Positions 1 to 61,969 of a DNA stretch of 61,969 nucleotides are shown here, in pieces. The stretch is from Peptococcaceae bacterium BRH_c4a (GTDB taxonomy: Bacteria; Bacillota; Desulfotomaculia; Desulfotomaculales; Desulfocucumaceae), in the NCBI GenBank assembly GCA_000961585.1, contig LADN01000074.1, positions 1-61,969 of the forward strand, in the 5' to 3' direction. The translations under genes were made by a program, and so were the position numbers. The notes beneath the pieces are model-generated. The model was given only the letters and a program-made list of their open reading frames with translations, was not told the DNA's origin and searched no databases. Each line of letters begins with the position of its first letter. Position 1 is the first letter of the stretch.

Positions 1-330
1 CCCTCAAGCGACCCCACAGCGACATGCAGTGAGGGGGAGTGATTTAAGTCCGTGCGGAATGTACCGGAGGCTGCTACTGTCTCTTAACGACCGAGCCTAC
101 GAATTTGGAGGTTAGATGTTGGAAGTTGGAAGTCGGATTAAGCTAGAAATAGCTCTGAGGTCATTTCCTACAAGTTTTCTAACCTCTAACCTCTGGCCTC
201 CCACCTCCAAAATGGTCGGCATTCCGTTGGCGACCGAGTTTAGAGACAGTTGCAGCAGGAGGTTATGCAGGCCGGACTTAAATCGCTCCACCTACCCATT
301 AGCGACAATGCAGCGACCCTCAAGTGACCC
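1..330. repeat. Long dispersed hairpin element, copy A
   Basis: The left edge is cut by the window start. The outer arms are an inverted repeat: GTGATTTAAGTCCG near 41-54 faces CGGACTTAAATCGC near 274-287. Inner arms ACTGTCTCT (77-85) and AGAGACAGT face each other, and CGACCGAG occurs in both arms. The loop holds two complementary heptamer arrays: TTGGAAG twice from 119, and CTAACCT twice followed by CTGGCCT and CCCACCT from 179. A tail at about 352-405 is shared with the copy near 21 kb. An open frame across it (116-367) also appears in the copy at 27 kb, but this follows from DNA identity and is not evidence of coding. Confidence 0.85.
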
Positions 331-400
331 CGGAGGAACTAGGGCCGACAAGGCTTTAGCGCTTTAATACTTTAATGCGTCATATACTTTCCTTAACTAT

Positions 401-434
401 AAAAAAGCCTGCCGCATGAAATCATGGCAGCAGG
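401..434 (-). terminator. Rho-independent terminator of the zinc-ribbon gene
   Basis: Read on the minus strand, the imperfect stem CCTGCTGCCATGA / TCATGCGGCAGG is followed by CTTTTTT. It lies about 27 bp past the stop of the small zinc-ribbon gene and abuts the tail of hairpin copy A. Confidence 0.75.
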
Positions 435-460
435 TTCAATTTTTGAATTCCGCTTATTTC

Positions 461-760
461 TTAGTAGCGTGAAGGCTGGTAGCAGTCTCTGCAGTATACC
501 GGCCTGTCTTCTCTGGGCTGGAAAGGCACTTCGGTATTTTTGCCGCAGGTTGCGCAAACGGCCGGGTACATCTGGCGATCTTGGCGGCGATATCCGGACT
601 GTCCGCCACCCCTGTTTTGATTTTTACGGGCTGCGCGGCATTCCGGGCAACGGCCAGGTTCATTTGTAAATCCCTTTTCTGCAAAAAATTCCTGTTCCGA
701 TGCAGAAAAAATAAACTCCACTCCACAGTCACGACATGTCAGATTACGGTCTTGTAACAT
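461..760 (-). CDS. Zinc-ribbon domain protein, 99 aa
   Basis: This small cytoplasmic protein has two metal-binding knuckle pairs. The N-terminal pair is CRDCGVEF at about residues 10-17 with CPEC at 38-41. The C-terminal pair is CATCGK near 69-74 with CRDC near 90-93, separated by the characteristic TEVPFQPREDRPVYC stretch. The layout matches the small zinc-ribbon proteins common in Firmicutes, whose biochemical role is unknown to me. The ATG at 760 is preceded by GAGGAGGG at good spacing. The gene has its own sigma-A-like promoter about 130 bp upstream, divergent from the ferredoxin gene, and a terminator behind it. It is probably monocistronic. Confidence 0.85.
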   Translation of the reverse strand: MLQDRNLTCRDCGVEFIFSASEQEFFAEKGFTNEPGRCPECRAARKNQNRGGGQSGYRRQDRQMYPAVCATCGKNTEVPFQPREDRPVYCRDCYQPSRY

Positions 761-881
761 TAAAAAAACCCTCCTCGATATTTTTATCCACCGGTATTAG
801 GATTTGATTTTATGCTTAATCCCAAACCAATAAACTTGAGGAGAGGGAAACATGCAAAACCTAAATTTGCGGACAGTTATT

Positions 882-910
882 ATAATATCACTTTACATAA
901 TAAAAGTCAA
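882..910 (-). promoter_or_regulatory. Sigma-A promoter for the zinc-ribbon gene
   Basis: On the minus strand TTGACT (910-905) and TATTAT (887-882) are separated by 17 bp. This predicts an untranslated leader of roughly 110-120 nt before the zinc-ribbon ATG. Confidence 0.7.
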
Positions 911-956
911 AACACTATTTTTTTTTGTTTTTTTGTTTTCGACTACAAAAATGCCA

Positions 957-985
957 TTGACTCTGAAAGAAGAATGGGTTAATAT
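957..985 (+). promoter_or_regulatory. Sigma-A promoter for the ferredoxin-like gene
   Basis: TTGACT (957-962) and TAATAT (980-985) are separated by 17 bp. The predicted start point is about 45 bp upstream of the ATG at 1039. It is divergent from the promoter at 882-910. Confidence 0.75.
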
Positions 986-1038
986 TCCCACAAATACTGG
1001 CCGAGAATCTCCATAGTTTCAAAAGGGGGATAATACTG

Positions 1039-2148
1039 ATGGGTCATTTGGCAAATGCGAAAGATGAGATTTACCGGGCACTGGCCGAACGCCTGAACAA
1101 GCACCCGGTAGGGGCGCCTGTTAATGAAATACTGATGGACATACTATTTCGTCTGTATACAGAAAGTGAAGCCCTGGTGGGCAGCAAATTCCCATTACTC
1201 CCAATGACCCTGGACAAGATCGCCGGCATTACCGGAATCAGGGAAGAGGAATTGAAACAAATTCTGAATGGCATGGCCGACAAGGGGCTGGTCATGGATA
1301 TTCCCCGCAAGGAAAGCATTTACTACATGCTGGCCCCGATGGTGGTGGGATTTTTCGAATATACCTTCATGCGGGTAAACAAGGATGTAAATTTGAAGGA
1401 ATTAGCAGAGCTGTTTGAAAAATATTTTAAAAGCGATGGGGTTGGGGAAGAATTCTCCGGAACTGACACCAAGATGATGCGCGCATTAGTCTATGAAAGC
1501 CTTATTCCGGTAGCCGTGGAAACCGAAGTGCTGGACCATGAGAGGGCCTCAGAAATAATTCGGCAGTCCGGGGGCGGCGCCATATCCATGTGTGCCTGCC
1601 GTCATAAGGCATCCCACCTGGGCAAAGCCTGTGGCGCGCCCGTTGAGGTTTGCACCTCTTTGGGCAGTGCAGCAAAGTGGGTTGTACGCAGAGGTTTTGG
1701 CAAAGAGGCCACTGTGGAAGAATTACTTAATGTGCTTGACCACACTGAAAAATTAGGACTGGTTCATCTCTGTGATAATATACTGAACAAGCCCACTTAC
1801 CTCTGCCACTGTTGCGGTTGCTGCTGCCAGTCACTGCGATCCATCAATGAGTTAGGAAAGCCTTTCACACACCCCAGCAACTTCATCCCGGAATTGGATC
1901 CGGCAGGCTGCGTAGGTTGTGGCGCTTGCGCCAGCAGTTGTCATATCAGGGCCATAACCATGACTGACTCGGGAAATGAAACAGAAGTTCCCGGCGTCAA
2001 CCAGGAGATCTGCATTGGCTGCGGCGCTTGCGCCTCAGCCTGTCCCAGCGGGTCATTAACCATGGCGCGGCGGTCGGTTTTGCACCTTCCCCCAAATAAT
2101 GCCAAGGAAAAGTTCATCAGAATAGCCATGGAGAAGAACCGGTTTTAG
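1039..2148 (+). CDS. 4Fe-4S dicluster ferredoxin-like protein with N-terminal helical domain
   Basis: A 369-aa cytoplasmic iron-sulfur protein. The C-terminus has two classic 4Fe-4S ferredoxin motifs, CVGCGACASSC (291-301) and CIGCGACASAC (325-335), with the following cysteine/proline context of a bacterial dicluster ferredoxin. Before them is an unusual cysteine-dense stretch: C185, C187, C198, C205, then CHCCGCCC at 256-263, which could hold a further cluster. Residues 1-120 look like a winged-helix region (TLDKIAGITGIREEELKQIL) without cysteines. The start follows AAAAGGGGGA with a suitable gap. The family is common in anaerobic Firmicutes and its physiological partner is not known to me. 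An electron-transfer or redox-sensing role is inference. Confidence 0.85.
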   Translation: MGHLANAKDEIYRALAERLNKHPVGAPVNEILMDILFRLYTESEALVGSKFPLLPMTLDKIAGITGIREEELKQILNGMADKGLVMDIPRKESIYYMLAPMVVGFFEYTFMRVNKDVNLKELAELFEKYFKSDGVGEEFSGTDTKMMRALVYESLIPVAVETEVLDHERASEIIRQSGGGAISMCACRHKASHLGKACGAPVEVCTSLGSAAKWVVRRGFGKEATVEELLNVLDHTEKLGLVHLCDNILNKPTYLCHCCGCCCQSLRSINELGKPFTHPSNFIPELDPAGCVGCGACASSCHIRAITMTDSGNETEVPGVNQEICIGCGACASACPSGSLTMARRSVLHLPPNNAKEKFIRIAMEKNRF

Positions 2149-2217
2149 TCCTCCTTTACACCTTATCGCTTTGTCCTGGTTTTTCCGCAATTTCACCGCA
2201 GACGTTAGGGGACGGCC

Positions 2218-4011
2218 TTATTTTTTCTGATACAGCTTGTTTTCCAGGACCTTTAAGAATATTGGCACCAGATTGGGATCAAACTGGGTTCCGGCACACC
2301 TTGTTATTTCAGCTACAGCCTCCTGGTGGGATAGCGCCTTCCTGTACGGCCGGTTGCTGGTCATTGCGTCGTAAGCATCGGCTATGGCCAGTATTCTACA
2401 CTCCAGGGGGATTTCCTCCCCTTTCAGGCCCATAGGATAGCCTTGACCGTTCCACCATTCGTGGTGCTTTAGTATCCAATCGGCGATGGGGATCATGTCC
2501 GGAGGCGACATGGCTATGATGTGCCCTATTTTACAGTGCTGCTGCATTTCCACCTTTTCTTCGGTGTCCAGAGGCCCCGGCTTGAACAGTATGCGGTCGG
2601 GTATACCCACCTTGCCTATATCATGGAACTGTGCCAGAAGGCTCAGATCGGTAACCACTCGTTCAGAAAGACCAATTTCCCTGGCCGCATAGACCACCAG
2701 TGACTGTAACCTGTCGGCGTGTCCTTCGGTAATATAATCCCTGACCTCCAGCGCCTTCAGAAGAGTCTGCACAATGGCGCTGCGGGCACTCTGACTGCGG
2801 TTTAGCTTTTCCCGGTACATATTGTTATCTGCCTCTTTAAACAAATCCGTCAGATTGGGCGGCATCTCCCGTCCTACGGCAAAGCCTATGGATATACTCA
2901 AAGGAAGCTGGGGATTGACCTCATTGTATTTCAAAATTGAATCCCGGATCCTTTTGGTTACATTCTCCACCACGGAGGTATTCGAGTTTGGCAGGAGTAT
3001 GGCGAATTCATCGCCGCCAATCCTTGCCGCCATATCGCTGGTGCGCAAAGACTCCTTTATGACACTGGCCGCAGCAATCAGCAGGGTGTCACCACTGTCG
3101 TGACCCAGGGAGTCATTTACCAGTTTCAGCCCGTCCACATCGCACACAATGATACCCAGTTCGGGGCTGCGTCCACCTTCCAGGCGGCGCATCTCCTCCT
3201 CGAAATAAGCCCGGTTGTACAAACCGGTTACAGAATCATGGAGGCTTAAGTATTTAAGCTGTTCCTCAATTTTTTTCCGCTCGGTAATATTGAGCAGTGA
3301 AACAACGCTCTTTTTACTGCAAGGAAGCATGGAAACAGTCAAAATAACATCCATAACATTTCCGTTACGGTCTAATATTTTTGATTCATAATTGCCGGGA
3401 ACCGATTCTGTTTCTATTCTACGCCTGTAGCGGCATTCCCTCATTCTATCCAGATAATCGCTTTGAACCAAGTCAGTCCAGCTTATTTTACCCTCCACTT
3501 CTTCCTTGGAGTAGCCGGTGAGTTTTTCAAATTCAGTGTTGATCAAGGATATTATGGTATCTTCTCTTACAATCAAAATTGCCGTACCAGTATTTTCAAA
3601 GATCGTCCTGTACCTCTCCTGGGACTCCCTTAGATCCTTCTCAGCACGCTTACGCTCGGTTACGTCCATAAAATTTCCCAGGGCCGCTCTTTTACCCCCG
3701 AATTGTATAGAGGTAACGGTCTCAATCACCCATATTATTTCCCCGCTTTTTCTTATAAACCTGAATTCATACGGCTCTGTACGGCGCCCCTTCAGCATTT
3801 GCACCGCCTGTTTCCTGACCGTGTCAGTGTCGTGGGGATGGACAAGCATCAGTGAATTCATTTTCAGCAGCTCTTTTTCACTGAAGCCCGTCATTATACA
3901 ATATTTGGGATTAACAAATCTGAAACTTCCGTCCTGGACAATGTAAATACCTATGGGCGAGTTGTTGCAGAGTGTGTTAAAAAGTTCTTCCCGGAAAACA
4001 GTGGACGACAT
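2218..4011 (-). CDS. PAS-PAS-GGDEF-HD-GYP signalling protein
   Basis: A predicted c-di-GMP turnover protein of about 597 aa. Two PAS sensor domains (about 10-120 and 130-245) end in the usual D(V/I)TERK linkers. A diguanylate cyclase domain follows with an intact GGDEF signature (332-336) and an RTSD product-inhibition I-site five residues before it. The C-terminal phosphodiesterase domain carries HD (463-464), HDIGKVGIPD and the HHEWWNGQGYP signature ending at GYP 524-526. Both catalytic activities therefore look possible, and the balance cannot be read from sequence. No membrane segment is visible, so it is likely cytosolic. I chose ATG 4011 over GTG 4020 because AAGGCGGTGA overlaps the GTG and is well spaced for the ATG. 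Confidence 0.93.
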   Translation of the reverse strand: MSSTVFREELFNTLCNNSPIGIYIVQDGSFRFVNPKYCIMTGFSEKELLKMNSLMLVHPHDTDTVRKQAVQMLKGRRTEPYEFRFIRKSGEIIWVIETVTSIQFGGKRAALGNFMDVTERKRAEKDLRESQERYRTIFENTGTAILIVREDTIISLINTEFEKLTGYSKEEVEGKISWTDLVQSDYLDRMRECRYRRRIETESVPGNYESKILDRNGNVMDVILTVSMLPCSKKSVVSLLNITERKKIEEQLKYLSLHDSVTGLYNRAYFEEEMRRLEGGRSPELGIIVCDVDGLKLVNDSLGHDSGDTLLIAAASVIKESLRTSDMAARIGGDEFAILLPNSNTSVVENVTKRIRDSILKYNEVNPQLPLSISIGFAVGREMPPNLTDLFKEADNNMYREKLNRSQSARSAIVQTLLKALEVRDYITEGHADRLQSLVVYAAREIGLSERVVTDLSLLAQFHDIGKVGIPDRILFKPGPLDTEEKVEMQQHCKIGHIIAMSPPDMIPIADWILKHHEWWNGQGYPMGLKGEEIPLECRILAIADAYDAMTSNRPYRKALSHQEAVAEITRCAGTQFDPNLVPIFLKVLENKLYQKK

Positions 4012-4259
4012 ATAAATCACCGCCTTCAGACAGTTTTGGCATCAAATCCCATGAAGCCGGGACAGGCCCGGGCAATAAATAAAGAGGTTTTTATCGCCAT
4101 TTATGGATATATTCTTCAATGCTTATTGTTTTTCCTTCAAAAATCTGATTTGCTTAACAATTCACAGGTAAACGGATGTGCCGGCCAAGGGATTATATTA
4201 AAGGAAAATAGCTGTGTATTGCAGAAAACAGTATTTTAGAAAATCCGGGAGGGATAACG

Positions 4260-5012
4260 ATGGAAAATAAGGAATGCCCGGAGTGCGGCGGCCGGGGGAT
4301 TATTATAAAGGACGCTAATACAGCCTCGGTTTGCGCCTGCACCGGAAGACTAAAAGCGGCCAACCTCGTAAATGCGTCCCATATGACGGAAAACCTGAGG
4401 GAAAAAACCTTCCATAACTTTTCCCTGGGGTATTATTCCAAAACACAAAAGGACCCCTATAATGAAAAAACCCATTTTGAAATTGCAGTTAAAGCCCTTG
4501 AAACCTGCAAGTCCTTTTCCAGGGAATGCATTGGAGGAAAAAAACCAGGGGGCCTGTATATATTTGGTCAGGTGGGGTCCGGCAAAACTCACCTGGCCTG
4601 CAGCATTGCAAATGAATTGACAAAAGGCGGCATAGAAGTTCTTTTTATGGTTGTTCCCGATTATCTGGATGAAATAAAACACTCTTGGGAACAGGGAAGC
4701 GATTATAAAGAAAAAGAAATACTTGACAGTGCCCGGGAAGTGGCAGTGCTGATAATGGATGATCTGGGGGCTCACAGCTACTCGGAATGGACAAAGAGCA
4801 AAATATACTCTGTTATAAACCACAGGATTAATAAAAGTTTACCTACAGTAATCACTTCAAATTTGGAATACCTTGAAATAGGGAACTACCTGGATTTCAG
4901 AATAAGCTCCCGGATAACCGAGCTATGCAAACCGGTAATTGTGCTGGTGGATAAAAATGAAGACATCCGCCTGCAAAAATTGATAGAATCTACTCAAAGG
5001 CAGATGGTATAA
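4260..5012 (+). CDS. DnaC/IstB-like ATP-binding protein with N-terminal zinc knuckle
   Basis: A 250-aa AAA+ ATPase of the DnaC/DnaI/IstB group. The Walker A motif is GQVGSGKTH (103-111), Walker B is LIMDDLG (164-170), and ITSN (about 198-201) is the likely sensor-1 region. The N-terminus carries CPEC (6-9) and CAC (25-27), which could bind zinc as in DnaI-type helicase loaders. No istA partner or insertion sequence is nearby, so a stand-alone loader-like or repair ATPase is more likely than a transposition helper. The ATG follows GGGAGGGATAAC. It is convergent with the MntR-like gene. Confidence 0.85.
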   Translation: MENKECPECGGRGIIIKDANTASVCACTGRLKAANLVNASHMTENLREKTFHNFSLGYYSKTQKDPYNEKTHFEIAVKALETCKSFSRECIGGKKPGGLYIFGQVGSGKTHLACSIANELTKGGIEVLFMVVPDYLDEIKHSWEQGSDYKEKEILDSAREVAVLIMDDLGAHSYSEWTKSKIYSVINHRINKSLPTVITSNLEYLEIGNYLDFRISSRITELCKPVIVLVDKNEDIRLQKLIESTQRQMV

Positions 5013-5046
5013 GCCCCGGCCCCCCCTGGTCGGCAAAAAACAAAAA

Positions 5047-5499
5047 TCAGGCTTGATCGTACCCGTTCATAAGTCCTTTGCCGGCACTTTTTCTTTCAGT
5101 GAAATGCTCAATTAGTTTCTGATACCATTCCGGGTGAACGTTCATGAAATTGACAAGGTTTTCTATCGACCGTATGGTGGGAAGGGTCAGATAGTGTTCC
5201 ATGGCTTCAGCCTCGGCGGAGACATCGCACTCCGACCTGATCATGCGCAGAAAATCCTGAAGTATCCTGTTTCTTTCCACCAGGAATCTGCCCAACCGCT
5301 TCCCCTTATCGGTGAGCGCCACTTCCTTGTACCTCCTGTAGGCCAGGTAATTGTCCCTGCTGAGCTTCCTGATGGCGCTTGATACCGAGGGCAGGGATAC
5401 ATCCAGACAGGCGGCTATGTCAGTAACCCTGACCACATCATTGGTAAGAGAAAAACGGTATATCTCTTCCAGGTAATCTTCCAGGCTGGGGGACAACAT
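5047..5499 (-). CDS. MntR/DtxR-family metal-dependent transcriptional regulator
   Basis: A 150-aa repressor-type protein. The N-terminal winged helix has the family signature SLEDYLEEIYRF, a recognition region SLPSVSSAIRKLSRDNYLAY and the wing RRYKEVALTDKGKRLG. The helical dimerization half follows, with HYLTLPTIRSIENLVNFM. Family members sense Mn(II) or Fe(II) and repress metal uptake genes. No transporter is adjacent, so the target is unknown. An upstream in-frame start would add 26 residues unlike the family; ATG 5499 has GGAGG nine bases before it and gives the canonical MLSPSLEDYLEEIY beginning. Confidence 0.88.
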   Translation of the reverse strand: MLSPSLEDYLEEIYRFSLTNDVVRVTDIAACLDVSLPSVSSAIRKLSRDNYLAYRRYKEVALTDKGKRLGRFLVERNRILQDFLRMIRSECDVSAEAEAMEHYLTLPTIRSIENLVNFMNVHPEWYQKLIEHFTERKSAGKGLMNGYDQA

Positions 5500-5661
5500 C
5501 AGCACTCGCCTCCAAAGCCTAAGTCTCAACACTAATATATTCAGCCGGCAGACATACTTGACAATGGCGGGCGGCATCCCTCCCGGTTTAACAAGATGAG
5601 GTTTATAAATAAAACAGTTACAGCCTGGTATAACTTACCTTTAATTACCTTTAAATCCGTC

Positions 5662-5690
5662 TTGACTTTTAGGCCACTGTTTGTTAAAAT
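5662..5690 (+). promoter_or_regulatory. Sigma-A promoter of the tRNA operon
   Basis: TTGACT (5662-5667) and TAAAAT (5685-5690) have a 17-bp spacer and lie about 60 bp upstream of tRNA-His. Confidence 0.75.
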
Positions 5691-5751
5691 TGTTTTTGCT
5701 GACGGTGAGCTTAACTCCAGTTGGCAGCGGAACCCAATATAATATGGTTAT

Positions 5752-5829
5752 GGTGGATGTAGCTCAGGTGGTTAGAGTACCAGATTGTGGCTCTGGGGGC
5801 CGTGGGTTCAAGTCCCATCATCCACCCCA
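5752..5829 (+). tRNA. tRNA-His (GTG)
   Basis: The cloverleaf has acceptor GTGGATG / CATCCAC, anticodon loop TTGTGGC and T-loop TTCAAGT. The base before the acceptor is G and position 73 is C, the tRNA-His hallmark. CCA is encoded (5827-5829). First gene of the four-tRNA operon. Confidence 0.95.
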
Positions 5830-5837
5830 CAAATCAC

Positions 5838-5913
5838 TGGGGCGTCGCCAAGCGGTAAGGCACCGGTCTTTGGAATCGGCATTTCGTTGGTTCGAATCCA
5901 GCCGCCCCAGCCA
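5838..5913 (+). tRNA. tRNA-Gln (TTG)
   Basis: Acceptor TGGGGCG pairs with CGCCCCA. The anticodon loop is CTTTGGA, T-loop TTCGAAT, and CCA is encoded. It lies 8 bp after tRNA-His. Confidence 0.95.
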
Positions 5914-5939
5914 ATTTTTTCGAGATGCATCCACAATTA

Positions 5940-6015
5940 GAGCCATTAGCTCAGTTGGTAGAGCACCTGACTTTTAATCAGGGTGTCGCTGGTTCGAGCC
6001 CAGCATGGCTCACCA
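5940..6015 (+). tRNA. tRNA-Lys (TTT)
   Basis: Acceptor GAGCCAT pairs with ATGGCTC. The anticodon loop is CTTTTAA, T-loop TTCGAGC, and CCA is encoded. A small hairpin GCCCGGA/TCCGGGC follows at 6024-6040, before tRNA-Leu; it has only a weak T-rich tail and may be partial attenuation or a processing signal. Confidence 0.95.
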
Positions 6016-6058
6016 AAGAAAGTGCCCGGATAATCCGGGCATTATTCTTAGTTAGCTT

Positions 6059-6144
6059 GCGGGCGTGGCGGAACGGCAGACGCGCTGGACTTAGGATCCA
6101 GTGGGAGTGATCTCGTGGAGGTTCAAGTCCTCTCGCCCGCACCA
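6059..6144 (+). tRNA. tRNA-Leu (TAG)
   Basis: A class II tRNA of 86 nt with a long variable arm. Acceptor GCGGGCG pairs with CGCCCGC. The anticodon loop CTTAGGA gives anticodon UAG, and CCA is encoded. It is the last gene of the cluster, directly followed by a strong terminator. Confidence 0.95.
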
Positions 6145-6152
6145 GATAACTC

Positions 6153-6183
6153 AAGGCCTTCCATTTCATGGAAGGCCTTTTTT
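6153..6183 (+). terminator. Rho-independent terminator of the tRNA operon
   Basis: A 12-bp perfect stem AAGGCCTTCCAT / ATGGAAGGCCTT with a 3-nt loop is followed by TTTTCTT. Confidence 0.9.
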
Positions 6184-6392
6184 CTTGGCCAATAAATCGG
6201 ACTTTAGTCCTACTAATATGGTAACTGCTGCCCATTCCTCACCCAGATAAAAATATTAAAATAATTATAATATAAACTGCGGAAGGATTGTTCCTTATGC
6301 ATCTGCTATTCTGTTAAAATATGATTGCCGAAACCAAAAATAAACTAACCCGTAAGCTAACTCCGAAGCAGCAAAAAAGAAGGGGGGTTGCC

Positions 6393-6612
6393 ATGAGAAA
6401 AAGGCTATTGTTCCTTGCAGAGCCAGTATCCCCGCCCCAAACCTTCACAGGAAACTCAAAGATCACTTCAAGCACCCCACCCGCAAATAACAAAGAAATC
6501 AGAAGACCCGCAGCCTCTAAAACAGTCCCCGGCGATCACCACCGGGGACTGTTTTACCTGCGAAGAGCAAAAAATGATCGGACTGGTTAACGCAGTAATG
6601 TCCGTAGGTTAA
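6393..6612 (+). pseudogene. Possible decayed remnant of a secreted CAP/SCP-like protein
   Basis: An ATG at 6393 behind AGGGGGGTTG begins MRKRLLFL, a plausible start of a signal peptide, but the frame then reads low-complexity sequence. In another frame, reading to a stop at 6610-6612, the end EEQKMIGLVNA resembles the beginning of a CAP domain (typically EEQxMxxLVNxERA). I infer one or more frameshifts and loss of the rest. A 14-bp perfect palindrome (AAAACAGTCCCCGG at 6519-6532 and its complement at 6542-6555) lies inside and may be an inserted terminator-like or REP-like hairpin. The family identification rests on about a dozen residues, so it is weak. Confidence 0.3.
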
Positions 6613-6699
6613 AACAACATAGAAATTTGAAGATGCCATCACCTGAAGTTCTTTCTTTTAGGGCATTATATTCTTATAACGCAGAGAGGAGAGTATAAC

Positions 6700-6909
6700 A
6701 TGCTTTCCGGAATAAAATTAATTCCGCCGGGTCCCATCACAATCGGCTTAATAATAGCATGGAGCATCTTATGGAAAGCCGTGGCCCTGTGGCATGCGGC
6801 GCGCAACAACCAGTTGGCCTGGTACATATGGCTGGTTATTATAAACACTGCAGGCATACTTGAAATAATATACCTTATTTTTTTCCGGAAAAGGAAATTT
6901 ATTTGGTAG
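6700..6909 (+). CDS. Small DUF5652-type membrane protein
   Basis: A 69-aa integral membrane protein with two hydrophobic helices (about residues 13-33 and 41-61) and a basic C-terminus FRKRKFIW. The pattern WKAVALWHAARNNQLAWY followed by INTAGILEIIYLIFF is typical of DUF5652 proteins. Function is unknown. The start is supported by GAGAGGAGAG seven bases upstream. A terminator follows at 6990, so it is probably a single-gene unit. Confidence 0.8.
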   Translation: MLSGIKLIPPGPITIGLIIAWSILWKAVALWHAARNNQLAWYIWLVIINTAGILEIIYLIFFRKRKFIW

Positions 6910-6989
6910 TTGGAAAAAAGCAAGAAAAGTGATGGTCTGCCCACAACCTCTAATCTTCCTACCAAAAAGGATAATTACCGGACACACGA

Positions 6990-7020
6990 GGGAGCGACAA
7001 CTTACGCTCCCTTTATTTAT
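6990..7020 (+). terminator. Rho-independent terminator after the DUF5652 gene
   Basis: Stem GGGAGCG / CGCTCCC with an 8-nt loop is followed by TTTATTTAT. Confidence 0.7.
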
Positions 7021-7124
7021 AGTGGCCGCCTCTTATACTTTTGCTGTTATTTGTTATTTTTTTACATTTTTTCTTATGGCAATCCACATACCCCCTAAAG
7101 TATAATATTTACGGGTGGTATATA

Positions 7125-7691
7125 ATGGAAAATAACTTGTCGGAATCCGTTCATTTTTCGGATAGACTAGGATTGTTCAAATCGATCCAGGCCTTAGAAA
7201 GAATACTTCCGGATCAGGGAACCGAAATAACATTTTTCTGCATAGGTTCCGATCTAAGCACAGGAGATTGTTTTGGACCGCTTACCGGCACTCTTTTAAA
7301 AAACGCAGGGGTGAAGAACGTAATAGGAACCCTTGACGAAACCGTTCACGCCAATAACCTGAAAGAAAAACTTCTGCAGGTGCCCGGGGGAAGCTTTGTG
7401 GTGGCAGTGGACGCCATGCTGGGGAACTACAAGGAAGTGGGGAATTTAAGCTTTATCAAGGGACCCATTAAACCCGGCGCAGCCTTCAACAGGGAACTTC
7501 CCCCGGTGGGAGAAGCATCAGTGGTATTCAACGTGGCGCCATCGGGTTTTGCCAATTTTTTAGTGCTGGGTTCCTCCAGTTTAAATAAGGTATGGCAAGG
7601 TTCAAATTTACTAATGAGAACTATAAGCGTGCTTTCATACAGGCGCAAGAAATATGCCGGCCTGAATTCCCAGTCGGTAAATGCTGTTTAG
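7125..7691 (+). CDS. yyaC: Spore protease YyaC-like
   Basis: A 188-aa protein of the YyaC family, related to germination proteases and HybD-type hydrogenase maturation proteases. Signatures seen: TFFCIGSDLSTGDCFGPLTG, a nucleotide-binding-like loop; GTLDETVHANNL; and VVAVDAMLG. The second half has PPVGEASVVFNV. The family is restricted to endospore formers and is expressed in the forespore; its substrate has not been established to my knowledge. An in-frame extension upstream would add a hydrophobic stretch not seen in the family; ATG 7125 behind GGGTGG is preferred. The protein supports a sporulating host. Confidence 0.88.
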   Translation: MENNLSESVHFSDRLGLFKSIQALERILPDQGTEITFFCIGSDLSTGDCFGPLTGTLLKNAGVKNVIGTLDETVHANNLKEKLLQVPGGSFVVAVDAMLGNYKEVGNLSFIKGPIKPGAAFNRELPPVGEASVVFNVAPSGFANFLVLGSSSLNKVWQGSNLLMRTISVLSYRRKKYAGLNSQSVNAV

Positions 7692-7721
7692 TAGAGCGTT
7701 ATTGGATAAGGGAGGTTAATA

Positions 7722-7904
7722 ATGGTTTCCAGAAAATGTCCCCAGTGCGGATCAACCTGGTATAGCGCCGATGACTCCGGTATCTGGATTTGCCCCGAAT
7801 GCGGGGCGCAAATACCCCCGGAAAATATAGTTAACCGCAATAAGAATGTTCATCCCCTTATGAAGGAGCAACCCTTCTGCACTTATAAGAAATCTGCCCC
7901 TTAA
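7722..7904 (+). CDS. Small zinc-ribbon protein, 60 aa
   Basis: The start follows GGGAGGTTAATA, 30 bp after yyaC, so the two may be co-transcribed. The N-terminal half is a rubredoxin-like zinc ribbon, CPQCGSTWYSADDSGIWICPECG, with both CxxC pairs intact. The C-terminal half has no recognisable domain. The function is unknown; a small metal-binding or nucleic-acid-binding protein is possible. Confidence 0.7.
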   Translation: MVSRKCPQCGSTWYSADDSGIWICPECGAQIPPENIVNRNKNVHPLMKEQPFCTYKKSAP

Positions 7905-8037
7905 TAAACGGGCATTCTCTACATATATAGGTTTTTTTGCTGCGCAACATATTATGACATATAATTTAAGACATTTTATATTGTTTATGCTATCATGATG
8001 TGGTTGTGAGCAGTATGTAAAGGAGTTCAATGGCAAA

Positions 8038-10107
8038 ATGTCCCCGCAAACGCCAAAAAAACAAGAAATATCCCTAAATATGATCTTTTTTCAGTCATTT
8101 TCAATTATTATTGCAGGCTGGCTTTTAACCACTTTTTTCATATTCGACCTTTGGGCTGAAAACACATACATATACCACACTATTTTAGAGTTAAGCTGCT
8201 TATTCATAGCTGTTTTCACTTTTTTTGTGGTCTGGAACACCTGCCAGATAAGCTCTCAGGTTAATCTTGTGCTTGGTTTTGGTTTTCTGATGGTGGCCGT
8301 TTTCGACCTGCTTCATATTTACTACTACCATGGATTAAGTCTATATCCTCCCGGCTACTACGATCTTTCCACCTGGTATTGGCTGGGCGGAAGGTTGACC
8401 GAGTCCATCGTCATCCTTATAACAACACAGAGTATTCCCCGCCTGAAGGTAAACAGATGGGTAGGATTGCTTATATCACTGGGCTTACCCCTGGCTATAT
8501 CCCACCTTATTCTAAGTTATCATGGGCTGTTACCTGTCTTGTTAACCCAGGAGAATGGTTTGACACCGTTTAAAATATTCATCGAGTACATAATAATCTT
8601 TATATTTATCATGTCATTATACTTATTAAGTGGTAAAATAAACAACAGCGATATACTTACCCATAGGTATATCTTTATAGCCCTGGTTATTGCCATACCC
8701 TCCGAGATTTGTTTTACCATATACCATCCTATAGGATCTTTTTATAGCAGTTTAGGGCATGTACTTAAAATAGCGCATTATTACTATATCTTTAAAGGAA
8801 TATTCCTAAGCGTTATTGCCTATCCCCATATCAAGCTGGCAAAGAGCAACAGTTATATGGCGGATTTGCTTAACGGCTTACCCATAGGAATAACCACATA
8901 TGACAGTATGAGCCGGCTAAATTTCGCCAACAAAACGGCTGAATATTTATTCGGGTGCGAACAGAAAGAAATGCTTGGTTTAAGCATTGATCAATTCGAA
9001 GATAAGTTCATCAAGCCGGTTGCAACAGTTCCTGGTGCGGCAAAACCCTTTAAAAGATTTAGCACCCCGCTTAAGGACAGAATTGCAACCATTAGAAACC
9101 ATGACGGTATTGATGTTAAGTTAAGTATGGATAAATTTAATGATTTATTAGAAAGGAGGGAAAGAATCTCTGCATATAAATCATTAACTGGCGCAAAGCC
9201 AGATGTTCCTCACGAAATCTCTATTGTGAACCCAAAGGGTACCCGGAAAGATTTGATGCTTTATGTGGATGCGATACACAATCTGGACGGGGAAATTATA
9301 GGAAAAATCTGCGTGGGATTTGATATAACGGTTTTTAAGTTAGAACAGCACAGGATCCAGCAGCAGGAAAAAATGGTTTTATTGAGCGAAATGGCAGCCG
9401 GGGTAGTGCATGAAATAAGGAATCCCCTTACCAGTATAAAAGGGTTCAGCCAGCTTATCATCTCCAAGGCAGGGGATGAACAGATAAGGGAATACGCCCG
9501 TATCATAGATTGCACCACCAACGACGTCAGCAAGGTTATCAGTGATTTTATGGCTTTTGCCAAGCCGCGCCTGCCGGTTTTGAAGGAGCTGTCGTTGAAC
9601 CAGCTGATTCAATCAATGAAATCATTACTGGAGAGTCAGTTAAATACAAAAGGAATAATCAGCTATTATCATTTTACCACCGGCGAGCAGATGGTGATGG
9701 CTGACGGAGGGCAGATTAAACAGGCCGTTCAAATTGTGGTCAATAATGCCATTGAGGCTGTGAACGGGTCGGAGAACCCCGGCTTAAGCATTTGTACGGG
9801 ATTTAGCGAGTTGACTGATGAAATGACTATTACCATCACTGATAACGGAAAAGGGATGGACTCTGAAGAATTGTTAAAGGTGGGGGCGCCATTTTTTACC
9901 ACCAAGGACTATGGAACAGGCCTGGGGATGAGCATTTGTTACCGGATAGTAAACGAACATAGCGGGAGGATTGAAATTGAAAGCCAGCCCGGAAGCGGAA
10001 CATCGGTAATAATATATCTACCCTGCAGGCTTCCCTCCCAAAGACATTTTTCGTCGGGATCAAATCTTTTTAAAGTATCGGAAAAACCGATTTCTAAAAT
10101 CAGCTGA
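8038..10107 (+). CDS. MASE3-PAS sensor histidine kinase
   Basis: A 689-aa membrane sensor kinase. Residues about 15-265 form a MASE3-like sensor of seven to eight membrane helices, with the conserved FDLLHIYYYHG and WYWLGGRL. A PAS domain follows (about 275-430). The HisKA phosphoacceptor is H458 in VVHEIRNPLTSIKGFSQ. The ATPase domain has an N box around NNAIEAV (569-575), DNGKGM (602-607) and GTGLGM (626-631). The kinase core resembles the sporulation and PAS kinases of Firmicutes that feed Spo0F-type phosphorelays; no response regulator is adjacent. A 15-codon frame starting at ATG 8030 overlaps the start and shares the same AAGGAG site. Confidence 0.92.
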   Translation: MSPQTPKKQEISLNMIFFQSFSIIIAGWLLTTFFIFDLWAENTYIYHTILELSCLFIAVFTFFVVWNTCQISSQVNLVLGFGFLMVAVFDLLHIYYYHGLSLYPPGYYDLSTWYWLGGRLTESIVILITTQSIPRLKVNRWVGLLISLGLPLAISHLILSYHGLLPVLLTQENGLTPFKIFIEYIIIFIFIMSLYLLSGKINNSDILTHRYIFIALVIAIPSEICFTIYHPIGSFYSSLGHVLKIAHYYYIFKGIFLSVIAYPHIKLAKSNSYMADLLNGLPIGITTYDSMSRLNFANKTAEYLFGCEQKEMLGLSIDQFEDKFIKPVATVPGAAKPFKRFSTPLKDRIATIRNHDGIDVKLSMDKFNDLLERRERISAYKSLTGAKPDVPHEISIVNPKGTRKDLMLYVDAIHNLDGEIIGKICVGFDITVFKLEQHRIQQQEKMVLLSEMAAGVVHEIRNPLTSIKGFSQLIISKAGDEQIREYARIIDCTTNDVSKVISDFMAFAKPRLPVLKELSLNQLIQSMKSLLESQLNTKGIISYYHFTTGEQMVMADGGQIKQAVQIVVNNAIEAVNGSENPGLSICTGFSELTDEMTITITDNGKGMDSEELLKVGAPFFTTKDYGTGLGMSICYRIVNEHSGRIEIESQPGSGTSVIIYLPCRLPSQRHFSSGSNLFKVSEKPISKIS

Positions 10108-10122
10108 GCCTCTAAAATATAA

Positions 10123-10150
10123 GGGCGGCGTAATCATAGATCCGCCGCCC
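10123..10150. terminator. Bidirectional hairpin between convergent genes
   Basis: GGGCGGCG / CGCCGCCC with a 12-nt loop separates the kinase gene from the convergent ThyA-like gene. T-tracts on both sides are weak. Confidence 0.6.
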
Positions 10151-10165
10151 GGTGTTTTCAGCAAA

Positions 10166-10891
10166 TTACTTGTTGTAAACCCTGGCCTTTGACAGTTCAA
10201 ACATATGCTCCCGGACGTTCAGACTTTTTGACATCACTATCATTTCACCGTCCTCCAGCGGAAGACCATCCACTGGATTAGGCCCTATCTGATCTACAAG
10301 CCACTCTTTCAACAGTTGCAGTCCGCCCAGATTCTCGGGGAAGCCCCCCCACAGATCCCAGACCCTGAAGTAAACCATGAAATGGAGCCTGTACACATTG
10401 GCTATCCTGTCTTTTCGTATTTTGGTGTCAATGAGCCTGAGGCAGGGCTGGGATTTTCCGTCCACCAGATCCTCGGGTCTGGCTATCTCTATGCATGATT
10501 TGACGTGACCGAAGCCCTGCTCTTTAAAACTGTTGATAAGATGCTCCACCTGTATGCAAATACGCTCCCCATAGGTATATTTCTGATTATCCTCTTTACC
10601 TGGACCTAGAATGTAAGTTTGGAAGTATTCTTCAATCCTGTCAATGGTGGTTGGAGGGGAAATACTTAGCCCCGGGGGTATTTCATCACATAAAGGCCTA
10701 AGACCGGGATGCCTTATTCTACAGCAGGCAAAATCGAATTCCCTTCTTAACTGTCCGGGATAACTGCCCCACTCCACAGGGTATTCATAAGCGTCGATTT
10801 CCCATATTTTTTTCTGAAGCTGAAACCAAGCATCGGGCAGGTTATGGGCGTCAATAAATACCGGGTTTAAATACTCGATGGATTCACTCAC
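10166..10891 (-). CDS. Thymidylate synthase (ThyA)-like protein
   Basis: A 241-aa protein of the thymidylate synthase/dCMP hydroxymethylase superfamily. The catalytic cysteine is C150 in SQPCLRLID. It is followed by the nucleotide-binding R176-x-x-D179 and GGFPENLGGLQLL, matching the family pattern of R-S-x-D and G-x-P-x-N. The N-terminal half matches ThyA poorly and the protein is shorter than the E. coli enzyme (264 aa). Canonical dTMP synthesis versus a pyrimidine hydroxymethylase-like or other role cannot be decided. No dihydrofolate reductase gene is adjacent. The start is GTG behind GGAGGA. Confidence 0.75.
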   Translation of the reverse strand: MSESIEYLNPVFIDAHNLPDAWFQLQKKIWEIDAYEYPVEWGSYPGQLRREFDFACCRIRHPGLRPLCDEIPPGLSISPPTTIDRIEEYFQTYILGPGKEDNQKYTYGERICIQVEHLINSFKEQGFGHVKSCIEIARPEDLVDGKSQPCLRLIDTKIRKDRIANVYRLHFMVYFRVWDLWGGFPENLGGLQLLKEWLVDQIGPNPVDGLPLEDGEMIVMSKSLNVREHMFELSKARVYNK

Positions 10892-11026
10892 TTTGGATTC
10901 CTCCAGAATTTTTTATCCTATATCTTCTTTAGTTTCTAATTTTTCGCCATAAGCCTTCCGTTCACCTTCCCGGGTTACCGAAAAATATGATCATGAACCT
11001 GAAAATAGAACTCAGAATTCAATCAT

Positions 11027-11058
11027 AGCTGAGAGCTGACGGCTGATTGCCGACAGCT
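11027..11058. repeat. Heptamer array downstream of the DUF503 gene
   Basis: Four imperfect 7-bp units AGCTGAG, AGCTGAC, GGCTGAT, TGCCGAC begin within a few bases of the DUF503 stop codon. The array also folds into a hairpin AGAGCTG ... CAGCTCT. Confidence 0.7.
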
Positions 11059-11062
11059 CTTT

Positions 11063-11344
11063 TCATAGTAACTCCGTCTGAATATGAAGAATCTCCACAG
11101 TTCCAGTTTTCTCAACATATTTTACCACGGCCGACAGCATCTGGTGGGCATGGGATCGATCGTTGGTTACACAGGTAATTCCCACAGTGGAGTACTGCCA
11201 TTTATCCTGCTTATCCACCTCGGCCACCGCCACATTAAAACGGGTTTTCATTCTATCCAGAAGGCTTTTTAAAATCCTTCTTTTGCACTTCAGGGACGAG
11301 GCCTCACCCATAAACAGTTCCAGAGTCAAAACACCTATAACCAC
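11063..11344 (-). CDS. DUF503 (YlxP-like) protein
   Basis: A protein of about 93 aa with the DUF503 pattern: VIGVLTLEL at the start, SLKCKRRILKSLLDRMKTRFNVAVAEVD, then WQYSTVGITCVTND. YlxP-like proteins are small, usually encoded near translation or ribosome-maturation genes, and have no firmly assigned function known to me. Two GTG starts are possible. GTG 11356 touches the GGCAGGG ribosome site; GTG 11344 is spaced correctly and gives the usual MVIGVLT start, so I prefer it. Confidence 0.85.
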   Translation of the reverse strand: MVIGVLTLELFMGEASSLKCKRRILKSLLDRMKTRFNVAVAEVDKQDKWQYSTVGITCVTNDRSHAHQMLSAVVKYVEKTGTVEILHIQTELL

Positions 11345-11447
11345 TACAACCGCCACCCTGCCAGTATTAAGAACTTACCACCATTATACCGGGGCCCGGC
11401 AAAAAAACCAACTGGAGGTTGGGTGTAATAGCCTTGGTTTGTCGCAA

Positions 11448-11477
11448 AATGCCCCGCGGAAGTTCAGCGGGGCATTT
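11448..11477 (-). terminator. Terminator after clpB
   Basis: On the minus strand the perfect stem AAATGCCCCGC / GCGGGGCATTT is followed by TTTGCG. It ends the chaperone operon. Confidence 0.8.
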
Positions 11478-11491
11478 GCATTACCTTAGGA

Positions 11492-14086
11492 TCAACCCTT
11501 TTTTATGTCAAAAAGAAGACCTTCCCCCGTGCCCCTGAGGCCTATTGTCTGCCGGGGCTCTATTTCCCCTTTCACAATCATTCGGCTTAAGGGGGTTTCC
11601 ACCTGGTTCTGGATAAATCTTTTCAGCGGCCGCGCCCCATAAGCCGGATCATATCCCCTTTCGGCAAGATAATTCAGGGCACTGTCCTCCCAGTCCAGCT
11701 TTATACCGGATCCCGATTCAATCCGCCGAGCCAGCCTTTCCAGAAGAAGGGCGGCAATCTCCCTGACCTGTGACTGGTTAAGGCCATGAAAGACCACTAT
11801 TTCATCAACACGGTTAAGGAATTCCGGCCTGAAATGCTGACGCAGTATCCCCAGGACGCCGGCTTTCATCTGTTCGAAAGCGCCTGTTTCCTGATGGGAC
11901 AGTATTTCATGACTGCCAAGATTTGAGGTCATGATAATCACTGTGTTCTGGAAATTTACCGTCCTCCCCTGGCCGTCGGTGAGCCTTCCGTCATCCAGAA
12001 GCTGCAGCAGTACATTGAATACGTCAGGATGAGCCTTTTCAATTTCATCCAGAAGAACCACCGAGTAGGGTTTACGCCTGACGGCCTCGGTGAGCTGCCC
12101 CCCTTCCTCGTAGCCGACATAACCGGGAGGAGCCCCGATTAGCCTGGAAACAGTGTGTTTTTCCATGTATTCCGACATATCCAGGCGGGTAATGTTTTTC
12201 TCATTGTCAAACAGGGTACCGGCCAGCGCCCGGGCCAGTTCGGTCTTTCCAACTCCGGTGGGCCCAAGGAATATAAAGCTCCCTATGGGACGGCCCGGGT
12301 CCTTTATTCCGGCCCTGGCCCTCAACACAGCGTCGGCCACCGCCCGAACAGCCTCATCCTGCCCGATCACTCTTTTATGAAGATCCTCATCAAGATGAAT
12401 GAGTTTTTCCTTTTCTCCCTCCATCAGTCTGGCCACAGGAATACCGGTCCACCGGCTGACCACACCGGCAATGTCCTCTTCCTCCACTTCTTCTTTAAGA
12501 ACCATGCTGTGTTTCTGTTTGTCAGCCAGAAGATCTTCTTCCGCCTTCAGCCGGCGCTCCAGCTCGTTTAACCGGCCATACTTCAATTCTGCCAGACGGT
12601 TAAGATCATAATCACGCTCGGCCTTTTCTATCTCCTGGCGTGTTTCCTCAATTTCCTTTTTTAACTGGCGAACACGGGAGATGGCCTGTTTTTCCGCCTG
12701 CCACTGGGTCTTCATGGAATCAGATTCCCTTCGCAAACCTTCCAGCTGATCTTTTATTTTTTTAAGCCGATCATGGGAAACCTGATCCTTTTCCTTGTTC
12801 AGGGCGGCCTCTTCTATTTCCAGCTGCATTATGCGCCTGGTAATCTCATCCAATTCAGAGGGCATACTGTCAATTTCAGTGCGCAGCCGGGCAGCCGCTT
12901 CATCCATCAGGTCTATTGCCTTGTCCGGCAGGAAACGGTCTGAAATATACCGGTCAGACAGTATGGAGGCAGCCACCAGAGCGCTATCCTGTATGCGAAC
13001 CCCATGGTGAACCTCATAGCGCTCCTTCAGTCCCCTTAGAATTGAAATGGTGTCCTCCACAGAAGGCTGGTTGACCACTACCGGCTGAAAACGCCTTTCC
13101 AGCGCCGCGTCCTTTTCAACGTGTTTGCGATACTCATCCAGGGTGGTGGCCCCCACGGTGCGCAGTTCACCCCTTGCCAGCATAGGCTTGAGCAGGTTGC
13201 CGGCGTCCACGGCGCCTTCGGCTGACCCAGCCCCCACCACCGTATGCAGTTCATCAATGAACAGTATTATTTTCCCCTGGGACTGCTGTACTTCCTTTAG
13301 CACCGCTTTCATTCTTTCTTCAAACTCGCCCCGGTATTTGGCCCCGGCCAGAAGAGATCCCATGTCCAGACCTATCAGTCTCTTTTCCTTCAGTCCTTCG
13401 GGGACATCCCTGGCCACTATTCTCCGGGCCAGACCTTCCACAATGGCGGTCTTGCCCACCCCCGGCTCACCGATGAGCACCGGGTTGTTTTTTGTCCGCC
13501 GGGAAAGTATTTCAATAACCCGCCTGATTTCGTTGTCACGGCCAATGACCGGGTCCAGCCGACCATCGGAAGCCAGTTCGGTCAGGTCCCGGCCGTAGCG
13601 GTCCAATGCCTCGTAAGTATCTTCAGGGTTTTCACCTGTCACCCGCTGACTCCCCCTTACCTCCCTTAAAGATGCCAGCAGGGCGTCCCTGGTTAGGCCT
13701 GACTGAACAATTACCTCCCTGGTATCACTTTCCCCTTCCTCCAAAAGGGCCATCAGCAGGTGCTCCACGCTGACATAGTCGTCTTTCATCTCCCGGGCTT
13801 CCTTTTCAGCCCTGGCCAAAACCCTGACCAACCCGGCGCCCGGATGTAAGGATTCATATCCGGTGACCACCGGTATTTTTTTCAACAGATTGTCAACCCC
13901 TGTGGCAATAACACCGGAGTTGACCCCCGCATTCTGCAGAATACGGGATATAATTCCCCCCTCCTGGGTCAAAAGAACCGATAACAGATGTTTGCCGGAA
14001 ACCTCCTGATGATGTTTGGAGGCAGCCAACTGCTGAGCTGAAGACAGGGCTTCCCTGGATTTTTGAGTGTAACGGTTAATATCCAT
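11492..14086 (-). CDS. clpB: ClpB protein disaggregase
   Basis: An 864-aa Hsp100 chaperone of usual length that extracts polypeptides from aggregates together with DnaK. The N domain (about 1-145) starts [19 protein letters not shown]. The first AAA module has Walker [10 protein letters not shown] and Walker [10 protein letters not shown]. The long coiled-coil middle domain (about 400-525, rich in K/E/R, KLKEEV-like) is present and distinguishes it from ClpA/ClpC. The second AAA module has GPTGVGKTE and [11 protein letters not shown]. The start is 10 bp from the upstream cbpM stop, consistent with the dnaK-dnaJ-cbpM-clpB operon. Confidence 0.98.
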
Positions 14087-14096
14087 AGCGGGATAT

Positions 14097-14393
14097 TCAC
14101 CTCCTTTTTAACCTGTCAATTTCATCCTGCATTTTTTCAATACGTTCTAAAAGATCTATTATAATGACAGCCCCCGGAAGATTTACCCCAAGGTTCCGGC
14201 GCAAACGCAGAATTTTTTGCACCCGCCTCACCTGGTTGGCCGGCACATATCCCAACCGGCTTTCCACAATTCCTAAATCGGCCAATAGCTGTGCCATATC
14301 CGGATGAATTCCCAGGCTGACCGCATCCACCCAGTTGTCCTCCCCATCGGCTGACGGGGTGTGCCGGTATATTTGAAGATAGAATTTTTTCAA
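14097..14393 (-). CDS. cbpM: CbpM-like chaperone modulator
   Basis: A 98-aa MerR-like/CbpM-type protein. The N-terminal half carries the modulator helix region [25 protein letters not shown]. Then comes [40 protein letters not shown], the typical MerR_2/CbpM dimer helix. CbpM binds the J domain of CbpA-type co-chaperones and restrains their stimulation of DnaK. Its ATG overlaps the stop codon of the dnaJ-like gene by 4 bp (ATGA), so translational coupling fits this partner role. The symbol is given by family and context. Confidence 0.85.
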
Positions 14394-15385
14394 TGCACGG
14401 GCGCCCCCTTCCTCAATTGGGCCAACTGGAGGTATAGTTGCCTCTCTTCATCTGTCAGGTGATTGGGAATATCTATTTTGACCCGCACATACAGATCACC
14501 CCGGCCATCTTTTTCGGGAAGTCCCTTGCCCCGTAAACGGAGACGCCTGCCAGCCCCGGTGCCAGGAGGAACCTTCATGCTTACAGGCCCATCCAGGGTG
14601 GAAACAGTAACCTGGTCACCCAGTACGGCCTGGTCGGGCCATATTTCTATCTCTTCTTCCAGATCACTGCCCTGCACCCTGAACACCGGATGGGGCGCCA
14701 AATGCACCTTCAGGTACAAATCCCCCCCGGGTCCCCCGTCAAAGCCTTCTCCACCCTGGCCCTTAAGCCGGATTAGGCTTCCTTCGCGAACTCCCGGCGG
14801 TATTTTTACCGTAATTGCTTTGGTGCTGCTTTTTAAGCCGGTACCTCCGCAATTGCTGCAAAAGGTGTTCTGAACATAACCCTCTCCGCCACATTCGGGA
14901 CAAATTTCCCTGGAGGAAAGCTGAAAGTTTTTTTCACCTCCGCGGTATACCTCTTCCAGGGTGAGCTCCATCTGACTCTCCACGTCCTGTCCGCGCACCT
15001 GTCCCCTCCGGGCCGTCCGCCCCGGACGCCCAAAGGAACCCCCGCCAAAGAAAGTCTCGAAAAAATCACTGAACCCTCCGGCTCCAGCGCCGGCATTTGC
15101 ATGAAAGTGAAACCCTTCCATATCCGGGGGCGGCCTGAAATTCTCCCCATCCCTCCAGGTGGCCCCCAGACGGTCGTATTTAGACCGCTTCTCAAGATCA
15201 CTCAATACCTCGTAGGCCTCATTTATTTTTTTAAACTTTTCCTCCGCCCCGGCCTTTTCTTTTTCAGTGTGCAGGTCCGGGTGCCACTGACGGGCCAGTT
15301 TTCGGTAGGCCGCTTTTATTTCTTTTTCCGTTGCGTTGCGGCCTACGCCCAGTATTTCATAATAATCCTGAAATTTTACACTCAC
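14390..15385 (-). CDS. DnaJ/CbpA-type co-chaperone with a reduced zinc finger
   Basis: A 331-aa J-domain protein. The J domain has HPD at 35-37 in [10 protein letters not shown] glycine/phenylalanine-rich linker follows ([17 protein letters not shown]), then two CTD beta domains ending with the [14 protein letters not shown] region. Unlike canonical DnaJ with four CxxCxGxG repeats, only two are present (C162/C165 and C176/C179), enough for one zinc site. This makes it intermediate between DnaJ and CbpA (which has none). The cbpM gene overlaps its 3' end. It should recruit substrates to the DnaK encoded just upstream. Confidence 0.92.
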
Positions 15386-15540
15386 TTATTATCACCTGCC
15401 CTGAGGCCAGCCTCTCGTATCTGCTAAAATCCGCCGTTAAAACATTTTTTCACTTTCCACAGACCTGTGCAGGGCGCCCCATAGCACCCTGCGCCTGACC
15501 ATATGGATATACTGCGGAATACCACCTGGGATATAATTCT

Positions 15541-17484
15541 TTATCTTTCTGTAAACTCTGCGTCCACCACATCATCCCCCCGGTGTCCAGCGCCGCCGCA
15601 ATGGGCTCCGCCAGACGGTCCCGGTCCGCAATCCCTGTCACCGCCGCAGTTTCCATCGGCGCAGCCCCCTGCCGCATCCCCCGCCTGCCGGTAGGCCTCC
15701 TGGGAGAGATTATAGGCTGCCTGCTGAAGGTCACCTTGCAGGGCACGAATACGGTCTATGGGGGCGTTTTCTTTAAGAGCGGTCTTCAGGTCATTGATAA
15801 GCTGATCAATACGGGACTTCTCGTGTACCGGCGCCTTATCCCCCATGTCCTTCAACTGCCGCTCCACCTGGTATACCAGGGTGTCCGCCTGATTTCTGAC
15901 CTCCACCTCTTCCTTACGCCTCTTGTCCTCGGCCGCATTGACCTCGGCATCCCGGACCATGCGGTCAATTTCCCCCTTGTCCAGAGTGGTGGAACCGCTG
16001 ATGGTGATGGTCTGCTCCTTTCCGGTTCCTTTATCCTGGGCGCTTACCTTAAGAATTCCATTGGCGTCAATGTCAAAGGTCACCTCGACCTGGGGTACAC
16101 CCCTTGGCGCCACAGGTATTCCGTCCAGTTTAAACTGCCCCAGGGAACGGTTGTCCCGGGCCATTTCCCGTTCTCCCTGGAGAACATGGATATCCACGGC
16201 CGGCTGGTTGTCCTCTGCTGTGGAGAATATCTGGCTTCTCCGCACCGGTATCGTAGTGTTTCGATCTATTATCTTTGACATGACACCACCAAGTGTTTCC
16301 AAGCCCAGAGACAGGGGGGTCACATCCAGCAGCAGCACATCTTTCACTTCTCCGGCCAAAACTCCTCCCTGAATTGCGGCGCCTACGGCCACCACCTCAT
16401 CGGGATTAACCCCCTGGTGGGGATCTTTACCCCCGGTCAGTTTCCGGACCAAATCCTGCACCGCCGGAATACGGGTGGAACCTCCCACCATAATTACCTC
16501 GTCTATATCTTTTTCGGTCAGTTTTGCATCCGACAGCGCCTGCAATACCGGACCCCGGCACCTTTCCACCAGATTATGGGTAAGATCGTCAAATTTTGCC
16601 CTGGTAAGTTTCATTTCCAGGTGTTTGGGTCCGGAAGCATCAGCGGTGATAAAGGGAAGGCTGATCTGAGTCTCCATCGTGGCGGAAAGCTCCATCTTGG
16701 CCTTTTCAGCAGCCTCGGTCAGCCTTTGCAGTGCCTGTTTGTCCTTCCGCAGATCAATTCCATAATCTTTTTTAAATTCGTCGGCCATCCAGTCCACAAC
16801 GGCCTTGTCGAAATTGTCTCCGCCCAGGTGGGTATCTCCATTGGTGGACTTCACCTCGAATACTCCATCACCCACCTCCAGAACCGAGACATCGAAGGTA
16901 CCTCCTCCAAGGTCAAATACCAGTATGGTCTGGTTGGATTTTTTGTCCAGACCATATGCCAGTGCTGCCGCTGTAGGTTCATTGATGATGCGCAGAACAT
17001 TAAGCCCGGCAATTTTTCCGGCGTCCTTGGTGGCCTGCCGCTGGGCGTCATTAAAGTAAGCCGGCACGGTGATCACAGCATCGGTAACCTTTTCTCCCAG
17101 GTATTTAGAAGCATCGTCAGCCAGCTTTCTCAAAATCATGGCGGAAATCTCTTCCGGGGCATAGCTTTTGCCGTTAATATCAAACCTTACCGCCTCGCCG
17201 GCGCCGGACTCCAATTTGTACGGCACCAACTGGCGCTCTTCGGCAACTTCCGGATAGCGGCGCCCAATAAACCGTTTCACAGAAGACAGTGTGTTTTCCG
17301 GATTTAACACCGACTGGCGGCGGGCCATCTGCCCCACCAGCCTTTCTCCATCCTTTTTAAAAGCTACCACCGACGGAGTTGTCCGCGATCCCTCCGCATT
17401 GATAATTACCGCTGGTTTTCCGCCTTCCATCACGGCCACCACCGAGTTGGTGGTCCCAAGATCTATACCTACTGTTTTTCCCAT
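15541..17484 (-). CDS. dnaK: DnaK (Hsp70) chaperone with cysteine-rich tail
   Basis: A 647-aa Hsp70. The ATPase domain begins [14 protein letters not shown], with [20 protein letters not shown] and [14 protein letters not shown]. The linker [13 protein letters not shown] and the peptide-binding domain follow. The C-terminal tail is glycine-rich and has four cysteines (C608, C613, C619, C629) and histidines before the usual DVVDAEF ending; most DnaK tails lack cysteines. Neither grpE nor hrcA is adjacent, and I see no CIRCE inverted repeat (TTAGCACTC-N9-GAGTGCTAA) in the upstream region. Regulation therefore probably differs from the standard HrcA circuit. The gene heads the dnaK-dnaJ-cbpM-clpB operon. 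Confidence 0.97.
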
Positions 17485-17781
17485 TATTCAAACCTCCCTC
17501 GGGATATTTTTAAATTTAAAATTCACTAATATTATAAATCGTACCATTACTTGCTATGCCCGCCAGCCATTTTTTATCCGGCGGCATACCACCTGGCGTC
17601 AAATAAATCCCTGGCAAGCATACACCCTCCTCCAATACTGATTTAACTCCCACCAAACACCGCAAAACCATGCCACCGGCACCTGATACATTCTAACCTT
17701 AACTTTGACCTTCCTTGACTTTAATTTAATACAAAGCCCTTTTCCTGTCAAGATTAATTTATCTTTTTTTATATGCGACAG

Positions 17782-17810
17782 TGCGACAGGGGACGGTTCT
17801 CGCTGTCGCA
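17782..17810 (+). repeat. REP hairpin, left copy
   Basis: TGCGACAG ... CTGTCGCA encloses GGGACGGTTC and is followed by TTTTTCTTTT. Its reverse complement matches the element at 17998-18026 at 28 of 29 positions, so the two flank the transposase remnant in inverted orientation. Confidence 0.8.
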
Positions 17811-17826
17811 TTTTTCTTTTATATGC

Positions 17827-18030
17827 GACAATAAGTATCGAGAAATAGCGGGCAGACCCAGGAAAGTCTAAAAGGGTGCAGGGATAAGAGTGTTCGCAAT
17901 AGATTGATAAGGGAATTAAAAGAAACAACTGGCATATCTGTACGTGAGCTTTCAAGACTGTTGGGAATAAGTAAGGACATTATTTTCAGAGACTCTGTGC
18001 GACAGCGGGAACCGTCCCCTGTCGCACAGA
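17827..18030 (+). pseudogene. 3' remnant of a REP-associated tyrosine transposase (RAYT)
   Basis: Between the two inverted REP hairpins one frame encodes RLIRELKETTGISVRELSRLLGISKDIIF, which resembles the C-terminal helix-turn-helix seen in Firmicute Y1 (IS200-like) REP-associated transposases. Just upstream, a different frame reads KYREIAGRPRKV, so a frameshift lies between. The catalytic HUH domain is missing. I conclude that this is an internally deleted, non-functional RAYT unit with its REP ends preserved. Confidence 0.6.
17998..18026 (-). repeat. REP hairpin, right copy
   Basis: Inverted copy of the element at 17782-17810, with the same GGGGACGGTTC core on the minus strand. It is followed at 18041-18062 by a second REP-like motif AGAGAGGTGTGTCCC, which recurs in inverse form at 54943. 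Confidence 0.8.
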
Positions 18031-18075
18031 GACAGTCGCACCAGAGAGGTGTGTCCCTTTTCCTTAGACGGCGCC

Positions 18076-18339
18076 CTACAAAGACGGTTTCCATTTGGCC
18101 GCCTCCCCAATGGCGGTTACTCTACACTCCGTTCTTTTTTCAGGCTTACCCCCGGGTCTGTTTTCCTGGGGGCAGGGGTCACTTAAGGGCCTTTTGGGAT
18201 TGACCTTTTTCATTACCAACTGATCCTTCTCCAAATAAATGGCAATATATGAACCATCGTCCAGGTTCAGTTTTTCCCTCACCGATTTAGGCAGGGTGAG
18301 CTGCCCCTTGCTGGTTAATTTTGCCACCTGGCTGTCCAT
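18076..18339 (-). CDS. AbrB/SpoVT-fold DNA-binding protein
   Basis: An 87-aa protein whose first 48 residues form an AbrB/MazE swapped-hairpin domain: KLTSKGQLTLPKSVREKLNLDDGSYIAIYLEKDQLVMKK. Such domains bind DNA as dimers in transition-state regulators or antitoxins; no toxin gene is adjacent. The C-terminal 35 residues have no recognisable fold and run into the region bordering the REP/RAYT remnant, so the tail may be a read-through acquisition. The start is supported by AGGAGAG. Confidence 0.8.
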   Translation of the reverse strand: MDSQVAKLTSKGQLTLPKSVREKLNLDDGSYIAIYLEKDQLVMKKVNPKRPLSDPCPQENRPGGKPEKRTECRVTAIGEAAKWKPSL

Positions 18340-18599
18340 TCGGCCACTCTCCTTTTTATGAAAACACCCTTCTCATACTATAGCCAAGGAGAGCCTTACC
18401 GGCAAGGGGGTTTGATTGTCAGCCTCTGTCGGCATACCATAAAGTGTCTGGAGGTGTCTGAAACAGGAGAATAACGGTCTGAAACCATTTTTCCAGGCAC
18501 TTACTCATTTTCCTGGCTTATACATATTTGACCTGGAGACAGGCGGCGAAAGGAATACCTGTCTGCGACAAAAATTTCGGATTGTCGGAAAACGCCCCT

Positions 18600-20624
18600 C
18601 TAACCGGCGTTTTCCCCGCCCGTGTCGGAAATACGCAAATCCCTGCCGCTGAGCGTCAGCCTCATTTCTATTAAGATATCCCTCAGCTGCGCAGCTTTTT
18701 CAAACTCCAGCAGCCTTGCAGCCTCCCTCATTTCTTTTTCCAGCCTTGAAATGGCAGCCTTTAAATCCTTTTTGGAGAGTTTTTTCTTTCTTTCTGCGCC
18801 CCCGTACATCTCCCTCTCCTCAGCCACCCGGGTTGCTTCCAGAACATCCCTGACCGCCTTGTGTATAGTGCGGGGAGTTATATTGTTTCTACTGTTGAAC
18901 TCCGTCTGTATACCCCTTCTTCTGGCGGTTTCACTGATGGCCCTTTCCATGGATTGAGTTATCCTGTCGGCATACATGATTACCTTTCCGTCAGCGTTTC
19001 TGGCCGCCCGGCCTATGGTCTGGATAAGGGATCGCTCGGACCTCAGATAACCCTCCTTATCTGCGTCCAAAATAGCCACCAGGCTCACTTCAGGCAGGTC
19101 CAGGCCTTCCCGCAGGAGGTTGATGCCCACCAGAACATCAAATACTCCCAGTCTCAGGTCCCTTAAAATTTCCATCCTCTCCATGGTGTTTATATCAGAG
19201 TGGAGGTAACGGACCTTTATGCCCATTTCCCTGAAATAATCAGTGAGGTCCTCGGCCATCTTTTTGGTAAGGGTGGTTATTAAAACCCTGTCCTCTCTTT
19301 TGACCCTGTCCCTGATTTCACCCAGAAGATCATCAATCTGCCCTCTGGTGGGCCTGACCGATATTTCCGGGTCCACCAGGCCGGTGGGGCGTATAATCTG
19401 CTCCACCACCTGGGAGCTCTTTTCCATCTCATATTTTCCAGGGGTGGCAGTTACATAAATCACCGGCTTCACCTTGGACTCAAATTCATTGAATCTGAGC
19501 GGCCTGTTGTCCAGGGCCGAAGGCAGACGAAAACCATGTTCTATAAGCGATGATTTGCGTGATTTGTCCCCCTCGTACATACCCCCCAGCTGGGGCACTG
19601 CCACATGGGACTCATCGATAAACATAAGAAAGTCTTCCGGAAAGAAATCCAGCAGAGTATAGGGAGGTTCGCCGGGCCTTCTGCCGGTGAGGTGACGGGA
19701 ATAATTCTCAATGCCGCTGCAGAAGCCCATTTCCATCATCATTTCAATATCGTAATTTGTTCTCTGCTCCAGCCTCTGGGCTTCCAGCAGTTTCCCCCGG
19801 AACTTGAGATCATTCAGCCTCTCCTCCAATTCCTCCCTGATGGTTAAAATTGCCCTTTCCATTTTATCCCGGGAAGTGGCATAGTGGCTGGCCGGAAAAA
19901 TGGAAACATGGCGCCGCCGGCCTATTATTTCACCGGTAACCACATCAAACTCCAGAATCCGCTCCACCTGATCACCAAATAAATCCACCCGGATGGCCTT
20001 TTCGGCAGCAGAAACCGGAAATATCTCTATAATATCCCCCAGCACCCGGAATTTGCCCCGGACAAAGTTAATATCATTTCTCTCGAACTGTATATCCACC
20101 AGTTTCCTCAGTACCGAGTCCCGGTCATACACTCCTCCTTCCCTCAGGGATAGGACCAGATCCCGGTATTCCGAGGGATTACCCAGGCCGTATATGCATG
20201 ACACGCTGGCCACAATGATCACATCCCTCCTTTCAAAGAGGGCGCTGGTGGCCGAGTGGCGCAGCTTGTCTATCTCTTCATTAATGGATGAGTCCTTTTC
20301 AATATAGGTGTCAGTCTGAGCAATATAGGCCTCGGGCTGATAGTAATCGTAGTAGCTGACAAAATACTCCACTGCGTTTTCCGGGAAAAACTCTTTAAAC
20401 TCCGAGCAGAGCTGAGCGGCCAGAGTTTTGTTGGGAGCCAGCACCAGGGTTGGTTTTTGCAGCTCCTTTATAACCTGAGCCATGGTGTATGTCTTCCCAC
20501 TGCCGGTAACACCCAGCAGTGTCTGATGTTTGCAGCCCCTTCTGAGACCATCCAAAAGTTTCTCTATGGCCCGGGGCTGATCCCCGCAGGGACTGAAATC
20601 AGAAACAATCTTAAATTCCGCCAC
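18600..20624 (-). CDS. uvrB: Excinuclease ABC subunit B
   Basis: A 674-aa UvrB of usual length for nucleotide excision repair. Walker A is [13 protein letters not shown] (about 39-51). The beta-hairpin region [11 protein letters not shown], which clamps the damaged strand, and the helicase motifs [25 protein letters not shown] and QTIGRAARN are all present. The C-terminal UVR motif [23 protein letters not shown] binds UvrC. No uvrA or uvrC is seen in this window; uvrA commonly follows uvrB in Firmicutes, but here downstream (18340-18599) is non-coding. Confidence 0.98.
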
Positions 20625-20753
20625 AGGTCGCCCGCCTCCCGTTAATATTTTATTTTCTCCATCTACATATTATATCAGACGGCGCAACCCGTTAAAGCTG
20701 TAAGCTGGCAATCAGCTTTCAGCAGTCGGCATCTGTTAAAATCTAAGCGACCT

Positions 20754-21070
20754 CTATGCGACATGCAGTGAGGGGGAGGGGTTTTAGTCCAGGCGGATGC
20801 TGGAATAGTCGTCAGTCGTAGGACTTCAGACGTCGGAATAGTTTCATTTTACCTCTGGTCAAAAGACTTTAAGACCTACGACTGAAGACTGACGACCGAC
20901 GACTGATACAGCCAGTTCAGTCGGAGGATAAGTAGATCGGACTCAAACCCCTCCACCGGCCACAGAGTGACCCAGGAGCGACCCCAGAAAAACTCTGGGC
21001 TACATAAAAATGCTTTGGCGATTTAGCGCTTTAATACTTTAATATGGTATATACTTTCCTTAACGATAAA
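20754..21070. repeat. Long dispersed hairpin element, copy B
   Basis: Outer arms AGGGGTTTTAGTCC (20777-20790) and GGACTCAAACCCCT (20939-20952) face each other. Heptamer arrays form the distal arms: GTCGTCA, GTCGTAG, GACTTCA (20809-20829) against CGACTGA, AGACTGA, CGACCGA, CGACTGA (20879-20906). The left flank carries a short array around TCAGCTTTCAGCAG (20712-20725). The tail from about 21019 (TTTAGCGCTTTAATACTTTAAT) is shared with copy A. Together these fill the 499-bp gap between uvrB and the SLH gene; nothing else is visible there. Confidence 0.85.
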
Positions 21071-21100
21071 AAAACAGCGGCCGGAAAAAATCCGGCCGCC
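21068..21100 (-). terminator. Terminator of the SLH-protein gene
   Basis: On the minus strand GGCGGCCGGA / TCCGGCCGCT has a T-rich loop and is followed by GTTTTTTT. Confidence 0.85.
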
Positions 21101-21123
21101 AATAACGGCAGGAGGCAATCTTT

Positions 21124-24072
21124 TTACATCAGCTTGGCCTTTTGCATGGTCTGAAACAAAATCCTGGCTGCCTGGGGCCTGGTAAAATTGTCCTGACCCC
21201 TAAAGGTCTTATCCGGGAAACCTCCGAAATAACCCTTGCTGGCTGCCAGTACATAGGGCTGGGCCCAGACGGCAATACTGGTTCCGGAGTCGTCGTACAT
21301 TTTGATGATGGCCGCTGCCACCTTGGCGTCATCGGTTTCCACGGCCAGACCCACCGCCCTGGCCAAAATAACTGCCACCTCTTCCCTGGTTATATAGTTG
21401 TGATAGTTAAACACCAAATCATTGTTCCTGTCCAGGGAACCGCTGAGAATTCCGTTTCTGGCCATCATGTCCACATATTTATAATCATTCTGGTCTATGG
21501 GCTGCCAGATCCCGTCCGGATCCTTGGCATAGGCCGCAGTACCGGTCATGATCATATCGGCGAAAACATTGTAGGCCGAATAATTCGCCTTGTTGAGACC
21601 CAGCGCCCTGCCCATCATAGCGGCAAATTCTCCCCGGGTGATGGAAATTTCCTGATCCTGGGCGTTCACCAGTCCAAAATTTCCCGGTCCGGCTGTGGCC
21701 AGGGGCTTCATTATTCCCTTGGCCCAAAGGTACTCCACATAGGCCGCGGCCCACCCCTTGGAAGAATAGTCCCTAAAGTTCCACACCTTGTTGACCACCA
21801 CATATTTCCCAAAATAGCCGAAGGGAACAGTGATGGTCTTTTTCTTGGCGTCAACCTTACCCCCCAGATTCTCCTCCCAAACACCGTCATTGTCCGGATC
21901 GCAGAGTACCGTCAGTGTATTGCTGCTGGAGGCGGAAACGTACTTGTCAAAGGTAAGGGTAAGGGTAACCTCACCCTTGTTATTCAGAAGCGCCCCGGCG
22001 GTGACCGGATCAATGCCGACCACCTGACTCACTGAAGGGAAACCGTCCGGCATGGCCATCTGGGTCAGCGTAAAGGTAAGGGACTGGTCGGACAGCACCG
22101 CTCCGGTCGTGGCGTCGTAAAGATACGCCCCCTTGGGGAACACCATGGACAGCTGCTTGTCAAAAAGATCCAACTTCCCCTTTGCTGGAATAACGGCGGT
22201 CACCACGGCCCCCGGCTGCATCAGGTTAAGATAGGTCACCGTAATGACGGTGGTCCTGTTCACCGCCAGGTTGTCTGTAACCACAATGGTAACGGTGTTA
22301 CTCCCGGCTTTAAGGGTAACATTGCTAAAGAACTGGCCGCCTCCGGTGCTGCTGGCCTGAGCCCCGTTTATGGTAACCAGCGAGGCGTCTGCCGAGGTCA
22401 CAGTGATGTTTACCGGATTCTTGTTCACCGTTATGGCATTTCCGGAAACCGCAGCACCGTCCACTGTAACCTGCTGCCCGCTGCCGGTCTCGAAAAACCA
22501 GTCGTCATCCACCGAAGCCGATATGTTCACACCGTCCAAATCCTTGATACCGGTACCCAATATGCCCCGGTAATGGGTGTTGGGCTTTAGGGGGCTTTTA
22601 GGGGTAAAGGTGGCCTTCCTGTTCACGGCATCGTAGGTAACCGTTCCCGCCACAAAAGCCCCGGGGACATCCAGATGGCCTGCGGTCATCTCAATGAGGC
22701 TGAAATTGGTGGCTACCGTATCCGACATAACAGGTCGCCCGAAGGTTACCGATACTGCGCTGTTAACCGATACGTTGGTGGGGTGGCTGCCCGGAACCCG
22801 GTCGGGAATAAAGGTTAAAACACCCAGGATGGTGTCAATGGCGTAAGTAACCGACATCAGAGAACTTTTAACCCCGCCCTTGATGGCCACCGCCCGCAGG
22901 GTGGCATTGGAAGAAATTGTGATGGCTCCCTGATACCGGATCCAGGAACTGCCTGCGCTGTCGTCGGATAACTGGCTGTCGGTGGTGTAATAAATTAACG
23001 ACCCGGAGGTGGTGGTGGTAAGGTTAACTGAAATGGGCTCGTAATATGTGCCACCTACCCTGTCGGGCACCGGCGGGACCACCGTGCCCACGGCAAAGGT
23101 ACTCTGCCCAAGGAATTGCCGGGGATCGTTGTTGTCATAGAGCTTCAACGTCCAGACGCCCTTTTTGGCGCCATCGGCTATTGTATAGGTGGTGTTAAAT
23201 CTGCCGTTGGTCAGCACAGACACGTTTAGAGTGGTATTAACGACACTGTCAGGATCAATAATCAGCACCTGAAGAGCCGGATCCAAAGGATTGGCCGTTA
23301 CTTCCTTGCCGTCCCGGACGAATGTGCCTCTTATCTGTACAATATCCCCGGGCGAAACATTGTCGTAGTACGTCTGATCCGTGGTTACCGAACCGTACGT
23401 GGCATAGGCGCCGTCCATAGTTGTAAAGGTAAATTCGCCGGTGCCCTGGAGGGACTTGCCATTGCTGTCCTTTATATTACTGAGGAACACAGTGTAGGCG
23501 GCCCCGGCATCCAGGGTAACCCCTGATAAAGCTATCGCCAGCGTATTGTCACCGGAGGTGTAGGTGGCGGTGAAATTGGCCGTAGGCACCTCGGCGCTGG
23601 TGGATACCTTCTTGATGGTGATATTGTTTTTATCCTCCAGCAGGGACTTATCCATTTCACGGCTGAACTGGACGATCATGGTGGGATTTACCGCTGAGTT
23701 GGTGGCTCCGTTTGAAGGATAGGTGGACAGTATCTTGGGATTAATGGTATATGAAAAGTCCTTTTGTGTGCTGACACCTCCTTCCGCGGAGGTCACGCTT
23801 AAGATAATATCCTCCTCAACAAGTATAGACGATCCAGCCACATAAGAAGTGTTGGGCACCGTTGCCCGGCCATATACTGAATAGGTTATACTGGCCCCGG
23901 CTTCGGAAGAAAGGACAACGTTCTGGTGCTGGTCAAAGGTACCGGCATCCGGAAGAACCCTTGGAACAACCCCGGAACCCTCAGCACTGTTTAATGCGGT
24001 AAACGGAACGGCCCCCAGGCACAGGCATAATATTAAGAATATTGATGAAACCTTTCGGAAGAAACCCTTCAT
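21124..24072 (-). CDS. S-layer homology (SLH) protein with Ig-like domains
   Basis: A 982-aa exported surface protein. The signal peptide is MKGFFRKVSSIFLILCLCLGAVPF, cleaved near residue 31. Several Ig-like modules follow: two chitobiase C-terminal-like segments (DAGTFDQHQNVVLSSEAGASITYS; PDRVGGTYYEPISVNLTTTTSG) and Big_5-like segments (STYPSNGATNSAVNPTMIVQFSREMD and a second near 430). The C-terminal ~200 residues hold SLH repeats (WAAAYVEYLWAKGIM, ITRGEFAAMMGRALGL, ITREEVAVILARAVGL, FTRPQAARILFQTMQ). SLH domains bind pyruvylated wall polysaccharide, which fits csaB at 57 kb. It could be an S-layer or adhesion protein. The start follows GGGAGG. Confidence 0.93.
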   Translation of the reverse strand: MKGFFRKVSSIFLILCLCLGAVPFTALNSAEGSGVVPRVLPDAGTFDQHQNVVLSSEAGASITYSVYGRATVPNTSYVAGSSILVEEDIILSVTSAEGGVSTQKDFSYTINPKILSTYPSNGATNSAVNPTMIVQFSREMDKSLLEDKNNITIKKVSTSAEVPTANFTATYTSGDNTLAIALSGVTLDAGAAYTVFLSNIKDSNGKSLQGTGEFTFTTMDGAYATYGSVTTDQTYYDNVSPGDIVQIRGTFVRDGKEVTANPLDPALQVLIIDPDSVVNTTLNVSVLTNGRFNTTYTIADGAKKGVWTLKLYDNNDPRQFLGQSTFAVGTVVPPVPDRVGGTYYEPISVNLTTTTSGSLIYYTTDSQLSDDSAGSSWIRYQGAITISSNATLRAVAIKGGVKSSLMSVTYAIDTILGVLTFIPDRVPGSHPTNVSVNSAVSVTFGRPVMSDTVATNFSLIEMTAGHLDVPGAFVAGTVTYDAVNRKATFTPKSPLKPNTHYRGILGTGIKDLDGVNISASVDDDWFFETGSGQQVTVDGAAVSGNAITVNKNPVNITVTSADASLVTINGAQASSTGGGQFFSNVTLKAGSNTVTIVVTDNLAVNRTTVITVTYLNLMQPGAVVTAVIPAKGKLDLFDKQLSMVFPKGAYLYDATTGAVLSDQSLTFTLTQMAMPDGFPSVSQVVGIDPVTAGALLNNKGEVTLTLTFDKYVSASSSNTLTVLCDPDNDGVWEENLGGKVDAKKKTITVPFGYFGKYVVVNKVWNFRDYSSKGWAAAYVEYLWAKGIMKPLATAGPGNFGLVNAQDQEISITRGEFAAMMGRALGLNKANYSAYNVFADMIMTGTAAYAKDPDGIWQPIDQNDYKYVDMMARNGILSGSLDRNNDLVFNYHNYITREEVAVILARAVGLAVETDDAKVAAAIIKMYDDSGTSIAVWAQPYVLAASKGYFGGFPDKTFRGQDNFTRPQAARILFQTMQKAKLM

Positions 24073-24162
24073 TTACATTACCTCCCTGAATAATTAAGAA
24101 GTTGACACAATAACCTGCATATATATAATCGTTCAAAATAAGTATTTTCTTTAGGCAAAAAA

Positions 24163-24186
24163 ACAAAAAACGCCCTGAAGGGCGCT
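24163..24186 (-). terminator. Terminator of the lipoprotein gene
   Basis: On the minus strand CGCCCTTCAGGGCG is followed by TTTTTTGTTTTTTT. The same A-tract plus hairpin unit recurs at 44574 and 61532 beside heptamer arrays. Confidence 0.75.
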
Positions 24187-24190
24187 TGGG

Positions 24191-24218
24191 GAGTCAGGAG
24201 TCAGGAGTCAGGAGTCAG
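24191..24218. repeat. Perfect heptamer array, 4 x GAGTCAG
   Basis: Four uninterrupted identical copies of GAGTCAG, followed by AATAAGCAAGCG, lead into the truncated hairpin copy C. Confidence 0.95.
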
Positions 24219-24236
24219 AATAAGCAAGCGTGACCC

Positions 24237-24314
24237 TAAAGCGACATGCGGTGAGGGGGAGGGGTTTTAGTCCAGGCGGATGCTGGAATAGTCGTCAGTC
24301 GTAGGATTTCAGCA
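24237..24314. repeat. Hairpin element copy C, left arm only
   Basis: Nearly identical to the left arm of copy B (AGGGGTTTTAGTCCAGGCGG, then GTCGTCAGTCGTAGGA). It stops within 10 bp of the stop codon of the lipoprotein gene. The right arm is missing. Confidence 0.85.
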
Positions 24315-24320
24315 TGAGTA

Positions 24321-25769
24321 TTACTGACCGTCCTTACTCTGGTCTCCGCCTTGCTCCTGCTGCCCCCCTTGCTTTCCGCCGCCCACCGATTCTATCTTTT
24401 TAATCTCTCCGTTAATCTCAATTTCCGTGGTTTTACCGTCCTGGGTGGTGATCCGAAGGGTTGTTTTATTATCCTTCTTCTTATTCTGGCCTTCTTTTCC
24501 CTGATCACCGCCGCCGCCCCCCTCTTTGGATCCCTCCTGCCCTTCCTCACTCCCGGAACCTTCACCGGAGCCTCCACTTGAACCTTCACCGGATTTTTCT
24601 TTGGACCCGCCACCCTGACTTTTTTCCTTTTTGCCATTTTTCTTCAGGCTTCCCCACTGCTGTTCCAGCAGGTAAACATTGTCAGACTGGATCAGGCGTA
24701 CCGGTGTGATTCGCGAAGGTACTGAGTAACTGCCGCTCACCGACTGCCCGCCATACTGCCAGCTTCCGTTTTTAGCAAGACCGATGGCGGCGTCAAGGGC
24801 AAACTGTCCCAGGAGGTCCGGCCTGGTATCCACCTCTGCGTCATGTTCTCCGGAGGCCAGGGCCTTGAAGGACTTTTCATCGGCCCCCACACCGGCGGTC
24901 AGGACACGATTGTTAATACCTGCATTCCTGAGCACTTCCACGGCAGCCATGGCCAGGCGGCTGTCTGTGGCCAGCACCGCCTGGATATTATTTCCATTTC
25001 TCATTAATATGTCCTGTAATATAACCTTCACCCGGGAAGGGTCATTTTGCGGCACTGCTTCTTCGGCCAGCAGGCGCACCTCGGCGGATCCCTGCAGGGA
25101 TTCCCTGGCTGCCGAGGCTATTTCCCGGGATGCTGCATCTCCGGGGTCACCGCTCAATAACACCGCCCCCATGGGGATCTTACCCCCCACCTGGGACTCG
25201 GGGGGCATAATTGCTCCGCCTCCCTGGCCCTGATCATTACCATCTTCCTTATCGCCAATTTCATCCAGAGGGTCAGGCGGCACCGGCAGGCCTGCTCCCT
25301 TGCGGGCCGTCCTGATGGCGAACCTGGCCAGAAGCTGCCCGGACAGTGTGTGATTGGAGGCCACATAAGCATCCGCCGGGGCATCCAAAGGCAGGTTTTC
25401 CAGTGCCACTACCTTTATATTTTTTTCCGCCAGTTTGCGCATCAGGCCGGCTCCGGCAGCCGGGCTGGCAAACTGTACCACCACAGCCTTTATCTTCCGG
25501 CTGCCCAACTTCTCAAGCTGCCGTTCCTGACGATCCGGGTCGTTTTTGGCGTCAAGCCAGGTTATCTGCGCATTGTCCCGCTTTTTTCTGCCTTCCATTA
25601 CCTTTTTGATTATTTTATTGCCGTCCCGATCCATATCTGCAAAACTTACCGCTATTTTGACCGGAGGCTCCGGTTTCCTGGCGGCCTTTTTATCGCCACA
25701 ACCAAAGGCTGGTAAAAGAATAATCAACGCAGCAGCCCATATAAGTCGATACAGCGCAGAAACTCTCAT
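24321..25769 (-). CDS. Periplasmic-binding-protein-like lipoprotein with charged low-complexity tail
   Basis: A ~482-aa lipoprotein. The lipobox is LLPAFGC with lipidated Cys24. A sugar-type periplasmic-binding fold follows (KIAVSFADMDRDGNKIIKKV, KAVVVQFASPAAGAG, VVALENLPLDAPADAYVASN, AVLATDSRLAMAAVEVLRNAG). The last ~100 residues are a Gly/Ser/Lys/Glu repeat tail enclosing a small KTTLRITTQDGKTTEIEINGE beta segment. No ABC permease or ATPase is adjacent, so it may be a sensor or orphan binding protein. ATG 25769 behind GGGGGTGA is preferred over GTG 25778. Its stop lies beside truncated repeat copy C. Confidence 0.82.
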   Translation of the reverse strand: MRVSALYRLIWAAALIILLPAFGCGDKKAARKPEPPVKIAVSFADMDRDGNKIIKKVMEGRKKRDNAQITWLDAKNDPDRQERQLEKLGSRKIKAVVVQFASPAAGAGLMRKLAEKNIKVVALENLPLDAPADAYVASNHTLSGQLLARFAIRTARKGAGLPVPPDPLDEIGDKEDGNDQGQGGGAIMPPESQVGGKIPMGAVLLSGDPGDAASREIASAARESLQGSAEVRLLAEEAVPQNDPSRVKVILQDILMRNGNNIQAVLATDSRLAMAAVEVLRNAGINNRVLTAGVGADEKSFKALASGEHDAEVDTRPDLLGQFALDAAIGLAKNGSWQYGGQSVSGSYSVPSRITPVRLIQSDNVYLLEQQWGSLKKNGKKEKSQGGGSKEKSGEGSSGGSGEGSGSEEGQEGSKEGGGGGDQGKEGQNKKKDNKTTLRITTQDGKTTEIEINGEIKKIESVGGGKQGGQQEQGGDQSKDGQ

Positions 25770-25974
25770 TTCAGTCACCCCCGGTAATTATGTTAATTTC
25801 TATTATGCATAATTGTAGTCGCAAATATTTCTTAAAGAAGGCCGCAACAAACAAAAAAACGCAGCAAACAGGCATAGATGCCAACTGTTTCCTGCCACTT
25901 TTTTGCGCTCTGAATCACCAATCACCCTTCTAATATCACTTCTTAAAGCATAGAAATTACTTGAGGTGGTAAAT

Positions 25975-26256
25975 ATGAAATTTTTGGAAAAGATCTGTTT
26001 CTGGATACTCTGCCGGGTGTCACCCCATCACCCAGCCCAGCCCGAGCTTTTGACGGCCATTCAAAATTCACTGACCGAATGGGACCTTTCCAAAAAACAA
26101 TTTAACTTTATCGATCCTGATCTTATAGACTATATGGTTTTCCGGCTAAACGCCGCCGAGAGGCATTACGCCGCCCTGCTGGCCCAGGCCAAGAATCAGG
26201 GGCTGAAGGCATGGCCGGACAACTTGAGATGTGAGAGAAGAGAAGTGAAAATTTAG
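25975..26256 (+). CDS. DUF2508 (YaaL-like) protein
   Basis: A 93-aa protein with the DUF2508 pattern: LLTAIQNSLTEWDLSKKQFNFIDPDLIDYMVFRLNAAERHYAALLAQAK. B. subtilis YaaL, between recR and bofA, belongs to this family; no function is established. Here it stands alone and converges with the uracil-DNA glycosylase gene, overlapping its end by 4 bp. ATG 25975 follows GAGGTGG; an upstream GTG in that ribosome site is unlikely to be used. Confidence 0.8.
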   Translation: MKFLEKICFWILCRVSPHHPAQPELLTAIQNSLTEWDLSKKQFNFIDPDLIDYMVFRLNAAERHYAALLAQAKNQGLKAWPDNLRCERREVKI

Positions 26257-26864
26257 CAGTGAGGGGAATAATGATCGGCATTTACAATTTCCCGGTACTT
26301 GTACACCACCTGCTTAAAGTCTTTCCACGCGTCCGCCTTCAGGGCGGGATTTCTCAAAAGGGCTGCCGGATGATAGGTGGGCATAATAAAAACTCCGTTC
26401 CTTTCCACCCACCTGCCCCTGTCCCTGGTAATCCTTCCCCCGGGATCAATAACTTCCTGCAGCGCGGTGGCTCCCAGCAGCACCATTATCGGGGGGCTGA
26501 TTATCCTTAGCTGGGCGTCGAGGTTGGGCCTGCAGGCTTTTCTCTCCTCCTCGGAAGGTATCCTGTTGCCCGGGGGCCTGCATTTCACGGTATTTAATAT
26601 GTATACGTGCTCAAAGCGGTTAAACCCGCAGACCCCCAGTATCCTGTCAAGCAACTGGCCGGCCTTCCCCACAAAGGGACGGCCCAGCCTGTCCTCGTCC
26701 GCCCCGGGACCCTCCCCGCAAAGAACTATGCGGGCAGCCGGGTTACCTTCACCGAAAACCACTGCCCTGCACCCTTCACGTAAACCGCAGGAGCAGCAGG
26801 CGGAAACCTTTTTCTCAAGCTCTCCCAAATGGCCTATTCCCGAAAGATCCCATAAGCCTTCCAT
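26253..26864 (-). CDS. Type-4 uracil-DNA glycosylase (4Fe-4S)
   Basis: A 203-aa base-excision repair enzyme that removes uracil from DNA. The iron-sulfur ligands fit C23, C26, C95 and C111 (the family pattern of Cys-x2-Cys and Cys-x15-Cys). The active-site motif GEGPGADEDRLGRPFVGKAG and the second motif PTYHPAALLRNP are intact, with NTVKCRPPGNR between. Family members are typical of thermophiles and many anaerobes. The gene overlaps its convergent neighbour by 4 bp. Upstream lies the 500-bp repeat region containing hairpin copy D. Confidence 0.93.
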   Translation of the reverse strand: MEGLWDLSGIGHLGELEKKVSACCSCGLREGCRAVVFGEGNPAARIVLCGEGPGADEDRLGRPFVGKAGQLLDRILGVCGFNRFEHVYILNTVKCRPPGNRIPSEEERKACRPNLDAQLRIISPPIMVLLGATALQEVIDPGGRITRDRGRWVERNGVFIMPTYHPAALLRNPALKADAWKDFKQVVYKYREIVNADHYSPHC

Positions 26865-26928
26865 AACAAGCTATAACCCTCCAATTGGTTAATTTCCAAA
26901 CAAAGTCGCCCTATCGGGCTACTGGCAA

Positions 26929-26956
26929 TCAGCTTTCAGCAGTCAGCAGTCAGCTT
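26929..26956. repeat. Heptamer array, TCAGCTT/TCAGCAG units
   Basis: Four units TCAGCTT, TCAGCAG, TCAGCAG, TCAGCTT lie directly left of hairpin copy D, as they do (shorter) left of copy B. Confidence 0.9.
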
Positions 26957-26965
26957 TTCGAAAAT

Positions 26966-27282
26966 CTAAGCGACCCCACAGCGACCTGCAGTGAGGGGGA
27001 GTGATTTAAGTCCGTGCGGAATGTACCGGAGGCTGCTACTGTCTCTTAACGACCGAGCCTACGAATTTGGAGGTTAGATGTTGGAAGTTGGAAGTCGGAT
27101 TAAGCTAGAAATGGCTCTGAGGTCATTTCCTACAAGTTTTCTAACCTCTAACCTCTGGCCTCCCACCTCCAAAATGGTCGGCATTCCGTTGGCGACCGAG
27201 TCTAGAGACAGTTGCAGCAGGAGGTTATGCAGGCCGGACTTAAATCGCTCCACCTACCCATTAGCGACCATGTAGCGACCCA
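26966..27282. repeat. Long dispersed hairpin element, copy D
   Basis: Almost identical to copy A across about 280 bp, including the heptamer-containing loop (TTGGAAG x2 at 27081-27094, CTAACCT units on the other arm). It occupies most of the 529-bp gap between the glycosylase and cooT. The shared open reading frame across A and D shows no ribosome site and is a by-product of repeat identity. Confidence 0.9.
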
Positions 27283-27393
27283 AAAATGAAGTTGGTCATG
27301 GTGGCAAAAAAGTTATCCACAAATTCTGACCTGAGCATAATTTCCTATATCCTGCAGGAAGGGGCTTCCGTAACAACGGCAGCCCCTTAACGC

Positions 27394-27582
27394 TTATTCC
27401 TTTTCCAGAACGATTTTATGGTCTACCAGAGCCAGTTCGGCTATTCTGGCTTTGACAATCTTCCGGCGGCCGAAAATATCCTCCAGCATCAGCCCCTCCT
27501 CATGGGGAACAACCTTATCCACCATTTCCAGCAATAGTTCCTCCTTACCATCTTTTCGAAGGTAAGCGCTTGCTTCACACAC
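27394..27582 (-). CDS. cooT: CooT-family nickel-binding protein
   Basis: A 62-aa protein matching CooT, the small nickel-binding accessory protein of carbon monoxide dehydrogenase maturation. It starts MCEASAYLRKDGKEELLLE and continues with VKARIAELALVDHKIVLE, both family signatures; the cysteine next to Met1 is the proposed metal ligand. The GTG at 27582 is chosen because GGAGGT lies 7 bases upstream and it yields the MCEA start; an earlier GTG at 27591 overlaps the ribosome site. No cooS, cooC or cooJ gene is nearby. It suggests Ni-CODH metabolism in the host. Confidence 0.85.
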   Translation of the reverse strand: MCEASAYLRKDGKEELLLEMVDKVVPHEEGLMLEDIFGRRKIVKARIAELALVDHKIVLEKE

Positions 27583-27685
27583 CGTAATCACCTCCGGTAT
27601 TTAACAAAGAAAGACTTGATAGCTACAAAAAAATTATAGAATGGGGCAGTGGGGGTGTCAACGCTTATTTTTTTGCAACTCTCTC

Positions 27686-28843
27686 CTAGGAAGCCTTATC
27701 AATCTTTTGCCCCACTATATCAATAGCCCTCTGCAACTGCACATCAACATTGCCTGCAGGCTGTTCAACCACAATATCCGGTATTATACCCTTTTTATTT
27801 ATATCATTTTTCTTTGGCGTAAGGTACCTGGCAGTGGTAATTTTCAATCCGGCCCCGTTGTCCAACTCGAAAATCATCTGAACCACACCCTTGCCAAAGG
27901 TCTTCTGACCCACCAGGACCCCGGATTCTGTATCCTTTATGGCTCCGGCCAGTATTTCAGCAGCACTGGCCGATCCGTCGTTCACCAGCACCACCAATGG
28001 CAGCTGTAAATTACTTCTTTCAGTGCGGTGTTCCTCAGTGCGCCCTCCCCTGTATTCGATAAACACCACCGGGCCGGCCGGTATAAAGTTACCGGCCACC
28101 TTAACCGCCGACATCAGTTCCCCCCCGGGGTTGTTTCTCAAATCCAGTATTATGGCCCGCATACCCTCTTTTTTCAACTTCTCTATGGTTTCACCCAGTT
28201 CTTCGGGTGTCTTTTCGGTGAACTGAGCTATCATCAGGTGGGCAACGCCATTTTTCAGCATCTTGCCTTCCACAGTGGGAACCCTTATTTCCTCCCTGGT
28301 CAACACCACATCAAAGGGAGTGGCGCTGCCGGATCGCACCAAAGTAAGGATTATCTTGGTCCCCACCGGTCCCCTCATCAGTTGAACCGCAGACTCAAGA
28401 TCTATGCCGCGGGCCTCCCGGCCGTCAATCTTTTGAATAATATCTCCCGGAAGTATGCCTTCCCGGTAGGCCGGGGTGCCCTTGTAGGTCCTGGCCACGG
28501 TAAGGCTGTCCTCCTTCATGCCCACAAGGATGCCCAACCCGCCGAAAGACCCTCTGATCTGATCCCTCAGTTGCTTGTAGGTAACCGGATCCAGGTAGGC
28601 CGAGTAGGGATCGTTGAGGGACTGCACCAACCCCTTTATGGCTCCCTCCACCAAGTCATTGTAGTTAGCTGCGTTAAGATACTGTGTTCTGACCAGCACA
28701 ATAACCTTTAACAGATTGCCGAAATGTTTGTAATTGGAGGCCACCAGCCAGCCGAAACCAACTATAATCACAAAAATGGCAATGGCCATAGCGGTGAAAA
28801 TGCGGTTTCCTCTCTTTGGCAGCCCATATCTATCTACACGCAA
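27686..28843 (-). CDS. ctpA: C-terminal processing peptidase (S41, PDZ)
   Basis: A ~385-aa membrane-anchored serine protease. An N-terminal membrane helix (IFTAMAIAIFVIIVGFGWLV) is followed by the S41 N-terminal region, a PDZ domain (SFGGLGILVGMKEDSLTVARTYKGTPAYREGILPGD contains the family core) and the catalytic domain. The catalytic pair is Ser in NDGSASAAEI and Lys in GQKTFGKGVVQ. In many bacteria CtpA genes sit behind ftsEX-envC, as here, and degrade or process wall hydrolases. TTG 28843 has GAAGGAG 7 bases upstream, whereas the upstream ATGs lack a ribosome site. Confidence 0.93.
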   Translation of the reverse strand: MRVDRYGLPKRGNRIFTAMAIAIFVIIVGFGWLVASNYKHFGNLLKVIVLVRTQYLNAANYNDLVEGAIKGLVQSLNDPYSAYLDPVTYKQLRDQIRGSFGGLGILVGMKEDSLTVARTYKGTPAYREGILPGDIIQKIDGREARGIDLESAVQLMRGPVGTKIILTLVRSGSATPFDVVLTREEIRVPTVEGKMLKNGVAHLMIAQFTEKTPEELGETIEKLKKEGMRAIILDLRNNPGGELMSAVKVAGNFIPAGPVVFIEYRGGRTEEHRTERSNLQLPLVVLVNDGSASAAEILAGAIKDTESGVLVGQKTFGKGVVQMIFELDNGAGLKITTARYLTPKKNDINKKGIIPDIVVEQPAGNVDVQLQRAIDIVGQKIDKAS

Positions 28844-28996
28844 AAATATACTCCTTCCCATTCCCGGCATTTGTGACAGTCAAAAGCAAAGCGCCGGGAT
28901 TTGACGACTACAGATTATTATACTATAAGTTTAACCAGGTAATTACAATTTCATGGAAAAAAACGCCGTCTCCGTCGCCTGGGAAAAAGTACCTTT

Positions 28997-30127
28997 TTAG
29001 AAGAAGTTCATAGGGTTAACCGGTACACCATTCCGCCTCACGGAAAAGTCCAGGTGAGGCCCGGTGGACATACCTGTGCTGCCGATTAATCCCACCACCT
29101 GCCCCTTACCAACCTCAGCACCCACAGAAACCAATTGGGCGGAAAGGTGAGAGTAAAGAGAGGTAAGCCCGCCGCCGTGATCCACCATTACCACCTTACC
29201 GTATCCGCTCATGTAACCCACCTCTATTACGGTGCCATCCTGGGCGGACACCACCTTTGTGCCCGTGGGGGCGGGAATATCTATACCGTTATGGTGCCTT
29301 ATGGATCCTAAAACAGGGTGTTCCCTGTTACCGAAGGGCGATGAAATGTCGCTGTATCCTGGAACGGGCCAGGCGAAGCCACCGGTTGCCACGGCGGGAG
29401 ATCCCTGCTTGGATTTGTCTTTAAGCATCTCCCTGATTAATCCCTGTTCCCTCTGCTCCAGTTCCTCGGCCTCCGCCGAAAATCTGTTAAGATCCTTTTG
29501 AGCCCTGGACAGAAGGTTTTGCCTCTCGTACTGCCGGTCCTTTAACTGGCTCCTGGCCAGTTCCTGCAGCGCCATCAGGGAAGATATTTCAAGCTGCCTG
29601 GACTCCAGACCGGACCTTTGAGCTTCCAGGTATTTCCTTTTTTCGGCCACCTTTTTGATTATCTCAACATCGTGGCCTAAAACCCTCTTGAGCATTTCGG
29701 CCCGGTGAACAAAGTCTCCGAAATTATCGGACTCCAGCAAAACCTCCAGGTAACTGACACTTCCGGAGGTATACATGCCCCTTATTCTCTGGCGAAATGT
29801 CTTATTGCTCTGATCGAATTCCTTTTTGGTCTTGTCCAGTTCAATTTCAGTACGCTTCAGTTCCACCCTGGCCACCTCAAGATTTGCCCCCAGATCCCTG
29901 AGCTGCCGCTCCCTGTGATCCATGTCCCAGTCCAGTTCCTTTATTTGAGAGGCGTAGCTGTTAACAATCCTTTTGCCGCTTTCCACCTCTTCCTTTTTTT
30001 TAACAAGCTTTTCCCTGGTATCCTGCAGCATGTTTTCCAGCGGCTCTCCGTATGCCGAGCTGACAACAGACACCGCCAGGGTAACTCCGCAAATGAATGA
30101 TAGTATTTTCTTTTTCCGGCCTGTCAC
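28997..30127 (-). CDS. EnvC-like M23 murein hydrolase activator
   Basis: A 376-aa exported protein. The signal peptide ends near SSAYG. Two long coiled-coil stretches (about 30-110 and 160-245) precede a LytM/M23 domain. The zinc site has H279-x3-D283 (HNGID) and catalytic H327 (YSHLS), but the usual HxH is HLD (H358, D360), so the last zinc ligand is Asp. EnvC proteins bind the FtsX extracellular loop and activate or perform septal peptidoglycan cleavage, in keeping with ftsX and ftsE directly upstream. GTG start behind GGAGG. Confidence 0.9.
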
Positions 30128-30179
30128 TGAACGGCAACCTCCTCTGACAATAACTCATACTGATGACTTTATTCGGTCG

Positions 30180-30306
30180 GGAGTCAGGAGTCAGAATATG
30201 GACGGTATTCCTTACAAGAATTCTCAAAGACGCAAATAAGGAACGTGATGCCCCTGGCGGCATGGGTCTAAATTCTGAGTTCTGAGTTCTGAGTTCTGTA
30301 TTCTTA
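30180..30306. repeat. Paired opposite heptamer arrays between ftsX and envC
   Basis: GGAGTCA x2 at 30180-30193 is followed by an opposed array ATTCTGA, GTTCTGA, GTTCTGA, GTTCTGT, ATTCTTA (30272-30306). The left flank TCATACTGATGACTTTATTC recurs at 37881 beside another opposed pair. Confidence 0.85.
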
Positions 30307-30319
30307 GCCAACCGGTTGA

Positions 30320-31207
30320 TTAGATTTTAAGGAACTTCCTGATGGAAAAGCTGCTTCCCAAAGCGCCGATAAGCAGTCCCATCCCCAGAATTCCCATCAG
30401 TACAGTAAGAATAACATTCTGGTCGGTGACCGGCTGCACAAAAGGAAGTGATTGTTCCAGGTAAGCAGTCAGAGAAATATAGCCGGCATATACCCCCGAC
30501 GCAGCCAAAACCGCCCCCACAAAGCCCAGTATCATGCCCTCCAGAATGTAGGGAAAACGGACAAACCAATTGGTGGCGCCCAGCAATATCATTATTCCTA
30601 TTTCTTTACGCCGGGCAAAAACAGACATCCGCGTGGTGGTTGAGATTAAAAATATGGCGGCTATACAAAGAAATACAAGTATAACAGCTCCAGCCAGCCT
30701 TACCCACTTGGTGGCCGTTACCAGCCGCTCCACCAGGCCGTGACCGTACACCACCTGGTCAACTCCCCCGATAGCCGATAATTTCCCCGCCAGAGCAGGG
30801 ATCTGGTCGGCCTGAGCGGCCTTGACCCTGAATCCGTCCGGCAGCGGATTGTCGTTTTGCAGCCCCTCCAGAACTTCCCTGCGGTTGCCGAAACTTTTTT
30901 TCATCTCTTCCAGGGCCTGTTCCTTGGGTACAAACTCAACCACTGATATTCCGGACACCCTGTCAATTTCAGCCTTGATTTTTTTTATGCTGTCCCCGGA
31001 CTGGCCATCCTTCAGAAAAACCCTGATTTCAAGCCCCGACTCCAAATCCTGGGTAAAAGTACTGGCATTGATCACCAAAAGAGAGAAAAATCCAAGTATT
31101 AGCAGGGAAACGGCCACCGTGCCCACCGAGGCGATGGAAAGCCAACTATTCCGGAATATGGAGGAAAATGCTTCCCTCCAGTAATAAAACAGGGTGTTAA
31201 AGCTCAT
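30320..31207 (-). CDS. ftsX: Cell division protein FtsX
   Basis: A 295-aa four-helix membrane component of the FtsEX ABC-type complex. The first helix (SIASVGTVAVSLLILGFFSLLV) is followed by an extracellular loop of ~120 residues, the docking site for EnvC-like partners, then three C-terminal helices. FtsEX transmits ATP hydrolysis to wall hydrolases at the septum, or at asymmetric septation in spore formers. ATG 31207 starts inside the 3' end of ftsE (11-bp overlap) and gives MSFNTLFYYWREA, the standard family start. Confidence 0.95.
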   Translation of the reverse strand: MSFNTLFYYWREAFSSIFRNSWLSIASVGTVAVSLLILGFFSLLVINASTFTQDLESGLEIRVFLKDGQSGDSIKKIKAEIDRVSGISVVEFVPKEQALEEMKKSFGNRREVLEGLQNDNPLPDGFRVKAAQADQIPALAGKLSAIGGVDQVVYGHGLVERLVTATKWVRLAGAVILVFLCIAAIFLISTTTRMSVFARRKEIGIMILLGATNWFVRFPYILEGMILGFVGAVLAASGVYAGYISLTAYLEQSLPFVQPVTDQNVILTVLMGILGMGLLIGALGSSFSIRKFLKI

Positions 31208-31883
31208 TGCAGTAGACCCCGCCTTCCTCATCCCGGTTAATCCTGCCGTCAGACAAAGCAATAACTCTTTTTTTCATGCTGTCAACTATATCCCTGGCGT
31301 GAGTCACCATTATCACAGTGGCGCCGGTTTTGTTTATTTCACCGAAGAGTTTCATCAAATCCCATGATGTGTCCGGATCAAGGTTGCCGGTGGGCTCATC
31401 GGCGATAATCACCATGGGGCTGTTCACAATTGCCCGGGCAATGGACACCCGCTGCTGCTCACCCCCGGAAAGCTGTGACGGCAGCACCTTGGTCTTATCC
31501 GCCAGCCCCACCCACTCCAGGACCTCCGGAACCCTGGACCTGATGCTTTTTTTTGATGCCCCGGTTACCTCCATGGCAAAGGCCACATTTTCAAATACAG
31601 TTTTCTGGGGAAGAAGTCTGAAATCCTGGAAAACCATGCCGATCTTCCTCCTCAGATAGGGGATCTCCCTGCCTTTCAGCCGGGAGATGTTTTTCCCATA
31701 AAAAAGAACCTGACCCCGGGTGGGCAGTTCCTCTCTGAACAATATCTTTATCAGTGAAGTTTTACCGGCCCCGCTGGGTCCCACCAGAAAAACAAACTCC
31801 CCCTTCTGGATAGTCAGGGAAACATCATTCAGCCCTTTAACACCGTTAGGGTATATTTTGGTTACATTGTAAAAATTAATCAT
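31197..31883 (-). CDS. ftsE: Cell division ATP-binding protein FtsE
   Basis: A 228-aa ABC ATPase. Walker A is GPSGAGKTSL, the Q-loop lies in VFQDFRLL, the signature is LSGGEQQRVSIARAI and Walker B is VIIADEPTGNLD. It begins INFYNVTKIYPNGVKGLNDV, typical of FtsE. It overlaps ftsX and heads the ftsE-ftsX-envC-ctpA series, although a 190-bp repeat region separates ftsX from envC. The start has GAGGTGA seven bases upstream. Confidence 0.97.
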   Translation of the reverse strand: MINFYNVTKIYPNGVKGLNDVSLTIQKGEFVFLVGPSGAGKTSLIKILFREELPTRGQVLFYGKNISRLKGREIPYLRRKIGMVFQDFRLLPQKTVFENVAFAMEVTGASKKSIRSRVPEVLEWVGLADKTKVLPSQLSGGEQQRVSIARAIVNSPMVIIADEPTGNLDPDTSWDLMKLFGEINKTGATVIMVTHARDIVDSMKKRVIALSDGRINRDEEGGVYCNEL

Positions 31884-32097
31884 ATTTCACCTCATAGCAA
31901 TAAAGCCCAAAGGAAACAAGCCCCATAAGATATTAGCTATTTCGACACCAGAATACCGAAGTCCTTTTCTTTCGTACAAATATGAAAAAAGGAATATTAT
32001 ACTCAATGGCGAAATGGAAATCCATTACCAAAAAAACTTATATAAGCAAAATAAAAGTTTCAGCAGTTTACACGCCAAAATACAGGGGGTACGCAAA

Positions 32098-33894
32098 GTG
32101 TTTAAAAAAATCTACTTACTAAGGGGCGCCGTCACTCTGGCGCTGACAGCATGGCTGGCTTTGGGACAGGGAGCCCCGGCAACGGCGGGACCATTCAAGG
32201 ACACAGACAATCACTGGTCCAGGGTGGTGGTGGCTAAATCCTACGCCCTGGAACTGATGAAAGGTTACCCCGGTGATATCTTCAGGCCCGAGGACCCGGT
32301 GACGCGCCTGGAGGCAATTGCGGTGATCATAAATGCCCTGGGCCTGGAAAAGGAAACCAAAAACGTGGACTACAAAAACAGCGGCATCAGACTTCCCCAA
32401 GGGATGTTCTGGGGTCAGGGCCATCTTGTCATAGCGGTGCAAAAGGGGCTTCTCCACAAGGACTATGTCAACCAGTTAATGTACGGCAGCCCCATACCCC
32501 GGCAGGAGATGGCCACCCTGGTGGCGGTGGCCCTGGGTAACAAAATAAAAACCAAGGGGGATCCCGGCAAGCTTTCCTATACCGATACCAGGGAAATAGA
32601 CCCGACATACCTGCCCTACGTGGCCGACGTCACCCAGAACAACATAATGCAGGGCCTGGGGAACAACGAATTTGGCCCCGGCCAGATAATGAGAAGAGGC
32701 CAGATGGCCGCCCTGATGGTGAAAACCACCCAGGAAGGCTGGTTTGAATACGGATCCGGAAAGTTTATAAACGGATCCCTCAGCGCCTCTGACAGCATAG
32801 CCGGGGTAATATCCATAACCAAGGCGGACGGGGTTCAGGCAGCCAGGCTGATAGACACCGGGGCGGTCTTTTACAGAGATTCCCAGCCCTCCTCCCTGGC
32901 CCAGTTTAAAATCGGGGAAGCGGTAACGGCCATAACAGGTCCCGGAGGCAAGGTCCGCTATCTCGAAGGAGCAGATCCCAGCGCAAAAACCGATCCAATC
33001 ACGGAAACCGAATTGACCGGGAAGATTTCAGACAGGGCCCTTACAGGGAACTCGGCTTTAAAAATCCGGGATATCGGCTTGCAGGAGAAAACCTATCCCC
33101 TGGATCCGGTTATAACCATTACCGATGGAGTTAACGCCAGGGATATGTCCAACGTCACTGATGGGACATATGTAAGGGTCAAGATAAAAAATAACTCCAT
33201 ACAGAATATCCGCATACTGTCCCCCGAGGAAATTGCCGGGACGATAACAACCATAATTCCCGGGTACCTGACCATAAAAACGGATTCCGGACCGGGCAGG
33301 ATATTCAGCGTCAATTCCGGTGAGATCAAGATAGTAAAGGGTGGCGGCCGGCTGGCCTACAGCGGACTTAAAAGCGGTGACCGGGTGAAGATTATTGCGG
33401 CCTCCGGAGAGGCCCTGGAGGTGACTGCTCAGGACTTCACCCCCAGTTCCTCCAGTGTCCGGATAAGAGCTGTTGACGCCTTTTACGGTTTTATTTACGT
33501 TATGAATGATAACGGCGACCGGAGGGAATACGAGGTTGAAATAAACGCCCCGATCACAAAAAGGGGTGAAAGAATTAAAATTGAGGACCTAAAATCCGGA
33601 GATTCCGCCATCCTGAAGGTGGGTGAAAACGGCAAGGTATATGAAATAGAAATAACCAATGACCAGTACGCCACCCTGGAAGGTGAGGTTACCGATGTCA
33701 GCGAAAGCAGCGGCACAATAACTATTAAACAGGTTAACGGCCTGTCCTTTGCCCTTCCGGTTGACAGAAACTGCAGCTGCCGAGATTTAACCACTTCCCA
33801 GCCGCTGTCCCTTGGCGGCATCAGGAGCGGATGGGCAGTCAGGATTTCTTTATACAACGGAAAGGCGGAGGAAATCAGGGTTACCTCAAAATAG
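32098..33894 (+). CDS. SLH-domain surface protein with beta-rich C-terminal region
   Basis: A ~598-aa exported protein. The signal peptide (MFKKIYLLRGAVTLALTAWLALGQG...) ends near residue 31. Three SLH repeats occupy the first ~200 mature residues (FKDTDNHWSRVVVAKSYALELMKGYP; PQGMFWGQGHLVIAVQKGLL; DPTYLPYVADVTQNNIMQGLG with RGQMAALMVKT). The rest is repeated beta segments of a VxxxDxxxYRDS/VxxITxxGK type. The N-terminal SLH position contrasts with the protein at 21 kb. GTG 32098 has GGGGG upstream and gives a normal signal peptide; an upstream ATG at 32014 has no clear ribosome site. Confidence 0.85.
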   Translation: MFKKIYLLRGAVTLALTAWLALGQGAPATAGPFKDTDNHWSRVVVAKSYALELMKGYPGDIFRPEDPVTRLEAIAVIINALGLEKETKNVDYKNSGIRLPQGMFWGQGHLVIAVQKGLLHKDYVNQLMYGSPIPRQEMATLVAVALGNKIKTKGDPGKLSYTDTREIDPTYLPYVADVTQNNIMQGLGNNEFGPGQIMRRGQMAALMVKTTQEGWFEYGSGKFINGSLSASDSIAGVISITKADGVQAARLIDTGAVFYRDSQPSSLAQFKIGEAVTAITGPGGKVRYLEGADPSAKTDPITETELTGKISDRALTGNSALKIRDIGLQEKTYPLDPVITITDGVNARDMSNVTDGTYVRVKIKNNSIQNIRILSPEEIAGTITTIIPGYLTIKTDSGPGRIFSVNSGEIKIVKGGGRLAYSGLKSGDRVKIIAASGEALEVTAQDFTPSSSSVRIRAVDAFYGFIYVMNDNGDRREYEVEINAPITKRGERIKIEDLKSGDSAILKVGENGKVYEIEITNDQYATLEGEVTDVSESSGTITIKQVNGLSFALPVDRNCSCRDLTTSQPLSLGGIRSGWAVRISLYNGKAEEIRVTSK

Positions 33895-33929
33895 CGCCCC
33901 AAAAGATATCTGGATTGCAGAAGCGAAAA

Positions 33930-33961
33930 GCTGCCGGCGGATCAACCAATCCGCCGGCAGC
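33930..33961. terminator. Bidirectional terminator hairpin
   Basis: A 13-bp perfect stem GCTGCCGGCGGAT / ATCCGCCGGCAGC with a 6-nt loop lies between the convergent SLH and transketolase genes. Confidence 0.75.
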
Positions 33962-33976
33962 CTTATAAAGCATACG

Positions 33977-34004
33977 GCTTACAGCTTATAGCTTATAGCT
34001 TTTC
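33977..34004. repeat. Heptamer array GCTTATA overlapping a stop codon
   Basis: Units GCTTACA, GCTTATA, GCTTATA, GCTTTTC. The transketolase stop codon (33979-33981) and its last residues ISYKL are encoded inside the array. Confidence 0.9.
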
Positions 34005-34935
34005 TTTTTATAACTTCCCTGACGGCTTCCATAATGGCCGAAGAGGTCAGGCCAAATTTCTTCATCAGTTCGTCCGGGGACCCGGACTCACCGAAAGTAT
34101 CCCGCACACCCACCCGTTTTACCGGCACCGGGTAATTTTCGCACACCACCTCAGACACAGCCCCTCCCAGTCCGCCGATAACACTGTGCTCCTCGGCGGT
34201 TACCAGGGCTCCTGTTTCCCTGGCGGCAGCTATTACTGCCTCCACATCAAGGGGTTTCACGGTGTGCATACTTATTACCCGCGTTTCAATTCCTTCCCCG
34301 GAGAGGGCCGAGGCTGCCTCCAGGGCTAATGACACCATTACACCGGCCGCTATAACAGTGGCCTGTCCACCCTCCCTGACCACCTCGGCCTTGCCTGGCC
34401 GGAAGCCAAAACCCTCCCCATGGATAGGAGGCGCGCTCATCCGTCCCAGCCTGATATAAACAGGCCCGTCAATATCGGCCGCTGCCTGAACTGCGCCCCG
34501 GGTCTCGGCCTCGTCCGCCGGCACAAATACAACCATGTTGGGCAGGCTTCTCATCAGGGCTATATCTTCAATGGCCTGATGGGATCCCCCGTCCTCCCCC
34601 ACGGTTATTCCGGCATGGGTGGCGGCTATTTTTACATTGAGCTTTGTATAGGCCACGGAATTCCTTATCTGGTCAAAGGCTCTTCCGGCGGCAAAAACCG
34701 CAAATGTGCTGGCGAAAGGAATTTTACCGGCGCAGGCCAGTCCTGCCGCTGTCCCTATCATGTTTTGTTCGGCCACGCCCATATTAAAAAACCTGTCCGG
34801 GCAGACCTTTGCAAAATCGGCTGTTTTGGTGGACTTGGACAGGTCGGCGTCCAGCACCACCACCCTGAGGTTGTTTTTACCCAGTTCGGCCAGAGCTTTT
34901 CCATATGCCTCCCTGGTGGCTATTTTCCTGGTCAT
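33979..34935 (-). CDS. Transketolase C-terminal subunit
   Basis: A 318-aa protein covering the pyrimidine-binding and C-terminal domains of transketolase. Seen: VVVLDADLSKSTKT, MGVAEQNMIGTAAGLACAGKIPFASTFAVF with the glutamate (AEQN) that activates thiamine diphosphate, and EEHSVIGGLGGAVSE. It acts with the N-terminal subunit encoded just upstream as a heteromer in the non-oxidative pentose phosphate pathway. Split transketolases are usual in archaea and many clostridia. The last five residues are encoded by heptamer repeats, so the natural end may have been altered. ATG 34935 follows TAGGAGG. Confidence 0.93.
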   Translation of the reverse strand: MTRKIATREAYGKALAELGKNNLRVVVLDADLSKSTKTADFAKVCPDRFFNMGVAEQNMIGTAAGLACAGKIPFASTFAVFAAGRAFDQIRNSVAYTKLNVKIAATHAGITVGEDGGSHQAIEDIALMRSLPNMVVFVPADEAETRGAVQAAADIDGPVYIRLGRMSAPPIHGEGFGFRPGKAEVVREGGQATVIAAGVMVSLALEAASALSGEGIETRVISMHTVKPLDVEAVIAAARETGALVTAEEHSVIGGLGGAVSEVVCENYPVPVKRVGVRDTFGESGSPDELMKKFGLTSSAIMEAVREVIKRKAISYKL

Positions 34936-34955
34936 CAAAGATCCTCCTAATCTAT

Positions 34956-34976
34956 CTTATAGCTTACCGCTTATAG
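34956..34976. repeat. Heptamer array CTTATAG overlapping a stop codon
   Basis: Units CTTATAG, CTTACCG, CTTATAG. The stop and last codons of the N-terminal transketolase subunit (34964-34976) lie within the array, and the ribosome site of the next gene is 10 bp away. Confidence 0.85.
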
Positions 34977-35797
34977 CCAAGTTCTTCCAGCGCCTTTTGG
35001 GTTTCCTCGTCCTTGGGAGCCACACCGTGCCAGCCGGCCTGATTTTCCATGAAGGACACACCCTTCCCCTTAACGGTCTCGGCCACAATCATCTGGGGCC
35101 TTCCCTTGACCGCCGAGGCCTTCTCAAGGGCCTGAAGTATTTGGGCCATGTCATGACCGTCGATGACCTGGACATCCCAGCCAAAAGCCCTCCATTTGTC
35201 CGCCAGGGGCTCCGGTGACATAACCTCTTCAATGGGCCCGTCAATCTGTAGCCTGTTATGGTCCAAAAAGGCAGTTACATTGTCCAGCTTATAGTGGGCT
35301 GCAGCCATGGCGGCTTCCCAAATCTGCCCTTCCTGATTCTCACCATCGCCCATAAGCACATAAACTCTGTAATCCAGGCCATCCAGCTTTCCAACCAGGG
35401 CAATTCCGTTGGCCACCGATAGGCCCTGTCCCAGGGAACCGGTGGACATCTCCACTCCGGGAAGTTTTTTCATGTCGGGGTGACCCTGAAGACGGCTGCC
35501 CAGTTTACGCAGAGTGGATAATTCCTCCCGGGGGAAATACCCCCTTTGGGCCAGTGCGGCGTAAAGAACAGGAGCGGCATGCCCTTTGGAGAGTATAAAA
35601 CGATCCCTGTCGGCCCTGCGGGGATCCTGGGGATCGATACGCATCACTCCGAAATAAAGCGCGGCCACAATGTCGGCTGCCGACAGGGATCCCCCCGGGT
35701 GGCCCGATCCGGACCGACCAAGCATGCTAATGATATCAGCCCTGATATCATTGGCCCTGGCCCTTAGCATTTGCAAATGGTTCTGTTTGTTGTCCAT
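34964..35797 (-). CDS. Transketolase N-terminal subunit
   Basis: A 277-aa thiamine-diphosphate-binding half of transketolase. Seen: SGSGHPGGSLSAADIVAALYFGVMR, SKGHAAPVLYAALA with the conserved His, TGSLGQGLSVANGIALVGK, and the GDGENQEGQIWEAAMAAAHYKLDN diphosphate/Mg motif (core GDGENQEGQ). It pairs with the C-terminal subunit encoded 28 bp downstream. The start follows AGGAGGTTTCTG. Confidence 0.95.
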   Translation of the reverse strand: MDNKQNHLQMLRARANDIRADIISMLGRSGSGHPGGSLSAADIVAALYFGVMRIDPQDPRRADRDRFILSKGHAAPVLYAALAQRGYFPREELSTLRKLGSRLQGHPDMKKLPGVEMSTGSLGQGLSVANGIALVGKLDGLDYRVYVLMGDGENQEGQIWEAAMAAAHYKLDNVTAFLDHNRLQIDGPIEEVMSPEPLADKWRAFGWDVQVIDGHDMAQILQALEKASAVKGRPQMIVAETVKGKGVSFMENQAGWHGVAPKDEETQKALEELGYKR

Positions 35798-35838
35798 CAG
35801 AAACCTCCTGTGTTAGTTATAGGTCGTCAGTCGTCGGG

Positions 35839-36717
35839 CTACCCCTGCGACCGGCGTCTTACGCCTGACGTCTGAACAGCAAGGGGCTTGAACCCCTCAC
35901 CCAGCACCTCGTGAGCGTCGGTCAAGATTACAAAGGCTTTGCTGTCTATTTCGTATATAAGGTCCTTTAAACGGGTAACCTCGGACCTGTTCACCACCAC
36001 CAGCAAAACATCCCTGTCGGTTCCCGAATAGGCCCCCCTTCCCCGGAGAACTGTGGCGCCCCTGTTAATTTCCTGCAGCACGGCGGCAGTCATCTTTTCC
36101 GGCTGGGAGGATATTATATAAAATGCCTTGGCGTAACTAAAACCCTGTTGCACAACATCTATCAGCCAGGCCGTGATAAATATTGTGATCAGGGCGTACA
36201 TGGCCAACTCCCAGGATTTGAAAGAAAAACCCGCAGCCAGAACCACAAAGGCGTCCACCATAAAAAGAAGCTGACCCACATTGGCGCCGGTGTAAGTTCG
36301 AATTACCGCCGCCGCCAGATCAGTCCCGCCGGTGGTGCCCCGGTACTTGAAAACCAGTCCCAGCCCAAGGCCCACCAGAACTCCTCCGAAAATACTTGCC
36401 AACAGGGGATCTCTGGTAGGAACAGGCATATAAGGGGCAAGACCGTCCACCAGCAGCGAAAGGCTTATGGTGCCATACAGTGATCGGAAGCCAAACTTCA
36501 GTCCCAGCCGGTAAATTCCCATTATAAAAAGGGGAATGTTCAGCAGCAGCATGGTCATTCCCACCGGGACATGCAGAATATAGTGAAGGACAGTGGCAAT
36601 GCCGCTGACCCCCCCGGCAGCAATCTTGGATGGTATAAGAAAAATGTCCAGCCCCAGGGCGGTCAACAAAACCCCCAGGGTAACCCCTGCTATTTCCACA
36701 ACTGTTTTAAGAAACAA
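35839..36717 (-). CDS. YitT-family membrane protein
   Basis: A 292-aa integral membrane protein with five to six N-terminal helices and a cytoplasmic DUF2179 domain. Seen: ALGLDIFLIPSKIAAGGVSGIATVLHY, FGSLYGT-like RSLYGTISLSLLVD, KYRGTTGGTDLAAAVIRTYTG, and DUF2179 near GATVLRGRGAYSGTDRDVLLVVVNRSEVTRLKD. Transport function is suspected for the family but no substrate is known. TTG start behind GGGGAG. The stop codon is 3 bp from a GTCGTCA array, and the last ~10 residues (SGVRRRSQG) are read from repeat-like sequence. Confidence 0.9.
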   Translation of the reverse strand: MFLKTVVEIAGVTLGVLLTALGLDIFLIPSKIAAGGVSGIATVLHYILHVPVGMTMLLLNIPLFIMGIYRLGLKFGFRSLYGTISLSLLVDGLAPYMPVPTRDPLLASIFGGVLVGLGLGLVFKYRGTTGGTDLAAAVIRTYTGANVGQLLFMVDAFVVLAAGFSFKSWELAMYALITIFITAWLIDVVQQGFSYAKAFYIISSQPEKMTAAVLQEINRGATVLRGRGAYSGTDRDVLLVVVNRSEVTRLKDLIYEIDSKAFVILTDAHEVLGEGFKPLAVQTSGVRRRSQG

Positions 36718-36751
36718 TGGGCCAGCTCCCCGATCATTTCAAAAATAATTC

Positions 36752-37856
36752 TTAATTTTTTCTGGCATTCTCCCTCAAAAAGGAGGATATGAAAATATCT
36801 ATTTCCCCGTTCATTACGGCGTTGACATTCCCCACCTCCACCCCTGTCCGGTGGTCCTTCACCAGGCTGTAGGGATGAAAAATGTAGGATCTGATCTGGC
36901 TGCCCCAGGCTATATCCATCTGTTCTCCCCGAACAGCCGACAGCTCGGCTTCCTTCTTCTTTATTTCCAGGTCCAGCAGCTTTGCCTTCAGGAGCTTCAT
37001 AGCGGTATTGCGGTTGGAAATCTGGGATCTTTCACTCTGGCACTGCACAACTATTCCCGTGGGCAGGTGCGTTATACGGACTGCCGAATCGGTCTTGTTG
37101 ACGTGCTGCCCCCCGGCGCCTCCGGAACGGTAGGTGTCCACCTTCAGGTCCTCCGTATTTATATCCACCTCCAGGCCCTCCTGGACTTCGGGAAGCACAT
37201 CCAGCGACGCAAAGGAGGTATGCCGGCGTCCGGCGGAGTCGAAGGGAGAAATCCTCACCAGCCGGTGCACCCCTTTTTCCGAACGCAGGTAACCGTAAAC
37301 ATTCTGCCCGATTATCTCCAGTGTTACGCTTTTTACCCCGGCTTCATCACCGGGAAGCATATCCACCACCCCTGCCTTATACTTGTGATCCTCGGCCCAG
37401 CGCATGTACATCCGCATCAGCATTTCAACCCAATCCTGGGCCTCGGTGCCCCCGGCTCCGGCATGCAGGGCAATGATGGCGTTGCCCCGGTCATAGGGCC
37501 CGCTCAGGAGAACCTCCAACTCCATGTCCTCCACCATGCGGGTAAGTTTTTTCACCTCTGCCCGGACCTCCTGGGCCACATCCTGGTCATCCTCCTCGCG
37601 GCCCAACTCCAAAAGCACCTGAGTGTCCTCGCAGATACCCCGCAGAACTTCAAAGGATGACACCCTTTCCTTTAACCCGGAAAGGGACTGGGTAACCTTC
37701 TGGGATTCCTCCTGGTTGTCCCAGAACCCCGGGGCCGTCATTCTCTGCTCCAGAATATCTATCTGCTTCTCCTTTTCAACTATGTCAAAGAGAAACCCTC
37801 AAATCTTCAATGCGCTTCGCCAGGGAGTCAATATCCTTTTTCAGTTCAGGAAACAC
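36752..37856 (-). CDS. prfB: Peptide chain release factor 2, programmed +1 frameshift
   Basis: RF2, which terminates translation at UGA and UAA. A short first frame starts at GTG 37856 and ends at an in-frame TGA (37787-37785). The slip site CTT TGA C follows the internal Shine-Dalgarno-like AGGG, exactly the autoregulatory arrangement known from other bacteria. After a +1 shift, reading continues from 37786 to 36752 for a total of about 367 aa. The GGQ motif (YRSGGAGGQHVNKTDSAVR) and the RF2-specific SPF tripeptide (RISPFD) are intact. It is 220 bp downstream of secA, a common neighbour pair in Firmicutes. Confidence 0.96.
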
Positions 37857-37909
37857 TCAAATCACCCCATTATTAATATCTCATACTGAAGACTTTATTC
37901 TGTCGGAAT

Positions 37910-38074
37910 CCAGAACCCAGAATTCAGAATCCAGAATGCGTAAGCGTTCGTTATAGGCAAATAGAATCAACTGTCCTTTTATTCTTGATGGTGCCACTTG
38001 CCACTGGCGCATGGTAAGTTATGTGGGTCTTTATTCTGGATTCTGGATTCTGGATTCTGACTCCTGGCTTCTGT
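37910..38074. repeat. Opposed heptamer arrays between secA and prfB
   Basis: CCAGAAC, CCAGAAT, TCAGAAT, CCAGAAT (37910-37937) faces the complementary ATTCTGG x3, ATTCTGA, CTCCTGG, CTTCTGT (38033-38074), forming a potential large hairpin 4 bp from the secA stop. Confidence 0.92.
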
Positions 38075-38078
38075 TTTT

Positions 38079-40718
38079 TTACTCTTCCTTGCCGCAGCAT
38101 TTCTTGTATTTTTTCCCGCTGCCACAGGAGCAGGGGTCATTGCGCCCCACCTTGACCTGCCTGCGCACCGGCTGTTTGGGCCCTTCCTCGGAATACCGGT
38201 TTTCAACCAGTATTCTCTGCCTGGGGGCCTGTTCCGGCGGCGCCAGGTTCACCCTGAAAATATAACGCACAACATCGTCCTGAATGGTGGCTATCATGTT
38301 CTGAAACATTTCATAGCCCTCAAATTTGTACTCCACCAGAGGATCCTTCTGCCCGTACGCCCTGAGGCCGATGCCCTCCCTGAGCTGGTCCATGGCGTCA
38401 AGGTGATCCATCCACTTCTCGTCAACCATCCTGAGGGTGATCACCCGCTCAATTTCCCTCATGCTGTCCGGGCCCAGTTCTTCCTCCCTTTGATCGTAAG
38501 CCTCCAGGGACTTCTCCAGCAGGAATTCCTTAACCTCTTCCCTGCCCATTCCCTCCATTTCCTCGACAGTGATTCGGTGTCCGGGTATAAACACCTGATC
38601 GGCCTGGCTGGCCAGGGATTCCAGATCCCATTCATCCTGGTGAACTCCATCCGGACAGTAGGTTTCCACCGACCTGCCCACCACCTCTTCGATCATGGCG
38701 GCGATGGTTTCCTTGAGGTTTTCACCGGTCAGTATCTGGCGGCGCTGCCTGTAAATCAATTCCCGCTGCTGGTTCATAACGTCATCATACTGCAGAACAT
38801 GCTTGCGGATATCAAAGTTCCTGTTTTCCACCCTCTTCTGGGCAGTTTCAATGGACCTTGTTATAAGATTATGCTCAATGGGCATATCCTCTTCGATTCC
38901 CAGTTTATCCATAAGTCCGGAAATATTTTCAGATCCAAACAGCCTCATCAGGTCGTCCTCCAGGGAGCTGTAAAACTGGCTTGATCCTGGATCTCCCTGA
39001 CGGCCTGAGCGACCCCGCAGCTGGTTGTCAATCCTGCGGCTCTCATGCCTCTCTGTACCTATTATATGCAGACCACCAAGGGTCACCACACTTTCACGCT
39101 CTGCGGCGGTGATACTCCTGTACCTGCTATAAACCTTGTCCTTCAGGGCGAGATCTCCTGTCTCAGCTGCCAGTTCAAACTGCAACCCCTCTTTTTTCAG
39201 CTCGGTGGTGGCAAGAAACTCCGGGTTGCCCCCCAGCAAAATGTCAGTTCCACGCCCGGCCATGTTGGTGGCAATGGTTACCGCCCCCTGGCGGCCGGCC
39301 TGGGAAACAATCTCGGCTTCCTTTTCATGATATTTGGCGTTAAGCACCTGATGGCTTATGCCTCTCCTTTTGAGCATCTCACTGATGACTTCAGATTTCT
39401 CAATGGATATTGTGCCCACCAGAACGGGCTGACCCAGGACATGCTTTTGGGCTATATCATCCACCACCGCCCGGAATTTGGCCTGTTCGGTCTTATAAAC
39501 CACATCGGGCATATCTTTTCTGACCATGGGGCGGTGGGTGGGTATCACCACCACATCAAGATCGTATATTTTTCGGAATTCATCCTCCTCAGTGGCTGCG
39601 GTTCCGGTCATCCCGGCAAGCTTGCCGTACATCCTGAAATAGTTCTGAAAGGTTATGGTGGCCAGGGTCTGGGACTCCCTCTCAATCTTTACCCCTTCCT
39701 TGGCCTCTATGGCCTGGTGCAGGCCGTCGCTGTATCTCCGGCCAAACATCAGCCTTCCGGTAAATTCATCGACTATAATAACCTGACCGTCCTTTACCAC
39801 ATAATCACGGTCGTTTTTCATCAGTCCGTGGGCCTTCAGAGCCTGGTTCAGGTGGTGGTTCAGCTCAATATTGGCGTCGTCGTACAGATTTTCTATGCCC
39901 AGCATTTTTTCAACCTTGGCCGACCCCTCCTCGGTGATTACCACCGCGTGGGCCTTTTCGTCCACGGTGTAGTCGGTATCCCTGGACAGCCTGGGAACAA
40001 CCCTGGCAAAGGTATAGTACAGATCGGTGGCCTTGTCCGACTGCCCGGAGATAATCAGGGGCGTCCTGGCTTCATCAATGAGTATGCTGTCCACCTCGTC
40101 AACTATGGCGTAGTTCAGATCCCTCTGCACAAGCTGATCCGGATGATTGGCCATGTTATCCCGCAGGTAGTCAAATCCGAATTCATTATTGGTGCCGTAA
40201 GTGACATCGGACCAGTAGGCGGCCTTTCTCTCTTCCCAGTCCAGTCCATGGACAATCAGGCCCACGCTTAAGCCCATATATTTATAAATCTGGCCCATCC
40301 ACTGACTGTCCCGGCGGGCCAGGTAATCGTTCACGGTTACCACGTGGACTCCGCTGCCGGTCAGGGCGTTGAGGTAGACCGGCAGCGTGGCCACCAGGGT
40401 TTTGCCCTCACCTGTTTTCATCTCGGCTATACGGCCCTGGTGAAGAATAATGCCTCCTATTACCTGTACATCAAAATGACGCATGCCCAGGACCCTTTTG
40501 CTGGCCTCCCTGACCACCGCAAAGGCTTCGGGCAGTATGTCGTCCAGGGTTGCCCCCCGGTCCAGCTTATCCTTAAAATAGACGGTCCTGGACGAAAGGT
40601 CGGCGTCGCATAAAGAAGCCAGCTCATTTTCAAATTGGTTTACCTCATTGACAAACCGGGAAAGCTTCTTTACTATTCGGGCGTTGTCATCCAACAGTTT
40701 GCGTATAAATCCCAGCAT
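38079..40718 (-). CDS. secA: Preprotein translocase subunit SecA
   Basis: An ~879-aa motor ATPase of the Sec export pathway. NBD1 has [14 protein letters not shown] (Walker A GEGKT) and [15 protein letters not shown] (DEVD box). The preprotein cross-linking domain, scaffold helix and NBD2 ([23 protein letters not shown]) are all present. The C-terminal zinc-binding tail [14 protein letters not shown], which contacts SecB or ribosomes, is intact. ATG 40718 gives the standard [12 protein letters not shown] start; the GTG four codons earlier is part of the AAAGGTGA ribosome site. Confidence 0.98.
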
Positions 40719-40844
40719 ATCAGCTATCACCTTTCTATGTTAAAACAGGCTGCCATTTATTTTGCCAGCGGTCCCGTCCCTCAAAAGCCGGGTACAAAAA
40801 GATTTTATCAGAGCACAGGGGCACTGGCAAGAGCCAGAAAATTA

Positions 40845-40871
40845 CGGGGGCGCACCGGCTGTGCGCCCCCG
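40845..40871 (-). terminator. Terminator after hpf
   Basis: On the minus strand GGGGGCGCAC / GTGCGCCCCC is followed by GTAATTTTCT. Confidence 0.7.
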
Positions 40872-40886
40872 ATACAGGTTTATTAT

Positions 40887-41408
40887 TTAGAAAGTGGGCT
40901 CTATCAGCCCGAAATTACCGTCTTTACGCTTATATACCACGTTTACCTGATCGGTTTCAGCGTTTGAAAATACGAAGAAGCTGTGGCCCAGCAGGTTCAT
41001 CTGCAGGACGGCCTCGTCAATGGCCATTGGCTTGATGGCAAACCGCTTGGTCCTCACAACCCTTGGCCCGTCATCTTCGGGTATAATCACAAACGGTCTG
41101 CTGTCAGCCAGAGGCTTGCCTATACGCTTTACTAATTTTCCCTTATGCTTTTCAATTTGTTTTTCAAGCTTCTCCACCACCATGTCGGTGGATGCGTACA
41201 TATCGGCGGTGGCTTCCTCTCCCCGGAGGATCATTCCGTTAATGGGTATGGTGACCTCAATACGGTGGGAGTCTTTTTCAACTGTGAGAGTTACCTGAGC
41301 GTCTCCAAGGTTGTCAATGTACCTGTCCAGTTTTCCCAGGCGCTTTTCCACATAGTCCTTAAGGGCTCCGGTTACCTCCATGTTTCGTCCCCGTACCTGT
41401 ACCTTCAC
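40887..41408 (-). CDS. hpf: Long-form ribosome hibernation promoting factor
   Basis: A 173-aa HPF/RaiA protein that dimerizes 70S ribosomes into inactive 100S particles in stationary phase. The N-terminal domain (MKVQVRGRNMEVTGALKDYVEKRLGKLDRY; HRIEVTIPINGMILRGEE) binds the small subunit. The C-terminal domain (VVRTKRFAIKPMAIDEAVLQMNLLGHSFFVFSNAETDQVNVVYKRKDGNFGLIEP; core MAIDEAVLQMNLLGHSFFVF) drives dimerization, so this is the long form usual in Firmicutes. The start is GTG behind AAAGGAG. It precedes secA on the same strand. Confidence 0.95.
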   Translation of the reverse strand: MKVQVRGRNMEVTGALKDYVEKRLGKLDRYIDNLGDAQVTLTVEKDSHRIEVTIPINGMILRGEEATADMYASTDMVVEKLEKQIEKHKGKLVKRIGKPLADSRPFVIIPEDDGPRVVRTKRFAIKPMAIDEAVLQMNLLGHSFFVFSNAETDQVNVVYKRKDGNFGLIEPTF

Positions 41409-41487
41409 GTTGCAACAACTCCTTTCAGGTCGTTTTTTTATAACATCTGTTAAAAAAAGAGTCCGTTTATTTTACAATTCGACCTTT

Positions 41488-41516
41488 TAAAAAAACCCCA
41501 GCATAATTACTGGGGT
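41488..41516 (-). terminator. Terminator after the cold-shock gene
   Basis: On the minus strand ACCCCAG / CTGGGGT with an 8-nt loop is followed by TTTTTTTAAAA. Confidence 0.85.
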
Positions 41517-41524
41517 AGGGTTGT

Positions 41525-41722
41525 TTATTTTTTTGTAACATTTGCTGCCTGTGGTCCCCGGGCACCCTCAACCATATCGAATTCTACCCTTTCTCCTTCG
41601 TTGAGCGTTTTAAACCCGTCTCCCTGGATGGCTGAGAAATGGACGAATACGTCCCCACCGTCATCCCTCTCAAGAAAACCATATCCCTTTTCTGCACTAA
41701 ACCACTTAACCTTACCTTGCAC
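41525..41722 (-). CDS. Cold-shock domain protein
   Basis: A 65-aa single-domain RNA/DNA chaperone. RNP1-like KGYGFLERD and RNP2-like DVFVHFSAI are intact. The GTG at 41722 is chosen because AGGAGGT precedes it by six bases and it gives the canonical [16 protein letters not shown]; an ATG two codons earlier abuts the ribosome site. It is preceded by about 280 bp of apparently non-coding DNA and ends in a strong terminator. Confidence 0.93.
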
Positions 41723-42005
41723 AAACATACCTCCTAATTAATTCAAAACTGGGGTGTAATGAATGTTAACACAATCTTCTGATCAAGTCAAGAGTTTCCA
41801 GCCCGAAGAACGCAATGGCGCCAATGTCGAAAATCACCATGACATAAGGGCCCTTTGGAATAAAATCCTGTGGATAATGTGGGCAAGTCTGTTAATAACC
41901 GAAATAAAAGGCTTTAATCTGTGGTTAACTTTCGGTCGGAAAAAAATTTATGTCGTAATTAGTTGCTATGAACAAAGAATACTGTCATATTTACAAAGCG
42001 AACAG

Positions 42006-42749
42006 CTATATGGAGGTTCTTCCGGCGGCGGCGGTTATGCAGATAACTGTCGCCGCGCCACCCCCCAGCAACACTTCTGATACAATATCTAACGTACTTC
42101 CCGTGGTTATGACGTCATCCACTACCAAGACAGTTTTTCCCCTTACCGCCTCCGGACGGGTAATTTGAAACGAACCTACAAGATTCTCCTTTCTTCCAGA
42201 CCTTCCAAGCCCGGTCTGGGGAGAGGTTTCCCTCACCTTGCGCAGCAGCGGCAGCAGGGGAACGGTCATCCTGCCGGCCAGTTCGAAGGCAAGCAGTTCG
42301 GCCTGGTTGAAACCCCTCTTTTTGATCCTCTCCCGGGAAAGGGGTACTGCAGTAATAATATCTGTTTTCATATAGTATTGGTTTTTAACTATAGATTGAA
42401 ACATTATATCAGCAAGATGCCCGGCCAGATCCCTCTTGCCGTAAAATTTCAGCCTCTGCACCGCCCTTTTTAAATCTCCCTCATAGGGTCCGGCAGATCT
42501 GGCCATAAAAAAATTTCTTTGCCCCGTCCGGCAGTCCCGACAGAGCAAAAGATTCTCCCGCACATCTTCTTCAAGCTCCAGCCGAAAGTATCTGCCGCAC
42601 CGCAAGCACACAGGTTCAAGACGGTATTGCCAAACCATTTGCAGGCAGGCGGGACAAATCCTGCTCCCGGGTTCGGACTGAGCGCAAAGGGGACACACCC
42701 GGCGGGGTGGGAAAATAAGATCAATGAGACCGCTGAATATTTTTTTCAA
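42006..42749 (-). CDS. ComF-family phosphoribosyltransferase-like protein
   Basis: A ~247-aa protein with N-terminal zinc knuckles (CPLC ... CPAC and CLRCG ... CRDC). Its phosphoribosyltransferase domain has the PRPP loop VLVVDDVITTGSTLDIVSE and VPLSRERIKKRGFNQAELLA. ComF proteins act in DNA uptake during natural transformation, but the domain is also found in species of unknown competence. A TTG start at 42749 with AGGAG at 11 bases is proposed; GTG 42761 abuts the ribosome site. The gene lies 20 bp behind the GGDEF gene on the same strand. Confidence 0.85.
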   Translation of the reverse strand: MKKIFSGLIDLIFPPRRVCPLCAQSEPGSRICPACLQMVWQYRLEPVCLRCGRYFRLELEEDVRENLLLCRDCRTGQRNFFMARSAGPYEGDLKRAVQRLKFYGKRDLAGHLADIMFQSIVKNQYYMKTDIITAVPLSRERIKKRGFNQAELLAFELAGRMTVPLLPLLRKVRETSPQTGLGRSGRKENLVGSFQITRPEAVRGKTVLVVDDVITTGSTLDIVSEVLLGGGAATVICITAAAGRTSI

Positions 42750-42769
42750 TCTATCCGCCACTCCTAAAA

Positions 42770-44503
42770 TTACCGGTTGCTTTTGCCGTGATAGCGGCCC
42801 CTTAACCCGGAAGCAGTTTCAACCCTGTCCCTGCCATTCTTCTTTGCAGCTTTCAGCGCCATGCCGGTGGCCTGTATAAGCTTTTCGAAGGTCTCTCCGG
42901 CTTCGGGACTTGCGGCTATACCCACGCTTACCTTTATCCGTAACAGGGGATGGTCCTCTGAAAAAGAAAGGTCCAACAGTTCATTTCTAAGCAGAGCGGC
43001 CAGGTCAAGCGCCTTTTCCTCGTTAAATCCCGGCAGAAGCAGGGCAAATTCATCGTCTGCGTATCGGCCCGCCTGCATCCCGGGTATATCCAAATATCTG
43101 ATAATCCGGCCCAGTTCGGTGATCATTTTGTCTCCCTGTTCCTGCCCCCATCCTTCGTTGATATGTCCCAGAATGTCCATGTCCGCCAGAATAAGGGCAA
43201 TGTTTCCCCCTTCTTCCTGCAGACACCTTTGAAATACCCGGCAACAATTCTGGCAGAAATGCTTTCTGTTTAAAAGTTCGGTCATGGGATCCCGGCTCCG
43301 GAGCCTTTCCATCCTTTCCGCGAGCAACCGGTTGGAAAGAGCAGCGGTCAAGGTTCCGCACAGAGTCATAGCCACCTGCAGATCCTGCTCAGTAAAAACC
43401 ATGGCTTTTTTCTCCCCGATAATTACCAGCCCCAGGGAACCAGCCTCCCCCGCCAGGGGAATCGCCAGAAGGGAGCGGAGAACCTGTGAAAGTCCCTGTT
43501 CTGATTTAACCCTGGGGTCGATTTTAGAGTCAAAGATAATTTCCGGCTCGCCATTACCAATGACCCATCCCCAAAAACCGTCTCCAGTATGGATTATCCC
43601 CTTCTCCAACTGTTCCCGGTAGGGGCCGTAGGCCGCTGCGGCCATGAAAGAACGGGCTTCCTCCTGCCAAAGATAGATCACCCCTGTGTGAAAAGTAATG
43701 GCCCTGTGCATTTCCTTAAGAAGAACCGCGGGAATTTCACGGAAATCAGTGTGAGCTGCCAGACTCCTGCTTATTTCGTAAACCGCCCTCAGCTCCTTGT
43801 TGACCAATTCGGATCTTACATAGAGCCCCAGTACAAACTGAACTGTCAAAACAGGCAGAAAAAGGAGAAGGGCGGCCGACATACCGGATGTTTGGTAAAG
43901 CGCCGCCATAACCACGCCAAAAGGGGCGCTGAAGAAATAGCTAAGGGCATCCCAACGGAGGGTATCCTGCCAGGAGTGCATCCTGGCCCCTTTTCGTCCG
44001 GGATGGGTATATATGTAAACCAGAATGTGATTAATGGTGTAATAAAGAACAATTAGAGTTATCAGCTGAAGAAAAGCGGTTTTAGATCCATTCAGCGTCA
44101 GCCCGCCCATTTCACCGCCCCATATAATACCGGTGAGGCGAACCGAAGCATACAGGGTTAAGACATGCTGGGCCATATTAAAAACAGATGTGCGAATGGG
44201 ATTTCCCCTGTTGGCTATACCATTACCAACGAAAAACGCCACTGAGCTAATCCATACCGAGGCACTGAGGTTATATATGAGGAGAGAGCCCAGAACCAGA
44301 GAAAAACCTCCGGAAAGACGCCCCAGAGGAAAACTTACCGCCAGCCATTCCACCAGGATCCCCAATAATACCAGGGCAGCAAATTCGCTGGATCTGTCCA
44401 GGTCCAAATCTCCGAACAATCTCAACAGGAGACCCAAACCCAAAACAGTTACTCCAAAGGAATAAAAAATATGTATGTAGTTTCTCCTGACTGCCATGTT
44501 CAT
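42770..44503 (-). CDS. Membrane GAF-GGDEF-like protein with degenerate active site
   Basis: A ~577-aa protein. The N-terminal ~230 residues form six or more membrane helices resembling MASE-type sensors (ILVEWLAVSFPLGRLSGGFSLVL). A GAF domain follows (about 250-400; IIHTGDGFWGWVIGNGEPEI). The C-terminal GGDEF-like domain has DPMTELLNRKHF and VSVGIA, but the signature is YADDEF, so the first glycine is Ala and the second Asp. It may be inactive as a cyclase and serve as a receptor or GTP-binding sensor. No I-site is evident. ATG 44503 follows GGGGGAG. Confidence 0.88.
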   Translation of the reverse strand: MNMAVRRNYIHIFYSFGVTVLGLGLLLRLFGDLDLDRSSEFAALVLLGILVEWLAVSFPLGRLSGGFSLVLGSLLIYNLSASVWISSVAFFVGNGIANRGNPIRTSVFNMAQHVLTLYASVRLTGIIWGGEMGGLTLNGSKTAFLQLITLIVLYYTINHILVYIYTHPGRKGARMHSWQDTLRWDALSYFFSAPFGVVMAALYQTSGMSAALLLFLPVLTVQFVLGLYVRSELVNKELRAVYEISRSLAAHTDFREIPAVLLKEMHRAITFHTGVIYLWQEEARSFMAAAAYGPYREQLEKGIIHTGDGFWGWVIGNGEPEIIFDSKIDPRVKSEQGLSQVLRSLLAIPLAGEAGSLGLVIIGEKKAMVFTEQDLQVAMTLCGTLTAALSNRLLAERMERLRSRDPMTELLNRKHFCQNCCRVFQRCLQEEGGNIALILADMDILGHINEGWGQEQGDKMITELGRIIRYLDIPGMQAGRYADDEFALLLPGFNEEKALDLAALLRNELLDLSFSEDHPLLRIKVSVGIAASPEAGETFEKLIQATGMALKAAKKNGRDRVETASGLRGRYHGKSNR

Positions 44504-44573
44504 CAAAAACTCCCCCTGCAAATATTTTTCGACAGAGGGAGAAAAGTTACCTCTTTTACGAAAGAGCGGCCAA

Positions 44574-44954
44574 TAAAAAAACGCCCTGAAGGGCGCTTGA
44601 GAATCCAGAAGCCAGAATCCAGAATCCAGAATTGTGACAGCCTGCCTTAAAAGCGACCCTCAAGAGACCCCACAGCGACATGCAGTGAGGGGGAGGGGTT
44701 TTAGTCCAGGCGGATGTTCCGGAGGCTGTTATCTGGCTCTTGGCGACAGAGCCGTACGGACTGCCGAACCGGCTGCAGGACGCAGCCGGTAGCCGGAATC
44801 GACGCATGGACGCGGCGTTGGAGGCGGTCGGCAGTCCGTTAGGCGACGAGCTTAGAGCCAGTTCAGCCGGAGGATAAGTAGATCGGACTCAAACCCCTCC
44901 ACCGGCCACAGAGTGACCCAGGAGCGACCCTAAAGAGACCCCACAGCGACATGC
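44574..44954. repeat. Long dispersed hairpin element, copy E, with terminator and heptamers
   Basis: From left to right: an A-tract/CGCCCTGAAGGGCG hairpin (44574-44595); heptamers CAGAAGC, CAGAATC, CAGAATC, CAGAATT (44606-44633); then the hairpin from 44651. Stems differ from copies A/D/F by compensating changes (CTGGCTCT/AGAGCCAG in place of CTGTCTCT/AGAGACAG; GGACTGCC/GGCAGTCC in place of GGAATGCC/GGCATTCC). The loop contains CCGGCTGC AGGAC GCAGCCGG. A direct repeat of GACCCTMAAGAGACCCC flanks both ends (44655 and 44926). No gene is seen in 44504-45051. Confidence 0.88.
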
Positions 44955-45051
44955 TGATAATTGACCATTAACTGGCCCAATTAAGCAAGCAAATAAGGAA
45001 TGCATTGGCCAACTCCTGTCTCCTGTCTCCTGTATTCTGACGGGGTTCACC

Positions 45052-45471
45052 TCAGCAGGCTGATTTATAATTGGCAAGGCTATGCAAAGGACCTTTCAGC
45101 AATTCGGTCCTGTCCATACCCCTTATGTCAATCAGCCATGGGTTTAAATTCAATTCCTCAATAACCCTGCTTCTTTCTTCCGGTTCAACAAACAGGAATT
45201 CCTTTTCCGCCCATAAAATATCAACTATGCCGACCGTTCCGTCGGCCACCGGCTCCACCGACACGGCCACCCACAGTTGGCCGGATAAAACCACCTCAGT
45301 ACTGTACATCTTTCTTATAAACCACTCAGCCAACCCGGCCTGATTCCCCATAATCACGCAGATAACTCCTTCAGCGGAAGATCTCCCTTTTTTAATTAAC
45401 GAGGCCGAAAGATACAGGGTATATGCCAGCCAGCAAAAAAGGGCCGTCAAAAGAACAAATAGCTCCTTCAT
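45052..45471 (-). CDS. Membrane-anchored protein of unknown function
   Basis: A 139-aa protein that I do not recognise. It starts with a single hydrophobic helix (ELFVLLTALFCWLAYTLYLSASLI) and continues as a soluble domain with a regular alternation of beta strands and helices (VICVIMGNQAGLAEWFIRKMY; VAVSVEPVADGTVGIVDILWA; LNPWLIDIRGMDRTELLKG). It lies between repeat copy E and metK, on the same strand as both neighbours. A start at ATG 45471 with GGGGGTGAG upstream is preferred over GTG 45480. Function cannot be inferred. Confidence 0.7.
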   Translation of the reverse strand: MKELFVLLTALFCWLAYTLYLSASLIKKGRSSAEGVICVIMGNQAGLAEWFIRKMYSTEVVLSGQLWVAVSVEPVADGTVGIVDILWAEKEFLFVEPEERSRVIEELNLNPWLIDIRGMDRTELLKGPLHSLANYKSAC

Positions 45472-45555
45472 ACCTCTCACCCCCGTGTTTTTACCTAATT
45501 AGTAATAGATATGTGTAAAACACAAAGAGGGTTACTGGTAAAGCCCCAATACGAT

Positions 45556-45590
45556 AAAAACGACCCCGGTTCAATACCGGGGCCGTTTTA
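45556..45590 (-). terminator. Terminator after metK
   Basis: On the minus strand CGGCCCCGGTATTGAACCGG-type stem (CCCCGGT / ACCGGGG) is followed by TCGTTTTTATCG. Confidence 0.85.
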
Positions 45591-45602
45591 TTCGAAATAG
45601 CT

Positions 45603-46793
45603 TTAGACACCTGACTCCGACCTTAGTATAACGGCTTTATCGGTTATTTCCCAGGGGAACTGGAAATCGGTCCGTCCAAAGTGGCCGTAGGCTGCGGTTT
45701 TGCAGTAAATGGGCCTGCGCAGGTCCAGTGTTTTTATAATTCCGGCCGGCCTCAGGTCAAAATGTTTTTCAATGAGCTTAATCAGCACTTCCTCGGACAC
45801 TTTTCCGGTGTTAAAGGTCTCCACCATGATGGAAACCGGCCGGGCCACACCTATGGCATAGGCCAGCTGCACCTCACAGCGATCCGCAAGCCCCGAGGCC
45901 ACTATATTCTTGGCCACATAGCGAGCTGCATAGCTGGCCGATCGGTCAACCTTGGTGGGATCTTTTCCGGAGAATGCCCCTCCCCCGTGACGGGCCATTC
46001 CGCCGTAGGTATCAACAATAATTTTCCTCCCGGTGAGCCCGGTATCCCCCTGGGGGCCTCCTATGACGAACCTGCCGGTGGGGTTTATAAAATAACGGAT
46101 CCCTTTGTCCAGAAAGCTCTCCGGAATTACCGGCCTTACAACCTTGGCGATTATGTCTTCCCTTATTTCCTCAAGGCTGACCCGGGGATGATGCTGGGTG
46201 GAAACCACAACGGTGTCAAGCCTTACCGGTTTGCCATCCTCATATTCCACAGTCACCTGAACCTTTCCGTCCGGCCTCAGGTAGGGCAGTTCCCTGCTTT
46301 TTCTGACTTCTGCCAGCTTGAAGGCCAGGCGGTGTGCCAAAGCAATGGGAAGGGGCATCATTTCGCTGGTTTCATTGGAGGCATAACCAAACATCATCCC
46401 CTGATCCCCGGCTCCGATGGCCTCTATCTCGGAGTCATTCATCCGCCCTTCCTTGGCCTCCAGGGCTTTGTCCACGCCCAAAGCTATATCAGCGGACTGC
46501 TCATCAATGGCGGTAATAATAGAGCATGTATCACAGTCAAAGCCGTACTTTGCCCTGGTATAACCTATGGACCTGATTGTTTCCCTAACCACCTTGGGTA
46601 TGTCCACATAGCAGTTGGTGGTTATCTCCCCCGCCACCAGAACCAGCCCGGTGGTGCAAAGAGTCTCGCAGGCCACCCTGGCGTTGGGGTCCTGTGCTAT
46701 AATTGCATCCAAAACAGAATCGGATATCTGGTCGGCTATTTTGTCCGGGTGACCCTCGGTTACCGATTCCGATGTAAAGAGTCTTTTGGCCAT
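45603..46793 (-). CDS. metK: S-adenosylmethionine synthetase
   Basis: A 396-aa enzyme that makes S-adenosylmethionine from methionine and ATP. Seen: [20 protein letters not shown], the [12 protein letters not shown] hexapeptide region, and [19 protein letters not shown]-like [20 protein letters not shown], with the catalytic and K+-binding residues in place. Length is usual for the family. A sigma-A promoter lies 75 bp upstream; there is no room for, nor sign of, a SAM riboswitch. The start follows GGAGGGTGTTTTA. Confidence 0.97.
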
Positions 46794-46870
46794 TAAAACA
46801 CCCTCCTTTATGTACAGAAAAATAGACCCCTTGAGGTCCGAACGGTAAAATACGGTAAAAAATCACATTA

Positions 46871-46899
46871 ATTTTAACATCCCGACATTTCATTGTCAA
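46871..46899 (-). promoter_or_regulatory. Sigma-A promoter of metK
   Basis: On the minus strand TTGACA (46899-46894) and TAAAAT (46876-46871) have a 17-bp spacer; the predicted leader is about 70 nt. Confidence 0.8.
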
Positions 46900-46918
46900 A
46901 CGATGGTTTTTTTCCAAA

Positions 46919-47167
46919 CTATCCAATACTGTGGATAGTATCCAATTCCACCAGAACAGTGTCAATGCCTATTTTTTTAATTCTGGACCAGGGAAGAAGT
47001 ATATCTCTGCCGGCCGCCAGAAGGCCGAAGCGGCGTGGTCCCTGCAGCACAAAGGCGGTGACGCTGCCGGTGGAAGGATCTATGTGAATATCCTTAATGG
47101 CCCCCAATTTGGCCCCGTCTGACAGGTTTACAATATCCCGCCTGGTAAGGTCTGATACTTTGAACAA
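46919..47167 (-). CDS. YlmC/YmxH-family sporulation protein (PRC-barrel)
   Basis: An 82-aa single PRC-barrel protein: KVSDLTRRDIVNLSDGAKLGAIKDIHIDPSTGSVTAFVLQG, then GRDILLPWSRIKKIGIDTVLVEL. YlmC/YmxH proteins are widespread in spore formers and affect sporulation; their molecular role is unsettled. TTG 47167 is chosen since GGAGGTGG is 7-8 bases upstream, whereas a GTG overlaps the ribosome site. It lies upstream of metK on the same strand. Confidence 0.85.
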   Translation of the reverse strand: MFKVSDLTRRDIVNLSDGAKLGAIKDIHIDPSTGSVTAFVLQGPRRFGLLAAGRDILLPWSRIKKIGIDTVLVELDTIHSIG

Positions 47168-47338
47168 AAGGACCACCTCCCCCTGAAAAATATTTTCAGG
47201 CTTTATAATATGCTGATGGCCCTCAACATGTTACATGGACAAAATCCCCGGTCTGATTGCCGTCACCATGTATTACCGGCTTTTCCTCCCGGAGCATACA
47301 ATATTATGCTAAAAAAGGACCGCCAATGGGCTTTTTAT

Positions 47339-48229
47339 TTACCGCCTGGAATTTACCGGATCAAGTCCGTCCACCACCTGTCTCAGGTAATGCCCGAACT
47401 GTTCCGCCAGATCCGGACGGTCGAGGGCAAATTCCACCATAGCCTTAAGATAACCCAGTTTATCCCCCACATCAAACCTCCGCCCCTTGAAAGACAGTCC
47501 GTAAATGGGCTCCTCCAGGCAGAGCGTCCTGAGTGCGTCGGTAAGCTGTATCTCCCCCCCCGCCCCTGGCCCGGTTTCAGCCAGTATGTCAAAAATCCTG
47601 GGTGTTATTATGTACCTGCCCATTATTCCCATTTGTGACGGCGCTTTATCAGGGGAAGGCTTTTCCACCAGGTCTTTAACCCGGAAGACATTTTCCTTAA
47701 CCTTTTCCGCATCCAAAATACCGTACTTACTTACCTCTGCTAAAGGAACCTCCCGCACCCCCAATACCGATGACCCGGTTTCCTCGTACAGATCCATAAG
47801 CTGCCTAAGGCAGGGAACCTTGCTGCGGACTATGTCATCTCCCAGCAATACCGCAAAGGGCTCATTTCCTATAAACTTCCTGGCGCAGTATACAGCATGC
47901 CCCAGGCCCTTGGGCTCCTTCTGCCGGACATAGTGAATCTCCACCATTTCGCCGATGTCTTTCACCAAATCCAGCAGTTCCAATTTACCCTTTTCCTTCA
48001 GCATTCTCTCCAGGTCAGGGGACCTGTCAAAGTGATCCTCTATGGCCCTTTTTTGTTTCCCGGTAATAAAAAGTATATCCTCTATCCCGGAGGCAATGGC
48101 CTCCTCGACAATATACTGAATGGTGGGCTTATCCACTATGGGCAGCATCTCTTTGGGCTGAGCCTTGGTGGCGGGCAGGAATCTGACACCCAGCCCGGCA
48201 GCAGGAATTACAGCCTTACGTATCTTCAT
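47339..48229 (-). CDS. galU: UTP-glucose-1-phosphate uridylyltransferase
   Basis: A 296-aa nucleotidyltransferase making UDP-glucose. The start KAVIPAAGLGVRFLPATKAQPKEMLPIVDKP contains the GxGTRxLPxTK-type nucleotide loop (here GLGVRFLPATK), followed by FAVLLGDDIV and VEKPSPDKAPSQ. UDP-glucose feeds wall polysaccharide and glycolipid synthesis, and this gene opens the envelope polysaccharide region on the minus strand. Good ribosome site AGGGGTGTG before the ATG. Confidence 0.95.
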   Translation of the reverse strand: MKIRKAVIPAAGLGVRFLPATKAQPKEMLPIVDKPTIQYIVEEAIASGIEDILFITGKQKRAIEDHFDRSPDLERMLKEKGKLELLDLVKDIGEMVEIHYVRQKEPKGLGHAVYCARKFIGNEPFAVLLGDDIVRSKVPCLRQLMDLYEETGSSVLGVREVPLAEVSKYGILDAEKVKENVFRVKDLVEKPSPDKAPSQMGIMGRYIITPRIFDILAETGPGAGGEIQLTDALRTLCLEEPIYGLSFKGRRFDVGDKLGYLKAMVEFALDRPDLAEQFGHYLRQVVDGLDPVNSRR

Positions 48230-48264
48230 TCACACACCCCTTCATCTGTCATTAAAACATCGCC

Positions 48265-49338
48265 CTACAACTTTGAGGAGCGCTGGGGTAATTGTTTGTG
48301 ATAGCTTCCCTTAAGCCCGGTAACCCTCACTTTATTGGCCGTCAGTATTATAATGGCGCCCAGTATCAATAGCAGCAGCATGGCCTGGTTTGTTGTCATT
48401 ATATTCATAGCCACAGCGCTGGCCCCCATCAGCAGGCTGACGGCGTATATGGTCAGCACGGCCTGACGGTGGGAAAATCCGCAGTCCAGAAGTTGATGAT
48501 GCAGATGCTCCCTGTCGGGCTGAAATATGGGCCGGTTTTCCATAAAACGCCTTACAATGGCAAAGGTGGTATCCATCAGAGGGATGCCCATGACCACCAC
48601 GGGTATAATGACCGATATGGCGGTGGCGCTCTTGGTGAGGCCCATCACCGATATGACACCCAGGCTGAAACCCAGAAGCATGGAACCCGAGTCCCCCAAA
48701 AAGATGCTGGCGGGGTAAAAATTATACTTCAGGTAGCCAAGGATGGAAGCCGCAAGAATAAGGGACAGAGTCATTATCTCCAGTTGCCCCGGAACACCAA
48801 AAATCTTAAACTGGGTAAAGGCCACTGCAGCCATGGTCAGCGAGGCTATGCACGAAACCCCCCCGGCCAGACCGTCCAGACCATCTATCAGATTAACCGC
48901 ATTGGTCACCGCCACCAGCCAGAAAACCGTGAGGGGGATGGCAAACTGACCGAGGTAGAGTATTTCATTATTGAAGGGATTGGTTATAAAATCAACACTT
49001 ACACCAAAGGGTATTACCGCCAGGGCCGCCAGTGTCTGCCCGGCAAGCTTTACACGGGGGGATAAACCCCTTGTGTCATCCAGCAAACCCAGCAGCAGTA
49101 TCACCGTCGCACCAAGGGCCAGGCCTATGACCGGAGTTTTAAAGGACAGGCTCACCAGGGCAACAGGTATAAAGGCCAGATAAATGGCCAGTCCGCCCAA
49201 ACGTGGCATCACTCCCCGGTGTACTTTTCTCTGGTTGGGGAAATCCACCGCACCCCAGTTTACGGCCTTCGACCTGACCCACGGGGTCAGCCCCATAGCC
49301 ACCAGAAACGATGCCAGCAAGGGCAGAAAATAGTTCAA
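48265..49338 (-). CDS. WecA/TagO-type undecaprenyl-phosphate sugar-1-phosphate transferase
   Basis: A ~357-aa polytopic enzyme of the MraY/WecA/TagO family (about 10-11 helices). Family motifs: RLGGLAIYLAF, LLGLLDDTRGLSP with the catalytic Asp pair, NLIDGLDGLAGG (core NLIDGLDGLAG), FLGDSGSMLLGF, and DREHLHHQLLDCGFSHRQ. It starts polysaccharide or teichoic-acid-like polymers by loading a sugar phosphate onto the C55 carrier. TTG 49338 behind GGGGG gives MNYFLPLLASFLVA. It is co-oriented with galU 35 bp downstream. Confidence 0.93.
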   Translation of the reverse strand: MNYFLPLLASFLVAMGLTPWVRSKAVNWGAVDFPNQRKVHRGVMPRLGGLAIYLAFIPVALVSLSFKTPVIGLALGATVILLLGLLDDTRGLSPRVKLAGQTLAALAVIPFGVSVDFITNPFNNEILYLGQFAIPLTVFWLVAVTNAVNLIDGLDGLAGGVSCIASLTMAAVAFTQFKIFGVPGQLEIMTLSLILAASILGYLKYNFYPASIFLGDSGSMLLGFSLGVISVMGLTKSATAISVIIPVVVMGIPLMDTTFAIVRRFMENRPIFQPDREHLHHQLLDCGFSHRQAVLTIYAVSLLMGASAVAMNIMTTNQAMLLLLILGAIIILTANKVRVTGLKGSYHKQLPQRSSKL

Positions 49339-49499
49339 GATAACAACCCCCAAAGAAATAAATAGGCACAATTAAAGTTATTTTACCATTTAATCAACTG
49401 ATTTCACAAAGACTAAAAAGATACCGGGCAAAGTGGATTTAAGGGCAATTAGATGGGACATGCCCATATATCTACACGGGACGCAATATTTCGCCCCAA

Positions 49500-49940
49500 T
49501 TACTGTTTTTTAATGTCCTGCAGGGCAAACATCAACTCGGCCTCGGCGGCCAGCTGCCCGTCCACCCTGGCCAATCCCCGGCCCTTTCCTATGGCGCCCC
49601 TTATTTTCAGTATTTCTACCTCCAGTAAAATCCGATCCCCCGGCGCCACCTGTCTTTTAAAGCGGGCCCCGTCAATTCCCGCAAACAGAGCCAGCTTACC
49701 TTCCATTTCCGGCATGGAAAGAACAGCCACAGCCCCCACCTGGGCCATGGCCTCGATGATGAGCACCCCGGGCATTACCGGGAAACCGGGAAAATGACCC
49801 TGAAAAAAGGGTTCATTTACCGTTACATTTTTTAGGCCCACCGCCTTTTTGCCCGGATCCAGCTCCAGTATCCGGTCAATTAAAAGAAAGGGATAGCGAT
49901 GCGGAATAATTTTCATAATTTCGTTTATATCCAAACCCAT
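49500..49940 (-). CDS. fabZ: 3-hydroxyacyl-ACP dehydratase FabZ
   Basis: A 146-aa hot-dog-fold enzyme of fatty-acid elongation. The catalytic His is in [16 protein letters not shown] and the catalytic Glu in [24 protein letters not shown] is the conserved N-terminus. ATG 49940 follows GAGGAGG; an upstream frame extension is not supported. It is the only fatty-acid gene in the window, set next to envelope genes. Confidence 0.95.
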
Positions 49941-50163
49941 GAACCTCCTCAGTATTAGCTGTAAGCCACTCTTAATACCCTGTGCCCTGTCTTTCCGGCA
50001 TACCGGCACGGTCGGTCTTCGTTATACGCCACAACTATTATACCCTCTGCGCCGATGGTGGCAACCGTGCGGCCCGGGGCACATACAATGACTTCGATAA
50101 AAAATTATAATCTCCTTTTTAAACATCCATGAAAGGATAAGGAGCGGAGAACATCATCTTCCG

Positions 50164-50192
50164 TTGACCTGTACCGGAAAAAAAACTATACT
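50164..50192 (+). promoter_or_regulatory. Sigma-A promoter for the DUF4330 gene
   Basis: TTGACC (50164-50169) and TATACT (50187-50192) with a 17-bp spacer lie about 90 bp before the ATG. Confidence 0.7.
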
Positions 50193-50284
50193 TTATAAAT
50201 GGGACAGCTCTCAACAGGTCAGCGAAGATCCCCTGCCGGAATGTCCGGTATAATTTTTCAGATATAAGGAGGCTATGGAGAAAA

Positions 50285-50767
50285 ATGAAATTGGTTGACG
50301 ATAAGGGAAAGGTTTTTGGACTGATAAATATTATTGACCTCATAATACTTCTGGCGGTTATACTGGTGGCCTCCGGGGCCTTTTACAAATTCACCCACAA
50401 ATCTGACCGGAGCAAGACAGTAACCGTCGAATTTCAGGTGCTGCTCCCCCATCAAAGGCCGGAATTGACGGATGCCGTGAAGGTGGGGGACAAGATGGTG
50501 CAGGGAAGCAGTTACACCAATGTAACCGTTAAGGATGTGCAGGTTAAGCCGGGCTTCTCTGTGAACCTGGATTCCAAAGGTCAGAGGGTAGCCTCCTACG
50601 ATCCCATCCTTAAAGATGTCTATGTTACAAATACCGGCGCCACCGTGCTTTCCTCAGCCACCATAACCATGGGCGGTCAAGACATCCGGGAGGGCAAAGA
50701 ATACTATGTAAAATCCCGGGATTATGAGTTCAGGGGAACCATCATGAACGTGGAAGTGAAAGAATAA
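50285..50767 (+). CDS. DUF4330 membrane-anchored protein
   Basis: A 160-aa protein with the DUF4330 layout: LVDDKGKVFGLINIIDLIILLAVILVASGAFYK gives a short cytoplasmic start and one membrane helix (about 14-34), followed by an extracytoplasmic beta-rich domain (VTVEFQVLLP, GDKMVQGSSYTNVTVKDVQVKPG). Function unknown; such genes often lie in envelope polysaccharide clusters, as here. The only plus-strand gene in the galU-to-glycosyltransferase section, with its own promoter. Confidence 0.85.
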   Translation: MKLVDDKGKVFGLINIIDLIILLAVILVASGAFYKFTHKSDRSKTVTVEFQVLLPHQRPELTDAVKVGDKMVQGSSYTNVTVKDVQVKPGFSVNLDSKGQRVASYDPILKDVYVTNTGATVLSSATITMGGQDIREGKEYYVKSRDYEFRGTIMNVEVKE

Positions 50768-50771
50768 TTCT

Positions 50772-50813
50772 GCTGTAAGCTGTAAGCCATTACCAATTAC
50801 CTATTACCTAACG
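50772..50813. repeat. Heptamer array across a stop codon
   Basis: Units GCTGTAA x2, GCCATTA, CCAATTA, CCTATTA, CCTAACG link the DUF4330 stop to the stop codon (50808-50810) of the convergent glycosyltransferase, which lies inside the array. Confidence 0.85.
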
Positions 50814-51983
50814 GGAATCCCCAAGAATCTCATTTATTTTGCCGGACATGAAGGCAAGCCTGTTTTCCCAGGAGTTTTCGGCCGCTATCTCCAGGCGGCG
50901 CTTTTTTTTCTCCTTACTTTCCTGAGTGAGGGCTCTTTCCACAGCATTTAGGAAGCTCTCATAATCCCCGGCTATTTCTATAATATCCCTGAACTCAAAC
51001 ACTCCCGGCATTTCAACACTTACCACGGGGCGCCCGGAAGCCAGGTACTCGTATAGCTTCAAGGGGCTTACCCTGTCGGTCAGCTGGTTTTTTCTAAAGG
51101 TATTCAGACAGACATCAAAGGCCTTGATATACCCGGGCAGGTCCTCCTTGTCCTTCCTTCCCAAAAAATGCACATTGGGCAGTTCCCTTAGCCGCGCCAC
51201 ATTTATTCCCGGCCCCACCGGTCCGATCATAACCACTGACCAGTCCGGTCTCCGCCTGGCCACATACTGGATAAGATCCAGGTCAATCCAGTCATGGATT
51301 ACCCCCACAAAGCCCAGCAGGGGACGGGATATCCCGGCAATTTCCTCAGGAACCAGGGTTTCCTCACTGTCCGCCCGGGCAAAATGCCCCACATCGGCGG
51401 CATTGGGCACAAGGTGGATAGTTTCGGCAAATGACTTCTTAGACTGATACAACCCCCCCGCAGAAGCGAAAACAAGGTCTGACCCGGCCAGCAGATCCTT
51501 TTCCATCTCCAGCACGGCTTCCTTATTGATCAACCCCGGGAATTCCGAATGCTCGTCAACACAGTCGTAAACCAGGATGGAGGGGCCAAGCCCCCGGGCC
51601 AGTACCAGAGAATTTGGCAAATAGGTCCATACAATGGGGCTTTTAAAACCCAGCTTTTTGGCCATCCTGCCCGCAAAAAGCAAAACCCACCGCTGATTCA
51701 GACGGTTTACCAAGGGGTACATGTACCCGAAGGGTAGCGTCGGAGGCGGTGAATAAAGGTATATATTTTCAGTTTTAGATCTGGGCCCTTTCAGCCACTG
51801 CCACCACTTAAACCATAGGCTGCGGTCCTTAAAAGCGGATAGGAGAGTGGCTGGAGGTTCTATATATAGTATTCTGTTAGAACCGTTGAGCCTGGACATC
51901 AACTGCTGCGACCTGTTCCATATGGGGTCCCAGTCCACCGGCCCAACACATATAATATCCCGGCCGTCAAGCATATCAATCAC
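50808..51983 (-). CDS. Glycosyltransferase, GT4-like (TuaH-type)
   Basis: A 391-aa GT-B glycosyltransferase. The N-domain begins GRDIICVGPVDWDPIWNRSQQLMSRL, typical of the TuaH-like subgroup. The C-domain has LLGFVGVIHDWIDLDLIQY, NVHFLGRKDKEDLPGYIKAFDVCLNTFRKN and the nucleotide-sugar site SPLKLYEYLASGRPVVS. It probably adds sugars to the envelope polymer; donor and acceptor are unknown. GTG start with GAGGAG at 11 bases is adequate. Its stop is embedded in a heptamer array. Confidence 0.9.
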   Translation of the reverse strand: MIDMLDGRDIICVGPVDWDPIWNRSQQLMSRLNGSNRILYIEPPATLLSAFKDRSLWFKWWQWLKGPRSKTENIYLYSPPPTLPFGYMYPLVNRLNQRWVLLFAGRMAKKLGFKSPIVWTYLPNSLVLARGLGPSILVYDCVDEHSEFPGLINKEAVLEMEKDLLAGSDLVFASAGGLYQSKKSFAETIHLVPNAADVGHFARADSEETLVPEEIAGISRPLLGFVGVIHDWIDLDLIQYVARRRPDWSVVMIGPVGPGINVARLRELPNVHFLGRKDKEDLPGYIKAFDVCLNTFRKNQLTDRVSPLKLYEYLASGRPVVSVEMPGVFEFRDIIEIAGDYESFLNAVERALTQESKEKKKRRLEIAAENSWENRLAFMSGKINEILGDSR

Positions 51984-52020
51984 GAAGTATAAAGCTCCTC
52001 TACCCGATAATTGTTTTTTA

Positions 52021-52062
52021 GCTTATAGCTTACCGCTTATAGCTTATAGCTTAATGCTTAAT
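52021..52062. repeat. Heptamer array GCTTATA, six units, over a stop codon
   Basis: GCTTATA, GCTTACC, GCTTATA, GCTTATA, GCTTAAT, GCTTAAT. The stop (52058-52060) and final His codon of the next glycosyltransferase are in the last unit. Confidence 0.92.
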
Positions 52063-53185
52063 GCTCTTCCTTAAGCCTTCGATACAATTCCTCAGTTTTA
52101 CGGGCCATGACCGATGCGGTAAACTTCTGCTCCACCACGTGCCTGGCGGCGGCGGCCATCTCCACGGCCTCCTGGGGATGATCCAGCATCCAGGAAATAC
52201 CCCTGGTAAGCCCTGCCTCATTGGCCGGCGGAACCAGCAGTCCCGTGGCGCCGTGCTCAACAATCTCCGGCAGGCCGCCCACCGAAGTGGCCACCACCGG
52301 AACTCCCACCGCCATGGCCTCCAGGGCGGTAAGTCCAAAGCCTTCCCACAGGGACGGCACTATTAAAAGATTGAGGTCGGGCATTAATTCAGTAACATCA
52401 GAAACAAAACCGGTAAATGTTACATGTTCTGAAATTCCCAATTTCCTGGTGTATTCCTCCAGGCTGTCCCTTTCCGGACCGCTGCCCACCACCAGAAAGT
52501 GAACATCGGTTCTTTTTTCAAGTATTTCGGCAGCAGATCTGAGGAAATAACGATGACCCTTCACCGGATGAAGGCGGCCCACTATGGCCACCAGCGGAAC
52601 ACCGGGGCTGAAGCCCGCCTTTTCCCGCCACCGTCCCGCACTGTCGGCCTGCTGAAACAGCCCGGGATTCAGCCCATTATATATAACGGTAATCTTCTTC
52701 TCAGGAATGCCTTGCTGAATAAGCGCCTTCTGCAGCCCCCCGGAGACAGCTATGAATTGCGTGGTAAGCCCCCGGGAAGCCCTTTCAATAAAGGTGTTGG
52801 CCAGCCTGCTGAAAAGGCCCGGGTAGTCCTGCACAAGGAGGCTGTGCACCGTAGTAACCACGGTATCTATTCCGGCCATCCGGGCGGCCAGGCGTCCTAC
52901 AAGGTTGGCCCTGACCCCGTGTGTATGAACCAGATGGATTCCCTCTTCTATAATAAGATCCCTTAATTTAGTTACAATGCCAAAATCCAGCTTGTGGCGC
53001 ATGGGAACTGAATGCGACCTGATTCCAGCTTCCCTGGCCACCCGCACAAAGGGATCGGCAAACAGGCAACACACAGAAACCTCCGCCATGTCCGGGTTGA
53101 TGGCGGTGGCAAGATTCAGTATATGTCGTTCAGCTCCACCGAATTCGCCCCCGCCAATCACATGGAGAACCCGTAATCGCTTCAA
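52058..53185 (-). CDS. Glycosyltransferase family 4
   Basis: A 375-aa GT4 enzyme. The acceptor-side motif is VLHVIGGGEFGGAERHILNLA, then LVHTHGVRANLVGRLAARMAG. The donor side has VAIVGRLHPVKGHRYFLRSAAEI and the E-x7-E motif PSLWEGFGLTALEAMAVGVPVV. Substrates are unknown; the neighbourhood suggests assembly of a secondary wall polysaccharide. TTG start with AAGGAGG nine bases upstream. Divergent from the ligase-like gene. Confidence 0.93.
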   Translation of the reverse strand: MKRLRVLHVIGGGEFGGAERHILNLATAINPDMAEVSVCCLFADPFVRVAREAGIRSHSVPMRHKLDFGIVTKLRDLIIEEGIHLVHTHGVRANLVGRLAARMAGIDTVVTTVHSLLVQDYPGLFSRLANTFIERASRGLTTQFIAVSGGLQKALIQQGIPEKKITVIYNGLNPGLFQQADSAGRWREKAGFSPGVPLVAIVGRLHPVKGHRYFLRSAAEILEKRTDVHFLVVGSGPERDSLEEYTRKLGISEHVTFTGFVSDVTELMPDLNLLIVPSLWEGFGLTALEAMAVGVPVVATSVGGLPEIVEHGATGLLVPPANEAGLTRGISWMLDHPQEAVEMAAAARHVVEQKFTASVMARKTEELYRRLKEEH

Positions 53186-53343
53186 CGTAATGTGCCTCCT
53201 TGCCTTGCTTAAACCATTTTATCAATTTCAATGTCGTTCGACAAGGAGTTTTTCCCTGCTCCTCAATCCTCTGGATGCCGCCCTTTTTTTGGTGTATAAT
53301 TAGTAGTTGTATCCGGCGAAAAGCCGTCTTGCAGACGGCGGAA

Positions 53344-53374
53344 TCCAGGAGCCGGGAGTCAGAACACAGAAGGA
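53344..53374. repeat. Heptamer array that supplies a ribosome-binding site
   Basis: CCAGGAG, CCGGGAG, TCAGAAC, ACAGAAG, then GAGG. The AAGGAGG that would serve the ligase gene is built from the last unit. The left part CTTGCAGACGGCGG matches 61559 and the end matches the copy near 55.0 kb. Confidence 0.7.
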
Positions 53375-53375
53375 G

Positions 53376-54920
53376 GTGTCCGCCCTGACCCTGACCGGTA
53401 TTATAACAAGCAGCCTTTTTTACAGGCGCCTTTCCTGTCTCTGTCAAGCTTTCCTTAAATACTGGGCTGAAAGTTATGCCCGACAAAAAATATGCACTCT
53501 GCCATTATATTCCTCACCCCAATTGGTCGGGGAATCCCTTATACTGTCGGCGGTTTCCCGCTTGCTGAACCTACTGCTGAGGCCTATGGCCGCTTTTGGA
53601 TTATTTCTGCGCCGGGTAGTCCCGGGAAGTGTTCTTTTAAATCTTAATCTCCCGGCTGTGGTCAGCCAAAGCAAAACCCTCGGGGCCATTGCCGGCATCA
53701 GGGTGGAATCCGCCCTCTGGATGGTAATCTTTTACCCTGTGGCCGACTACATGATCAGAAAAATTCCGGCGCTGGGTTTTCTTTCGGGAAGCTGGGACGA
53801 GCTGTTACTCCTTTTTATTATTACCGCATGGCCGGTACAAATGGCCCTCAGTGGTAAAATTACTTACAGGTATTCCGGACTGGATATGCCCATTTTGATA
53901 TTTACCGGGATAACCCTGTTCCTTTTTTTCATGAGGTCCGGCAACACCGGGCTGGCGGCGGAAGGATTCAGAGTATACCTGGAATACCTCTTATGGTTTT
54001 TTATAGGTTCAAATCTAATCCTCAACCGGCGGCAGTTTGACGCCCTCACCAAAGGCATAGTTCTGGTGGCCGTGCTGGTTTCTGTGGTGGGTGTATATCA
54101 GTATGTTGCAGGGGTTGAAACTCCCGCCCAGTGGGTGGATCAGGCCGAGGCCGGGATTAAGACAAGGGTTTTCTCCATCGTAGTTAGTCCCAATGTGCTG
54201 GGGAGCCTGCTGATCATCTTCATACCTGTAACGATGGGCCGGCTTCTCACCTCCGCAGACCGGATCAACCAGAGCCTTTACCTTGGCGCCCTGCACCTGA
54301 TGTTTGCCTGCATGGTGTTCACCTATTCCCGCGGCGCCTGGCTGGCCCTGGCAGGTTCCATGGCTGTTTTGAGCCTTATGCATAACCCCCGCCTACTGCT
54401 GCTAATGGGAGCGGGATCCCTGGCTGCTGCCCAGATGGCGCCGGGAATCGGCGCCCGGCTGACCTACATGTTTTCCCCGGCCTACCTGGCCTCAAGCGAG
54501 AAGGCAGGAAGAATCGCCCTCTGGCAGAAGGGTCTGGACAAATTCCTACAGGATCCGCTCTTCGGGTCTGGTTTCGGCACCTATGGAGGTGCGGTGGCAG
54601 CCAGGAAAATTCCGGGAAGCGTGTATACCGACAATTTTTATTTGAAAACCGCCGTAGAAAGCGGACTGATCGGCCTGCTGGCCCTCCTTTGGCTGTTGGC
54701 CTGCACCTTCAGGTGCGGTTATACGGCCTACAGAAAAATAGCCGACAGCAGCCTGAAAGTAATGGCTGCAGCAATACTGGCCGGACTGATTGGAGTGGCC
54801 CTGCATAATTCGGTGGAAAATATATTTGAGGTTCCCATGATGACCACGTATTTCTGGTTCTTATCCGGAGTACTGGTTTCCCTCCCCCATCTGGAAGATT
54901 CCATTGAAAAGACGCCCTGA
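53376..54920 (+). CDS. O-antigen ligase (WaaL)-like polytopic protein
   Basis: A ~514-aa protein with about 10-12 membrane helices and the Wzy_C/WaaL signature region TYSRGAWLALAGSMAVLSLM, GLDKFLQDPLFGSGFGTYGG and DNFYLKTAVESGLIGLLALLWLL. In Gram-positives such proteins polymerise or transfer polysaccharide or modify surface glycans. The start is uncertain. ATG 53307 lies in repeat DNA and lacks a ribosome site; GTG 53376 abuts AAGGAG; a CTG at 53385 has ideal spacing. I give the GTG. Confidence 0.85.
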   Translation: MSALTLTGIITSSLFYRRLSCLCQAFLKYWAESYARQKICTLPLYSSPQLVGESLILSAVSRLLNLLLRPMAAFGLFLRRVVPGSVLLNLNLPAVVSQSKTLGAIAGIRVESALWMVIFYPVADYMIRKIPALGFLSGSWDELLLLFIITAWPVQMALSGKITYRYSGLDMPILIFTGITLFLFFMRSGNTGLAAEGFRVYLEYLLWFFIGSNLILNRRQFDALTKGIVLVAVLVSVVGVYQYVAGVETPAQWVDQAEAGIKTRVFSIVVSPNVLGSLLIIFIPVTMGRLLTSADRINQSLYLGALHLMFACMVFTYSRGAWLALAGSMAVLSLMHNPRLLLLMGAGSLAAAQMAPGIGARLTYMFSPAYLASSEKAGRIALWQKGLDKFLQDPLFGSGFGTYGGAVAARKIPGSVYTDNFYLKTAVESGLIGLLALLWLLACTFRCGYTAYRKIADSSLKVMAAAILAGLIGVALHNSVENIFEVPMMTTYFWFLSGVLVSLPHLEDSIEKTP

Positions 54921-54942
54921 CGGGCGTTGCCGGCTAAGGAAA

Positions 54943-54994
54943 GGGGACACACCTCTCTAACGTGACTGCCTCCGGGGGTCAGAGGAATGTCCCC
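54943..54994. repeat. REP-like hairpin
   Basis: GGGGACA ... TGTCCCC encloses CACCTCTCTAACGTGAC and matches in inverse orientation the motif at 18041-18062 next to the RAYT remnant. Confidence 0.65.
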
Positions 54995-55000
54995 AATGCT

Positions 55001-55068
55001 TAGACGGCGGAATTCAGAAGCCAGAAGCCAGGAGCCAGAATAGTGACAGCCTGCTTTAAAAGCGACCC
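55001..55068. repeat. Heptamer array with truncated start of the hairpin element
   Basis: CAGAAGC x2, CAGGAGC, CAGAATA (55015-55042) is followed by GTGACAGCCTGC and AAAAGCGACCC, then the match to the long element stops. Nearly identical to the segment before copy F. Confidence 0.85.
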
Positions 55069-55080
55069 AAAAAATTAATA

Positions 55081-55113
55081 GCCCGCCGGTACGGACAACG
55101 GCGGGCTTTTTTT
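55081..55113 (+). terminator. Terminator between convergent ligase and LCP genes
   Basis: GCCCGCCG / CGGCGGGC with a 10-nt loop is followed by TTTTTTT on the plus strand and by an A/T-rich tract on the other side. Confidence 0.8.
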
Positions 55114-55120
55114 CTCCTGC

Positions 55121-56386
55121 TTATTGAAGGGTTTTCTTGGGAGTTCCGCTTTCTATTGTTACATTTATACCGGATTCATTTTTTGAAGGCTGCTGGACCT
55201 GCGGGGAAACGCCAGGCACAATTCCCCCTGTCCCGGAAGTGGTCCCGGTTCCGGTGGACTTACCGGTATTCCCCCCAGTTTTTGCCTCAGCGCCACTGCC
55301 TTTGGGTACCTTTTTTCCGTCCCCCTGGGTGGCGGAATTCTTGCTATCCTTTACACCGCCGGTTTGGCCGGGCGCACCGGGAACAAAGGCGCCTTCAGCC
55401 TGCTTGTTGTCGGATGCGGGCTTATACATGGTGACCACCGTAGTTTCTCCTAAAACAACCTTATCAGCGGCCCGTCCATCAAACATTTTTGCAATGACCA
55501 AGCGGGCCTGGCCTGGATCCACCTCCCAGTAACTGCCCTGGTCGGTGTTAAGAAACTTACCGGGCAGTGTCTGGGTAACAAAGCTGGCTTTATCCATTTT
55601 TCCCGCCGCTACGGCCAGTTTTGTCATATCCCCCAGGCTAAGGTTTGTATCCACCGTCTTGTTGAGGCTCACTATCAGGGAAGGAAGCTTTACCACCGTG
55701 GAGGGCTGGAGGGTTTCCTTAACCAGGGCCGAAAGGAATTTCTGCTGTTGCTCGGCCCGGCCGATATCACCCAGGGCATACCCCCGGTAGCGCACATACT
55801 GGAGGGCCTTATCACCGTCCAGGCGCTGAACGCCGGGCTTCAGGTCGATGGTGTATATACCGCCGTCCTGGGGATCGTGGTGGTACATCCTTTCCCTCAC
55901 GTCTATAGTAACCCCGCCCAGGGCGTCCACTATATCTTTGAATCCCTCGTAGTTTGTCAGGACATAATTATTAACCTTGATACCCAGCAAATCCGATACA
56001 GTCTTCATGGCCAGACTGGGACCGCCAAATAGTGTTGTGCTGTTTATCTTTTCCCAGCCTTGCCCTGGAACACGTACCCTGGTATCCCGCGGTATGGAAA
56101 GTATGCTCACCAGATTTTTTTCCGTATCGACACTGCATAACATCATGGTATCGGCCCGGGCCATTTTTTCACCCTTGCGGGCGTCAACACCCATCACCAG
56201 AACATTAATTCTGCCCTTGTAGGCATCGGACTCCGGGGGGGTATCGGTCAATCCTATGATATATGGCAGGCTGCTCAGATATCCGGCCGCAAAGAGTCCG
56301 CCGCCGGTCAAAAGCACCAACACCAGCACTGTAAAAAATACAAACCGGGCCCTTTTTTTAAGTCTATATTGAGGGTGACCACGCAA
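55121..56386 (-). CDS. LytR-CpsA-Psr (LCP) family wall-polymer ligase
   Basis: A ~421-aa membrane-anchored protein. One N-terminal helix (ARFVFFTVLVLVLLTGGGLFAAGY) precedes the LCP domain: INVLVMGVDARKGEKMARADTMM, ILSIPRDTRVRVPG with the catalytic Arg, and LDGDKALQYVRYRGYALGDIGRAEQQQKFL with the second Arg-rich site. LCP enzymes attach teichoic acids or other polymers to peptidoglycan from C55 carriers. The last ~90 residues are Gly/Ser/Thr/Lys-rich and disordered. TTG 56386 is preferred (AGAGG 9 bases before); ATG 56413 has no ribosome site. It is the likely ligase for the polymer made by this region. Confidence 0.9.
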   Translation of the reverse strand: MRGHPQYRLKKRARFVFFTVLVLVLLTGGGLFAAGYLSSLPYIIGLTDTPPESDAYKGRINVLVMGVDARKGEKMARADTMMLCSVDTEKNLVSILSIPRDTRVRVPGQGWEKINSTTLFGGPSLAMKTVSDLLGIKVNNYVLTNYEGFKDIVDALGGVTIDVRERMYHHDPQDGGIYTIDLKPGVQRLDGDKALQYVRYRGYALGDIGRAEQQQKFLSALVKETLQPSTVVKLPSLIVSLNKTVDTNLSLGDMTKLAVAAGKMDKASFVTQTLPGKFLNTDQGSYWEVDPGQARLVIAKMFDGRAADKVVLGETTVVTMYKPASDNKQAEGAFVPGAPGQTGGVKDSKNSATQGDGKKVPKGSGAEAKTGGNTGKSTGTGTTSGTGGIVPGVSPQVQQPSKNESGINVTIESGTPKKTLQ

Positions 56387-56446
56387 CTCCAAACACCTCT
56401 CTCCCTGTGCCATATGACTAACGACTTACAGCTTACAGCCCATACA

Positions 56447-56914
56447 CTACTTCACCCGTACCTCTCCCTTATACATCACCACAGACTTTGTCCGGGCGCT
56501 TATGCCCCGTCCATCGGTCCTGGGGATGGTTAACAAATGATCAAGGGAAACGATCTGACCGGCACTGACATTAATCCCCCCGGTGAGATCGGGAATACCG
56601 CTTCCCACAGGATCAATGACCACCGAATTACCCGCCCTGACAACAATCTCGGTACCAGCTTTCCCCTCCAGCTGCTGGCCGGGGGAAAGATCAATCACCC
56701 GCCAGACCATGTATTTTTCGGCATAAGCCTTCAAAGCCTCGTCCAACTGTGACGAAAGGGCGGAATTTATCCTGGTATCCACATAACTCCTGGTCACCAG
56801 GGGATCATCCACGGTTCCCGGCTCTCCGGTGCCGGCGGCTCCAGCCAGCGCCGCGCCAAGAAGCAATACTACGGCAACAGTAAGGACGCTAAAAAGCAGT
56901 CTCTTTTTTTTCAT
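56447..56914 (-). CDS. Exported protein of unknown function, LVTRSYVD family
   Basis: A 155-aa protein with a clear signal peptide (MKKKRLLFSVLTVAVVLLLGAALAGAAG). The mature part begins GEPGTVDDPLVTRSYVDTRINSALSS, then a helical stretch, and ends with a beta domain: WRVIDLSPGQQLEGKAGTEIVVRAGNSVVIDP, DLTGGINVSAGQIVSLDHLLTIPRTDGRGI. Proteins of this pattern are common in Firmicutes and unnamed. It sits between the LCP gene and csaB on the same strand, so an envelope role is likely. A short ACAGCTT-type heptamer stretch lies 3' of its stop. Confidence 0.8.
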   Translation of the reverse strand: MKKKRLLFSVLTVAVVLLLGAALAGAAGTGEPGTVDDPLVTRSYVDTRINSALSSQLDEALKAYAEKYMVWRVIDLSPGQQLEGKAGTEIVVRAGNSVVIDPVGSGIPDLTGGINVSAGQIVSLDHLLTIPRTDGRGISARTKSVVMYKGEVRVK

Positions 56915-56971
56915 GATAAATGCCCCCTTCTGTTATATACGACGAAATTTCCAGAAGAAAAGTTCCCCAAA

Positions 56972-58087
56972 CTATTTTTTCACGGATTCTGGATTCCTCT
57001 CCAACATTTCCGCCACCAGATCCGCCCCCCTGAGAGCTTCTCTCCTTAAAATGGCAACCTTGTCCGCCAGCTTAATTTTAAGCTGGCCGGAAGTGTCCTC
57101 AACCCGGTTGATACACCGCAGCAGTTCATTATACTCCAGTTTTTCCACCGACCCCCCGGCGGGCATATCCACCAGGCTTAAAAAACTGTCCACCTTTGGG
57201 TCGTAAGATATACCCACCATTGGAATGTTAAGAATGGCGCCAAAAATCAGGAAGTGCAGGCGCATCCCCACAACTAGCCGGGTATGCATCATCAGCGAAA
57301 GCATTTCTTTAAAATTAAGTTGTTTTTCTATAATATAAGGGGCCTTCTTCATCATAGAGGCTATTTCCCTGCTGACCAAAACATCCCCCGGGTAGTGCAT
57401 GGGCAGGAAAATAACCTTCTGTCCCCGGCTCATCAATTCATCGCAGAACCTGGCAATGACTGTTTTGTATTCTCCCCGGCCCTTCCATTCCCTTACGGAA
57501 ACACCCACCATTTCTTCCCCGGCCGGGATGCCGGCACCGGCCAATATCCGGACTCCCAGATCCGTATTAATCTCTCCGGTATCCAAGCCCAGGGCCGGAT
57601 CAGCGGTAACCTCAACCTTTGGCCTCACAACCCCCAGGTCAAACAATTCCGCCTTTGATTCCCCGTCTCTCACCGTAATAAAACCAACCTTATTGGCCAC
57701 CAGCCTCATCAGGGTTCTTCCCAGTCCGGTCCTGACCGGGCCTATACCCTGCCCGTAAAAAAACACGGGTTTTTTCATCATCCTGGCCAGAATTACAATG
57801 CCAAGATAGTAGAGTATGCTGTTGGGCCCGGTTACATCTTGAAGAAGTCCGCCACCACCGCTTATGAGCAGGTCGGCCTTCCGCAGCTCACTGATTATTA
57901 AACCCAGATCATTCCTTGGCACAGCCCTCACACCAAAAAAATCTGAGGTGGACTGCGGGTCCCTGGACAGGACAACAGGAACAAGACCCTGAATTCTCTG
58001 ATCCAGCGCCTTCAACATGGCGTAAAGCATAGCCTCATCACCATTGTTTTTAAACCCGTAATACCCGGAAATAACCACCCTGGGCAT
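56972..58087 (-). CDS. csaB: CsaB polysaccharide pyruvyl transferase
   Basis: A 371-aa member of the pyruvyl-transferase family. Seen: VVISGYYGFKNNGDEAMLYAMLKAL at the start, LLISGGGGLLQDVTGPNSILYYLGIVILARMM (core SGGGGLLQD), FFYGQGIGPV and VVGMRLHFLIFGAI. CsaB adds pyruvate ketals to the secondary wall polysaccharide, the ligand of SLH domains; the two SLH proteins in this window (21.1 and 32.1 kb) make this a strong functional link. It is followed by tagA 23 bp upstream on the same strand. ATG start. Confidence 0.95.
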   Translation of the reverse strand: MPRVVISGYYGFKNNGDEAMLYAMLKALDQRIQGLVPVVLSRDPQSTSDFFGVRAVPRNDLGLIISELRKADLLISGGGGLLQDVTGPNSILYYLGIVILARMMKKPVFFYGQGIGPVRTGLGRTLMRLVANKVGFITVRDGESKAELFDLGVVRPKVEVTADPALGLDTGEINTDLGVRILAGAGIPAGEEMVGVSVREWKGRGEYKTVIARFCDELMSRGQKVIFLPMHYPGDVLVSREIASMMKKAPYIIEKQLNFKEMLSLMMHTRLVVGMRLHFLIFGAILNIPMVGISYDPKVDSFLSLVDMPAGGSVEKLEYNELLRCINRVEDTSGQLKIKLADKVAILRREALRGADLVAEMLERNPESVKK

Positions 58088-58110
58088 GTGTTTTATCCCC
58101 CGATAAAAAG

Positions 58111-58848
58111 TCAGTTGCCGAACCTTTTGATCTTATACCTGATCAATACCAAGATCATGAATTTAGGCAGAACCAGCATCCGCTTCCAGCGGGACGGCTC
58201 TCTCAGAAGCCTCCCCAACCACTCCAGATTCCGCCGCATAAACCACTCCGGAACCCGCTGAATATTTCCGGACAAAACATCCAGACTTCCTCCAACACCC
58301 ATGGCAACGGGCATTCCAAAAGAGTTAAAGTTTTCGTCGATCCACCTCTCCTGACGAGGGGAACCTAGGGCCACAAAAATCAGGTCGGGTGAGGCGCATT
58401 TTATCTTGCTGACAACCTCATCATTCTCATGGTCGGAAAAATAGCCGTGCAAGGTTCCTGCCACCCGCAGTCCCGGAAATAACTTTACCGCCCTTTGGGC
58501 GGCGGCTTCCGCCACACCCGGGGCGGAACCCAGTAAAAACACCCGCCATCTCTTTTCCGCAGCCAATTCCAAAAGCCGCATCATCAGGTCTATACCGGTA
58601 ACCCGCTGGGGAACCGGTCGCCCGGTGGTCCGGCAGGCCCAAACTATACCTATACCGTCGGCAGTAACCAGGTCGGCGCGGTTTATCATGGCAAGCAAAT
58701 ATTTTTCATACTGCGCCCGATAAAGCAGTTCCGGATTCAGGGTGACAACAAAACACGACAGCTTTTTTTCAACAGACAGTGCTATCTTTTCAGCAAACTG
58801 TTCCAGGGTTAACGGGTCTATCTGCGCACCCAGCAGATTTATCTTCAC
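58111..58848 (-). CDS. WecG/TagA/CpsF-family glycosyltransferase (GT26)
   Basis: A ~245-aa GT26 enzyme. Seen: CFVVTLNPELLYRAQYEKYL, ADLVTADGIGIVWACRTTGRPVPQRVTGIDLM (core TADGIGIVWA), VFLLGSAPGVAEAAA and VALGSPRQERWIDEN. TagA transfers N-acetylmannosamine to the C55-PP-GlcNAc made by TagO-type enzymes, so this probably makes the linkage unit or repeat of the wall polymer together with the gene at 48.3 kb. GTG 58848 is preferred; a TTG at 58872 lies at the edge of the heptamer array AGCTGTC/AGCTATA (58876-58903). Confidence 0.9.
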   Translation of the reverse strand: MKINLLGAQIDPLTLEQFAEKIALSVEKKLSCFVVTLNPELLYRAQYEKYLLAMINRADLVTADGIGIVWACRTTGRPVPQRVTGIDLMMRLLELAAEKRWRVFLLGSAPGVAEAAAQRAVKLFPGLRVAGTLHGYFSDHENDEVVSKIKCASPDLIFVALGSPRQERWIDENFNSFGMPVAMGVGGSLDVLSGNIQRVPEWFMRRNLEWLGRLLREPSRWKRMLVLPKFMILVLIRYKIKRFGN

Positions 58849-58914
58849 TTCCTCAAACCCTTCAGCCGTCAAAATAGCTGTCAGCTATAAGCGGTAAGCT
58901 TTTTTTGCCGCAGA

Positions 58915-58982
58915 GAACACAAGCCACTTCAGATTGCTTTCAGCTATAAACTTCTCTGTGTTCTCCGTGCCCTCTGTGGCTG
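58915..58982. repeat. Nonamer-type repeat with opposed arms
   Basis: GCCGCAGAGAACACAAG on the left faces CTCTGTGTT, CTCCGTGCC, CTCTGTGGC (period 9) on the right. This is the CTCTGTGTCCTC-like intergenic motif known from many bacterial genomes. Apart from this and a scrap CTGGCGGCATGG shared with 30257, I see nothing else in 58849-59407. Confidence 0.6.
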
Positions 58983-59407
58983 GATCAGGTTTTCATCCTC
59001 CGCGGTGCCGCTGGCGGCATGGCCAACTCCCCCCGGTATAGGTGAAATACATCCACAGCCCGATGGTCGACAAAAGACATTAAACCTTCAAACATTTTAT
59101 CATAATTTCTTACACTCCTCCAGCCCGCTTTTTTATTTGCCGGGGAACAGCCCCCAAACAAATGTAAAACCCAACTGCAGTAACCTTTCCGCAAACTGCG
59201 GGATACTTTTACCCGGCACACATAAGGATGGCAAATTTTATTTCCTGCAACCCGTAATTTATTATAGACCAAAGAAGGTATCCTAAGAGTAGTGCGAAAT
59301 TCGTATAGATAGGCTTTAAAGCATGAAATAAAAAGGAATTGTTCCTTTTCCGTCGAAGGGTCGAAGGATAGTCACTGTTCCAATTAAAAAATGAGAGGCT
59401 GTTTTCT

Positions 59408-60256
59408 GTGCTTTATTATCTGGCTTCCATGAGGCCCAAGCAGTTCATAAAGAACCTGTTCGTTTTTGTGGGGATAATCTTTTCCGGAAACCTTTTCAAT
59501 CCGGGGATGTTACTTGAGGTAACCGGGGCTTTCCTGGTTTTCTGCCTGCTAAGCGGGTCGGTTTACCTCATTAATGACATAGCTGACATTGAAAAAGACA
59601 GGAACCACCCCCGCAAGAAAAACCGCCCTCTGGCCACAGGACTGATCACCATCAGGGGCGCAGCAACCCTGGCAGCACTGGTATCCATAATATCACTGGC
59701 CTGGGCCTTCACCCTTTCACCGGCCCTTGGGGTTATCTCGGTGGTATATTTCGTGCTTATGCTTTTTTATTCCTTTTATCTCAAGCATATAATAATACTT
59801 GACGTATTCACCATTGCGGCGGGATTCGTTCTCCGGGTGATGGCGGGAACCCAGGTGATTCAGGTTTACCTGTCGCCCTGGGCGGTGGTATGCACCTTCT
59901 TCCTGGCCCTATTCCTGGCCCTGGGCAAAAGAAGAAATGAAAAAATTATTCTGGGAGATATCGCCATCAGCCACAGGGTTTCCCTGGAGACATACACCCT
60001 GCCCCTGATAGACCAGATGATTTCAATAGTCACAACCTCCACCATCGTCTCCTATTTTCTCTACACCTTTAAGACCGGCCAGGACCTGCTTTCGGTAGCG
60101 CCACTGCCCTTCGTGCTGTTCGGACTGTTCCGGTACCTATACCTTGTTTACAGTGAAAACTCCGGCGGCAGCCCGGAAGAAATAGTTATAGCAGACCGCC
60201 CGCTGCAAGCGGCGGTTCTGCTGTGGATAGCAACATCATTGGTGGTTCATTACTAG
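59408..60256 (+). CDS. UbiA-family decaprenyl-phosphate phosphoribosyltransferase-like
   Basis: A 282-aa prenyltransferase with about eight helices. The catalytic motif is NDIADIEKD (56-64, NDxxDxxxD), followed by RNHPRKKNRPLATG. The second motif region LDVFTIAAGFVLRVMAGT and the third LALGKRRNE match DPPR synthase (Rv3806c-like) rather than menaquinone or heme enzymes. It would transfer phosphoribose to a polyprenyl phosphate to supply a lipid-linked pentose. GTG start after GAGAGG. A TAGCTGT heptamer stretch begins at its stop codon. Confidence 0.88.
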   Translation: MLYYLASMRPKQFIKNLFVFVGIIFSGNLFNPGMLLEVTGAFLVFCLLSGSVYLINDIADIEKDRNHPRKKNRPLATGLITIRGAATLAALVSIISLAWAFTLSPALGVISVVYFVLMLFYSFYLKHIIILDVFTIAAGFVLRVMAGTQVIQVYLSPWAVVCTFFLALFLALGKRRNEKIILGDIAISHRVSLETYTLPLIDQMISIVTTSTIVSYFLYTFKTGQDLLSVAPLPFVLFGLFRYLYLVYSENSGGSPEEIVIADRPLQAAVLLWIATSLVVHY

Positions 60257-60270
60257 CTGTAGGCTATAAG

Positions 60271-60396
60271 CTGTTATTACTTTGTCATGATATTAATCTG
60301 TTGCAACCCTCTGATTATGAGGATCTCTCCGGTAAATTAAATGATGTCAAAAGAATGCTAATTTCTTTTATCCAAAAACTCAAAGCCAACAATTAA
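60271..60396 (+). pseudogene. 3' fragment of a four-helix-bundle (S23-like) protein
   Basis: A 41-codon open stretch ends LCHDINLLQPSDYEDLSG, KLNDVKRMLISFIQKLK, ANN and stop. It resembles the last two helices of the four-helix-bundle/rRNA intervening-sequence proteins (typically ...LADEVSRMLNGLIKSL). There is no start codon or ribosome site, and both sides are heptamer arrays. I take it as the remains of a deleted gene; the family match is approximate. Confidence 0.45.
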
Positions 60397-60406
60397 CTCT
60401 AAAAAA

Positions 60407-60441
60407 GCTTATAGCTTATCGCTTACAGCTAATAGCTAACA
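60407..60441. repeat. Heptamer array, five GCTTATA-like units
   Basis: GCTTATA, GCTTATC, GCTTACA, GCTAATA, GCTAACA, ending 8 bp before the GGGAGG ribosome site of the DUF362 gene. Confidence 0.9.
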
Positions 60442-60458
60442 ACCCGGGAGGACACGAA

Positions 60459-61532
60459 ATGAAATCTATAGTCGCTGTTTTGAAGGCATCGCCAGAATCC
60501 GTAGTGGATGACTACAAAAAACTAATGCTCATGGCAGACTATAAAGAATATCTGCCCATGGACCGGGACACCGTTATAAAGCTGAACCTCTCCTGGACCA
60601 AATATTTTCCGGCCTGCTCCTCCCAGCCATGGCAGTTGGAGGGGGTTGTGAAAACCCTCCTGGATGACGGCTATAAAAAAGAATCACTTTTACCGGTGGA
60701 AAACAAAACCGTGGTCACCAACCCCCTAAAGGGGGCCGTCAATAACAAGTGGATGCCCGTGCTGAACAAATACGGACTGGGGTTCACCCCCCTGACGGAT
60801 GTGCAGTGGGTTCTATTTAAGCCAAAGGCAAAGCTTATGGTGCTGGACAATATTTTCCCCGAGGGAATCAGGATACCTAAAATGTTTTTGGAAAAAAATA
60901 TTTTACATCTTCCCACCGTCAAAACACACGGTCACAGCATTACCACCGGGGCCATTAAAAACTCTTTCGGCGGCCTTTTGAAGGAAGTCCGCCATTACTG
61001 CCATAAATACATGCACGAAACACTGGTGGACCTCATGATCCTGCAAAAGGAAATACACAGCGGGATATTCGCGGTGATGGACGGAACGGTGGCCGGAGAC
61101 GGCGCCGGGCCCCGCACCATGATCCCCTGCGTAAAGGACTACATACTGGCCTCCGGGGACTCAGTGGCCATCGATGCGGTGGCCGCCAGAATGATGGGAA
61201 TAGACCCCATGTCCATACCTTACCTGGGGATGTGTGACGAAATGGGTCTGGGCAACGCCAGGATGGAAAACATAGAAATAACCGGGGAGGACATAAAAGG
61301 GGTAAATTTCGGGTTTAAAGCCAGCCGCAGCTTTGTCATATGGGGTGATCAGATGATCAGAAAAGGGTTTTTAAAGCCCTTTGAAAAGATCCTCCTGCAC
61401 AGCCCCCTGATAGCCTGGGCGCCCTTTGCCTCAAATGTCTACCACGACTTTTTCTGGTATCCCACAGTGGGCCGCAACAGGATAAAAACCTTCGGCCAGA
61501 CCGGCTGGGGTCAACTCTTTAAGCGGTATTAA
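60459..61532 (+). CDS. DUF362 domain protein
   Basis: A 357-aa DUF362 protein. Seen: TVIKLNLSW, LHLPTVKTHGHSITTGAIKNSFGGLL (core KTHGHSITTGAIKN), FAVMDGTVAGDGAGPR and ILASGDSVAIDAVAARMMGID. The usual C-terminal ferredoxin module of some DUF362 proteins is absent. Function is unknown; members occur beside lipid, envelope or iron-sulfur genes. The start follows GGGAGGACACGAA. Immediately after its stop is a CGCCCTGACGGGCG hairpin and the heptamer-plus-hairpin repeat. Confidence 0.9.
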   Translation: MKSIVAVLKASPESVVDDYKKLMLMADYKEYLPMDRDTVIKLNLSWTKYFPACSSQPWQLEGVVKTLLDDGYKKESLLPVENKTVVTNPLKGAVNNKWMPVLNKYGLGFTPLTDVQWVLFKPKAKLMVLDNIFPEGIRIPKMFLEKNILHLPTVKTHGHSITTGAIKNSFGGLLKEVRHYCHKYMHETLVDLMILQKEIHSGIFAVMDGTVAGDGAGPRTMIPCVKDYILASGDSVAIDAVAARMMGIDPMSIPYLGMCDEMGLGNARMENIEITGEDIKGVNFGFKASRSFVIWGDQMIRKGFLKPFEKILLHSPLIAWAPFASNVYHDFFWYPTVGRNRIKTFGQTGWGQLFKRY

Positions 61533-61533
61533 A

Positions 61534-61820
61534 AAAACGCCCTGACGGGCGTTGCCGTCTTGCAGACGGCGGAATACAGAAGCCAGAAGCCAGGAGCCAG
61601 AATAGTGACAGCATACCTTAAAATCGACCCTCAAGAGACCCCACAGCGACATGCAGTGAGGGGGAGTGATTTTTGGTTCTGGGCGGAATTTACCGGAGGC
61701 TGCTACTGTCTCTTAACGACCGAGCCTACGGAATGCCGAGCCGGCTGCAGGACGCAGCCGGAAGCCGGAATCGACGCAAGGACGCGGCGTTGGAGGCGGT
61801 CGGCATTCCGTTGGCGACCG
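61534..61820. repeat. Long dispersed hairpin element, copy F (right arm disrupted)
   Basis: Order: A-tract/CGCCCTGACGGGCG hairpin, CAGAAGC x2, CAGGAGC, CAGAATA (61577-61604), then the element from about 61620. The loop CCGGCTGC AGGAC GCAGCCGG and CGACGC ... GCGTTG is shared with copy E, whereas the outer stem sequence matches A and D. After GCGACCGAGTTTAG (to 61827) the right arm is replaced by unrelated sequence. Confidence 0.85.
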
Positions 61821-61879
61821 AGTTTAGGAGAGTGTTGCAAAACTATATTAAGAGGTCAACAAAGTACTTATTCGACTAC

Positions 61880-61969
61880 AACCGGAGGCTGTTCAAAAAG
61901 CTCCAGATGCAAGGCGCGGCAAGGTTTCAAGCGGAGGCGTACTCCTTGTACGTTGAGCATTGAAGCCGC
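61880..61969. repeat. Left part of a different inverted-repeat element, cut by the window
   Basis: GAGGCTGTTCAAAAAGCTCCAGATGC..., with AGATGCAAGGCGCGGCAAG and GAGGCGTACTCCTTGTACG, resembles the widespread intergenic element whose right end reads GGAGC...TTTTTGAACAGCC in many bacteria. Only the left half is in view. Confidence 0.6.

Follow-up and report, generated by a model that had tools for sequence, protein, structure and literature searches.

The window (the whole stretch of DNA analysed, 61,969 nucleotides of contig LADN01000074.1 from Peptococcaceae bacterium BRH_c4a) holds six copies, A to F, of a long hairpin repeat. The feature under study, first noticed in a sequence-only reading of this DNA, lies within copy B, in a composite insertion that has the uvrB promoter on one side and, on the other, the terminator of the minus-strand gene upstream (21124-24072). 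The hairpins and the heptamer arrays associated with them are as follows.

26-293, plus strand: copy A, a hairpin on scaffold 2, capped by heptamer tip A (insert 102-213)
20688-21069, plus strand: composite insertion around copy B, ends approximate
20765-20957, plus strand: copy B, a long hairpin with scaffold 1 stem GGGGGAGGGGTTTTAGTCC / GGACTCAAACCCCTCCACC and heptamer tip B
20804-20909, plus strand: heptamer-armed insert B, with left arm at about 20808-20838, a central mini-hairpin, and right arm at 20871-20906
24248-24312, plus strand: copy C, a B-type copy, left half only
26988-27255, plus strand: copy D, a hairpin on scaffold 2, capped by heptamer tip A (insert 27064-27175, its arms at 27066-27101 and 27140-27170)
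30178-30307, no strand assigned: free heptamer-armed hairpin with GGAGTCA / TTCTGAG arms
37903-38073, no strand assigned: free heptamer-armed hairpin with GAATCCA arms, outside any TwoAYGGAY scaffold
44596-44639, plus strand: heptamer array GAATCCA/GAAGCCA, left flank of copy E
44682-44904, plus strand: copy E, a scaffold 1 hairpin with a TwoAYGGAY double-hairpin tip (44769-44789 and 44800-44817)
45008-45042: heptamer array on the opposite strand, right of copy E
61653-61836, plus strand: copy F, a scaffold 2 hairpin with a TwoAYGGAY tip (61741-61761 and 61772-61789), right end cut

Folding gives one long stem whose tip differs between copies (z = -4.9 for B, -7.0 for D and -8.4 for E, relative to dinucleotide shuffles). 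The tip of E and F consists of CCGGCTGCAGGACGCAGCCGG and a second small hairpin. The sequence-only reading had assigned heptamer arms to copies B, A and D, and a GC-rich pair of hairpins to E and F, and the three tip types were found where it had placed them. The long hairpin is bounded by terminal inverted arms, GGGGGAGGGG..CCCCTCCACC, which may or may not be the ends of a mobile unit. In copy C, similarity to the repeat stops beside the 3' end of the minus-strand open reading frame at 24321-25778. The window also contains, at 17781-18027, a separate inverted repeat (GTGCGACAGGGGACGGTTC..), the arms of which lie 187 nt apart and are 97% complementary.

An array detector returned 19 arrays of period 7 in the window against none in five dinucleotide shuffles, while each of the other periods from 4 to 15 gave none or one, the multiple 14 excepted. 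Among the arrays of this period are the two arms of each of A and D, as well as the right-hand arm of B. Both arms of A are heptameric (lag-7 identity 0.72 and 0.69), and the right arm of B is clearly so (0.76 over 36 nt, with other lags at 0.41 or less); the left arm of B is weakly heptameric (0.52 versus 0.42). Most of these palindromes share a common plan, in which two inverted 7-mer arrays flank a central mini-hairpin, the latter having the form GGAATTxxC..GxxAATTCC in A and ATTTGACC..GGTCAAAT in B. The unit that has moved is a palindrome of ~100-110 bp inclusive of its own central mini-hairpin, and the exchangeable 7-bp cassettes first envisaged are not supported. In the folded arms a mismatch spacing of 7 is in excess (17% versus 3.5% in shuffles), and spacings of 3 and 4 are also frequent, for which reason a strict rule of six base pairs plus one mismatch was dropped. 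When 14 B-type palindromes were aligned with MAFFT, RNAalifold recovered no more than six consensus pairs, because the number of units varies and the arms slip in register. Comparing each array with its own inverted partner and with other arrays does not discriminate between them, because heptads are too alike from locus to locus and because most arrays stand more than 260 nt away, as flanks of composites.

In the 3.49 Mb genome the left end of the long hairpin repeat was matched 189 times, and the reversed control pattern not once; the true copy number is probably higher, since many copies sit at contig ends. The tips were catalogued in 106 distinct full copies, where the E-type double hairpin accounts for 61, tip A for 33 and tip B for nine, the remaining three being lost or fused. 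The stem occurs in the form of two covarying scaffolds, scaffold 1 (GGGGTTTTAGTCC) and scaffold 2 (TGATTTAAGTCCG), which differ by compensatory changes (GGAATGCCGA/TCGGCATTCC versus GGACTGCCGA/TCGGCAGTCC). Scaffolds and tips are combined as follows.

Scaffold 2 with tip E: 35 copies, plus 2 with a small deletion
Scaffold 1 with tip E: 24 copies
Scaffold 2 with tip A: 25 copies, plus 2 variants, plus L085 (missed by the tip pattern and assigned to A by eye)
Scaffold 1 with tip A: 4 copies
Scaffold 1 with tip B: 9 copies
Recombinant L122: 1 copy, with left arm of scaffold 1, tip A, and right arm of scaffold 2
Deleted or fused tip: 3 copies (L022, L114 and L145)

The proposal that the same scaffold carries different self-complementary tips is borne out by this catalogue, and the further copies do not share one uniform loop. 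In about 40% of the full copies the double hairpin, with its GGA loops, is absent and a heptamer palindrome stands in its place. There are only two heptamer tip types, each near clonal (mean insert identity within type 95% for A and 98% for B), and their junctions are fixed. On scaffold 1, tip A stands exactly between CCGGCT and GGTCGGCAGTCC, where E copies have both small hairpins; on scaffold 2 its left junction lies 16 nt further out, which is consistent with a later deletion. Tip B substitutes for a longer stretch of the stem than does tip A. The tip region of one copy, L120, is duplicated in tandem (GCCGAGCCTACGGAATGCCGAGCCGGCTGCAGGACGC), so tips change by local duplication too.

Copies of the long hairpin are embedded in a mosaic. 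Each is preceded by 11-mer units (AGCGACCCTCA and its variants) and followed by further 11-mers; ahead of the first units come, in this order, a GC hairpin, a hairpin of GCCGTCTTGCAGACGGC, an array of the heptamers GAATCCA, GAAGCCA and GGAGCCA, and a linker, and the far end of the mosaic is AT-rich and contains octamer-like units (CTTTAATG). The degenerate 11-bp units (AGCGACCCTCA, AGCGACCCCAC), seen on both sides of the hairpin at 20749-20765 and 20958-20990 of the window and in the flanks of most copies, constitute a third repeat system with a period of its own. In two congeneric genomes, G001 and G002, the intergenic region at uvrB is short and lacks the composite, and at this one locus the empty site supports the view that the composite is, or has been, mobile. 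Two properties that define a MITE are accordingly present in the repeat: ~189 near-identical non-coding copies with terminal inverted repeats, and an empty orthologous site, seen at the uvrB locus only. No target-site duplication was recognised by eye at the flanks of copies, and, in a limited search, no dedicated transposase or recombinase was identified for either palindrome family. Y1 transposases (PF01797) are scarce: this genome has two matches, one of them fragmentary, and on a check of these transposases alone no engine of the REP/RAYT type is therefore apparent. The orientation of genes near the copies is mixed: in a small sample, 12 of 32 copies lie downstream of a gene on the same strand, and a rule placing the composite in 3' untranslated regions was dropped for this reason.

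Copy E matches the TwoAYGGAY RNA model (RF01731) at 44717-44875 with 48 bits, above the gathering cut-off of 43 bits. There are 115 such matches in the genome, 98 of them above the cut-off, and none in 14 control genomes. Only E-type copies belong to RF01731, as the A and B copies are without the double hairpin; E bears two terminal hairpins with GGA-containing loops, GCAGGACGC and GCATGGACGC. In 15 elements from the order, 91% of the cells in the stem are paired and 30 of 36 pairs have changed on both sides, the covariation score being 0.619 against 0.216 in shuffles (none of 500 shuffles as high) and at most 0.112 in slid alignments, and the motif CA(N)GGA is near invariant in both loops. 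TwoAYGGAY is present as 10 to at least 38 matches per genome in other families of the order (G013, G016 and G017), with unrelated outer stems, and in G016 the matches mostly comprise the double hairpin alone. At one locus of the present genome (L170, C91:67089-68130) three RF01731 matches on one strand lie exactly 442 bp apart, which suggests that the whole composite has been triplicated in tandem.

Weinberg et al. (2010, PMC2864571) listed TwoAYGGAY as a probable genuine RNA, and its binding by CsrA was proposed in 2014 (PMC4333381). A csrA gene is present in this genome (C87:696-851), which, together with the GGA loops, provides what sequestration of CsrA would need, although this coincidence in the sequence is a necessary and not a sufficient indication. 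Among the 41 genomes searched for both, CsrA was found in all 11 with TwoAYGGAY, compared with 27 of 41 overall (hypergeometric P = 0.004, a value that ignores phylogeny and stricter TwoAYGGAY filters). It could be argued from this association, from the near-invariant loops and covarying stems, and from the fact that the CsrA hypothesis is already published, that hairpins and tips are mainly regulatory RNA, TwoAYGGAY titrating CsrA and the heptamer tips being a functional second class selected in place, for example as stabilisers of 3' ends. We regard this as unlikely: the ~190 near-identical copies and the empty uvrB site in congeners indicate a mobile repeat, the orientation of neighbouring genes is mixed in the small sample of 32, and some 40% of the full copies have no GGA loops. 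The hairpins may act as RNA, may act as DNA cruciforms, or may have no function.

Heptamer-armed palindromes also exist outside the scaffold. A scaffold-free copy of insert B, 96% identical, is found at C63:107128-107235, and the genome has more divergent B-type palindromes at many further sites, among them sites on C54, C91, C87 and C58. Homologues of A and B with 70-75% identity, extending over the arms and the central hairpin, are present in other genomes of the family (G001, G003, G005 and G007), those of insert A in G005 and G003. The link between the two repeat systems that had been suggested from the window is thereby substantiated, the tips being related to free heptamer-armed hairpins in this genome and in relatives. 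A profile of the B type (model R1) matches all eight family genomes and, among 32 others from the order, 14, although outside the family these are mostly a sequence-profile result, and those inspected are mostly heptamer-armed hairpins that need not be of the same lineage. The free palindromes lie just past stop codons, between tRNA genes and in the 16S-23S spacer, and many are not in hairpin loops; the spacer and tRNA sites include L382 (G037), L389 (G027), L315 (G003), L326 (G001) and L384 (G013). We propose a family of heptamer-armed palindromes, defined by a conserved central mini-hairpin, by 7-mer arrays inverted about it, and by occurrence outside the scaffold. No description of such a family in this order was found in the open-access literature, and it appears to be undescribed so far.

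Heptamer tips are seen on hairpins of related genomes as well. In G005, which is of another genus, TwoAYGGAY-type hairpins are capped immediately after GGCCGCAGGA by A-like palindromes (L314 and L324), and B-like palindromes lie lower in the stem of such a hairpin (L339 and L345); in G002 a B-like palindrome caps the scaffold (L338). The tips in G002 and G005 may be either independent captures or an inheritance from a common ancestor. The rpsB-tsf transcription terminator, a hairpin unrelated to TwoAYGGAY, has a heptamer palindrome between its arms in four of seven genomes of the family (the present genome, G000, with G001, G004 and G007) and a short tip in G002, G003 and G005. The loci concerned are L366 (on C71 of the present genome), L364, L365, L367, L368, L369 and L395. 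As G000, G001 and G002 represent one genus, and G005 and G007 another, both states of the tip occur within each of two genera, and the tip state has therefore changed at least twice. In the rpsB terminator of the present genome the heptads of one arm look locally homogenised (e.g. CTTGCGA CTTGCGG CTTGCGG).

The explanation that we favour, and hold to be probable, is that a TwoAYGGAY hairpin was amplified, and that its heptamer tips are rare captured palindromes which spread together with the scaffold. TwoAYGGAY palindromes would have multiplied to ~190 copies, forming the core of an intergenic mosaic that resembles a MITE, while the heptamer arms would derive from a second, independent family of ~100-bp palindromes dispersed intergenically across this bacterial order. 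At least twice in the lineage a heptamer palindrome would have taken over the tip of TwoAYGGAY, with removal of both GGA loops: tip A in the region of the small hairpins, tip B further down the stem. Each chimera would then have been copied with its scaffold, and recombination would have carried tip A between scaffolds 1 and 2. That there are only two heptamer tips, each near clonal, is the reason for preferring rare captures, amplified with the scaffold, over active swapping.

It had initially been supposed that the arms are swappable, and a mechanism of this kind would make the scaffold a receptacle, with heptamer cassettes exchanged by recombination or transposition aimed at hairpin loops. 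One scaffold does show differing tips; the unrelated rpsB terminator has alternative tips, with both states within each of two genera; and another genus, too, has A-like and B-like tips in its TwoAYGGAY-type hairpins. Nothing in the 106 full copies points to site-specific exchange, however, the genome having only two heptamer tips, near clonal and with fixed junctions, while many free palindromes lie outside hairpin loops, at the stop-codon, tRNA and 16S-23S sites given above, and neither a recombinase nor a target duplication was found; we judge active exchange to be rather improbable. Replication slippage in 7-nt steps that lengthened the TwoAYGGAY stem in place, with no incoming element, is already disfavoured and in our estimate very improbable, since the inserts share sequence, including the central mini-hairpin, with scaffold-free elements and with other genera, and substitute for scaffold sequence instead of extending it, even though heptads are very common in the genome and locally homogenised in the rpsB terminator arm, and polymerase slippage has been proposed as the cause of over-representation of heptameric repeats (PMC4692102).

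Under the favoured scheme of rare capture and joint amplification, the composite would move as a MITE with transposase supplied in trans, 7-nt replication slippage would maintain the heptads of the arms, and the loss of the GGA loops would turn a putative CsrA-binding hairpin into one consisting of stem only. A broader idea, which we offer tentatively, is that hairpin tips are a preferred landing place for mobile heptamer palindromes, in terminators as in TwoAYGGAY, and that such nesting makes hairpins grow, switching off binding by the loop and keeping the stem.

Two families of intergenic palindromes are here nested, and in some 40% of the full copies the loops of one, putative sites of protein binding, have given way to the other. 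This amounts to a natural experiment, in which the same long stem occurs with and without GGA loops across a single genome, and which offers a way to test the titration of CsrA by TwoAYGGAY, a published prediction that apparently is untested. The rpsB terminator provides an orthologous site at which gain and loss of a tip can be dated, and degenerate heptamer arrays, usually taken as simple repeats, gain a structural context as the arms of hairpins.

TwoAYGGAY RNAs, mosaic intergenic palindromes and bacterial heptamer repeats are each already known; no description was found in the open-access literature of TwoAYGGAY as a repeat of ~190 copies, or as nested with a heptamer palindrome. The E-type tips and stems resemble RF01731 in scoring above gathering, in their two small GGA-loop hairpins, and in their long covarying stem, but differ in number, with 115 model matches and ~190 scaffold copies in one genome, in their setting within mosaic composites, and in having the double hairpin replaced by a heptamer palindrome in ~40% of full copies. 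High-copy intergenic palindromes with mosaic structure and presence or absence among relatives are also characteristic of REP/BIME, REPIN and MITE elements (PMC2817692, PMC3116915), although the present stem-loop is far longer (~190-285 nt), has flanking 7-mer and 11-mer arrays and nested tip palindromes, and has neither a RAYT link nor a REP head motif established. The nearest precedent for inverted heptamer pairs is provided by the paired heptanucleotide sites of Geobacter metallireducens (class 3, MTYCTGA; PMC2700814), short degenerate 7-mer arrays on opposite strands whose heptad resembles the ATTCTGG/ATTCTGA arrays found here; those 16 sequences were, however, reported as putative regulator binding sites, and not as hairpins with a conserved centre or as tips on hairpins. 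Heptamer repeats described elsewhere, TAACTGA in Beggiatoaceae (PMC4679880), and GGGAATC in Xanthomonas and GGGGA(C/T)T in Nostoc (PMC4692102), likewise form intergenic arrays of a 7-nt unit, but they are mostly direct repeats of one fixed unit, whereas the arrays of the present genome use many units, are arranged as inverted arms, and enclose a central mini-hairpin.
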